In this document: in pieces, positions 1 through 36,501 of the stretch
How positions within the stretch are numbered: position 1 is the first letter of the stretch
How the letters are laid out: each line of letters starts with the position of its first letter
Virus record (IMG/VR): IMGVR_UViG_3300042293_000068
Coordinates: 1 to 36,501 of that record
Reading direction: 5' to 3' (one strand)
Source: a virus
Length of the DNA: 36,501 nucleotides
Notes under the pieces: model-generated
What the model saw: the letters and a program-made list of their open reading frames with translations, nothing else
What the model was told of the DNA's origin: nothing
Databases searched by the model: none
Made by a program: the position numbers and the translations under genes

Positions 1-30
1 CTTTCAAACAGTCCCATTTCTTTTTAGTTC

Positions 31-771
31 TTAAGTATTAAAAACGCTTTGTAACGCCCGAATTTCAGCAATTGCATCATTAAAATTAAGTATGCCATGC
101 CTGTACTTTACGCGTATGTGATTGGCTTTTAAATAGGTTGCATAAGCCTGTTCTTTTGTATCAAAGTAGCCAAGGGTAACTACTTCGGGTGTTATTCCTA
201 TCTGCGCCCGCCATTTACCGTACTTATCAAACCATGCAACGCCTGTATATCCTGATTTGTTTCGTGCGCTGAACTTTCTTTCTACTGTAAATGGCTTTGG
301 CTTTCTTGCCCTGCGATGTGCTATTGCCTGTTTATTAAGCAATGCGCGTTCTGTATCCCACCAACGGTTAGCCGCTTCAATAGGGTTATCTATCCAATGT
401 TGTACCCATCTTTCCCTAGTGGCTATGCCGCCCATCATGGTATCAACGGGCATACCACCACGGGCTATGTTCCAACCTATGCGGTTAGTAGGTCTTAACA
501 ATCCTTCTATGCGTTCGCAATATTCACGCGTATCGGCTATTAAAACTATTTCATAGATAAGGTTGTGATGTTTACGAATAGCACGGTTGACCACGGCGCA
601 ATTGGCATCAGGGTTATGGCGTGATGCGCTTTGATGGGCAACCCATCTTTCACGCGCCAACTTGTTCGTAATACCTATATAGCCTTGCTTGGTAATGTCG
701 GTGTGTTCGGGTTTGTGTATCCAATAAACAACACTTGCGCCTTTGGGTTGGTGTTCAGTTCCTATTTGCAT
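31..771 (-). CDS. GIY-YIG endonuclease fused to an AP2 DNA-binding domain
   Basis: Predicted homing-type or accessory DNA endonuclease of 246 residues. The N-terminal half has the GIY-YIG signature as VYWI (15-18) and GYIG (30-33), an Arg-rich helix RERW (40-43), a Glu (E89) and the closing pattern GWN (99-101) followed by GG (105-106). From about residue 172 a second domain begins NKSGYTGVAW and continues with KWRAQI and LGYFDTKEQA, which is the AP2 beta-sheet DNA-binding fold. AP2 domains in phages are usually attached to HNH nucleases, so the GIY-YIG pairing is less common. It overlaps the upstream HNH gene by 17 bp. If the genome closes on itself it is the last gene before the TerS promoter region. 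The nuclease family is well supported; the homing role is inferred. Confidence 0.85.
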   Translation of the reverse strand: MQIGTEHQPKGASVVYWIHKPEHTDITKQGYIGITNKLARERWVAHQSASRHNPDANCAVVNRAIRKHHNLIYEIVLIADTREYCERIEGLLRPTNRIGWNIARGGMPVDTMMGGIATRERWVQHWIDNPIEAANRWWDTERALLNKQAIAHRRARKPKPFTVERKFSARNKSGYTGVAWFDKYGKWRAQIGITPEVVTLGYFDTKEQAYATYLKANHIRVKYRHGILNFNDAIAEIRALQSVFNT

Positions 772-1186
772 TTGTCACCATATACGCGTAATCGTTCTTT
801 GTGTAGTCTTTTGCACCATCTTGGGCGTAGTGCCTGTAGATTCCCTGCTTTTCTAGCCCTGATTTTTGGCTATGGCAATTGTGGCAAAGGGATTGGAATA
901 TGTTGCGGCTGAACGCATGGCTACCTATGTGTTTCCATGCAAACAGATGGTCTATGTGCTTTGCTAATGCCACTATGTTGCGTGATAGGCAACCTTGGCA
1001 TAGGGGTTGTTTGCTTATCTGTACTGCCCTAATGCTTTTCCATAATGGCGTTTGGTATGCGCTATCTGTTTCGCGCCTTGCCATATTGTCGATGCCACCA
1101 TGTTCTAAGCAGTAGGTGTTCAACTTACTTCTAGGGTTCTTACACCCTAATGATGAACACTTACCGTTAGTGGGTACTGATGGCAT
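755..1186 (-). CDS. HNH endonuclease, probably packaging-associated
   Basis: A 143-residue HNH nuclease. The core is a zinc-binding pair C63-x2-C66, the HIDH motif at 77-80, an Asn at 95 and a second CxxCH at 101-105. An extra N-terminal zinc knuckle (C10, C15, C26, H29) precedes it. HNH proteins of this size commonly lie beside the terminase genes of HK97-type cos phages and stimulate TerL cleavage. Here the gene would be just upstream of TerS if the two window ends join, which fits that role. Its start codon overlaps the stop of the upstream gene as TAATG. A free-standing homing nuclease is the alternative. Confidence 0.88.
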   Translation of the reverse strand: MPSVPTNGKCSSLGCKNPRSKLNTYCLEHGGIDNMARRETDSAYQTPLWKSIRAVQISKQPLCQGCLSRNIVALAKHIDHLFAWKHIGSHAFSRNIFQSLCHNCHSQKSGLEKQGIYRHYAQDGAKDYTKNDYAYMVTNANRN

Positions 1187-1584
1187 TAGGCTAGAAATCG
1201 TAGTTTATATAGCGTACTGTTTATCAGGTTAGCAATGGTATCTACTTCGTTCTGTAGTTCGCTATCCTGTGGGAATCCTGATGCGCGGCGCAGGGTCGCT
1301 ACTTCTTCTTTAAGGTAGGTTAGGTAGGTTACGGGGTTATTGTCGGGCAATTGGTAATCCGATTGGTACTTGGTCAATAGTCCGTACTTACCTTGGAACG
1401 CTTCTACGAATCCATCTACTAGGTCGCTTACTTCATCGTAATACGCACCCAATGCCATGTGCTGAGAGTAACTTAGGCTTTGAAAATGCAAGATATGCGC
1501 GTTTGTTACGCTATGCAATAGGCACATTACAAACTGCATTACGGGGTCGCTTTGGGCGGCTTCTGCGCGGAATTTAACCATCAT
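1186..1584 (-). CDS. Dps/ferritin-like protein (resembles DUF5856)
   Basis: A 132-residue all-helical protein of the Dps-like ferritin type. Putative ferroxidase ligands H30, H42, D57 and E61 are spaced 12, 15 and 4 residues apart, the same spacing as H51, H63, D78 and E82 of E. coli Dps. The Dps aspartate four residues after the second His is a Gly here (G46), so iron oxidation may be altered. The protein is shorter than bacterial Dps and lacks its C-terminal region. It sits between two HNH genes and is coupled to both (ATGA upstream, TAATG downstream). Possible roles are DNA shielding, iron or peroxide handling, or a purely structural helix bundle. The family call comes from the pattern; the function is inferred. 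Confidence 0.65.
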   Translation of the reverse strand: MMVKFRAEAAQSDPVMQFVMCLLHSVTNAHILHFQSLSYSQHMALGAYYDEVSDLVDGFVEAFQGKYGLLTKYQSDYQLPDNNPVTYLTYLKEEVATLRRASGFPQDSELQNEVDTIANLINSTLYKLRFLA

Positions 1585-1907
1585 AGTCCTTCGGGTAGTG
1601 GTACATCATTAGGCCATAAACCATATTCTTGCAATTTTCGCACCGTTTTCAAATGTGCGGCAAGCCAAATCTTTTGCCGTTCGGCTTTATCCATTTTGCC
1701 GCCTTGGTCTATTTCCATGTGGCATGAATAGCACAAACTGCTAATTAGGTTGTCATCAGCACGGATGCCGCGACCTTTGCCGCCTTGCCAATTAGTGTGG
1801 GCGGCTACTACCGTTCCGTCATCTGCGCCGCAATGTTGGCATGGAATTTCACGGGCATTGCGTAATAAGTCAGAACTACGGATGTATTGGTGCTTTGGGA
1901 ATCTCAT
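1581..1907 (-). CDS. DUF1364-type HNH-like nuclease
   Basis: A 108-residue treble-clef protein resembling the DUF1364 family found in nin-like regions of lambdoid phages. It shows CxxC at 23-26, a central AAH (35-37), the segment GGKGRGIRADDN (42-53) typical of that family, and a closing CYSCH (59-63). The family is thought to act as a DNA nuclease, perhaps in recombination or in resolving branched DNA. It is coupled by ATGA overlaps to its neighbours. The fold assignment is reasonably firm; substrate and timing are unknown. Confidence 0.8.
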   Translation of the reverse strand: MRFPKHQYIRSSDLLRNAREIPCQHCGADDGTVVAAHTNWQGGKGRGIRADDNLISSLCYSCHMEIDQGGKMDKAERQKIWLAAHLKTVRKLQEYGLWPNDVPLPEGL

Positions 1908-2362
1908 TCAATTTCTACTACTAAGTTACCGTTTGATTTTATGTAATTTCTTGTTTTTTGCACATAGCGTTCAAATTCTGCGCGGGTTATGCTTCCCTGT
2001 TGCAAATCAGCATATTCTAGTAATTCCCTAATTGCCTGTATGCCAACGCCATCTAACCCCATCTTTAGGGTTGTTTGATAGCGTATAGCGGCTTTGTGTA
2101 GGCTTTCTTGGGCTTTTTCGCATACGGGTAACACTTCAGGGCCAACCCCGTTCTTAGCCATCATTTCCGCAAGGTTCAGCACATCTACTAAGGTTCGCCA
2201 ATCCTGTACCGTGCCATTACCCTTAATGATTGATTCTAAAGCGGCGTATTCGGTTAGCCTTAACTTGTCTAGCAAATGTCTAGGTGTATAACTAGCCCCA
2301 ACAATGCCATGAGCGATTGGGTCTAACAATGCCCAAAATTTGCGTTTAGTGCGTTTACGCAT
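1904..2362 (-). CDS. Conserved phage protein of unknown function
   Basis: A 152-residue basic, helical protein that starts MRKRTKRK and contains WALLDPIAHG and GVGIQAIRELLEY. I recognise this layout (basic start, WRTL and NLAE helix, C-terminal RYVQKT helix) as a family frequent in phages and prophages of Burkholderiales, but no function is assigned to it. It overlaps the upstream zinc-ribbon gene by 8 bp and the DUF1364 gene by 4 bp. Its main value here is as a host-lineage marker. Confidence 0.8.
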   Translation of the reverse strand: MRKRTKRKFWALLDPIAHGIVGASYTPRHLLDKLRLTEYAALESIIKGNGTVQDWRTLVDVLNLAEMMAKNGVGPEVLPVCEKAQESLHKAAIRYQTTLKMGLDGVGIQAIRELLEYADLQQGSITRAEFERYVQKTRNYIKSNGNLVVEIE

Positions 2363-2537
2363 TTTTACTGTTTTGTCTTAGGTATTTGCCTGTAATGCGC
2401 TTGTTCCAACATGATTGGCAAATCCATTTATGCCCCATGTCTATCCCGCCTTCGGGCGGTTTATCAATATCGCATTTGGTGCAAAGTTTAAACTTGTGAT
2501 TGGCAAACCGTGCGCCAATGTCTATTTGTGGCATCAT
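2355..2537 (-). CDS. Small zinc-ribbon protein
   Basis: A 60-residue protein with two CxxC knuckles, LCTKC at 18-22 and CQSC at 40-43, forming a probable single zinc ribbon. The first ATG at 2537 overlaps the upstream stop as ATGA and is followed by a second ATG. Small zinc ribbons in phage early operons often bind nucleic acid or host proteins, but nothing here indicates a target. Confidence 0.72.
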
Positions 2538-2779
2538 GGTTCTAAAGCCCTGTCTTTTTCTTCTGCAAGATGTTGCCGCAATTTGTTAACGCCAACCATT
2601 TCTAGGTCGGCAAATTGTTCATCAGTTAAAACCCCCATGATGCTAATGCCCTCATAAGTTACATCTTCAATGTTTTCAAAATATGCGCCATGTTCATCAC
2701 GTTCGTATGACATTTTGCAAGTAACGGTTTCGCCACCGCCGCCAGTTTCGGCATTAAAGGTAAATTCGTAGTTACTCAT
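2534..2779 (-). CDS. Hypothetical acidic protein
   Basis: An 81-residue protein that I do not recognise. The N-terminal half is predicted beta ([18 protein letters not shown]) and the C-terminal half is an acidic amphipathic helix ending EEKDRALEP. There is no Cys pair, signal peptide or membrane segment. The ATG at 2779 overlaps the stop of a 30-residue ORF upstream (ATGA), and its own stop overlaps the next start, so it is a real member of the operon. Confidence 0.65.
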
Positions 2780-2868
2780 ACGGGCGCATCCTCAAAGTTA
2801 TCAGGGTTAAATTTGGGGGTTTTACGCCCCTTATCTTGTGGGTTTGGAAACGGGGGAAAGGGCCACAT
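2776..2868 (-). CDS. Short proline-rich ORF, first gene after an internal promoter
   Basis: A 30-codon ORF that begins [11 protein letters not shown] and ends FEDAPV. Its TGA overlaps the next ATG as ATGA, the coupling used throughout this operon. An AGAAAG purine run lies about 8 nt before the ATG, and the predicted transcription start from the promoter at 2910-2938 falls about 35 nt upstream. The proline-rich start is unusual for noise and argues for a real peptide. Function unknown. Confidence 0.55.
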
Positions 2869-2909
2869 TGTTTGCTTTCTAAAAGACCGTGATGTAACGG
2901 CATAGTTAA

Positions 2910-2938
2910 ATTATAAGATTACTAATACGGTTTTTCAA
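2910..2938 (-). promoter_or_regulatory. Sigma70-type promoter for the left accessory operon
   Basis: Read on the minus strand, TTGAAA (2938-2933) is followed by a 17-bp spacer and a perfect TATAAT (2915-2910), giving a predicted start near 2903. It lies in the only sizeable gap (2869-2946) of the left operon, between two minus-strand genes. It should drive the genes from 2868 to 31 and, if the molecule is closed, could read on towards TerS. Confidence 0.75.
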
Positions 2939-2946
2939 CAAATTGT

Positions 2947-3279
2947 TTATTCCGTTGCTTTTATGCCGTTTCGTTCGTTAGCCGATTCGGTGCGCCATAG
3001 TTCCCCCTTAATTGTCGCCGCGGTCAATTTCCAACGTAACAATTCTTCCTGTTCCACGGCAACCGCCAACCCTTTTAACAATTCGTCATATTCGGGATGG
3101 GCATAGGCTTCGCGTTCTTGTGCCGCCGCGCTTTCGTAACCCATTTCCATTGCTTGCTTCATCAGCAAAGCGCGTTTTACCCGTCTAAATTCATCAAGGT
3201 ATATGCGTTCACTTTTAGCCTTGGCATAATTTGGCGCGTTTTCTAAAATAAAATCTACTGTTTTGTAAGGCGGGTTCAT
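2947..3279 (-). CDS. Hypothetical helical phage protein
   Basis: A 110-residue, largely helical and charged protein with a central Ala/Glu-rich segment (AAAQEREAYAHPEY) and a C-terminal LWRTESANERNGIKATE helix. I recall similar proteins in other betaproteobacterial phages without an assigned function. It overlaps the upstream nuclease gene by 4 bp (ATGA), so the two are co-translated. No membrane segment or catalytic motif is evident. Confidence 0.7.
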   Translation of the reverse strand: MNPPYKTVDFILENAPNYAKAKSERIYLDEFRRVKRALLMKQAMEMGYESAAAQEREAYAHPEYDELLKGLAVAVEQEELLRWKLTAATIKGELWRTESANERNGIKATE

Positions 3280-3542
3280 TTAATAACTCCAATCATTCTT
3301 AGGGCGGCTTCAGGGCTATCAACGCGGGAAAGGGTACTACCGCCCCAATTTTCAAAGAAGTCGGCTTGTAGGGGCGTTAGCCGCCTTTTGTTGGTGCTTT
3401 TAATCTCTACCAAGAATGTATGCCCGCGGTAGCCAACTAAAAGGTCAACGGGTATGCCAATAATCCAAACGTAAGCACCCGCGGCGCGTAGTGCGCTAAC
3501 AATCTGTTCTTGGTTGGCATCAACCCTTGCGGCGTATCGCAT
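3276..3542 (-). CDS. PD-(D/E)XK nuclease, VRR-NUC-like
   Basis: An 88-residue minimal restriction-fold nuclease. The catalytic pattern is D33 in IPVDLLV followed by E46-I-K48 in FLVEIKS, after an N-terminal Q11-E12 helix, and the C-terminal part carries LTPLQADFF. Stand-alone VRR-NUC domains of this length occur in phages beside replication proteins and act on branched or structured DNA. This one sits two genes downstream of the DUF1376-type replication protein, consistent with a Holliday-junction or flap role. Confidence 0.85.
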   Translation of the reverse strand: MRYAARVDANQEQIVSALRAAGAYVWIIGIPVDLLVGYRGHTFLVEIKSTNKRRLTPLQADFFENWGGSTLSRVDSPEAALRMIGVIK

Positions 3543-3732
3543 TTAAATCCTTTTGTTCATTCATTCTTCGCTTTAAATCATCGGCAACCTTTTGACCCCG
3601 TTTAGCGGCAATTTCTTTAATGGTTTTGTTCCACCATTCGATTGCTTCGCCCTTACCTTCTTCTAAATGCTTTTTGCGGTATCGGGCAACCCATTCCCGC
3701 GCTTCGCAATCCTTAAAGTGTTCCATGTCCAT
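3520..3732 (-). CDS. Hypothetical small charged protein
   Basis: A 70-residue highly charged helical protein starting MDMEHFKDCEARE, rich in Lys/Glu, with WVARYRKKH and RGQKVADDLKRRM. ATG at 3732 is chosen; a TTG one codon earlier at 3735 is possible. It overlaps the 40-residue ORF upstream by about 20 bp and the nuclease gene downstream by 23 bp, a compact arrangement typical of this operon. Family not recognised with confidence. Confidence 0.65.
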   Translation of the reverse strand: MDMEHFKDCEAREWVARYRKKHLEEGKGEAIEWWNKTIKEIAAKRGQKVADDLKRRMNEQKDLNAIRRKG

Positions 3733-3835
3733 CAATGTCGCCAGTTAGTTCCAAGGCTTTGCGGATTACCCATTGCGGATAACTAACTCCATCCCGCACC
3801 CTGTCCAATATTCGCATCGCCATTTCGTGTGTCAT
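3713..3835 (-). CDS. Short ORF coupled to the replication gene
   Basis: A 40-residue ORF that begins MTHEMAMRILDRVRDG and contains YPQWVIRKALELTGD. Its ATG overlaps the stop of the replication protein gene as ATGA. The helix-turn-helix-like spacing of the two amphipathic helices resembles small proteins found after DUF1376-type genes in related phages. No function is known. Confidence 0.65.
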   Translation of the reverse strand: MTHEMAMRILDRVRDGVSYPQWVIRKALELTGDIDGHGTL

Positions 3836-4632
3836 GCTTTAGCCCTCAATGCCGCCATCTTTGCCAATACTTCCAACGGGATAGGTGCGGCGCGTTTTGC
3901 ATCTTCTTTTATCTTTTCTAACGCGGGGTCGGGGCGATTGTCCATTGGTACGGTAACGCGGGCAATGTCAGCAGGGTTTTGTTTGGGTGCTACCCAAGCC
4001 GCTTTTAAACCTTGGCTACCTCTACTGCACCATTCTGCTAAAAACTTTTCTAAGGGCCAACCAAGTATTTTTGCTTCATCAATAGCACCATTCAAAACAG
4101 TTTGTGTAATTGGTGCTTTTTTGCTTTTACGCAAGGTTACCCAATCATCCCAAATTTGTTTTGAAACATCTTGAGGGCAAGCAACGCTAGTTGCGCTATC
4201 TTTCTTTTTAGAAGGTGAAGATGTAGATGAAGATGAAGGGGTTGATTTTTGTTTATCCTTTACGATAACCACATGGTTAACCTTCAAGTTAGGATTACCC
4301 CCTAATTTGCCACCTTCAGCGCGTTTTTGTCTTAATTCTTCATCACGAATCATGCGCCTTGAAAAAATTGCGCCGTTATCAATATCGTAAACACCCGCTT
4401 CATGCAATTCATGCAACCAACCTTCTACAACCTCTAAGGCTTCACCAACCATACGGGCAAGGTTGGCGGGTAGGATAACCTTATCTGCAACCTTTAAATA
4501 GCCATAAGGTGAACCTTCGTGCATAAAACAAATCATGTCTATCCATAAACCCCTAGCCCCTGTAGAACATGAACGCAAGGCGGTATCACGCAACCAATCG
4601 CTTGGGTAAAACTGAAATGATGGGCGTTTCAT
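3832..4632 (-). CDS. Replication initiation protein / replisome organiser (DUF1376-like N-terminus)
   Basis: A 266-residue protein. The N-terminal region (1-100) has FYPSDWLRDTALRSCSTGARGLW and the winged-helix layout of DUF1376-type phage replication proteins. A low-complexity Ser/Lys linker (about 130-146) follows, then a C-terminal domain with GWPLEKFLAEWCSRG and GLKAAW like other phage replication proteins. Such proteins bind the phage origin and recruit the host helicase. No phage polymerase, primase or helicase gene is present, so host machinery is probably used. ATG at 4632 is preferred over an upstream candidate at 4656 because it overlaps the upstream HNH stop as ATGA. Confidence 0.85.
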   Translation of the reverse strand: MKRPSFQFYPSDWLRDTALRSCSTGARGLWIDMICFMHEGSPYGYLKVADKVILPANLARMVGEALEVVEGWLHELHEAGVYDIDNGAIFSRRMIRDEELRQKRAEGGKLGGNPNLKVNHVVIVKDKQKSTPSSSSTSSPSKKKDSATSVACPQDVSKQIWDDWVTLRKSKKAPITQTVLNGAIDEAKILGWPLEKFLAEWCSRGSQGLKAAWVAPKQNPADIARVTVPMDNRPDPALEKIKEDAKRAAPIPLEVLAKMAALRAKA

Positions 4633-5033
4633 TTTTTCACCCACCATTCTGCACAAACAGAACCTAAATCATAAATTGTTTGTTCGTTTGGATGATTGAT
4701 ATTTACTTCATGACCAATGAATCCAGCAATTAAAAAATATACTTCATCTTTGTTGCTTGGGCCATCTAGAGGAATTCTTGCAATTAAATCATTAAACTTT
4801 TCTTCATTTTCATGTTGGTCTAAATGACAGTTTTTGCATAAACTAATCAGTTGGCTATTTTCATATTCCCAAACTTGTCGGCCCTTAATATATTGTTTGT
4901 GATGAACATGAAGGGTTGATTTTCCATCCCCACAATACTGGCAACTAAATTCAGCATTGCTTAAAACCTCAAGTCGCTTTTTTTGCCAACGAGGGTCTAA
5001 TAATTGTTCCGCAAAAGTGTTTTTTGTACGCAT
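4629..5033 (-). CDS. HNH endonuclease
   Basis: A 134-residue HNH nuclease of the DPRWQKKRLEVL type. It has C31-x2-C34, the HVHH motif with H44-H45, N59 and the closing CKNCH (66-70). A C-terminal extension rich in aromatic and acidic residues follows. A GGAG Shine-Dalgarno sits 8 nt before the ATG at 5033. Upstream lie two abutting hairpins (5058-5115) that may control translation, a situation known for free-standing homing nucleases of T4. It interrupts the otherwise overlapping gene order between a 65-residue ORF and the replication gene, which supports mobility. Confidence 0.88.
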   Translation of the reverse strand: MRTKNTFAEQLLDPRWQKKRLEVLSNAEFSCQYCGDGKSTLHVHHKQYIKGRQVWEYENSQLISLCKNCHLDQHENEEKFNDLIARIPLDGPSNKDEVYFLIAGFIGHEVNINHPNEQTIYDLGSVCAEWWVKK

Positions 5034-5041
5034 TTAAGCAT

Positions 5042-5115
5042 CTCCGCAAATCTCCCTGAAAAGAAACTGCGGCAGGAGGGGAGTTCTCTTTTCGGTTGGG
5101 TAGCAACTCCCAACC
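5042..5115 (-). promoter_or_regulatory. Tandem hairpins with a loop complementary to the HNH Shine-Dalgarno
   Basis: In the minus-strand transcript, hairpin 1 has a 7-bp perfect stem GGTTGGG/CCCAACC (5115-5109 with 5100-5094, 8-nt loop). Hairpin 2 starts at the next base, with arms 5093-5082 and 5068-5058 (11 bp with one bulged base) and a 13-nt loop CCCCTCCTGCCGC. That loop contains CTCC and CCGC, complementary to GCGGAG at 5047-5042, the ribosome binding site of the HNH gene. It could sequester the site as a pseudoknot. The 5034-5138 gap holds no credible gene. Confidence 0.55.
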
Positions 5116-5138
5116 TAGCCGTGTTTCAAAACATTGTA

Positions 5139-5336
5139 CTAAAGAACCAACATTGTTTGCAAATCTTTGCGTTCCTGATGGGTCATAAAATAATAGTAAC
5201 CTTGCGTGTAATCTTTGTGCAAGTGGTAGCAAATCAGTTGGTACAAAGAATCTTGCATCGATTGATTCGCATACGCAAATGCTAAGTGTTCCATCATCAA
5301 AGATTTGTGATGTAGGTATTTTTCTATTTTTGTCAT
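5139..5336 (-). CDS. Hypothetical His/Tyr-rich small protein
   Basis: A 65-residue helical protein (MTKIEKYLHHKSLMMEH and YHLHKDYTQGYYYFM) that I do not recognise. Its ATG immediately follows the TAA of the upstream zinc protein, consistent with coupled expression. An overlapping longer ORF (4969-5391) was rejected in its favour. The high Tyr, His and Leu content is notable, but no motif is evident. Confidence 0.6.
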   Translation of the reverse strand: MTKIEKYLHHKSLMMEHLAFAYANQSMQDSLYQLICYHLHKDYTQGYYYFMTHQERKDLQTMLVL

Positions 5337-5642
5337 TTACGCCACCTGTAAATTTGTTGATGCAATAGCCGAACCCCTGCGAAAGTTGCATTTACGGCAT
5401 ACGGGTACAACTTCTAACGGTTTGTTGTAATCACGATGGTCATAACATTGTGCTTGGCTACCGCAATCAACGCAAACTAGCGTTTTAACGGGCGCAAGAA
5501 TACCATTTTTTACCGCCTTGTTTACCGCGCTAATAGCCGCCAACCCGCCAGTTCTTTCTGCGGAATGTGTAGAACATGGCAAACAAGTTCGCGCCAAATG
5601 ATGCCTATCTACAATTTCACCGTTACAAAAATTGCAATTCAT
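5337..5642 (-). CDS. Zinc-binding HNH-like / recombination-nuclease-like protein
   Basis: A 101-residue protein with two Cys-pair modules. The first has C3-x2-C6 and C20-x2-C23. The second has C57-x2-C60, the YDHRDY segment (67-72) and VCRKCNFRRG (81-90), matching the beta-beta-alpha metal layout of HNH or endonuclease VII-like proteins. Similar proteins are common in betaproteobacterial phages next to Cro-like genes. It could be a nuclease or a DNA-binding zinc protein; the catalytic His equivalent would be H69. Confidence 0.65.
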   Translation of the reverse strand: MNCNFCNGEIVDRHHLARTCLPCSTHSAERTGGLAAISAVNKAVKNGILAPVKTLVCVDCGSQAQCYDHRDYNKPLEVVPVCRKCNFRRGSAIASTNLQVA

Positions 5643-5821
5643 TTGCGTAACCCCTTTAAAAAGATTTTAGGATGCGCCAACTTAACGGATGCGGGTATTC
5701 CCCTATACATCCAATTGTGTACCCGTTGGGCAGATTGAAAACCAAGGCGTTTAGATAGGATTGTTGCCCCTCCCAACTTGGCAATCAAGGCTTTATCGTC
5801 ATCTATTTGTGTTTTGTTCAT
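5639..5821 (-). CDS. Cro/YdaS-like helix-turn-helix regulator
   Basis: A 60-residue DNA-binding protein. The segment IAKLGGATILSKRLGF then SAQRVHNWMYRGIPASVKL gives the helix-turn-helix of Cro/YdaS-like regulators. It is first in the leftward operon and faces the rightward operon across a 126-bp control region, the position of Cro in lambdoid phages. It probably represses one or both divergent promoters. No CI partner is present, so it more likely times early transcription than controls lysogeny. Confidence 0.82.
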   Translation of the reverse strand: MNKTQIDDDKALIAKLGGATILSKRLGFQSAQRVHNWMYRGIPASVKLAHPKIFLKGLRK

Positions 5822-5822
5822 A

Positions 5823-5879
5823 GTTGCATCTTAGCAACATTTTGCCAATATTTAAACAAATTGTGAAAATATTTTAAAC
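5823..5879. promoter_or_regulatory. Divergent operator region: palindrome and 21-bp-spaced direct repeats
   Basis: GTTGC-N6-GCAAC (5823-5838) forms a palindrome just before the Cro-like start codon. Two near-identical elements, AATATTTAAAC (5847-5857) and AATATTTTAAAC (5868-5879), lie 21 bp apart start to start, which is two helical turns and the same DNA face. These are good candidates for operators of the adjacent regulator. A weak leftward promoter (TTAAAA, 17 bp, TAAATA) overlaps them. Confidence 0.5.
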
Positions 5880-5902
5880 GCGGTGTTGAAATCGCTTATA
5901 CT
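5874..5902 (+). promoter_or_regulatory. Rightward early promoter (candidate)
   Basis: TATACT at 5897-5902 is a 5/6 match to the -10 consensus. A weak -35 (TTAAAC, 5874-5879) lies 17 bp upstream and coincides with the second direct repeat, so a bound regulator would block it. The predicted start near 5909 gives a leader of about 39 nt to the first plus-strand gene. Confidence 0.5.
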
Positions 5903-5947
5903 TAATCATGTTCCAAACTTCTTGGAATCTTTTAGAAAGCAAATCAA

Positions 5948-6118
5948 ATGACAAACTGCAACTGGATGGTTACTTTGGCAAATGCCCAACGCAAGGCTTT
6001 ACTTAACATTGGCTACCCTGTCCAACAAGTAAATGCAATGAGCCTTGCAGATACAACAAAAGAATTGAAATCTATTGGCTACGATTTCAAAGCAAATTCC
6101 CCACTAAAAAACAAATAA
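5948..6118 (+). CDS. Hypothetical first gene of the rightward early operon
   Basis: A 56-residue ORF that begins MTNCNWMVTLANAQRK and contains LNIGYPVQQVNAMSLAD and a C-terminal Lys-rich stretch. An AGAAAG purine run precedes the ATG by about 10 nt. No family recognised. First position in the early operon is where host-takeover peptides are often found, but that is only positional inference. Confidence 0.6.
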   Translation: MTNCNWMVTLANAQRKALLNIGYPVQQVNAMSLADTTKELKSIGYDFKANSPLKNK

Positions 6119-6124
6119 ATAAAC

Positions 6125-6140
6125 GGGGGCTTAGTCCCCC
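6125..6140 (+). terminator. Short G5/C5 hairpin, weak terminator or attenuator
   Basis: GGGGG (6125-6129), a 6-nt loop and CCCCC (6136-6140), followed only by ATTT. The GC stem is strong but the U tract is short, so at most it would attenuate transcription or protect the 3' end of the first early message. Confidence 0.4.
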
Positions 6141-6155
6141 ATTTAAAGATAAAAC

Positions 6156-6302
6156 ATGAAAAAAACTTACATCATTGAATTTAACAGAACGCACCAAGCA
6201 AACGATTGGTCGCGTATTGAATTTACTTCGTTAACAAAAGCCCTTGGTTTTCTTTCGCTTATGGTGAAACAAGGTTGTCATTGCCAAATCTTTAAAGGAT
6301 AA
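6156..6302 (+). CDS. Hypothetical small protein
   Basis: A 48-residue ORF starting MKKTYIIEFNRTHQANDW, with FTSLTKALGFLSLMVKQG and two Cys near the end (CHC). It is separated by 4 bp from the next gene, whose ribosome binding site (AAAGGA) lies in its last codons. No family recognised; the predicted alternation of strands and helix suggests a small alpha/beta fold. Confidence 0.6.
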   Translation: MKKTYIIEFNRTHQANDWSRIEFTSLTKALGFLSLMVKQGCHCQIFKG

Positions 6303-6306
6303 GACC

Positions 6307-6513
6307 ATGATTCGCTTTAGCAAAGAAAACCTACTTAACGAATTGCAAAATCAAATTGCAAAGATGGAACAAATTTGGGGCTTTGTATCTGACAACGGTA
6401 CAAACCAAATCAAAGATAAAACCGATTTAGACCGCGTTGTTGCCTACGGTGAATACCGCGCTTTAAATGACATTTTTGATTCTGTACGCGATAACACTTT
6501 TCTTAACATCTAA
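6307..6513 (+). CDS. Hypothetical helical protein
   Basis: A 68-residue mainly helical protein with LLNELQNQIAKMEQIWGF and DRVVAYGEYRALNDIFDSV. It has a strong AAAGGA ribosome binding site. It is acidic, with no Cys, signal peptide or membrane segment. It resembles small phage early proteins of unknown role, and I cannot assign a family. Confidence 0.65.
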   Translation: MIRFSKENLLNELQNQIAKMEQIWGFVSDNGTNQIKDKTDLDRVVAYGEYRALNDIFDSVRDNTFLNI

Positions 6514-6522
6514 AGACAAAAC

Positions 6523-6615
6523 ATGAAACACAAAATCATTACAACTTTAATTGAATGTGCATTAGCCATCATCATCTTTGGCGGCATTGGTGTACTACTG
6601 GCATGGCGGGGGTAA
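6523..6615 (+). CDS. Small single-pass membrane protein
   Basis: A 30-residue ORF that begins MKHKIITTLIEC and then has one hydrophobic span ALAIIIFGGIGVLLAW. The positive N-terminus suggests N-in topology. It is preceded by a 9-bp gap and followed by a 2-bp gap to the next ATG. Early small membrane peptides of phages sometimes act in superinfection exclusion, but nothing specific is visible here. Confidence 0.55.
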   Translation: MKHKIITTLIECALAIIIFGGIGVLLAWRG

Positions 6616-6617
6616 GC

Positions 6618-6809
6618 ATGAACTTAACTTATCGTTTAAAAGAATTGTGGCGTTTGCCATCTGCAAAAGAAATGGCGGTTAAAGAACTTGAAGAAGCAAA
6701 ACGCCGTTTCCTAGATGCCCAATCAGCAATGGAATACACCAAGCGAATGTCGGATTACCATGCCGACCGAATTAAACGATTAACCATCTACATAGAAAGC
6801 GCAGAATGA
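6618..6809 (+). CDS. Hypothetical coiled-coil protein
   Basis: A 63-residue, strongly helical protein that begins MNLTYRLKELWRLPSAKEM and continues with a heptad-like stretch to IKRLTIYIESAE. ATG at 6618 is preferred over an in-frame ATG at 6555 because the latter would overlap the small membrane ORF fully. It overlaps the ERF gene by ATGA. Similar LPSA-K/E-MA coiled-coil proteins occur before ERF genes in other phages. Confidence 0.7.
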   Translation: MNLTYRLKELWRLPSAKEMAVKELEEAKRRFLDAQSAMEYTKRMSDYHADRIKRLTIYIESAE

Positions 6810-7354
6810 AAGAAATTGCAACCGCATTGGTCAAAGCACAAAAGGCATTTGCGCCCGCTTTAAAGAACGCCTACAACCCGCATTTTAAAAACAAGTACGC
6901 TGACCTTGCCGCTTGCGTTGAAGCGGTTATAGACGCGCTAAACAATAACGGCATTGCCCTTGTGCAAAAGTCTTACGATTGCGTTGGCGGCATCATGGTT
7001 GAAACTGTATTTCTTCACGAATCGGGTGAAATGCTTGAATGTGGCATCTTGCAATTTCCCGTAGTCAAAAATGACCCGCCCGCTTATATGTCGGCATTGA
7101 CCTACGCCCGCCGCGGTTCGCTGATGGCGGCTTGTGGCATAGCCCCTGAAGATGACGATGGCGCATTAGCAACTATCCCTGCAAAAAATGTAGATGAAAA
7201 CGCCCTTGCTGACCATTTAGCCGCAATAGACGCATCAACCGACCAAGATGGTTTAAAGAACGCCTACAAAGCCGCCTATACCGCTTGTAATGGCAATCCT
7301 GATTGGCAAAAGAAAGTGATTGCGGCTAAAGATAAAGTAAAGGCAAAACTATGA
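6806..7354 (+). CDS. ERF-family single-strand annealing recombinase
   Basis: A 182-residue ssDNA annealing protein. The ERF core shows FAPALKNAYNPHFKNKYADLAACVEAV near the N-terminus, then GGIMVETVFLHESGE, PPAYMSALTYARRGSL and CGIAPEDDDGA, all hallmark segments. ERF proteins anneal complementary strands for recombination-dependent replication and genome circularisation. The partner exonuclease (YqaJ type) is three genes downstream and an SSB-like protein follows, giving a full recombination module. Confidence 0.93.
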   Translation: MKEIATALVKAQKAFAPALKNAYNPHFKNKYADLAACVEAVIDALNNNGIALVQKSYDCVGGIMVETVFLHESGEMLECGILQFPVVKNDPPAYMSALTYARRGSLMAACGIAPEDDDGALATIPAKNVDENALADHLAAIDASTDQDGLKNAYKAAYTACNGNPDWQKKVIAAKDKVKAKL

Positions 7355-7545
7355 TTGAAAAAGTTGATTACAAAGCATTGTGGGAACAAATGTGTCAACG
7401 ATGCGATGAATTGGACAAAAAGTTAGCGCAACGCACATGGGTTGGGCTGACGGACAAAGATTGGAATAGAAGTAAACACAATTACGATTTTCAAAAAGGG
7501 GTTGATTGGGCGGAATCCATACTCAAGGAGAAGAACAATGGATGA
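7351..7545 (+). CDS. Hypothetical protein in the recombination module
   Basis: A 64-residue protein with an N-terminal helix (YKALWEQMCQRCDELDKKL) and a short motif TWVGLTDKDW seen in many phage proteins of unknown role. It overlaps ERF by ATGA. The AAGGAG at its 3' end serves the next gene. Position between annealing protein and exonuclease suggests an accessory recombination or replication role, by context only. Confidence 0.7.
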   Translation: MIEKVDYKALWEQMCQRCDELDKKLAQRTWVGLTDKDWNRSKHNYDFQKGVDWAESILKEKNNG

Positions 7546-7789
7546 ACAACCGACAAGTGGAACAATTCACTTTGATGACAACATTTACAAAGCAAAAGGT
7601 GAATATAAATTTTATGTGCCTGAATTTTCTGATTGGGCTTGCTATATGTTTGGCAATAAACCTGAAACAAATTACGGAATGAAGTACATCCCAAGAAAAG
7701 GGGATGAACCAAACTGGTTTGTCCGTTGGATGATGAAAGTTTGTTTTGATTGCACATGGGTTAAGGAAAAAAATGATAGAAAAAGTTGA
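7538..7789 (+). CDS. Hypothetical protein
   Basis: An 83-residue protein starting MDEQPTSGTIHFDDN, rich in aromatic residues (YKFYVPEFSDWACYMF). ATG at 7538 is chosen over an upstream in-frame codon because AAGGAG lies 7 nt before it. It overlaps the upstream gene by 8 bp and the exonuclease gene by 17 bp. No family recognised. Confidence 0.65.
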   Translation: MDEQPTSGTIHFDDNIYKAKGEYKFYVPEFSDWACYMFGNKPETNYGMKYIPRKGDEPNWFVRWMMKVCFDCTWVKEKNDRKS

Positions 7790-8405
7790 ACAAGGTACGC
7801 CCGAATGGTTTGCCGCCCGCTTGGGTAATGTCACGGCATCCCGCGTTGCTGATGTAATTGCCAAAACCAAAAGCGGCTATTCGGCATCACGCGAAAACTA
7901 CATGGCGCAATTGATTTGCGAACGCATGACCAATACGGTTGCAGAATCGTACACAAATGCGGCAATGGCTTGGGGTACAGAAACCGAACCGCTTGCCCGT
8001 GCCGCTTATGAGTCCCTAGCCGATGTTTTGGTTGATGAAGTAGGGTACATTGCCCATCCAACAATTGAACGCGCAGGGGCATCGCCTGATGGCTTGATAG
8101 GGCTATTTGGCTTACTGGAAATTAAATGCCCTAATACGGCAACGCACATTGATACATTGATTAGCGAACAAGTACCGACAAAGTACATAACCCAAATGCA
8201 ATGGCAAATGTCATGCACGGGTCGCACATGGGCAGATTTCGTATCGTTTGACCCACGCCTACCAAGCGGGTTACAAATGTTTGTTAAGCGCGTTGAATTT
8301 GATGCGGAATATGTGGCAATGCTTAAAGAAGAAGTAATTAAGTTCTTAGCCGAACTTGATGCCAAAATTAGTAAACTGAATGAAAGATTAAACCATGTCA
8401 ACTAA
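7773..8405 (+). CDS. YqaJ-type (lambda Exo-like) exonuclease
   Basis: A 210-residue PD-(D/E)XK exonuclease. From the N-terminus it shows QGTPEWFAARLGNVTAS, AMAWGTETEPLARAAYE, the catalytic SPDG (D106) and LLEIKCP (E116, K118), then YITQMQWQMSCTGR. It processes dsDNA ends to produce ssDNA for the ERF annealing protein encoded upstream. The ATG at 7773 is preferred over one nine codons earlier because AAGGA lies just before it and the family normally begins near the GTPEW motif. Confidence 0.93.
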   Translation: MIEKVEQGTPEWFAARLGNVTASRVADVIAKTKSGYSASRENYMAQLICERMTNTVAESYTNAAMAWGTETEPLARAAYESLADVLVDEVGYIAHPTIERAGASPDGLIGLFGLLEIKCPNTATHIDTLISEQVPTKYITQMQWQMSCTGRTWADFVSFDPRLPSGLQMFVKRVEFDAEYVAMLKEEVIKFLAELDAKISKLNERLNHVN

Positions 8406-8628
8406 ATTAGATTTAATCGCCGTAGTAGGCGAATACACCGATGCCCAAGGCAATAACAAAAAACGCTTTGCCAAGGTTGGTACGCTTTGGGATAAAGGGC
8501 AAGGCATTAGCCTAAAAATTGATAATGTGCCGCTTAATTGGGATGGTTGGCTTAGTGCTAAACCGCCGTTAGAACCCAAAACAACTAAGCAATCCGCGCC
8601 TGTATTTGATGACGATGCGCCATTCTAA
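8395..8628 (+). CDS. Minimal SSB-like ssDNA-binding protein
   Basis: A 77-residue protein with a short beta-rich body (LDLIAVVGEYTDAQGNNKKR, then FAKVGTLWDKGQGISLKID and GWLSAKPP) and a disordered tail ending DDDAPF. That tip copies the DDDIPF hook of bacterial SSB, which recruits repair and replication proteins. The body is smaller than a standard OB-fold SSB (about 110 residues). Position after ERF and YqaJ supports ssDNA binding. The assignment rests on tail and context rather than a clear OB signature. Confidence 0.7.
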   Translation: MSTKLDLIAVVGEYTDAQGNNKKRFAKVGTLWDKGQGISLKIDNVPLNWDGWLSAKPPLEPKTTKQSAPVFDDDAPF

Positions 8629-8725
8629 ATAATACGGGGGGAAAGTTATATCTGTAGCGACCTTTCAGGGTTTTGCGGCGAAATGCGGATGTAGTTAGTA
8701 CCCCCACCTTATAGGACATTACAAA
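8629..8725 (+). other. 97-bp non-coding leader with pairing potential
   Basis: No ORF is evident between the SSB-like gene and the next gene. A G-run (8635-8640) can pair with CCCCC near 8701-8705, and an inner GAAAG can pair with CTTTC, so the segment may fold as a two-stem leader. AGGA just before the 8726 ATG is the ribosome binding site. No promoter was convincing. Confidence 0.35.
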
Positions 8726-9229
8726 ATGAACGATTTATTTGAAGAAGAATATTTGGCAAGGCTACGCGCCGATTACAAAAAAGTTCTTGCGGGTGATGGC
8801 GGTAATTGCCCTTGTTGTGAAAGATGGGGAAAGATAAACACATTCCATCTTGATGAAACAAACGCGCTTTCACTTCTTTGGATGAAGAAGAACGAACAAG
8901 ATGCCGATGGTTGGATTCATACCGCAAAAGTAGCACCGCGTTGGATGATGCGGGCAAAATCATTTTCAACAATGCGGCATTGGGGCTTGGTTGAATCTGC
9001 GCCCAATGATGATAAAGAAAAGAAAGGCGCGGGCGTTTGGCGGCTTACCAACAAGGCGCATAACTTTGTTGGCGGTAAAGTGCGCTTGCCTAAAAAAGCA
9101 TTTGTTTATAACCGTACCTTAGTGGCATACGGCGACCAAGAAATTTACATCAGCGAATGTTTTGGCAAACGGTTTAACTATGAAGAAGTTATGTCGGATA
9201 GGTTCGACATTAACCAAATACAAAGTTAA
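8726..9229 (+). CDS. Conserved phage zinc-finger / winged-helix-like protein
   Basis: A 167-residue protein with NCPCCERWGK near residue 27, an aromatic helix, TMRHWGLVES and VWRLTNKAHNFV, which look like a winged-helix module. A C-terminal beta region FVYNRTLVAYGDQEIYI follows, then GKRFNYEEVM. I recall this as a recurrent phage family without assigned function; nucleic acid binding is plausible. It is last in the plus-strand operon, and its TAA overlaps the TAA of the convergent lysozyme gene. Confidence 0.78.
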   Translation: MNDLFEEEYLARLRADYKKVLAGDGGNCPCCERWGKINTFHLDETNALSLLWMKKNEQDADGWIHTAKVAPRWMMRAKSFSTMRHWGLVESAPNDDKEKKGAGVWRLTNKAHNFVGGKVRLPKKAFVYNRTLVAYGDQEIYISECFGKRFNYEEVMSDRFDINQIQS

Positions 9230-9729
9230 CTTAGAAACAAAGCGCGTTCGGCTTGTCTGCGCTTGACTAATCCTTTTACTTCTTTGCCGCCCGCTTTTGT
9301 CCAACTCATAAAAGCAGTAGCCGCATCATCCCATTCGCCGCGATTTACTTTCATGCGAATGGTTGACCGCTGATAGTTTCCAAGCCCTGCGTTGTATGCA
9401 AAAGAAACAATAGAGTCGAATTTGCTTTGATGACCAACCAAATTAGGGCTAAGTCTAAGAACACCACGTTCAAAAATATCAATGTCCATTTTGAACAAAT
9501 CGACCAATTCCGATTTTTCCCACGCACGGTTATCCCCTTCTTTTAGTTGATAGTCGCCACGGATTAAACCCGTGTAGCCTTCTTTACGAATGTTTGGCAA
9601 GGCTAGTTGGTCGCTATACATTGCGTGTCCGTAGCCTATTGTCCAAATCGCCGCACTACACCGATACGGGCGCGTTCTGTAGCCCTCAAAGAAGTGCATT
9701 AAATGTTCGCCTTCTTTGCTGATTTTCAT
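9226..9729 (-). CDS. Endolysin, GH24 T4-type lysozyme
   Basis: A 167-residue muramidase. The catalytic region is FFEGYRTRPYRCSAAIWTIGYGH with E15, C24 and T30. The spacing (9 and 6) equals the E11-D20-T26 triad of T4 lysozyme, but Cys replaces the Asp. The C-terminal GLVKRRQAERALF motif is typical of the family. ATG at 9729 is preferred over a TTG at 9759 because it overlaps the holin stop as ATGA. There is no signal peptide, so release depends on the holin. Confidence 0.92.
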   Translation of the reverse strand: MKISKEGEHLMHFFEGYRTRPYRCSAAIWTIGYGHAMYSDQLALPNIRKEGYTGLIRGDYQLKEGDNRAWEKSELVDLFKMDIDIFERGVLRLSPNLVGHQSKFDSIVSFAYNAGLGNYQRSTIRMKVNRGEWDDAATAFMSWTKAGGKEVKGLVKRRQAERALFLS

Positions 9730-10229
9730 TTCTTGTTCCACCCGCGTGAACCAAACCAAAAACCAATGATGCCGCCAAGCATAGCCATTTCATCCGAACT
9801 AAAAATAATGTCGGACAAACGAATTAAATCATCCATGTTTTGCACAAGGCTAGGGCGCGTATAGATGTAGTACGCAATCCAAGCATTGATAGCACAAAGT
9901 TCAAAAACAAAAATGTAGGTAACAGTTGGGCGAACCGTGCCAACGTAATTAGCAACCCAAGTAGAAGCGCGTTCTAAAACCTTTTCATCATGCTTTAGTG
10001 CCGCTTCTGTCATTTGTGCTTCTGTTTCCATTGCAATTTGGTCAGTGCGGATTTCTTCAATACGCGCTTGGGCGGCAAACCCTGCGGCGGCTAACTGTAA
10101 TTCGCGTTCTGTTTGCACCCTAGCCAAAGCAAGTTCATGCGCTTGGTCGGCTTTGTTTTGAAAATAATCAAGTAGTTTGGGCAAACCCGAAATGAGTAAA
10201 CCGCCAAGTGTAGAAAATAGTGAAAGCAT
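9726..10229 (-). CDS. Holin of the 3TM (GTA-type) superfamily
   Basis: A 167-residue membrane protein. It has an N-terminal hydrophobic segment (LFSTLGGLLISGLPKLL), a long charged helix (about 20-90), then a membrane span (TYIFVFELCAINAWIAYYIY) and a C-terminal one ending GGIIGFWFGSRGW. This layout matches the GTA_holin_3TM family. It overlaps the endolysin by ATGA, the classical holin-endolysin pair. Confidence 0.83.
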   Translation of the reverse strand: MLSLFSTLGGLLISGLPKLLDYFQNKADQAHELALARVQTERELQLAAAGFAAQARIEEIRTDQIAMETEAQMTEAALKHDEKVLERASTWVANYVGTVRPTVTYIFVFELCAINAWIAYYIYTRPSLVQNMDDLIRLSDIIFSSDEMAMLGGIIGFWFGSRGWNKK

Positions 10230-10378
10230 TACAGTCCAATCATTCCAAGAAGTTTAGAAACAATCTTATCTGCTAAAGAATCAGGAATGAACTTCAGCAG
10301 ACCAAGCACCCATATCACGATACATAACCTAACAAAGATTTTTAGAAATTGGTCAAATTGTTTTTGATACTCATTCAC
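10229..10378 (-). CDS. Small membrane protein of the lysis cassette
   Basis: A 49-residue protein starting at a GTG that overlaps the upstream TGA (GTGA), with AAGG upstream. An ATG at 10402 in the same frame would add eight residues. It has one span (IFVRLCIVIWVLGLLKFI) after a polar helix NEYQKQFDQFLK. It ends one base into the holin start codon. It could be an antiholin or a second holin; sequence alone does not decide. Confidence 0.6.
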   Translation of the reverse strand: MNEYQKQFDQFLKIFVRLCIVIWVLGLLKFIPDSLADKIVSKLLGMIGL

Positions 10379-10869
10379 CGCCCGCACCTTGTCGTAGCGC
10401 ATAGTTCGGCAATTTGTGTAAGCCCCCAACCTACCGCGCCAACCAACATAACAAGAACGACAATCGCAACCGCCCATTGCATTTGTTCTGCTTCTAAATC
10501 CTTTTGGCGTTGTTCTTCTTCTTTGGCTTTACGGGCGGCTATTGCATCATCCCTATCCATTTCAGCGGCGCGGGCTTTAATCTTATTCCAAACATCTATG
10601 TTTCCCGTTTGCATATAAAGCAATTGCAATTGGGATTCCAACTTAGCCGTTTCCATCAACGCATTTTCAATTTGCATTGCAATGCTAAAGTTGGATTTGT
10701 TGCCCGACCTTTTGGCTTCAACCATCGCCTTGGTCGCTTGGCTACGCGCATCAAATAGTTTGCCAACAACGCCCGCTAACCCGCCTAAATCGTTTGCTAT
10801 TTTTGCGGCTTTACGAACTACTGCTATTGCGCTTTGTAGCCCTTCTAATGCGGTTATGGGGTCTATCAT
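10375..10869 (-). CDS. Membrane-anchored helical protein of the lysis region
   Basis: A 164-residue protein that begins MIDPITALEGLQSAIAVVRK. It has a glycine-rich segment (LGGLAGVVGKLF), a long charged coiled coil rich in Ala, Glu and Lys (about 40-125) and one hydrophobic span (VAIVVLVMLVGAVGWGL) near the C-terminus. ATG at 10869 overlaps the upstream stop as ATGA and is preferred over 10890. This architecture recurs in phage lysis and tail-adjacent regions; function is unknown, possibly envelope-related. Confidence 0.68.
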   Translation of the reverse strand: MIDPITALEGLQSAIAVVRKAAKIANDLGGLAGVVGKLFDARSQATKAMVEAKRSGNKSNFSIAMQIENALMETAKLESQLQLLYMQTGNIDVWNKIKARAAEMDRDDAIAARKAKEEEQRQKDLEAEQMQWAVAIVVLVMLVGAVGWGLTQIAELCATTRCGR

Positions 10870-11012
10870 TTGCGTACAACTTTCACCCATTCAAGGCAAA
10901 CAACCTTTCGGTTATAAACATCACCCGACCATGCCCATCGGATACAACGATATTCTGTCTTGTCAGATGCCGCTTGTGATGCTGATAGAAAAACCACAAG
11001 CAACCAACGCAT
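10866..11012 (-). CDS. Small secreted protein with signal peptide
   Basis: A 48-residue ORF that begins MRWLLVVFLSASQAASDK, a short positive start plus hydrophobic core ending in a plausible signal peptidase I site (SQA-AS). The mature part of about 30 residues has two Cys (C23 and C39) that could form a disulfide. There is no lipobox, so it is not a standard Rz1 lipoprotein. It overlaps the next gene by ATGA. A periplasmic lysis accessory is the best guess. Confidence 0.6.
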   Translation of the reverse strand: MRWLLVVFLSASQAASDKTEYRCIRWAWSGDVYNRKVVCLEWVKVVRK

Positions 11013-11015
11013 TTA

Positions 11016-11108
11016 CTACCACCCTGCCCATGCAATGATGTATGTGCAAAAAATAACAAATGCCGTAATGCAAACCGCCGCTACAAATGCAACGGCGTAA
11101 TCTTTCAT
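11016..11108 (-). CDS. Very small transmembrane protein
   Basis: A 30-residue ORF, MKDYAVAFVAAVCITAF, then VIFCTYIIAWAGW, almost entirely one membrane span. Its ATG overlaps the upstream TGA (ATGA), and the next ATG lies 3 bp after its stop. Such peptides in lysis cassettes can modulate holin timing; no specific family recognised. Confidence 0.6.
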   Translation of the reverse strand: MKDYAVAFVAAVCITAFVIFCTYIIAWAGW

Positions 11109-11281
11109 TTCAAATGTACCAAAGATGAATAAATCACGCCCGCCATGCCAATAAGCATAGCCCCGCAAGCCTTAATCAATACGCCTTCTAAACGCTTGAG
11201 CCGCGCACAAAGCATTTCATAACGCAATGTGCAAACGGCTTCATGGCTATCTAATCTTGATTCAACATCATTGGATGGCAT
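11105..11281 (-). CDS. Small coiled-coil membrane protein (XhlA-like layout)
   Basis: A 58-residue ORF starting MPSNDVESRLDSHEAV, with a charged helix RYEMLCARLKRLEGVLIK and then a membrane span (GAMLIGMAGVIYSSLV). A polar coiled coil followed by one C-terminal span resembles the XhlA/hemolysin-like lysis proteins, though similarity is in layout only. It overlaps the upstream gene by 14 bp and the next by ATGA. Confidence 0.6.
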   Translation of the reverse strand: MPSNDVESRLDSHEAVCTLRYEMLCARLKRLEGVLIKACGAMLIGMAGVIYSSLVHLK

Positions 11282-11426
11282 CTTTCGGTGCTTTCATTTG
11301 GTCATCGGCTTGTTTCTTGATTTTTATTACCAAGTTCCAAGCACCCGTTTTTGTTGGCAAATCGCCAAGCATTTGCAGGATTGCGTTTGTTTCTTCAACG
11401 GTCAAAGTGAGTGTAATGTCTTGCAT
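11268..11426 (-). CDS. Hypothetical small protein after the DUF7936 gene
   Basis: A 52-residue ORF, MQDITLTLTVEETNAILQML then GDLPTKTGAWNLVIKIKKQA. The beta strand plus TGAW and KIKKQA pattern recurs in small phage proteins near lysis genes. An AGGAAAC ribosome binding site lies before the ATG. The 52-bp gap to the upstream gene contains a 15-codon ATG frame (11473-11426) that ends in TAATG, which may only be a leader. Confidence 0.65.
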   Translation of the reverse strand: MQDITLTLTVEETNAILQMLGDLPTKTGAWNLVIKIKKQADDQMKAPKDAIQ

Positions 11427-11478
11427 TATTGTTTCCTAAAAGATGCCGCCATTAGGGTTGGCGGTTTACCCATAAATA

Positions 11479-11832
11479 TTATGCCAAAACTGTCGCCCAC
11501 GGCAAAGGCGGTTGCACGATTGGCGGGTTAATTTGGTTGTCAATGTTGGCTTGTATTGCCGCTTCTGTAGCGGTTTTATCAACGCCATTGGCATAGCACC
11601 AACCTAACACCTGTTCTTGTGTTAAATCAGCGTATGGCGTAAATGTGCCATCAGGCAAAGGGAATGAGCAAGTCGAATAAATGGTTGCGTTATAGGTTAC
11701 GGGTGTAACGCCTAAATCGCTTGTTTGAGTGCCATTGCAACGCCATCCCGCGGTAACAACTACATCAGTTAAAGAACCCTCTGTAGGTTTGCATTGCATC
11801 CATTCAATTACCCAAGTTGTTGTAGCAGTCAT
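11479..11832 (-). CDS. DUF7936-like protein downstream of the tail fibre
   Basis: A 117-residue beta-rich protein with TWVIEWMQCKPTEGSLTDVV, AGWRCNGT, then FTPYADLTQEQVLGW and ATEAAIQANIDNQINPP. This is the family often found in cyanophages and other aquatic phages directly after tail fibre genes. Its role is unknown; a fibre-associated structural protein or chaperone is suggested by position. The C-terminus is Pro-rich. Confidence 0.82.
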   Translation of the reverse strand: MTATTTWVIEWMQCKPTEGSLTDVVVTAGWRCNGTQTSDLGVTPVTYNATIYSTCSFPLPDGTFTPYADLTQEQVLGWCYANGVDKTATEAAIQANIDNQINPPIVQPPLPWATVLA

Positions 11833-11847
11833 AATTTACCTTTCAGT

Positions 11848-14800
11848 TTAAAGATTAGCGGCATCCAAACGTGCCTTGAGTGATTCAATGATTGCGGTTT
11901 GCTCTTTAATAGCGGCAACCAAAAGCGGGATTACATCTGTGTATTGAACACCAAGATATGCTTGGTCTTGGTCTTTTGATTGCGATTCTGTAACCGCTTC
12001 AGGTAAAACCGCTTGAACATCTTGAGCAATCAAGAAACTTCTTCGCGTTCCTTCTGCATCAGTTTTAAATTTACCAATGACCGCACGAAGTTGGTTTACC
12101 TTGTTTGCCGCATCTGTAATCGGTTCAATAATGTCTTTTAATCTTTCATCAGAACTTGCAGTCCACGATGTTGCGCCTGAAGAAAGATAAACACCACCTG
12201 AAGTGTTGTAAACGAAAAAATTTCCTGTATTTAAAGCAAGTAAATAAGTATTTGCCGCATCATAAAGAAATTGACCTCGGACAGTTCCACCTGTTTGCAT
12301 TGTCAAATTTGCATAGGTTGAGCCGCCAAACTGTAAGCCGCCTGATTGGTAAGTAGAACCTCCAAGCCAAGAAGCCGTACCAACATTAAATGCGCCTGAC
12401 GAATCAATTGTTGCTCTTAATGTTGTACCCGCTTTGAAAGCAATGTTGCCACCAGTTTCGGCGGCAATAGACAATAAACCCAAGCCCGCACTGTAATCAA
12501 TAGTTGCGTAGTAACTAGAATTTGAACCCAATACTAATACATCACCAAGAATGTCTAATTTAGCAGATGCCCTTGCTGATGTGCCGCCAATTAACACATT
12601 GCCTGACGATTGAATCGTCATAGCCTTTACGTTAAAAGTAGAGTTTGGATATGAAGTTACATAGAACCCCATGTTGTAACTGTAATCAGAACCAGTTGCA
12701 TTAGTTTTTTCTGCGGCAATACGCACAAATGTAGTGTAATCTCCCGCATCTCTGTAATTGCCGCCAAGGTCTAATGTCCCACCAACGCCTTGCGCCCAAG
12801 CAGTAGTATCAATGCCATTAAAAGTTGCTTTACCTGTACTCCAAGCAGTTATATTTCCTGTTGAACTAATCTCCATACGCCTAGTAGGAGTTGTAGTAGA
12901 ACTTGCACCCGCAGGTGTTGTGGCAAAAGTTAATGATGTCGCAGTAGTACCCGCATAATTAGAACTAGTATAAATGTCACAACCCAAATAGCCGTTTGAG
13001 CCGTATGCGCCTAATCTAAATCTGCTAACTGCAAAACCTGCGCTATAACCACTTGTAGCGGATAAAACGATTTCATCAGCAGAACCCGTTCCAACAATAC
13101 CAAGTCGGGTAGAAAACTGCGTTGGAAAATCTGTACCAATACCAATAGGTACATTCACCAACATTTGCGTTGATGCAATACTCATGCGTTGAGCATTTGC
13201 ACCATTAGTTCCCGTTAAGAACCTTAATATGCCCGCAAAACCAGTATCGGGTTGTGGCGAACTTCTATCGGTTGCATAAATACCACCAACAATAGAACCG
13301 TAAGTTTGTGGGTAGTTTGAGTAGTCAAGACCCTTGAATACAATTCCATTACCAAAACCATCATACGGATTGGTTGCGCTATAGTTGTTCAAAGTCAACA
13401 TATCTGTGACTGTGTTTCTACTGCTAGTAACTTGGTAAAGTTCTAGTTTTGTTGACGGGTTAGGTGTACCCATACCTACATAGCCGCCACTAATTTGCAT
13501 TGCGATATTATTTACATCAGTAAACGCAGAGTTAATGCCTTGAATTTGTGTAATACCACCTGTCGTTTGAAGTGTGATATATGGATTACCTGCACCTGAC
13601 CTAAATGCGGCTATGTATCCGCTTCCATTATTTTTTTCAACAGTTAAACCAATAATAGGGTTGCTATTTCCAATACCCACATTGATGCCGCTTGCGGTGT
13701 ATAGCGATGTGCTTGTTAAAGTCAATGCAGTTGAGCCAGTAACACCCCAAACATGACCAACACCAAAATCTTGTTTGTAACTTAATGGTTGTATTGCACC
13801 TCGTTGCGTAACCATTTCAAGGCTATAACCATCCGCAGAAAGACCAATATAATTTCTTGTTGAAGAACCAGTAGTAGCAAAATTAAGTTTTGCACCAACA
13901 GTTGCAAGGTCAAGGCTAATCCCATCAAAAGTAAGCGCAGACCCAGTAGCCAATGCACTAGATGAACTTGCATACACAACGCCATTAGCGGTAAACGATG
14001 TAAGCCCTGTACCGCCTGATGTTGTAGGCAATGCAGTACCCGACAAACTAATTGCCAATGTGCCGCTTGTCGTAATGGGTGAACCCGCAATAGACAAGAA
14101 TGATGGGACACTAGCCGCAACGCTAGTTACTGTACCCAATGGGTTTGATGCCCAAGATGTATCCGTACCATCGGTTGTAAGATATTTGCCGCTATTTCCT
14201 GTTTGGCTAGGTGCTAAAGCATTAAACGCCGCATTAGCAGTTGTTTGCCCTGTACCGCCATTAAGAATAGGCAATGTACCCGTTACGCCCGTTGTAAGTG
14301 GTAAGCCAGTTGCGTTAGTTAAAGTAGCCGATGTAGGCGTACCAAGCAAAGGCGTAACCAATGTTGGGCTTGTAGATAGAACTACCGAACCAGTACCCGT
14401 AGAAGTTGTAACGCCCGTACCGCCGTTTGCAACGGGTAATGTTCCGTTAACGCCCGCGGTTAAAGATACGGTATTGTTAACCCATAAATCCGTTGCGCTA
14501 TTGTAAACAAGTGTTTGTCCTGTTACGGGTGTAACAATTGATACATCGTGTATTTCATCAAGTTCATATCCGTTTTGAACTTTGACCAACAACTTACCTT
14601 GCGTTGGGTGCGCGTATTCAACAACGGCAACATAAACCAAGTGGATAGGTGCAGATGGTTTTGTAGCCGTTACCGCGCCCGCTACCGTACCGCTTAAATA
14701 AAGTTGTGCGCCATCGGTGTATGCCGATGTATCCATGTTTGTAAGCAAACCAAAAACGGTTACATATCCGTTTGTATTGTTTGCTAGGTTGCTTGTTATC

Positions 14801-17451
14801 ATGCCCAAGGTTTGCGCGGATGTTGAATCGCCCGATGCAATGGCTTTTGATACGGTTGAAATCTGACCCGTAGCACCTGAGATATAAACAACAGTACCCT
14901 TAGTTAAAGTTGCGCCCGTAGTGTTACGAACTTGCGTTAACAAAGTAGAAGCGGGGGATGCCTCCGATACCGCCAAGTTAACCGTTGTTCCTGATGGCGT
15001 TACAACAATTGAACCATCCGTAGATGTAATAGAACCAATCGCACCAAGATTAGTTAATGCACCGCCCGCCGTACTTGCACCCGTACCACCATCAGCAATA
15101 GCCAAATCTGTAATGCCCGTGATGCTACCGCCTGTGATGGCAACACTATTTGCGTTTTGGGTTGACATTGTGCCAAGCCCTGATACTTGCGTATTGGCAA
15201 TAGCAATCGTTACATCAGATGCGGCGGTTAGTTGACCTTGACCATTTACAATAAATGTAGGTACTGCGCTTGCAGTTCCATAAGGCGCGGCGGTAACGGT
15301 TGTATTAGCGATTGAAATGGTGCGGTTGGCGGCTAGGCTACCACCACCACTTAAACCCGTTCCCGCGCTGATTGTTAGGCTTGTAGGCGGTGCGCCAACA
15401 TCGGTGTTAGACAAAACAACAACGCCCGTGTAGCCGTTAACGCTTGCCACTTGGTCGGTGTTATCTATCTTTTCCCATGCCGTACCGTTGTAGATTGCCC
15501 AATCGCCTACCAACCAATCGGTTACACCGTTAAGGTTTGTATTGCCCGCAACGGAAACAACATAATAATAACCTTTGCTACCAACGCTAGATACAAGCGT
15601 AGGCGTATTGGTTGATGCGTTCCATGCGCCTTGGTAACTTACGCCGCCTTGAATACTTGCAGGGATTTGCGACAAAGGTACAGTACCGCCCGCATCTAGC
15701 GTAGCAACGCCTAGGGCAACGCCCGCGTTCAATACTGCCGCACTACCCAAGCCAAGATTAGAACGCGCATCAGGGGCGTTAGATGCGCCTGTACCGCCAT
15801 CCGCAAGAGCAAGGTCGGTAATGCCTGTGATGCTTCCACCCGTAATAGTTACGGCATTAGAATTTTGCGTTGACATCGTACCCAAACCCGAAATTTGGGT
15901 ATTTGCAATTGCAATCGGGGTTGCCGCCAATGCGGTTAACTGACCTTGTGCATTTACTGTAGCCGTAAGGGTGTTAGATGCAGAACCAAATGCACCCGCC
16001 GTTACCGTTGTATTGGCAATGTCGATTGTGCGGTTAGCAGATAAATCACCGCCGCCCGAAAGCCCCGTACCCGCGGTAATGGTTGTTGCTTGGTTAGCCG
16101 CGTTAAGGTTTGTTCTTGCCCCTGCCGCATCGCTTGCGCCCGTGCCGCCATCAGCAACCGCCAAATCTGTAATACCAGTAATTGTGCCGCCCGTTATCGC
16201 AACCGCATTAGCGTTTTGCGTTGACATAGTACCAAGCCCCGAAATTTGGGTATTGGTAATAGCAATAGGCGTATCGGCTAAAACAGTTAGTTGACCTTGT
16301 GCATTAACCGTTGCCGTTAGCGTTTTAGATGCCGCACCATAAGCCGCCGCGGTAACGCCCGTATTTGTGATGCTGAAACTACGATTAGCCGTAAGGTCGC
16401 CGCCGCCCGACAAACCAGTTCCCGCGGTCAGCGTTAAGGCTTGGTCAGCGGCGTTAAGATTAGTTCTTGCGCCCGCCGCGGTTGTTGCGCCTGTACCGCC
16501 GTTGTCTAAATCTAATGTGCCGCTTAATGTAATTGTGCCGCTTGTTGTAACTGGCCCACCGCTAAAGGACATACCCGTAGTGCCGCCCGATACATCAACC
16601 GATGTAACCGTACCGCCGCCATCCGTTACCCATTCCAAACCCGTAGCCGTGCCATCTAACCCAAGGCGTTTGTTTGCGTTGCCTGTGTACGATGGCAATA
16701 GATTAACCATTGCACCCGCCGCGGTGCTTGAACCAGTACCGCCATCAGCAACGGCAAGGTCAGTAATCCCCGTAATGCTACCGCCCGTGATAGCAACGCT
16801 ACTTGCATCTTGTGTAGCAATAGTGCCTAAACCTAAGTTAGTACGCGCACCGCTTGCAGTAGATGATGCAGTACCACCATTGGCAAGGGGCAATACGCCA
16901 GTAATATCTGCGGTAGAAATATCTAGTAAATCCCAAGATGTATTTGTTCCATCGGTTTTAAGATATTTTCCCGTATTAGTTGTTTGGCTAGGGGCAAGCG
17001 CATTAAAACTTGCGTTAGCAGTTGTTTGCCCCGTACCGCCGTTGACGATGGGCAATGTACCCGTAATATCGGCGGTAGAAATGTCTAACAAATCCCAAGC
17101 GGAATTAGTGCCATCAGTTTTAAGGTACTTGCCTGAATTGCCTGTTTGCAATGGCGCAAGGGCGTTAAACCCCGCATTGGCGGTAACTTGTCCCGTACCG
17201 CCTAAGTTAACGGGAACGGTAGTTAAACTGATTGTTGAACCGTTTACAACAATTGGCGATGTTCCAATATATTGAATTGTGCTGATTGGGCCAACCGTTT
17301 CGGTAGTGCCATCAGAAAATGTAAAAACAAGATACAACGAACCATCAATAACAACGGGTTCAACATCAGTAACACCACGCCCCGCAACGCCGCGGTCAAT
17401 GCGAACAATAAGGTTATTACCGTCAACTACAACAACTTTAGAAATAGCCAT
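11848..17451 (-). CDS. Giant tail fibre with C-terminal S74 intramolecular chaperone
   Basis: A 1867-residue receptor-binding fibre. The N-terminus (MAISKVVVVDGNNLIVRI) is followed by many Gly/Thr/Ser-rich repeats of the type ITDLAVADGGTG and GARTNLNA, a pattern of trimeric fibre shafts. A middle insert (GYYYVVSVAGNTNL, WLVGDWAIYNGTAWEKID) looks like a small globular module. The last 105 residues hold SSDERLKDIIEPI and a C-terminal helix, the peptidase S74 domain that assists trimerisation and cleaves itself off. ATG at 17451, 8 nt after AAGGGG, is preferred over a TTG at 17457. Large fibres next to tail tip J commonly define host range. Confidence 0.92.
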   Translation of the reverse strand: MAISKVVVVDGNNLIVRIDRGVAGRGVTDVEPVVIDGSLYLVFTFSDGTTETVGPISTIQYIGTSPIVVNGSTISLTTVPVNLGGTGQVTANAGFNALAPLQTGNSGKYLKTDGTNSAWDLLDISTADITGTLPIVNGGTGQTTANASFNALAPSQTTNTGKYLKTDGTNTSWDLLDISTADITGVLPLANGGTASSTASGARTNLGLGTIATQDASSVAITGGSITGITDLAVADGGTGSSTAAGAMVNLLPSYTGNANKRLGLDGTATGLEWVTDGGGTVTSVDVSGGTTGMSFSGGPVTTSGTITLSGTLDLDNGGTGATTAAGARTNLNAADQALTLTAGTGLSGGGDLTANRSFSITNTGVTAAAYGAASKTLTATVNAQGQLTVLADTPIAITNTQISGLGTMSTQNANAVAITGGTITGITDLAVADGGTGASDAAGARTNLNAANQATTITAGTGLSGGGDLSANRTIDIANTTVTAGAFGSASNTLTATVNAQGQLTALAATPIAIANTQISGLGTMSTQNSNAVTITGGSITGITDLALADGGTGASNAPDARSNLGLGSAAVLNAGVALGVATLDAGGTVPLSQIPASIQGGVSYQGAWNASTNTPTLVSSVGSKGYYYVVSVAGNTNLNGVTDWLVGDWAIYNGTAWEKIDNTDQVASVNGYTGVVVLSNTDVGAPPTSLTISAGTGLSGGGSLAANRTISIANTTVTAAPYGTASAVPTFIVNGQGQLTAASDVTIAIANTQVSGLGTMSTQNANSVAITGGSITGITDLAIADGGTGASTAGGALTNLGAIGSITSTDGSIVVTPSGTTVNLAVSEASPASTLLTQVRNTTGATLTKGTVVYISGATGQISTVSKAIASGDSTSAQTLGMITSNLANNTNGYVTVFGLLTNMDTSAYTDGAQLYLSGTVAGAVTATKPSAPIHLVYVAVVEYAHPTQGKLLVKVQNGYELDEIHDVSIVTPVTGQTLVYNSATDLWVNNTVSLTAGVNGTLPVANGGTGVTTSTGTGSVVLSTSPTLVTPLLGTPTSATLTNATGLPLTTGVTGTLPILNGGTGQTTANAAFNALAPSQTGNSGKYLTTDGTDTSWASNPLGTVTSVAASVPSFLSIAGSPITTSGTLAISLSGTALPTTSGGTGLTSFTANGVVYASSSSALATGSALTFDGISLDLATVGAKLNFATTGSSTRNYIGLSADGYSLEMVTQRGAIQPLSYKQDFGVGHVWGVTGSTALTLTSTSLYTASGINVGIGNSNPIIGLTVEKNNGSGYIAAFRSGAGNPYITLQTTGGITQIQGINSAFTDVNNIAMQISGGYVGMGTPNPSTKLELYQVTSSRNTVTDMLTLNNYSATNPYDGFGNGIVFKGLDYSNYPQTYGSIVGGIYATDRSSPQPDTGFAGILRFLTGTNGANAQRMSIASTQMLVNVPIGIGTDFPTQFSTRLGIVGTGSADEIVLSATSGYSAGFAVSRFRLGAYGSNGYLGCDIYTSSNYAGTTATSLTFATTPAGASSTTTPTRRMEISSTGNITAWSTGKATFNGIDTTAWAQGVGGTLDLGGNYRDAGDYTTFVRIAAEKTNATGSDYSYNMGFYVTSYPNSTFNVKAMTIQSSGNVLIGGTSARASAKLDILGDVLVLGSNSSYYATIDYSAGLGLLSIAAETGGNIAFKAGTTLRATIDSSGAFNVGTASWLGGSTYQSGGLQFGGSTYANLTMQTGGTVRGQFLYDAANTYLLALNTGNFFVYNTSGGVYLSSGATSWTASSDERLKDIIEPITDAANKVNQLRAVIGKFKTDAEGTRRSFLIAQDVQAVLPEAVTESQSKDQDQAYLGVQYTDVIPLLVAAIKEQTAIIESLKARLDAANL
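15085..16440 (-). repeat. Diverged internal repeats of the fibre gene
   Basis: The shaft contains repeated blocks encoding ISGLGTMSTQNAN, ITGGSITGITDLA, TAGTGLSGGG and ANRTISIANT. Anchor sequences GTTGACAT occur at 15161, 15869 and 16220, so two copies are 351 bp (117 codons) apart and the third about twice that away. The copies have diverged at third positions, so the repeats are old and maintained for protein structure. Confidence 0.75.
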
Positions 17452-17463
17452 TTTCAAATCCCC

Positions 17464-17949
17464 TTAAAGTACAGTAACACCATCCGAACGAACCAAGAAC
17501 ATTAAAAAAATAATGTTATCTTCAACGGGCGTAGGGGGGTTAGCGGCAAATGAAATCTTAATTTTTCCCGTAAAGCAAACGGGGTTTTGTTCATCAATTT
17601 TTAGTTGCGGGTCAGAGTTAATCAAACCCCAAGCGGTGTCATCAATTACCAATGTAAAAGAACCCGCGGCGTTTACCTTGTTGCTAATCGTTAGGTTGAT
17701 AGCGGTAGGCGGGGGCGTGTAATTTGATACATCAAAAGATAGCCCATTACGGGTATCAATAAGGTTAGATACTTGCCTACGCGCAATATCCGCGGTAATG
17801 GTTGCGGTAGATAGGTTAACTGGCGTACCCGCAGAATTAAGAATCGTCAGATTCCAATACCATCGTTGGTTATAGACCAATTCGCCCGTAATTAGGGGGT
17901 TGTCAAATCCGCTTACTTGCGTGATGACATTTTTAGAAAATAAAGCCAT
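17464..17949 (-). CDS. Tail/fibre-adjacent structural protein
   Basis: A 161-residue beta-rich protein, with RWYWNLTILNSAGTPVNLS near residue 30 and then a sheet region ending VEDNIIFLMFLVRSDGV. The first half resembles N-terminal domains of receptor-binding or baseplate-upper proteins (BppU-like), which adapt fibres to the tail tip. It lies between J and the fibre and ends 12 bp before the fibre ATG. The adaptor role is inferred from fold pattern and place. The 72-bp gap upstream (17950-18021) has only a GC hairpin near 17980. Confidence 0.6.
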   Translation of the reverse strand: MALFSKNVITQVSGFDNPLITGELVYNQRWYWNLTILNSAGTPVNLSTATITADIARRQVSNLIDTRNGLSFDVSNYTPPPTAINLTISNKVNAAGSFTLVIDDTAWGLINSDPQLKIDEQNPVCFTGKIKISFAANPPTPVEDNIIFLMFLVRSDGVTVL

Positions 17950-18021
17950 GTTTAGCGTTCCCTATACATAGGTCGAACATCCGCGTACCCGCGGGGGATG
18001 GTGTATTGTCTTTTCTATATT

Positions 18022-21000
18022 CTACCCGCCCAAATAAATACACGCAATCTGTTGTATGTCAGTTGGGCTAGAAAAAGTTACCGCTTGGCGAGATTTGGCA
18101 ATGGTGATAGAACGAACAAAATCATCCGCTTGTTTCATGCCTTTACCCGCAATAGAACTTGTAACAATTAGGTCGCCAATTTCAATATCGCCGCCTTCGC
18201 CGCATACATTTATAAGCCCTTCACCCAAAGCGTTAATGTGTATTACTTTTTGCCCCGCAGGGATAGGGTAATACATCGGGTTATAAACGGGCGGGGGGTT
18301 TGGTACGGGTGTTCCTGTAGCGGGGTCAACTTCGCCTGTGTTTTGGTATTCATCCCAATCGCTAGGGGGAACATCAAAAACTTCAATGCAAACGCCAATT
18401 ACACCTTTTTGATTTGCCGTTGAACTTTTCTTGTAAAGCATAACAATGTTTGATACATCTAACACCGCTTCAACTTGGTAATCTACAACAATGTCGCCAA
18501 CAATCGGGGTTTCTGTTATTTCAATTAAGCCATCGTGAACGCCAGTAAACGGCAAGTACCCGCCCGCAGAATAAAATGAACCTAATGTTGATTCAGCAGA
18601 ATAACTACCATTGTTTAAAAATATTTCATTAAGTAGCGTTACGCCAGTTGTGTCGTATCTTCTACCAACATAACCTGATGAAGTTGTAGTATTTGCAATA
18701 AATGCTTCTGCAATTCTTGCGGATGCCGTAGCACCGTAATACGCAAAGTAACCCGCGTTATCCTGTCCATTTAACGTAGTTGAATTAAATGGCACTAATG
18801 CAATATTTCCAACTGTTCCAATGCTTCGGTTGTATCGACCATTGCCCGCAAATGAATTAGTTGCAAGAGAAAAAGCGGTATAAAAAGAGTTGTAATTTAA
18901 ATCGTAAGTTGAAAATGCCGCAATTGCTGACGCACCATTTGAATAAGTAACTGCACCCAATGCCGCCGCCGTATTTACTGACGGGGTTTCTTGAAACACC
19001 ATTAAACCAAATCGACCGTTTGTCGTAGATTCAAAACCGCCAACGCCTGTAAATCCATTAAGAACTACGCCCGCATTTCCAAGTGTAAAAACCCCGCCGT
19101 TTAATGTGCTAGTTGTTCCTGATGTAATTTTGTCAACCGTCAAACTGTTTGCGGTAATTGCACCGCCATCAATAAACGTAGTGGTTGTGCCGCCTGAACC
19201 AACGGAATTTGCAAGGTTGGTAAAAGTAACTAAACCATTTAAGTTTTGCCAAGTAAATACCGTACTGATTGTTTCGCTATAAGAACCGCCAAAAGTGTTT
19301 TCTTGGAACACAACAAGAACCGCCCAATATTTATTGTTAGCAGATGTTGTTGAAACCGCGCTTGGGCTAAATGTTGTAGCCCATCCGCTTGCAGTTGTAG
19401 TTGCGGTTTGCGTTGAAAAGTTATACGCAACTTCGGATGTTGTTGGTGCGGTTGGCGCGGTTGATTGCCCCGTATTGTAGAAAAAATATACTTGTGCGTT
19501 ACGCGGCCCTGTACTGCCGTCACTACCATCATCAACAACTGCCATTGTGATGCTTCTTGTAATTGCGCCTGTTAAGTTACTACCGTTAACAACTAAAGAT
19601 GCGGTTACATCTGTTGCGCCTGAATCGGGCGTAATGGTAATAGTAGAAGCAGAACCCGTTGTTGGCGTTGCGTTAGTAATTGTCCATGCGTATGTAGGCG
19701 ATGTAACATTTTGCGTTACCGCGGTAAGCGTAGCATCAGATGGCGTAACAGTCCCGCCGCTTGACCGTGAAAATACTGTAAACCCTGATATATCTACAAA
19801 CGGCCCTGCCGCGCCCGCGCCTGCTACGGGTGTCCAAACAAATGCGCTACTTGCCGTACTTAAAGCAGATTGCCCAATTTCATTACCAACAAGGTAGGCA
19901 AAATAATAAGTTCCCGTATTGATAATATTGTTTGTAAAAGTATAGTTAAAGTTGTTGCCAATAGGTTGGCTATTGCTTGAATTTGCGGATGCAAGTAATT
20001 TCCAATCCGATGCAGTAGGCGTTGCGCTTGTTGTAAAGAAAAGATTTACAAAAGTAACGCGCCCTGTAACGGGTATAAAAACTTGTACGCTAACATTTGG
20101 AACAACCGCGCTAGGGAAACCCGTAGCCGTTGGCGCGGTTAATGATGAAAAGAAAACGGGCGATGATAAACCGCTATTTGGAATTGGCGTAAATTGCGTT
20201 ATGTCTTGGTCATCATAAACTTGTGCGTTGTATTCGCTAAGTTCTAATTTAGCACCCAATGAACCATCGGGTAATGATGCTTCGTTAACTTTCATTACGC
20301 GGAATAGTTTGCTTGCCCATCCGTAATCAGTATTGGTAACGCTAACTACATCGCCCGCATCTACTTGAATTCCGTAATAGGTAGTGCTAAAAGAAACAAT
20401 CAAATCTTCGCGGGCTTGTTCCAACAAACGGTTAGCAAGGTAATGCGCTTGCACCGAATCGTTAACCATGTCGTAAGTAACTGAATACTTGTTAACGGGT
20501 TCGTTGGGATACAGTAAACCGCTAGGTGTTTCAATGTTTACAAATGCGGCTTGGTCGCGGTTTTCTTTAAACGGGAATCGCGCTTCAACTTGGTTAATTG
20601 AACTTGTAATGTCGGTTGCACTAACGCGAATTTCGCCAATAATGTTGTTGTCATTAAAAGCATACGCGGTAGATTCTGCTTTGTTAATAACAATTGACCA
20701 TTGACCCAACGCGGCGTTGTAGGTCATCCAAGAATCGCAAGATGAAATTATGCGGTCAATGTTACTTAATACAGTTTGCCCCGCATCTAACACGCCGTTG
20801 ATTCGGTAACGCGGTTGCGTAGATGGTACGCCACTACTATTTGTAAATGTAATAATTTGGTCGCCATAAGCATTTAACGCGGTTGCGCTTGCGCTATTAA
20901 CAAACGCCGCATCTACCGCACCGCCGTAAACCGCGTTGGTCATGTAGTCATACCAAACATCGCCCGCTTTGGCTACGCCTGTTCCGTTTAGCGTATGCGC

Positions 21001-21636
21001 TACTTTAAATGTGATAGGTTGTAATTGTGTCGTATCAGCATCGCGGTTATAAATTAGTTTGACAATGGCAAAGCCTAAACCATTCATTTGCCTTGTGCCT
21101 GTCCAACGCTGACCAACGGCAATATCAGAACCGCCCATAACCGTGCTAGGTGCTGATGCGCCGTTAGCGGATGTAATAGTACCGCCCGCGGTAGATGTAT
21201 AAAGATTGATGTAAAGGTTGCCGCTAATCTTTGTATCTACATTTCCCGCTTCATCGGTAAGGCTAACAACTTTAGTTAAATCTGAACCATCAAAAGTAAT
21301 CTTTCTATCACCGTAGTACATATCTGCGGTATCAAAAGCAAATTGTCCGTTAGGGCTAATGCTTGAAATAGCCAAAACATAATACATAGTTTTTTGGTCG
21401 GTTGTCAGCACCGCATCAACAAATGTACCGCCCATGTACGCGTTACCATAAACAATAGGAATAGCGTTAACCGCGCTTGGCGGTACTTGTTGCCTTACGC
21501 CCATGTCTTGTTGTTGTTCGGGGTTATCTGCAAAGGCACGGGTAACAACATAAGAAACGGCAAAGTTAACGGCAAAGGTTGCCATTGCCGTAGAAAAGCC
21601 AATTGCTTCTAAACCTATAATTAAACTTGTAACCAT
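18022..21636 (-). CDS. Tail tip / host specificity protein J
   Basis: A 1204-residue central tail tip protein. After a hydrophobic N-terminus (MVTSLIIGLEAIGF) it has VPPSAVNAIPIVYGNAYMGG, a hub region, SSINQVEARFPFKENRDQAAF and YLANRLLEQAREDLIVSFST, typical of lambda J-like proteins. Fibronectin-like and Ig-like beta repeats follow in the second half, with a C-terminal region (IPAGQKVIHINALGEG). It caps the tail and contacts the receptor or fibre. ATG at 21636, 1 bp after the GNAT stop, is chosen over 21729 because it avoids a 90-bp overlap and follows AGGGA. Confidence 0.85.
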   Translation of the reverse strand: MVTSLIIGLEAIGFSTAMATFAVNFAVSYVVTRAFADNPEQQQDMGVRQQVPPSAVNAIPIVYGNAYMGGTFVDAVLTTDQKTMYYVLAISSISPNGQFAFDTADMYYGDRKITFDGSDLTKVVSLTDEAGNVDTKISGNLYINLYTSTAGGTITSANGASAPSTVMGGSDIAVGQRWTGTRQMNGLGFAIVKLIYNRDADTTQLQPITFKVAHTLNGTGVAKAGDVWYDYMTNAVYGGAVDAAFVNSASATALNAYGDQIITFTNSSGVPSTQPRYRINGVLDAGQTVLSNIDRIISSCDSWMTYNAALGQWSIVINKAESTAYAFNDNNIIGEIRVSATDITSSINQVEARFPFKENRDQAAFVNIETPSGLLYPNEPVNKYSVTYDMVNDSVQAHYLANRLLEQAREDLIVSFSTTYYGIQVDAGDVVSVTNTDYGWASKLFRVMKVNEASLPDGSLGAKLELSEYNAQVYDDQDITQFTPIPNSGLSSPVFFSSLTAPTATGFPSAVVPNVSVQVFIPVTGRVTFVNLFFTTSATPTASDWKLLASANSSNSQPIGNNFNYTFTNNIINTGTYYFAYLVGNEIGQSALSTASSAFVWTPVAGAGAAGPFVDISGFTVFSRSSGGTVTPSDATLTAVTQNVTSPTYAWTITNATPTTGSASTITITPDSGATDVTASLVVNGSNLTGAITRSITMAVVDDGSDGSTGPRNAQVYFFYNTGQSTAPTAPTTSEVAYNFSTQTATTTASGWATTFSPSAVSTTSANNKYWAVLVVFQENTFGGSYSETISTVFTWQNLNGLVTFTNLANSVGSGGTTTTFIDGGAITANSLTVDKITSGTTSTLNGGVFTLGNAGVVLNGFTGVGGFESTTNGRFGLMVFQETPSVNTAAALGAVTYSNGASAIAAFSTYDLNYNSFYTAFSLATNSFAGNGRYNRSIGTVGNIALVPFNSTTLNGQDNAGYFAYYGATASARIAEAFIANTTTSSGYVGRRYDTTGVTLLNEIFLNNGSYSAESTLGSFYSAGGYLPFTGVHDGLIEITETPIVGDIVVDYQVEAVLDVSNIVMLYKKSSTANQKGVIGVCIEVFDVPPSDWDEYQNTGEVDPATGTPVPNPPPVYNPMYYPIPAGQKVIHINALGEGLINVCGEGGDIEIGDLIVTSSIAGKGMKQADDFVRSITIAKSRQAVTFSSPTDIQQIACIYLGG

Positions 21637-21637
21637 T

Positions 21638-22084
21638 TCATTCCCTAACAAAAGTTGCGCCAAGGGCTTTGTATCCCCTGCGCGTGTAATCAATAAACGG
21701 GCCGTTAGCCGAAATTGATGTACAAACAAAATCTACATCGCCCGCTTTTAACATTTCCTTTGCGCGTTCATCAAACGCTTTCCAAAGCCTACCGCCAATT
21801 GTTCCGTTACGATGTTCGGGTTCTACCCACCAAAGCAATTCGTTTAATTCTTTTACTTTTGGCGACCAAATGTTAGAACTTTTATAAGCCACAATCGCGC
21901 CCCTGTGATGCGAATCGATATAAATGAACCCACGCCCTTGAATGATGCTAAACAATAGTTCTTCAACATAGCGGGGAAAGTGATTATGCGATTCACCAAG
22001 TTTTTTAATAGGGTTTTCATAAGCGTAAGCCTCTACAATTTCTAACAATCTAGGTATGTCGTATCTTGTTGCGGGTCTTATCAT
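21638..22084 (-). CDS. GNAT-family N-acetyltransferase in the tail tip module
   Basis: A 148-residue GNAT-like protein. It has MIRPATRYDIPRLLEIVEAY, the strand GFIYIDSHHRGAIVAYK, LNELLWWVEPEHRNGTIGGR (the acetyl-CoA loop region, here RNGTIGGR) and a C-terminal YTRRGYKALG strand. GNAT genes recur among tail genes of diverse phages, but their substrate is unknown; protein or surface modification is possible. It sits between a tail hub gene and J, coupled on one side by ATGA. Confidence 0.8.
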   Translation of the reverse strand: MIRPATRYDIPRLLEIVEAYAYENPIKKLGESHNHFPRYVEELLFSIIQGRGFIYIDSHHRGAIVAYKSSNIWSPKVKELNELLWWVEPEHRNGTIGGRLWKAFDERAKEMLKAGDVDFVCTSISANGPFIDYTRRGYKALGATFVRE

Positions 22085-22725
22085 GGCGGGTCAACGTATC
22101 CTGTATCTGTTACTGTAGTATCGCTTGATTGTGTATTTGTTTTAGGCGGTGAACCAAAATCAAAAAATGTATTTGAAATTTCACTTACGCGGTTCATTGA
22201 TGTATCACCGCTATAAATAAATTGCCAATTGTTTTGGTTTGTCTTAACGCCCGACAATCTGTTTTCTAAAACACGCCGCATTGATGAACACGAAATAGAA
22301 CAAGTTGCAATGCGTGTACGCGCTTCAGAATTAAAATCTTCTGTAATGGAAACGCTATTAATGATGCCTTGATAGCGTTTAAAAAATTGCGTTGTCGGCG
22401 TAGTAATAATTTGATTGTTTGAATCAAAGAACCCGCGCCATACTTCTACTAATGAACCTTTAATGTCGTTGCTTAAAATCAACGCTACATTGCTTGGGTT
22501 GATGCCCGTTAATTGAATAGCCATGTCATCCGATGTAGCCTTAATATCGCGCTGAACATCGCCAACGCTAAGTAGCGCACCAAGATTTGAAAAGGTAATG
22601 CCGCCAACCGTGATAGGTGCGGCGGCGTTGCAGAATGTGTAAACAGTTCCCGCAGTACCAACGGTAAGTTTTACAAATTCCGCATGGTTGATTTGATAAC
22701 CAGTTACCGCGTTAATTGTTGTCAT
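22081..22725 (-). CDS. Tail tip/hub component (DUF2163 or gpL-like)
   Basis: A 214-residue protein with FVKLTVGTAGTVYTFCNAAA, an ITFSNLGALLSVGDVQRDI strand set, VEVWRGFFDSNNQI and ITEDFNSEARTRIATCSISCS, the sheet pattern of phage tail hub proteins between tape measure and J. It probably forms part of the ring at the tail tip. Cys clusters (C168, C172 region) may bind metal as in lambda gpL, but this is uncertain. ATGA overlaps on both sides. Confidence 0.65.
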   Translation of the reverse strand: MTTINAVTGYQINHAEFVKLTVGTAGTVYTFCNAAAPITVGGITFSNLGALLSVGDVQRDIKATSDDMAIQLTGINPSNVALILSNDIKGSLVEVWRGFFDSNNQIITTPTTQFFKRYQGIINSVSITEDFNSEARTRIATCSISCSSMRRVLENRLSGVKTNQNNWQFIYSGDTSMNRVSEISNTFFDFGSPPKTNTQSSDTTVTDTGYVDPP

Positions 22726-23318
22726 ACGATGTATTCTCTAAAAACAAATGGCGAATCCCATTGCACAAACGCGCCATCCGTCATTGGGTTTAATGTATAT
22801 GTTGGGCATGATTCTGCAACAACATTAAATGTGCAAGCAGTTCCTAAGAAAACAGTTGTACCCGATGCGGGCGTACCAATCAAGGGGCGATGTATGCTTA
22901 CCGATGAACCCGCGCTATCCGCGGTAATTTTGTAAACATAGCCGCTAATCATAATGAAATCGCCCGCCTTAAATGTGCCGTTAGAAGTTAGCGCAAGTGT
23001 TTGCGTATTAGCCGCGGGCGCACCGTTTAAGGTTGCCGCCGTAGCCGTTCCACGCATCTTTACAAACCATTGTAGATTTGTACTTGCAAAACTAATTTGT
23101 TCAGGCAATTGCCTATCCCTGTTATCAATAGTTTGGATAATATCCCGAACTTGCGGATAGTAAAGGTAGGCATGGGGTTGGATAGTAAACACCCAAGGCA
23201 CGGCGGTTAGGTATTGCGCTACGGTGATATAACCTGAACGCGCTACTTGTTGTCCAACCATACGGCGGTTGTTTACCGTCATGGATTGTTGTATATCAAA
23301 GATGGTTTGGAAACTCAT
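22722..23318 (-). CDS. Distal tail / tail tip protein
   Basis: A 198-residue protein following the tape measure, the slot of lambda gpM or a distal tail protein. Its first half is FQTIFDIQQSMTVNNRRMVG and WVFTIQPHAYLYYPQVRDII, and the middle has KAGDFIMISGYVYKI, an OB-like or beta-sandwich insert. The C-terminal strand MTDGAFVQWDSPFVFREYIV is characteristic of this family in related phages. Coupled by ATGA both sides. Confidence 0.7.
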   Translation of the reverse strand: MSFQTIFDIQQSMTVNNRRMVGQQVARSGYITVAQYLTAVPWVFTIQPHAYLYYPQVRDIIQTIDNRDRQLPEQISFASTNLQWFVKMRGTATAATLNGAPAANTQTLALTSNGTFKAGDFIMISGYVYKITADSAGSSVSIHRPLIGTPASGTTVFLGTACTFNVVAESCPTYTLNPMTDGAFVQWDSPFVFREYIV

Positions 23319-25327
23319 GCCCGACCCCTATTCACCGCCAACGATTTATTGGCATACTGATTTGCCGCCCATATCGCATTAGAACTGCCGTACAAGCGTT
23401 CTTCAAACGATTTAGTATCAATGGCGTTAATGTAGTTGTTTGTAATGCTTGTAGAGCCGCCCATGCCGCCTAGCGCATGGTTTGGAATGATTGTCCCTGC
23501 GGTGCGGGGTACAAAGATTTCAGGGCCGCGTTCACCAACAATTGCGGGTTGTCCTACGGCGGGGCTACCACCATCAGCATACCCCGCAAAACCCATTACC
23601 GCGGCGGGTTGGTAGGGGTTTGATTTCATGCCAAACATAGAACCAAACAAAGAACTTAAAAAGCCCGATGCCGCGGCTTTCATTTGCATCGCCAACATAT
23701 CTTGAATAATGCTACGCGCCAAATCTTTAAAACCAATCTTGCCTGTTTTAACAAAGCGGTCAATAGCCGATTCCATGTTGCCCATCAATGAATCAAATGC
23801 TTTTGCACCTTGTTCTAATTCGGTTGGCATATCACGAATAAAACGCATTGCGCTTTTTGCAAAGCCTTCTTCGTATGAACCTTGGCGCGATTGCAAAGTT
23901 AATTGATAACGCTGATGCGCTATTGACAATGCTTTTTCTGCTAATGCTACTTCGCGGGCTTCCGCTTCTGCGCGGGCGGTTGCGGTTAAATCTCTACGGT
24001 TATCAAGTTCTTCTAAATTTGCGGCTAACTGTTGCCGAATCTGCAATTTTTCGCGTTCTAATGCAAAATCTTCTTGACGCATACTTGATGATTTCATTTC
24101 AAGTAGCATAATTTCTTTTTCATTGTTAAGGGCAATGCCCATCAATCTTTGGCGTTCAGCAACCGCGGCATTTCCTTTGTCGTACATTGCAAAAAATTCT
24201 GCCCGTGCTTTTGCATCTTCTTCTGCGGCTTTTTGTGCATTAGCCGCACCTTGTGCATACAGTTGCATTTGTCTTTTTCGGGCTTGTTCCGCTTCTTTAG
24301 ATTCAGAAACTTTACGCCCGCCACTTCCCGCCTGTGTTGTTGCGCCGCCTTTTTTGTTTAACGCATCAATAGAATTACCATATTCGCTAACGCCCATTAC
24401 TTTATTTACAAACCTATCAAGGTCTTGCCGCGCAATAATATCGGCTATTTCTTTTTTGCCAAATACATTTTCAAAATCTTTATCATCATAAGATGGAATA
24501 AAACTTTTAAAGATTGTTGCGGTTAATTGCATCTGTCTAAGCAAGCCGCCTAAAACAAACGAAACATCGGCAATAGATATTGCTATCGTTTGAAAAACTG
24601 TTTTGAATATTGGGCCTAGAAGATTTGTTTCACCCGCCAAATCTTTCATGTAATCAATGCTTGCTTTTAAAACTGGCCCAAGTTGCGTAGCCAATGTAAG
24701 CATTACATTACGCGATGTTTGCGCTAACAAATCATAAGTTTCTGCGGCATCTTTAATTGCTTTTTCTTGTTCTTGAATAAGCGGGTTTGCCCTTGCCATT
24801 TGGTCGGCAAATCCAACCATATCAACGCCTTTAGCGGCTTTGGAAAAGATTTCCATTGCCTTGGCGTTACGCGTAATTGGGTCTTCAATTTGCGCTAAGT
24901 TGGCAACCAATTTGTTTAGCAATTCTTCTTGGGAAAGTTTTCCTAAATCTTTTAAGGTAACACCCAAAGCCGCCGCAGTTTTTTGCGCTTTATCAGAACC
25001 GCCCGCGGCTTCATCAATAAACTTGGCAAACGCGGATAGCATCTTGCCCGCGTTGTCGGCTTGACCACCTGAATTGGCAAGGGCGTTAGATAACTGTAGA
25101 ACCGTGCCTATGGCTACTTCGTTGGCTTCGGCTACATCGGCTAGTTCATCGGCATATCTAAGTGCGGCGGCACTAGCGGCAACCAAAGCAACCGCGCCCA
25201 TCTTGCCAAACTTTTCAGCGGCTTCACTAAACTTTTCTAACTTTTTACCCGCGGCATCAATACCTCTATTGAATTCCGCGGTATCTATGCCTAGGGCTAC
25301 ACCAAGGCGGGCAATCATATTAGCCAT
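23315..25327 (-). CDS. Tape measure protein
   Basis: A 670-residue tail length ruler and genome-ejection protein. The N-terminus (ARLGVALGIDTAEFNRGIDA) is a standard tape measure start. Long alpha-helical coiled-coil segments follow, with hydrophobic spans around 230-280, and the C-terminal part has YADGGSPAVGQPAIVGERGP then EIFVPRTAGTIIPN, the lambda H-like ending. At roughly 1.5 angstrom per residue it predicts a tail of about 100 nm. It overlaps the T-frame stop by 8 bp, as usual after G/GT chaperones. Confidence 0.95.
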   Translation of the reverse strand: MANMIARLGVALGIDTAEFNRGIDAAGKKLEKFSEAAEKFGKMGAVALVAASAAALRYADELADVAEANEVAIGTVLQLSNALANSGGQADNAGKMLSAFAKFIDEAAGGSDKAQKTAAALGVTLKDLGKLSQEELLNKLVANLAQIEDPITRNAKAMEIFSKAAKGVDMVGFADQMARANPLIQEQEKAIKDAAETYDLLAQTSRNVMLTLATQLGPVLKASIDYMKDLAGETNLLGPIFKTVFQTIAISIADVSFVLGGLLRQMQLTATIFKSFIPSYDDKDFENVFGKKEIADIIARQDLDRFVNKVMGVSEYGNSIDALNKKGGATTQAGSGGRKVSESKEAEQARKRQMQLYAQGAANAQKAAEEDAKARAEFFAMYDKGNAAVAERQRLMGIALNNEKEIMLLEMKSSSMRQEDFALEREKLQIRQQLAANLEELDNRRDLTATARAEAEAREVALAEKALSIAHQRYQLTLQSRQGSYEEGFAKSAMRFIRDMPTELEQGAKAFDSLMGNMESAIDRFVKTGKIGFKDLARSIIQDMLAMQMKAAASGFLSSLFGSMFGMKSNPYQPAAVMGFAGYADGGSPAVGQPAIVGERGPEIFVPRTAGTIIPNHALGGMGGSTSITNNYINAIDTKSFEERLYGSSNAIWAANQYANKSLAVNRGRA

Positions 25328-26164
25328 CTTTTACCCCAAACAATGTTTTATCAAATCCTTGCGCCTGTTGCATAAATGCTAAAAGGCTATCATTTACTGC
25401 CGCCTTTTGCTTATCAGCAGATAAAGGCGGGTAGATGTAATCATACGCACTACCCAAAATGTTGGCTAGTTTATATGCGGGTGAATTTGCGGTTCGCATA
25501 TAGTTAAATACCCCGTTTGTCAGGGTTGCTATTTGCACAAGAACGCCGTAATTCCCAATCATTCCATCGGCATACATTGTTTGAATGTTTGCCAAAGTTA
25601 CATCGTCTAATTCTTCAATTGTTTCTAAGGTATGCCCGTTGAAAATCATTGCGGCTAGGCATTGGCTTTTCAACGAGCCTATTAGTTTCCCCGCGCTTCC
25701 CTGTAGGTCGGGCTAATTACTTCGCCAATCTTTTCTACGATTAGCATTTGCACCGCAATAGGGAATTCTTCTTCAATGTCGGCATAGGTCAAATCTTCAA
25801 GGGTTACGCCTTCCATTTCAGGAACTAGTAATTTAAAGAATTCGGTAATGCGGGCTTCGGTAATCGCTTTGTTTCTAGCGGCTTCGCGCATTGAACGCTT
25901 TTCAACCAAAATATCTGTATCAGTAAATTCAAAATCTTCGTTTTGATTGCCTTCAAACTGCCGCAAAGGAACGGTGATTTCTTGATAGATTTTTTCTACC
26001 GTTTCTTCATCGGGATTTGAAACCTTTTTATAGATTGCATCTGATTCAATCATTAAAGGTATGCGAACCTTAAAGGTATGCCCATTTAAAACAAACGAAC
26101 GGGTTAAAAGGTCTTTTCGTTTTGCTTGGTATTTTTCACCAAATGCCGAACTTAGTTTTGTCAT
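25320..26164 (-). CDS. Tail assembly chaperone GT (-1 frameshift product)
   Basis: Extended chaperone predicted from a -1 ribosomal slip at GGGAAAC (25691-25685). The ribosome would read residues 1-160 of G, then continue in the T frame as LIGSLKSQCLAAM through FDKTLFGVKDG, giving about 281 residues. The T frame (25685-25320) has no good start of its own, only a TTG at 25673 that lies within the stimulator stem. By analogy with lambda, GT bridges tape measure and tail tube protein during tail assembly. The T part is helical with a YIYPPLS segment. Confidence 0.85.
25637..25691 (-). promoter_or_regulatory. Programmed -1 frameshift signal: GGGAAAC plus stem/pseudoknot
   Basis: G GGA AAC is in the zero frame two codons before the G stop. 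Nine nt downstream begins a perfect 9-bp inverted repeat CGTTGAAAA (25675-25667) / TTTTCAACG (25645-25637). A TAGGC at 25681-25677 can also pair with GCCTA (25660-25656) in the loop, making an H-type pseudoknot. Confidence 0.88.
25682..26164 (-). CDS. Tail assembly chaperone G
   Basis: A 160-residue protein just upstream of the tape measure. SFVLNGHTFKVRIPLMIESD near the N-terminus and the helical C-terminal half (RITEFFKLLVPEMEG, DIEEEFPIAVQMLIVEKIGE) match phage tail assembly chaperones. G keeps the tape measure soluble and is not part of the virion. The last codons carry the slippery site that makes GT. It overlaps the gp10-like gene upstream by ATGA. Confidence 0.85.
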   Translation of the reverse strand: MTKLSSAFGEKYQAKRKDLLTRSFVLNGHTFKVRIPLMIESDAIYKKVSNPDEETVEKIYQEITVPLRQFEGNQNEDFEFTDTDILVEKRSMREAARNKAITEARITEFFKLLVPEMEGVTLEDLTYADIEEEFPIAVQMLIVEKIGEVISPTYREARGN

Positions 26165-26721
26165 CTATTTTTTATCCTATATTTACTGATGCGCCTTGCT
26201 AAAATTTCCCCTAGCCGCTTGGCGGTTTGATTGGCTTGGGATTCCAAAGCAGGGCGTAAAAACGGTTGTGCGCCATTTCTAGCCGTGCCGAATTCTTGTG
26301 CTATGGCACGGGCATCCGATAAAACGCCTTCTTGCCGCTTTGCTTCTTTTAAATCTCGGTCGTATTGCGCTTTATCTGATTTGTACAACGCCGCATTTTT
26401 TTCGTAAAACTCTTTTTTAAGTTTTTTCTTAAACGCTTTAGTTGTTACCAAAGCAATTACTGTATCGTTTTCGGTGATGTATTTAGAACGAATATCGCGC
26501 TTGGTTGGGCGGCGGGCTTCTATTTGCATTGTCCTAGATAAATCGCCAGTATCTTTAGGCGCGTTCATTCGCGCCATTGTTAACACGGGTTTCATTGCTT
26601 CCCGTGCGGCGGGTACTAAAATAGAACTTCGTGCTTTCTTGTCGCCAATCTCAGATGCTAGTTCCTCAAACGCGGCTAGTACACTTTTCAAGCCTTCGAT
26701 TTTGTAGGTAACGCCCGACAT
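26161..26721 (-). CDS. HK97 gp10-like tail/neck protein
   Basis: A 186-residue protein with an N-terminal KIEGLKSVLAAFEEL helix, ILVPAAREAMKPVLTMARMN and APKDTGDLSRTMQ, the defining HK97-gp10 signature. A basic insert (KAFKKKLKKEFYEKN) precedes the closing EFGTARNGAQPFLRPALESQ. These proteins usually act in head-tail joining or tail completion and lie upstream of the tail tube gene. Here it is downstream of both tube genes, an unusual order. Confidence 0.82.
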   Translation of the reverse strand: MSGVTYKIEGLKSVLAAFEELASEIGDKKARSSILVPAAREAMKPVLTMARMNAPKDTGDLSRTMQIEARRPTKRDIRSKYITENDTVIALVTTKAFKKKLKKEFYEKNAALYKSDKAQYDRDLKEAKRQEGVLSDARAIAQEFGTARNGAQPFLRPALESQANQTAKRLGEILARRISKYRIKNR

Positions 26722-26723
26722 AA

Positions 26724-26951
26724 TTAACCCATTGGCTTAATAATCTTTTGGTACAACGCGTTGTTTAGCGTATGCACATAATCTACGATTTCATCGGGCG
26801 TAAACTTATCCGCATGATTTGCGGCAATGTCATGCGCCAAAGAAATAGCAGTTAATTTTTGTGCGGTAAACCCAAACCAATCCTTACGCGAATCGGATTG
26901 GGCTACCAAGAAGTTCAATAAATCGTTACTGTCTTTTATTGTCGTTTGCAT
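26724..26951 (-). CDS. Hypothetical protein in the tail module
   Basis: A 75-residue helical protein, MQTTIKDSNDLLNFLVAQSD then WFGFTAQKLTAISLAHDIAA and PDEIVDYVHTLNNALYQKI. There is a 1-bp gap to the upstream 57-residue ORF and a 2-bp gap to the gp10-like gene. No family recognised; the position suggests a minor tail assembly role. Confidence 0.68.
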   Translation of the reverse strand: MQTTIKDSNDLLNFLVAQSDSRKDWFGFTAQKLTAISLAHDIAANHADKFTPDEIVDYVHTLNNALYQKIIKPMG

Positions 26952-26952
26952 A

Positions 26953-27126
26953 TTATGTATTGTATTTACTTAGAACTTTTAAACATACCGCTTCTACTGA
27001 ATCTGCTTCGGCGGCGGCAATGGCATCTTCTAGTTCTTCAGCATCTACTACCATCCCTTGTGCAACCGCATCAAGTGATTGGTAGGTAGTGCTAAGAACT
27101 TCTACGGCTTCTTCTACGGTCATCAT
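26953..27126 (-). CDS. Small acidic protein after the second tail tube gene
   Basis: A 57-residue ORF starting MMTVEEAVEVLSTTYQ, very rich in Ala, Glu and Val (VVDAEELEDAIAAAEADSVE). Its ATG overlaps the tail tube stop as ATGA. No family recognised. Acidic helical peptides in this slot could be chaperones for tube subunits, but that is conjecture. Confidence 0.62.
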   Translation of the reverse strand: MMTVEEAVEVLSTTYQSLDAVAQGMVVDAEELEDAIAAAEADSVEAVCLKVLSKYNT

Positions 27127-27644
27127 GTGTTATTAGACCAACCGTATTGGTTGCCCCTCGGATGAATTGTAAAGTTGCATTTTGCTTCTGCGCTTGGGCT
27201 TGAATCAATTGTGAATTGAGAAACGCGACCATTAAACGCATACGCAACCGTATTAGCACCGTCAACCGCGGCAACCACAAAAGTGCGGTCAACCGTACCG
27301 TTGTAGGCATCAGAACGGATTTGCAATAACGCGGTGTCGCTTGGATTCCAAGCCGCGGTAATGCTTAACGATGTAGGCGCAGATTGCGTAGGAATCTTAT
27401 CACTTTGGCGTGAACCCGCTACGCCAAAAGATGCAACCGCATCATCCTGACCAAAAGCGGGTACGGCTTCCACGGGCAACAAAACACCCGCGCCGCCAGT
27501 ACCGTTAGCCGCCGTGCCTACGATGGTTGTAACTTGCCCTGTCCATACGGAAAGGTTTGCCGTTGTAAGTGGCGTAGGCGTTGCCGCGCTTTGCATATAC
27601 AACGATGCGCTAAAACCCGCTAAAACTTTATTTGGTATAGCCAT
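27123..27644 (-). CDS. Major tail protein paralogue 2
   Basis: A 173-residue tail tube-type protein. It shares with its upstream neighbour the N-terminus (NKVLAGFSASLY), a central block VEAVPAFGQDDAVASFG, AAWNPSDT, and the C-terminus FTIHPRGNQYGWSNN. It differs mostly in a loop around 30-55 (WTGQVTTIVGTAANGTGGAG) that is longer and Gly-rich here. Nucleotides differ mainly at third positions, so this is an old duplicate under selection. It could form a mixed tube, a distal or proximal ring, or a decorated variant. AAGGAATATC precedes the ATG. Confidence 0.85.
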   Translation of the reverse strand: MAIPNKVLAGFSASLYMQSAATPTPLTTANLSVWTGQVTTIVGTAANGTGGAGVLLPVEAVPAFGQDDAVASFGVAGSRQSDKIPTQSAPTSLSITAAWNPSDTALLQIRSDAYNGTVDRTFVVAAVDGANTVAYAFNGRVSQFTIDSSPSAEAKCNFTIHPRGNQYGWSNNT

Positions 27645-27653
27645 GATATTCCT

Positions 27654-28148
27654 TTAGGCGTTGTTAGACCAACCGTAGAGATTTCCACGGGGGTGAATGG
27701 TGAAATTACATTTGGCTTCAGCACTAGGGCTTGAATCAATCGTAAACTGGCTTACGCGGGCGTTAAAGGCGTAATAAACAATGTTTGACCCTTCGGTAGC
27801 ACTAACTACAAAAGTACGGTCAATCAAGCCGCTATAGGCATCGCCACGCATCAGCAAAAGCATTGTGTCGCTAGGATTCCATGCGGCAGTTACGCTAAGT
27901 GATGTTGGTGCGGATTGCGTTGGGATTTTGTCAGATTGACGCGAACCCGCTACACCGAAACTAGCAACGGCATCATCCTGCCCAAATGCGGGTACGGCTT
28001 CAACTGGAATTAGATTACCTATAACTGCAATAGGTGCAACATTTCCAAGGGTTGAAAGTTGGGTAAGTGTTAGTGCGGTAGGTGTCGCGCCCGATTGAGC
28101 ATACAACGCCGCGCTAAAACCCGCCATTATTTTATTTGGTAGTGCCAT
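27654..28148 (-). CDS. Major tail protein paralogue 1
   Basis: A 164-residue tail tube protein candidate: NKIMAGFSAALYAQSG, a central VEAVPAFGQDDAVASFGVAG block, SLSVTAAWNPSDTMLLLMRG, and the C-terminus SPSAEAKCNFTIHPRGN. It lies where the tube gene is expected, directly after the tail terminator. A strong ribosome binding site (GAAGGAACTTTTAAAATG) supports high expression. The tandem copy downstream is clearly homologous over the whole length. Confidence 0.85.
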   Translation of the reverse strand: MALPNKIMAGFSAALYAQSGATPTALTLTQLSTLGNVAPIAVIGNLIPVEAVPAFGQDDAVASFGVAGSRQSDKIPTQSAPTSLSVTAAWNPSDTMLLLMRGDAYSGLIDRTFVVSATEGSNIVYYAFNARVSQFTIDSSPSAEAKCNFTIHPRGNLYGWSNNA

Positions 28149-28181
28149 TTTAAAAGTTCCTTCAAAAGTTGTTGGGTTGTC

Positions 28182-28601
28182 TTATGTTGGAATATCTAGG
28201 GTGCAATCAAGAAAAATTTGGGCTAACTTTTCATCATTGTCATAAGTGTTGTAAAGCCAAAAAACATCTGCTTTAGCAATCTGAAAACCATTTGTTGCAC
28301 CACCAAACAAACCGCTATAACCATGTAGCGATTGTAGTATTTGATTGGAAATAGTGAAACCATCTTCTATTACTTGCGTAAAAATACTTATCTGAAATGT
28401 TGGGCGGTCAATACCCTTTACGGATTGAACTGGCCCTGTATAAACATCTTGATGAACATTTCTTAGCATCCAAACAATAAATTTGGGTTGCGTTGCAAAG
28501 TTACGGTTAAACGCGGCGTACACGGGTACGGGCGTAACAATGCTTTGCAGTTGAAACTGTATCGCTTTGCCGTACTGTACTGGATTCTGTTGCGTTGCCA
28601 T
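28182..28601 (-). CDS. Tail terminator / tail completion protein (gpU/DUF3168-like)
   Basis: A 139-residue protein with PVQYGKAIQFQLQSIVTPVP, KFIVWMLRNVHQDVYTGPVQ and RPTFQISIFTQ, a sheet-helix pattern of tail terminator proteins. It sits between the head closure protein and the tail tube genes as expected. It would cap the finished tube and bind the head connector. Start ATG at 28601 directly abuts the upstream stop. Confidence 0.72.
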   Translation of the reverse strand: MATQQNPVQYGKAIQFQLQSIVTPVPVYAAFNRNFATQPKFIVWMLRNVHQDVYTGPVQSVKGIDRPTFQISIFTQVIEDGFTISNQILQSLHGYSGLFGGATNGFQIAKADVFWLYNTYDNDEKLAQIFLDCTLDIPT

Positions 28602-28946
28602 TTATACCGCCGTTACTGGGTCGTTTCTGTAAGCAATGATAACCACCATCATCCTATCATCGGATTCACGGATGTTATCAATACGCCAATCAAACCCATT
28701 GTAGGTAATTGAATACAAGTTTTGGTTACGCACCATTTCACGCGTATTAGGCGTGTAATTCAAAGTAAAGTTAACTACATCTTGATAAAGGCGGTACTTT
28801 TCAGAAATCTTTAAACTGTTGGCAACGGAATGAACACGCGCACGGGTTTTAAACCAATCGGTTTGTGCCGTTGTTTGTTCGCCAAAATCAGTTTTAGCAA
28901 ACGCTAGGTTTTTAACAGTAATTTGTTCAAACCGTGCTATTGCCAT
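28602..28946 (-). CDS. Head closure / head-tail stopper protein
   Basis: A 114-residue beta-barrel protein. DFGEQTTAQTDWFKTRARVH and LYSITYNGFDWRIDNIRESD with the terminal MMVVIIAYRNDP strand match the phage head-tail joining (SPP1 gp16-like) family, in which the segment around Y-x-G-x-x-W-R-I is conserved. It follows the connector adaptor without gap and precedes the tail terminator. Confidence 0.8.
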   Translation of the reverse strand: MAIARFEQITVKNLAFAKTDFGEQTTAQTDWFKTRARVHSVANSLKISEKYRLYQDVVNFTLNYTPNTREMVRNQNLYSITYNGFDWRIDNIRESDDRMMVVIIAYRNDPVTAV

Positions 28947-29618
28947 TTACATCACCAAAGGTTTGTATGGGCGCAACAATGTTGCTACGCCGAACGGAAT
29001 TTCTTTTAACTGATTGTCGGTTGTATTGCTACGATTGTTATACAAGTGCGTAAACAACAACAAACCCGCTTGCTTAATAACGGGATAGGTTTGCAAGGGA
29101 TTAGGTGCGGTTGAATACTCGCAAATAATCGGCGCGGTCATTTGGCTATTGATGGTTGTTGGCAACGATTGAATAATTACCTTGTTGCCGCTTGCATCGT
29201 AATAGTATTGCGTAGGCGAAACTACCGTTAAAACTGGCGGGAACGCGTTATTCCAAAACGCTACGCGGTCAATCTGTACGCCCGACATATCGGGATATTG
29301 GTTTTGCGATACTTCGGGCAAATCTAAACATACGGGCGATGCGGCTAAGTTTTCAGCACCGTACCAAACGCGATAGGTAACTGAAAAAATAGATAAGCCT
29401 AAGTAATCTTCAATGGCTTGGCGAACCGCTACTTCCAATGAACGCAAATAACCATCTTGGGATTCATCTTCAAACAAATTTATTTGGTTGGTGATTTCAT
29501 CCAAGGTTAACCAAGGCGTAACTACGTCACGGTCAATCTGTTCTGTTTTTACATAACTAAACGGATTGCGGGTAGATGCCCCGAAAGGCGCACCTAATGT
29601 TTGTTCATTTGCTGACAT
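28947..29618 (-). CDS. Head-tail adaptor (gp6-like connector)
   Basis: A 223-residue protein with TPWLTLDEITNQINLFEDES, an SLEVAVRQAIEDYLGLSIFS helix and a C-terminal LFTHLYNNRSNTTD, the hallmark of phage gp6/gp15-like connectors that dock under the portal. It is longer than the HK97 protein because of an inserted beta region (residues 80-165). Coupled without gap to the stopper gene. Confidence 0.82.
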   Translation of the reverse strand: MSANEQTLGAPFGASTRNPFSYVKTEQIDRDVVTPWLTLDEITNQINLFEDESQDGYLRSLEVAVRQAIEDYLGLSIFSVTYRVWYGAENLAASPVCLDLPEVSQNQYPDMSGVQIDRVAFWNNAFPPVLTVVSPTQYYYDASGNKVIIQSLPTTINSQMTAPIICEYSTAPNPLQTYPVIKQAGLLLFTHLYNNRSNTTDNQLKEIPFGVATLLRPYKPLVM

Positions 29619-29629
29619 CCAAGCCCCCT

Positions 29630-30646
29630 TTAGGCGGCAGACATACGAACGCCCGCGAACGGGTCGCGCACGGTGCTTACCATTCTTTTTTCTGCGTACA
29701 TCGTCACAAAACCCGCCTGTGTTTGTTCAAACATTTGGATGCTCATTTGTTCGGTATCACCGATTGTCAAAAAGCGATTCCAGTTTGCCAAATAGATTGG
29801 GAAATCTGTAGAAAGGTATGCGTTAGGAATAACGGGCCAACCAAAAATGTGACCAATCGCGCAACCATCTTTTTCGCCTAGTTCTAAGAACAAAGGCAAA
29901 CCCGCGGTATCTTTTAACTGGCGCAATGTTTGAATCATTGCGGGGCTAATGTGCCATGCAGTTGAATCTAGCGACCAATATTGCGGGGGCAACGCGTTAG
30001 CCATGTTTACAACTTTGTTGTAAGTTACCGTAGTGCCGCCATTACTAACCGTAGCGATAGTATGTATGCCATTTGTAATAGCCGTACCACTAGAACCGAA
30101 AGCACTAGTAGCACCACTAGCGTACATATCCAAACCGCGCAAGCCATTAGTAGCACCAGTTGATGTAGTGCCGCTACCCGCTTGGTCACTATTAAGAACC
30201 ATTGATTGACCTTCAAGTTGTGCAAACTCAAGTGCCAAATCTTCAACAAGCGTTGCATCAAGTCCATTAACATCACTTAGCACCGCCGTTCTGATTGGCA
30301 ATTGTGCAACCAATACGCGCACGGGCAATTGCCAAATAGAAGTATTCACATTAGGCGAACCGCTATTTGGCGTAAATGTGTAACCCCAAGGGTTTGTAGA
30401 ATTTGCGGCGTTACCAGTTTTGGCAACGAATTGGGCATCAGAACCCGTAACTGTAATTTGGCGTGAGCCTTGGCGCAAAGGGTTTGCTTGACGCAAAGCC
30501 GCAAACGCATCATCAAAAACAACATTACCACCGACACCCGAACCCGAACCAGTAATTGCGCTTGCTTCGCGCAAGTCGATGTTTACTTTGCCGCCTTCGG
30601 TGATGGCTTGTTTGATTCCGTTCAAGATTTTTTCGGTGATAGACAT
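29630..30646 (-). CDS. Second major-capsid-like protein (short paralogue, no scaffold domain)
   Basis: A 338-residue HK97-fold capsid paralogue. It shares with the upstream MCP the segments REASA(I/L)TGSG, FAALR-ANP, NTSIWQL, FPIRTA-like region, NGLRGLD, LPPQYW, and the ending EKR-STVRDP. The 78-residue-longer N-terminal coiled coil of the main MCP is reduced to 25 residues, so it has no scaffolding domain. It probably occupies special positions (for example vertices) or co-assembles. It follows an intrinsic terminator with only 15 bp between the U tract and the ATG, so it depends on read-through. CAGGA lies 8 nt before the ATG. Confidence 0.82.
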   Translation of the reverse strand: MSITEKILNGIKQAITEGGKVNIDLREASAITGSGSGVGGNVVFDDAFAALRQANPLRQGSRQITVTGSDAQFVAKTGNAANSTNPWGYTFTPNSGSPNVNTSIWQLPVRVLVAQLPIRTAVLSDVNGLDATLVEDLALEFAQLEGQSMVLNSDQAGSGTTSTGATNGLRGLDMYASGATSAFGSSGTAITNGIHTIATVSNGGTTVTYNKVVNMANALPPQYWSLDSTAWHISPAMIQTLRQLKDTAGLPLFLELGEKDGCAIGHIFGWPVIPNAYLSTDFPIYLANWNRFLTIGDTEQMSIQMFEQTQAGFVTMYAEKRMVSTVRDPFAGVRMSAA

Positions 30647-30661
30647 TTTAAATTCCTGTTT

Positions 30662-30691
30662 AAAAAAAGCGGGGGATTTTCGCCCCCCGCT
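30662..30691 (-). terminator. Intrinsic terminator between the two capsid genes
   Basis: On the minus strand AGCGGGGG (30691-30684) pairs with CCCCCGCT (30675-30668) around an 8-nt loop, followed by seven T (30668-30662). This is a canonical, strong rho-independent terminator placed just after the main MCP stop, so most transcripts should end before the second capsid gene. Confidence 0.9.
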
Positions 30692-30704
30692 AATGGCAAC
30701 GCAA

Positions 30705-32051
30705 TTAAGTAGCAGTACCAGTTGAACGATAACGAATCAACGCGTTAGGGTCACGAACCGATGTAGCCAAACGCTTTTCACCAAAGAATGTGATAAAGCC
30801 CGGCGCGGTTTGGTCGTAGCGGCGCATAATCATGTTCAATCTGTCAATGATTGTGTGACCGCGTGTGAAATCACCAAAGAACATTGGATACAAAGAAGTT
30901 GTACCCGCAGAACCAGTAGTTGCTTGTGATGGGTTATCGCAATACTTGTTTACGACAACATCAAAGCCTAACAAATTACCTACGATACCTTCAACCGACA
31001 AACCTTCGTTACGATTAAAGATTGGTGCGCCGTTTGTATCACGCAATGCGCGAATAGCGTTCAACAAAATTGGGCTAATCATAAACTTAGTGTCAGGTGT
31101 CCAATACTGTTGTGGCAAAGCATAAATAGTATTGATTACGTCAACATAAGAAATGTTGTTTGCGCCAACGGTGTTTGCGTTAGTGGTAATTTGGTCATAA
31201 GTAGCAAGGCTATGCAAACCAGTATTAGAACCCGTACCGCTTGTTCCAAATGCCGCCGTAGAGCAAGTACCACCCGCATAGGTAGCGTTAGCACCCGCGT
31301 ATTGGTCTAAGCCACGCAAGCCATTTGTGCCGCCGTAAGGATTAGTGCTTGATTGTGCCGCTTGGTCGTTATTCTGAATCATTGACAAGGCTTCGGCTTG
31401 CGAAAACTCCATCAACATATCGTCAACGACATTGGCTTCCAAACCATCAATATCATCCAAAGCCGCAGTACGGATTGGGAATTGAACATTCAGGTCTTGC
31501 AGAACCAATTGCCAAATGCTTGTGTTTTCAGTTGTGGCATCGCCGTTGTTCTGAATCGCATAGCCCCATGCCGCACCCGCATTACCAGTTTTGACACGGA
31601 ATTGATAAGAAGAACCATCAGTTGCTACGGTGCGTGACAAACCGCGCATGGGGTTAGCCAAACGCAAAGCGGCAAATACGGGGTCATAAGCGGTACGACC
31701 ACCTTGGTTGTTGCCTGAGCCTGTCAATGCTGATGCCTCGCGCATATACGCATCGCGTTGGCTTTCGTCTGCAAAAATTTGCAGTTCTTTTTCTACGCGG
31801 GCATTGCTTTTGTAGAAAGAAACCAATTGTTCTTTAACAGAACGGTTTACATCGCCGCGCACGGATGTAGCGGGCTTGACGATTGCGGGGGCTTGAATAG
31901 ATGCTACTTTGGCTTCCAAAGCAGAAATGGTTTCTTGCATTTCCAGTTTGATTGCTTCAACGGCGGCGGGAATTTTTGCTTCAACGGCGGCAATGCTTTC
32001 GCTTTGCTTGGCTTCGATAGCATCCAATTTTTCAATGATTGCTTGTGACAT
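30705..32051 (-). CDS. Major capsid protein (HK97 fold, with scaffolding delta domain)
   Basis: A 448-residue MCP. Residues 1-52 form a coiled coil (AIIEKLDAIEAKQSESIAAV and so on), the delta-like scaffolding domain expected to be cut off by the prohead protease. The shell domain starts around REASALTGSG (104-113), with FAALRLANPMRGLSR, DLNVQFPIRTAALDDIDG, LPQQYWTPDTKFMISP and GEKRLATSVRDPNALIRY. It lies directly after the protease gene (3-bp gap), and a strong terminator follows. Confidence 0.93.
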   Translation of the reverse strand: MSQAIIEKLDAIEAKQSESIAAVEAKIPAAVEAIKLEMQETISALEAKVASIQAPAIVKPATSVRGDVNRSVKEQLVSFYKSNARVEKELQIFADESQRDAYMREASALTGSGNNQGGRTAYDPVFAALRLANPMRGLSRTVATDGSSYQFRVKTGNAGAAWGYAIQNNGDATTENTSIWQLVLQDLNVQFPIRTAALDDIDGLEANVVDDMLMEFSQAEALSMIQNNDQAAQSSTNPYGGTNGLRGLDQYAGANATYAGGTCSTAAFGTSGTGSNTGLHSLATYDQITTNANTVGANNISYVDVINTIYALPQQYWTPDTKFMISPILLNAIRALRDTNGAPIFNRNEGLSVEGIVGNLLGFDVVVNKYCDNPSQATTGSAGTTSLYPMFFGDFTRGHTIIDRLNMIMRRYDQTAPGFITFFGEKRLATSVRDPNALIRYRSTGTAT

Positions 32052-32054
32052 GAT

Positions 32055-32834
32055 TTAACCTTTAATTTTGGTATCAAGAATTTTAAGAAGTTCACGCGTT
32101 TCTAAAGCCGCGAGAATTTCCGCTTCGGTAGCCTCCGCATCTGATTCACTCAGAATAGGCGCAATTTCAATAGGCGTTGTAACTACATCGCGCAGTTCTA
32201 ACACTTTTTTGAACGTAGATGCGGCGGCTACCGCATCCTTTTTAGATAGCCCAACTTCACGCAAGGCTTGTTCTAAAACTTTTAAATCCGCAGAACCATC
32301 AGGTCGGAAATATTCCAACTTACTTACTTCTGCTTGTGGGTTGTTTGGATACATAACTACGGATACTTCGCGTAAGCCGCCTTTAGTGATTTGGAAATAT
32401 GCTTCATCAGATTGGTCGGGTTCGCCTTCAGCATTAACCATTTGATATTCTTCGGCGTATGCACCAACGGAAACGCCGCCAAACATTTCGGGCGATTCTT
32501 GCATTACTTTGTAAAGGTCAGAACCCATCGTAGTATTGACATACAAACGCCCTTCGGCTTTCATTCCTGTATCGTCAAACTCAAACGCATCCCATTGACC
32601 AACGGGGATTGCATCCGCATTGTGATTTACAAACATGGGTAGTGGGCGACCTGATGCAGAAAAATCTTCTGCCCATTGCATAAAGCCTTCGGGTTGATAA
32701 TTGAACCGCCTACCGTCTGCGCCTTCACGCGCACCCCAAGTAGTTACGGTTGCTTCAATTTTTCCTGTCGTTGCGCCTTGCTTTTCCAAAACTAATTTGG
32801 CTTCGCAAACCATCATCAGGTTTTTTACGGTCAT
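32055..32834 (-). CDS. HK97-type prohead protease (S78)
   Basis: A 259-residue maturation protease. The catalytic His is H71 in MFVNHNADAIPVGQW and the Ser is S122 in FGGVSVGAY, the spacing of U35/S78 proteases. An acidic C-terminal tail (DAEATEAEILAALETRELL) resembles the self-cleaved helical tail. It should remove the MCP delta domain. GAGGT lies 8 nt before ATG 32834. Confidence 0.93.
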   Translation of the reverse strand: MTVKNLMMVCEAKLVLEKQGATTGKIEATVTTWGAREGADGRRFNYQPEGFMQWAEDFSASGRPLPMFVNHNADAIPVGQWDAFEFDDTGMKAEGRLYVNTTMGSDLYKVMQESPEMFGGVSVGAYAEEYQMVNAEGEPDQSDEAYFQITKGGLREVSVVMYPNNPQAEVSKLEYFRPDGSADLKVLEQALREVGLSKKDAVAAASTFKKVLELRDVVTTPIEIAPILSESDAEATEAEILAALETRELLKILDTKIKG

Positions 32835-32967
32835 AGATTACCTCATCGATTTTAGTTCGGTCGATGTCATATATTGTTTTAGGGGGTCGCCCTCTTTTGG
32901 GGGGCGGTTCTGTATTTGGCTTATATGTTGCCAGAGATGCTATCACTAATTTAAAAATAGTGGACAC
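32755..32967 (-). CDS. Possible small AT-hook-like protein between portal and protease
   Basis: A 70-codon GTG-start frame covering the 140-bp gap between portal and protease and overlapping the protease by 80 bp. It includes PPPKRGRPPKTIYD, an AT-hook-like RGRP core, and ends basic (GKARRNDRKN). No clear ribosome binding site is seen. Small RGRP proteins occur at this place in some phages, so it is kept at low confidence. A 5-bp CGCCC/GGGCG hairpin also lies in the gap near 32887-32907. Confidence 0.35.
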   Translation of the reverse strand: MSTIFKLVIASLATYKPNTEPPPKRGRPPKTIYDIDRTKIDEVIYDRKKPDDGLRSQISFGKARRNDRKN

Positions 32968-32974
32968 TTTATTT

Positions 32975-34372
32975 TTACTTGCCGATATTCATTTTGCGGG
33001 TTTGGTTTCCACCGCCCCCGCCCGTATCTTGCGGGGATGTTCCGACAATCGGTTTATCTTTCCCGCCTTTATCAATTAATTCATCTGCCCCATCCATATT
33101 AGGCATACCCAAATATTCACGGGCTTCGTTGGGGGTCATAATCCCGTTTGTAACGCCCGCGGTAGCAAAATTCATTTGGTCTAATGGCGCACCTTTTAAG
33201 AAATTGCGCGTATCAAACTCAATGCACAAATTAGGGTAGCCAACAAACAAATGTTGTTTTAATTTCTGCTGAATGTTAATTAAAGTTGGGTACATTGTGG
33301 ATTTATAGAATTCATCCATCATTGTTTGGGTATTGTTGTACTTGGAATCGCCGATGCCAATCATTGCCGCGGGAACACCAAACAAACCGCAAATGCGCTT
33401 CATGGTTTGTTCTTTTAACTTAGCCGCATCGGTATCCTGTAGGGTCAACATATCCAACGGGGTGTACTTCATGCCTTGGTCTAGCAACATACCCTGACCC
33501 GCCTTGCTTGGGTCGCTTGGGCGGCTAGAAACCATTGCCGACCATGCTTCTTTCAGGCGGGCGGCAATTTCTTTGTACTTGCCATCAGGAATAACACTTT
33601 CGGTAGTAAACATCCCGCTTGGCTTTGCGCCGTTTTGCATAATGTAGTTTGCGTAAAGGTCAATATCTTGGTCTAGCGAAACCAGTTCTGCCGCCAAAAT
33701 GCCTTTGTTAAAACCCGCAGAACCTTGCCAGTTCATTTCCTTAATGTGCATCACTTGGTTAAAGTTCAGCGGTTTATCACGGTTAAAACCGTATGCGGGC
33801 GTACTCAAACGATACGATGGATAACGGGCAGGGGTGATTGTTACGGCAATTAAAGTTGAATCAAGCAAGTACATTTCTAACGGGGTTTCCGTTGTGCTTT
33901 CTTGGTCTTTACGCCACCAAAGGGTAAATGCTTCGCCCGCAAGTTCGTACCACATCAACCATTGATACCAAAATTCGTAGGTGCTTTGAAATTGGTTGGG
34001 TTGCGCCAAAAGGTTTGCCACTTGCTTGGCTTTAGCCTTATCCCGTGCGCCCACTAGCGGCGATTTAATGGCATCGACATAAGTACCATCTTCCGATTGG
34101 CTAACCACGCGAATAGGCAATTGCGATAGGGCGCGGGCTTTAGCCGCAACGCAAGCCATGATTGTGCTATTGCGCGTAAGCAATGACATATCCACGGGGC
34201 GACCCGCGTTATTGGTCGCGCCTGTGGTTACATAAAGAATCTGAGTATTGACATTAGGGTTCTTATTATCGCCCTGATAAACGATGTTATTGCCTAGCGC
34301 AGATTGCCCAAACAACGTATTGGATTCGTTTTTTTGGTCTTTATTGCGCTTGAAAATGTCGAAAATAGCCAT
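32975..34372 (-). CDS. Portal protein (HK97 family)
   Basis: A 465-residue portal. MAIFDIFKRNKD begins it, with a typical VDMSLLTRNSTIMACVAAKA segment, LANLL/QPNQFQSTYEFWYQW region, and TMKRICGLFGVPAAMIGIGD near residue 330, then NGIMTPNEAREYLGMP. It forms the dodecameric DNA entry ring and binds terminase. ATG at 34372 is chosen over a TTG at 34384. It ends in a flexible Gly/Asn stretch. Confidence 0.93.
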   Translation of the reverse strand: MAIFDIFKRNKDQKNESNTLFGQSALGNNIVYQGDNKNPNVNTQILYVTTGATNNAGRPVDMSLLTRNSTIMACVAAKARALSQLPIRVVSQSEDGTYVDAIKSPLVGARDKAKAKQVANLLAQPNQFQSTYEFWYQWLMWYELAGEAFTLWWRKDQESTTETPLEMYLLDSTLIAVTITPARYPSYRLSTPAYGFNRDKPLNFNQVMHIKEMNWQGSAGFNKGILAAELVSLDQDIDLYANYIMQNGAKPSGMFTTESVIPDGKYKEIAARLKEAWSAMVSSRPSDPSKAGQGMLLDQGMKYTPLDMLTLQDTDAAKLKEQTMKRICGLFGVPAAMIGIGDSKYNNTQTMMDEFYKSTMYPTLINIQQKLKQHLFVGYPNLCIEFDTRNFLKGAPLDQMNFATAGVTNGIMTPNEAREYLGMPNMDGADELIDKGGKDKPIVGTSPQDTGGGGGNQTRKMNIGK

Positions 34373-34396
34373 GTTTTTACCCAATTTCTTGATGGT

Positions 34397-36076
34397 TTAC
34401 CATTCAAAACTTCTAAATCCAAATGTATCAGAAATAAAAACATTGTCTAGATGGCAATGCAAAGCCATAATCATTGCAATAATTCCGTCAACTTTTGCGG
34501 ATGTATCGGCTTCATTCTTACGAACTTTGACATTTCCGTTTACATCCGTGTAAACCTCCGCGTTTGCCAGTTGCCAACCAACAAAAGGGTTGCCATCGTG
34601 CATGATGCCTTTTTTTAGAATCAATTGTTCTGCGGTTTTAGATGGGTTAGATAGAACCGCCATTCCCTGCCCAACCTTCTTTACGGGTAAACCCTCGGAA
34701 TACAAATTAGCAACCAATGACGCGGCGTTGTACGGGTCGTAGCCGATTTCTTTAACATTGTGCTTAATACATTGTTGCTTAATGTAGGTTTCCACTTCGT
34801 TAAGGTCGGTCACATTGCCTTGTGTAAGCCGCAATATGCCGCTTGCATGGGCTTGCAAAAAAATTGATTTATAGTGATTGGGTATTAGGTCTAAACTTTC
34901 TTCGGGTAAGAAAAATTGGAATTCTGCAAAAAACTTTTCTTCCGAATATCGGTGCAAAGTACAAACCGCGTTTAAGTCGCGGCTATATGCCAAGTCAAAC
35001 GCAATAAAAGTTGATTCGGGTTTATCTTCGGGCATAGGGCAAACTGAATCATCCCAATACCTTCTATCGACCCACGCGCTATTTGCTGAAACATAGATGT
35101 TTAGTTGCTTACAAAGAAATTCGTTAAGGCTTGCGGGCTTAGATTGCGCTTCGTGCGCCATGTGCCTAATGTGTTCGGTCGTAACCGATATGCCAAGCAT
35201 AGGGTTGGCTTTAGCCCAAGTTTCTTCGTTCGACCATTCATCGCCCGCATCGATGGAATACAGTAAACCAAACCATCGGTAGTTATCTTCTGCCGTGCCG
35301 CGTAGCACCGTGCGTAAGTGGTTTAAATCTTCAAAGAACTTTGTTTCGCGGGTAAACGATGCCGTAGTTAAATACATACGCAAAGGGTTCTTTCGCGCCC
35401 CCATACCCGAATGTAAAACCTCAATAGATGACCGTTCTGTAATTTGCGCGGCTTCATCAATCATCGCGCACGATGGGTTTTTACCATCGCCTGTTTTTCT
35501 GTTATCACGGGATAGCGCACGGTAGGTAGAAGTCGAATCGCCCGCTTTCTTTAGTTCGCTACGGTAAACAATAAACTTTTGCTGAAATTCATGCACCATA
35601 TTTTCAATGATGGCTTTAGATGAATCAAAGCAAATACTTGCCTGTTCGCGGTTGGTCGCCAAAGTAAACACTTCAGCACCCGCATCCCCAAACTGTAATT
35701 CGTAAAGTGCAATGATTGATGCCAAAGTTGTCTTGCCTGATTTACGCGGCACAAACAAAATTACATCAGTTACCCAACGTATCGTTTTATCTTTCCTATC
35801 CCTAAACCCATAAATAGCGGCAAGAAACAAAATCTGAAACGGTTGCAACTGGATTGGCTTGCCCGCTTCCGCACCTTTAACATGGCGGCAAAACTTGGCA
35901 AACTTTAAAATGTGTTCGGCTTTTTCGGGTACAAATTCATAAGGCGCATCCCGCCGTTCCACCATATCTAGGAATCTTTGGGCGGCTAACCTTACATCTT
36001 CGCAAGCGGTAATGTCGCCAAGGGTTACGCCCCTAGCGTATTGAAAAGCGGGTTCAAGCAGTTGCGAATAACTCAT
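34397..36076 (-). CDS. terL: Terminase large subunit
   Basis: A 559-residue packaging motor and nuclease. Walker A is VPRKSGKT (109-116), Walker B CAMIDEA (D207-E208), with a coupling motif YLTTASFTRE. The C-terminal RNase H-like nuclease has FIAFDLAYSRDLNAV, EIGYDPYNAASLV and a late Asp in KVDGIIAMIMAL. It is of the HK97/phi-type Terminase_1 family, commonly cos-type packaging. It overlaps TerS by 23 bp. Confidence 0.95.
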   Translation of the reverse strand: MSYSQLLEPAFQYARGVTLGDITACEDVRLAAQRFLDMVERRDAPYEFVPEKAEHILKFAKFCRHVKGAEAGKPIQLQPFQILFLAAIYGFRDRKDKTIRWVTDVILFVPRKSGKTTLASIIALYELQFGDAGAEVFTLATNREQASICFDSSKAIIENMVHEFQQKFIVYRSELKKAGDSTSTYRALSRDNRKTGDGKNPSCAMIDEAAQITERSSIEVLHSGMGARKNPLRMYLTTASFTRETKFFEDLNHLRTVLRGTAEDNYRWFGLLYSIDAGDEWSNEETWAKANPMLGISVTTEHIRHMAHEAQSKPASLNEFLCKQLNIYVSANSAWVDRRYWDDSVCPMPEDKPESTFIAFDLAYSRDLNAVCTLHRYSEEKFFAEFQFFLPEESLDLIPNHYKSIFLQAHASGILRLTQGNVTDLNEVETYIKQQCIKHNVKEIGYDPYNAASLVANLYSEGLPVKKVGQGMAVLSNPSKTAEQLILKKGIMHDGNPFVGWQLANAEVYTDVNGNVKVRKNEADTSAKVDGIIAMIMALHCHLDNVFISDTFGFRSFEW

Positions 36077-36425
36077 CTACTTCGGATGCCTTGTTTTTAA
36101 TCTTTGGGCGACCCCTTGCCACTAATGCTAGTTCGGCAAGAATCTTTATCGCTTTGTCCATTGATTCGGTTCTTATCTTGTAATAGGGGCTTGGTGCATC
36201 CCCCGCGTTGTAATGGTAAATCGCGCCATTTTCCAATAATCCAATGTGCGCCTGAACCAAAGTTTCCACCACCAAAACCAAAGAACCAATTAGCAGTTCA
36301 TCAGATGCAGTTAACGCACCCGTTGAATTTTCCACTTCGTTCCTGATGGCGGTTTCAAACGCATCTGCGTTCCAAGTGCTTGGATTACGCAAAAACGCAA
36401 TAATTTGTTTGGGTGCTTTTTTCAT
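36054..36425 (-). CDS. terS: Terminase small subunit (P27-like)
   Basis: A 123-residue helical protein, beginning MKKAPKQIIAFLRNPSTWNA, with an oligomerisation helix SDELLIGSLVLVVETLVQAH, and APSPYYKIRTESMDKAIKIL, typical of P27-like small terminases (the SPYYKI region is conserved). It recognises the packaging site. No Shine-Dalgarno is visible, only TTTAATATAAAAAA before the ATG. Confidence 0.85.
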   Translation of the reverse strand: MKKAPKQIIAFLRNPSTWNADAFETAIRNEVENSTGALTASDELLIGSLVLVVETLVQAHIGLLENGAIYHYNAGDAPSPYYKIRTESMDKAIKILAELALVARGRPKIKNKASEVDELFATA

Positions 36426-36501
36426 TTTTTTATATTAAACGCTTTGTTGTAGTTTAGCAACCTTATAACCCCCGCTTACTTTGCCTTTCTACAGAAAGAC
36501 A
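36426..36501 (-). other. Non-coding region upstream of TerS (candidate cos and promoter)
   Basis: No gene. Minus-strand TTGCTA, 17 bp, TAATAT ends 6 nt before the TerS ATG, so it would give a nearly leaderless message. CTTTCT-AC-AGAAAG (36485-36498) is an inverted repeat. If the ends join, a further CTTTC from position 1 extends it. The cohesive end of HK97-type phages usually lies here, upstream of TerS. Confidence 0.4.

Follow-up and report, generated by a model that had tools for sequence, protein, structure and literature searches.

We concluded, with moderate confidence, that a gene in the viral record IMGVR_UViG_3300042293_000068 encoded a DUF5856-family protein, a shortened mini-ferritin resembling Dps, which probably bound Fe(II) and acted in the infected cell. 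The whole stretch of DNA that was analysed, 36,501 nucleotides in length, is called the window below. The gene itself was an ordinary member of a known, widespread and little-studied phage family. The value of the case lay in a site of five invariant residues and its register relative to Dps.

The gene was under strong purifying selection (dN/dS 0.04-0.14 against ten close relatives), and therefore it was coding. The initial annotation had pointed to DUF5856 as a family to be searched, and the profile search confirmed membership: the window protein matched the Pfam model PF19174 at positions 1-94 of 94 (E 7.7e-19, 69 bits against a cut-off of 34.6) as well as phrog_858 (E 1.1e-26), while a search of the NCBIfam profiles gave no match. 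With tblastn (E 0.01 or better), no fewer than 756 records of sequenced phages contained a relative; among viral contigs, relatives occurred in at least 593 stretches, and RI.-1 (MobD.6) of phage T4 belonged to the same family (E 5e-33). Two short patterns run against 84,980 bacterial and archaeal genomes matched nine contigs, all of them from MAGs, so that the scan yielded no cellular lineage that could be pursued. Within the limits of these two patterns, the family looked essentially viral. The Bacillus subtilis control genome also gave a weak DUF5856 match that stayed under the cut-off. PHROG and RefSeq named the family 'starvation-inducible transcriptional regulator' and other records had 'hypothetical protein'; we found no published account of the biochemistry of its members in the literature searched. 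Among the BFVD matches to the predicted model of the window protein were A0A481ZC29 and A0A7D3V608 (E 1e-4 and 1e-3, TM 0.75-0.86). These are predicted proteins of two giant viruses of eukaryotes, Pithovirus LCPAC404 and Fadolivirus, and they hint at a family, or a fold, that may extend beyond phages.

The initial annotation had read H30, H42, D57 and E61, spaced 12-15-4, as the ferroxidase ligands of Dps, with Gly instead of Asp four residues after the second His. All of these residues were present, and the four proposed ligands were identical in every sequence of an alignment of 132 distinct DUF5856 members, the window protein among them, that came from viral contigs and from sequenced phages. 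A fifth residue, H33, had been missed. It was invariant as well, and no other position was; D115 on helix D was Asp or Glu in all 132 members. In T4 RI.-1 all five were present, with identical numbering. Shuffling of the window protein reproduced the exact H-12-H-15-D-4-E pattern 0.02% of the time, and of the 169 window frames of at least 60 amino acids only the DUF5856 protein contained it. The bacterioferritin/rubrerythrin arrangement, in which a single subunit supplies Glu and ExxH ligands from all four of its helices, was not found, and helices A and C held no invariant acid in the 132-member alignment.

Table. Features of the DUF5856 locus in the window (nucleotide positions of the window unless residues are given; Dps residues in E. 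coli numbering)
Feature	Position	Strand	Remarks
DUF5856 / phrog_858 protein, 132 aa	1186..1584	(-)	ATG to stop; predicted four-helix bundle
Upstream HNH nuclease (phrog_131, YbcO-like)	1581..1907	(-)	stop overlaps DUF5856 start
Downstream HNH nuclease (phrog_144)	755..1186	(-)	start overlaps DUF5856 stop by one base (TAATG)
H30 codon	1495..1497	(-)	invariant 132/132; Dps K48-equivalent position by HHalign; proposed second-site ligand
H33 codon	1486..1488	(-)	invariant 132/132; Dps H51 equivalent (HW/HF/HL motif) by HHalign and structural offset
H42 codon	1459..1461	(-)	invariant; Dps H63 equivalent (HHalign)
G46 codon	1447..1449	(-)	Dps D67-equivalent position (HHalign); variable
D57 codon	1414..1416	(-)	invariant; Dps D78 equivalent (HHalign)
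E61 codon	1402..1404	(-)	invariant; Dps E82 equivalent (HHalign)
Predicted helices of the window protein	residues 14-35, 39-67, 84-99, 108-130/131		AF2 model

The Gly at position 46 was as the initial annotation described it, and it did not speak against a Dps-like site. Across the family this position was Gly in 84/132, Glu in 29/132 and Asp in 4/132 members, T4 RI.-1 being one of the last. Among ten aligned Dps proteins, three lacked the Asp at the D67 position and three had His at the K48 position. Since each change occurred in 3/10 Dps proteins, neither the replacement of K48 by His nor the loss of D67 was disqualifying alone. Acids at position 46 and at position 50, one turn on, tended to be mutually exclusive (Fisher p 0.02 for 35 representatives below 70% identity within the 132-member set, uncorrected for ancestry or multiple tests), and we treated this possible alternation as a lead only.

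Homology of the DUF5856 family to Dps was very likely, judging by profile comparison. HHalign aligned the DUF5856 profile to ten Dps sequences with a score of 33.0 and a probability of 62%. The controls stayed well apart: the maximum was 19.3 for 150 column shuffles and 22.1 for 100 seven-column block shuffles, and the reversed profile scored 18.8. In the resulting register (see the table) all four Dps ligands H51, H63, D78 and E82 had identical counterparts, the first of them H33, and H30 fell on K48. Thus, the Dps-like ligand set claimed at the outset was indeed invariant, whereas its first His had been misplaced. The A-B loop was three residues shorter in DUF5856 than in Dps, and the spacing between H33 and H42 was 9 in 129/132 members. 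In the other three (L061, L110 and phage JSE, L163) a Gly-Pro-Gly insert brought this spacing to 12, as in Dps, so that the exact 12-15-4 of Dps was obtained when counted from H33. Because H33 rather than H30 corresponded to Dps H51, the 12 residues between H30 and H42 were not the homologous Dps spacing; the 12-15-4 count from H30 was a coincidence of the shorter loop with one more invariant His, placed a turn before H33.

When solved structures were searched with the single sequence and with the A1 profile, nothing significant was matched. HP-NAP, which is a Dps, matched weakly (E 0.61), and the ungapped register of this match favoured H30. We set this register aside, since H33 was favoured alike by the broader profile alignment, by the offsets in the structural alignments and by the members bearing the insert. 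The ferritin-clan profile that had been suggested as a further check did not support the assignment, as the Ferritin Pfam model (PF00210) had no match to the window protein and gave E. coli Dps itself 80 bits. We did not class the DUF5856 protein as a Dps, although at the metal site it probably works like one.

AlphaFold2 runs with 19 and 59 homologues predicted the same four-helix bundle (pLDDT 87 and 92, the latter 92.4), which was the fold expected by the initial annotation. The structural neighbours of the model were mostly Dps and other ferritins, and E. coli Dps was superposed with a Z of about 12 and an rmsd of 2.6 over 117 residues. The VIA structural alignment placed residues 13..132 of the model on residues 31..166 of E. 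coli Dps. Since residue 13 was paired with 31, the offset in helix A was 18, and H33 therefore fell on Dps H51. Neither of the two models had a helix at residues 68-83, where the BC helix lies between helices B and C of Dps, and the predicted helix C was short; thus, a Dps-type assembly may differ here.

The fold alone was no proof of kinship to Dps, because the Foldseek E-values against the PDB were 0.05 or worse, pectin methylesterase inhibitors were among the top rows, and a Z near 12-13 falls within the range for which the tool warns about helical bundles. These weak values, together with the silent Ferritin model, would also suit a four-helix protein of other descent, whose five residues would bind structural zinc or serve a role without metal. 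We considered this very improbable, as the profile score was far above that of every shuffle and the members with the insert had the exact ligand register of Dps.

In E. coli Dps, the high-affinity site combines H51 and H63 with E82' from the adjacent subunit; in the low-affinity site K48 and D67 are joined by the adjacent subunit's D78', and a salt bridge between K48 and D67 hinders it (PMC9140674, PMC6150300). Along a single predicted helix of the window protein, 15 residues separated H42 from D57, about 22 A by helix geometry, and therefore a single chain could not bring all the ligands to one metal. The initial annotation had named two grounds for refutation, a fold without a four-helix bundle and ligands that do not converge on one metal site. 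Neither applied: the bundle was predicted, and closure within a monomer was not to be expected, since the ligands of E. coli Dps also come from two subunits (PMC9140674). From the helix distance in the model, it was likely that the site closes only between two subunits, as in Dps.

In the mechanism that we propose, two subunits would pack about a two-fold axis, and H33 and H42 of one subunit with E61' of the other would make up a metal site corresponding to that of H51, H63 and E82' in E. coli Dps. H30, which replaces K48, would form or shape a second metal site with D57' and, in some members, with the acid at position 46. From the change of Lys to His and the usual Gly in place of Asp, we infer that this second site is either a real metal site or a place where H30 substitutes for the lost carboxylate. 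Fe(II) would be the most likely metal, and its oxidation with peroxide or oxygen might take place in the infected cell. Ferroxidase activity, argued by analogy to Dps, had a little less than an even chance in our estimate. Assembly into a dodecamer-like cage may also be supposed from the same analogy. During infection the protein might protect phage replication and packaging, or it might serve as a sensor of iron or redox state.

The initial annotation had further proposed that the protein shields phage DNA or is packaged as a DNA-binding protein. The stronger form of this idea, that it is a true Dps coating and protecting phage DNA or packaged with it, agreed with the Dps homology by profile comparison and with the PHROG/RefSeq name of the family. 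However, the window protein was acidic (pI 5.0, charge about -6) and lacked the lysine-rich tail by which basic-tailed Dps proteins bind DNA; its tail of about 13 residues held two basic ones, and the BC helix was absent from the model. The family pI ranged from 4.3 to 6.05, so that none of the 132 members was basic or had a pI above 6.1. For these reasons DNA coating was unsupported. DNA binding by the DUF5856 protein seemed highly unlikely from its composition, and the true-Dps explanation was the least probable of those that we weighed. Loss of DNA binding would not be alien to Dps proteins: judging by its title, the Agrobacterium Dps entry 1o9r represents a genuine Dps without it.

Because starts and stops overlapped on both sides, the DUF5856 gene and the two HNH genes flanking it were probably translated together. 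The run in the window was HNH-DUF5856-HNH-GIY-YIG/AP2, and in a circular or circularly permuted genome it would lead into TerS, TerL and portal genes, where the TerS assignment is one of position beside TerL rather than of family match. An upstream HNH homologue lay within 150 nt in 72/153 relatives with enough flank, and a downstream one within 150 nt in 44/150 loci. Many relatives, with identities as low as 49%, kept the order DUF5856-HNH-TerS-TerL, and TerS was at most 2.5 kb downstream of DUF5856 in 33/107 loci with enough flank. Methylophilaceae phage P19250A also kept the DUF5856-HNH order. Thus, the nuclease-rich cassette noted initially was real and conserved, whereas it showed only a position near the terminase genes and not a function.

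These overlaps and gene orders could mean that the protein is an accessory of the packaging or terminase module, working with the HNH nuclease, TerS and TerL. This was distinctly improbable in our view, since the position may merely mark where early genes give way to late ones and the contexts differed across the family. DUF5856 adjoined rI in T4, RB16, JSE, PKO111 and 44RR, it was near the DNA primase gene in Ackermannviridae phage Vi01, and it stood beside a lysozyme gene in MW202655. No single neighbour was shared between the relatives of the window, the T4-like phages, Vi01 and MW202655, and a family-wide packaging partner was lacking. Without a common partner, a stand-alone activity was a better fit than a function devoted to packaging or to lysis.

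The neighbourhood of rI in the five T4-like phages raised another explanation, namely that the family tunes lysis inhibition by protein contacts, a role already proposed for T4 RI.-1, and that its conserved residues hold a structural metal. In T4, overexpression of rI.-1 slightly delayed the collapse of lysis inhibition (Golec 2010, as summarised in the review PMC6832632). On the other hand, the lysozyme gene of the window (9226-9759) was far from DUF5856, the Vi01 gene had its place near the primase, and RaK2 has a relative of RI.-1 without the T holin or RI (PMC3622015). Lysis inhibition therefore cannot be the common function of the family and may be an output specific to T4; as a family-wide account it was improbable, if somewhat less so than the packaging role. 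A further link to lysis had been suggested by a 'holin' annotated downstream of DUF5856 in P19250A, and this was discarded as a misannotated HNH protein: the gene in question (P19250A_0054 of KX815270, 4351-4788 in our stretch L081) was the HNH homologue of the window gene at 755-1186.

The mini-ferritin reading can be placed beside several known systems. T4 RI.-1 (T4p103) has a length similar to that of the window protein (128 aa). It differs in having D46, in belonging to the rI lysis-inhibition operon and in coming from another host and phage type. P19250A_0053 shared with the window protein the family, the same downstream HNH gene and the one-base overlap, whereas its identity was 39% and it had Gln at position 46. 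E. coli Dps and the other Dps mini-ferritins (PF00210) share the four-helix fold and the HW/HF motif in addition to the aligned ligands. In contrast to the 167 residues of Dps, the window protein had 132. Lactobacillus phages and the 'Gratiaviridae' gut phages encode DPS-like enzymes of the ferritin superfamily, for which the handling of iron and oxygen species has been proposed (PMC8008677); these are described as members of the DPS family.

The five invariant residues gave a concrete metal-site hypothesis that is directly testable in T4, where RI.-1 is an accessory gene of lysis inhibition that lacks a known mechanism and could be an iron-binding protein. If this is true, phage-encoded iron handling would reach far past the phages of Lactobacillus and the gut for which DPS-like enzymes were reported (PMC8008677). 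A broader and more tentative proposal, which we held to be rather unlikely in its full extent, was that DUF5856 proteins including T4 RI.-1 are phage-specific, shortened, acidic mini-ferritins, probably without DNA binding. In them the invariant His at the K48 position would create a true second metal site, and the handling of iron or peroxide would be coupled to the progress of infection, for example to lysis timing in T4.

Elsewhere in the window, several structural genes were observed on the (-) strand. The tandem genes at 29630-30646 and 30705-32051 both matched phrog_10, the family of major head proteins of the HK97 type, and would represent a duplicated or two-component capsid. Adjacent genes at 27123-27644 and 27654-28148 encoded nearly the same protein, with the common stretch VEAVPAFGQDDAVASFGVAGSRQSDKIPTQSAPTSLS, and were probably duplicated tail proteins. 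Finally, the gene at 11848-17457 encoded a repetitive protein of 1869 aa, the C-terminus of which (SSDERLKDIIEPITDA...) looked on reading like a tail-fibre intramolecular chaperone of the peptidase S74 type.
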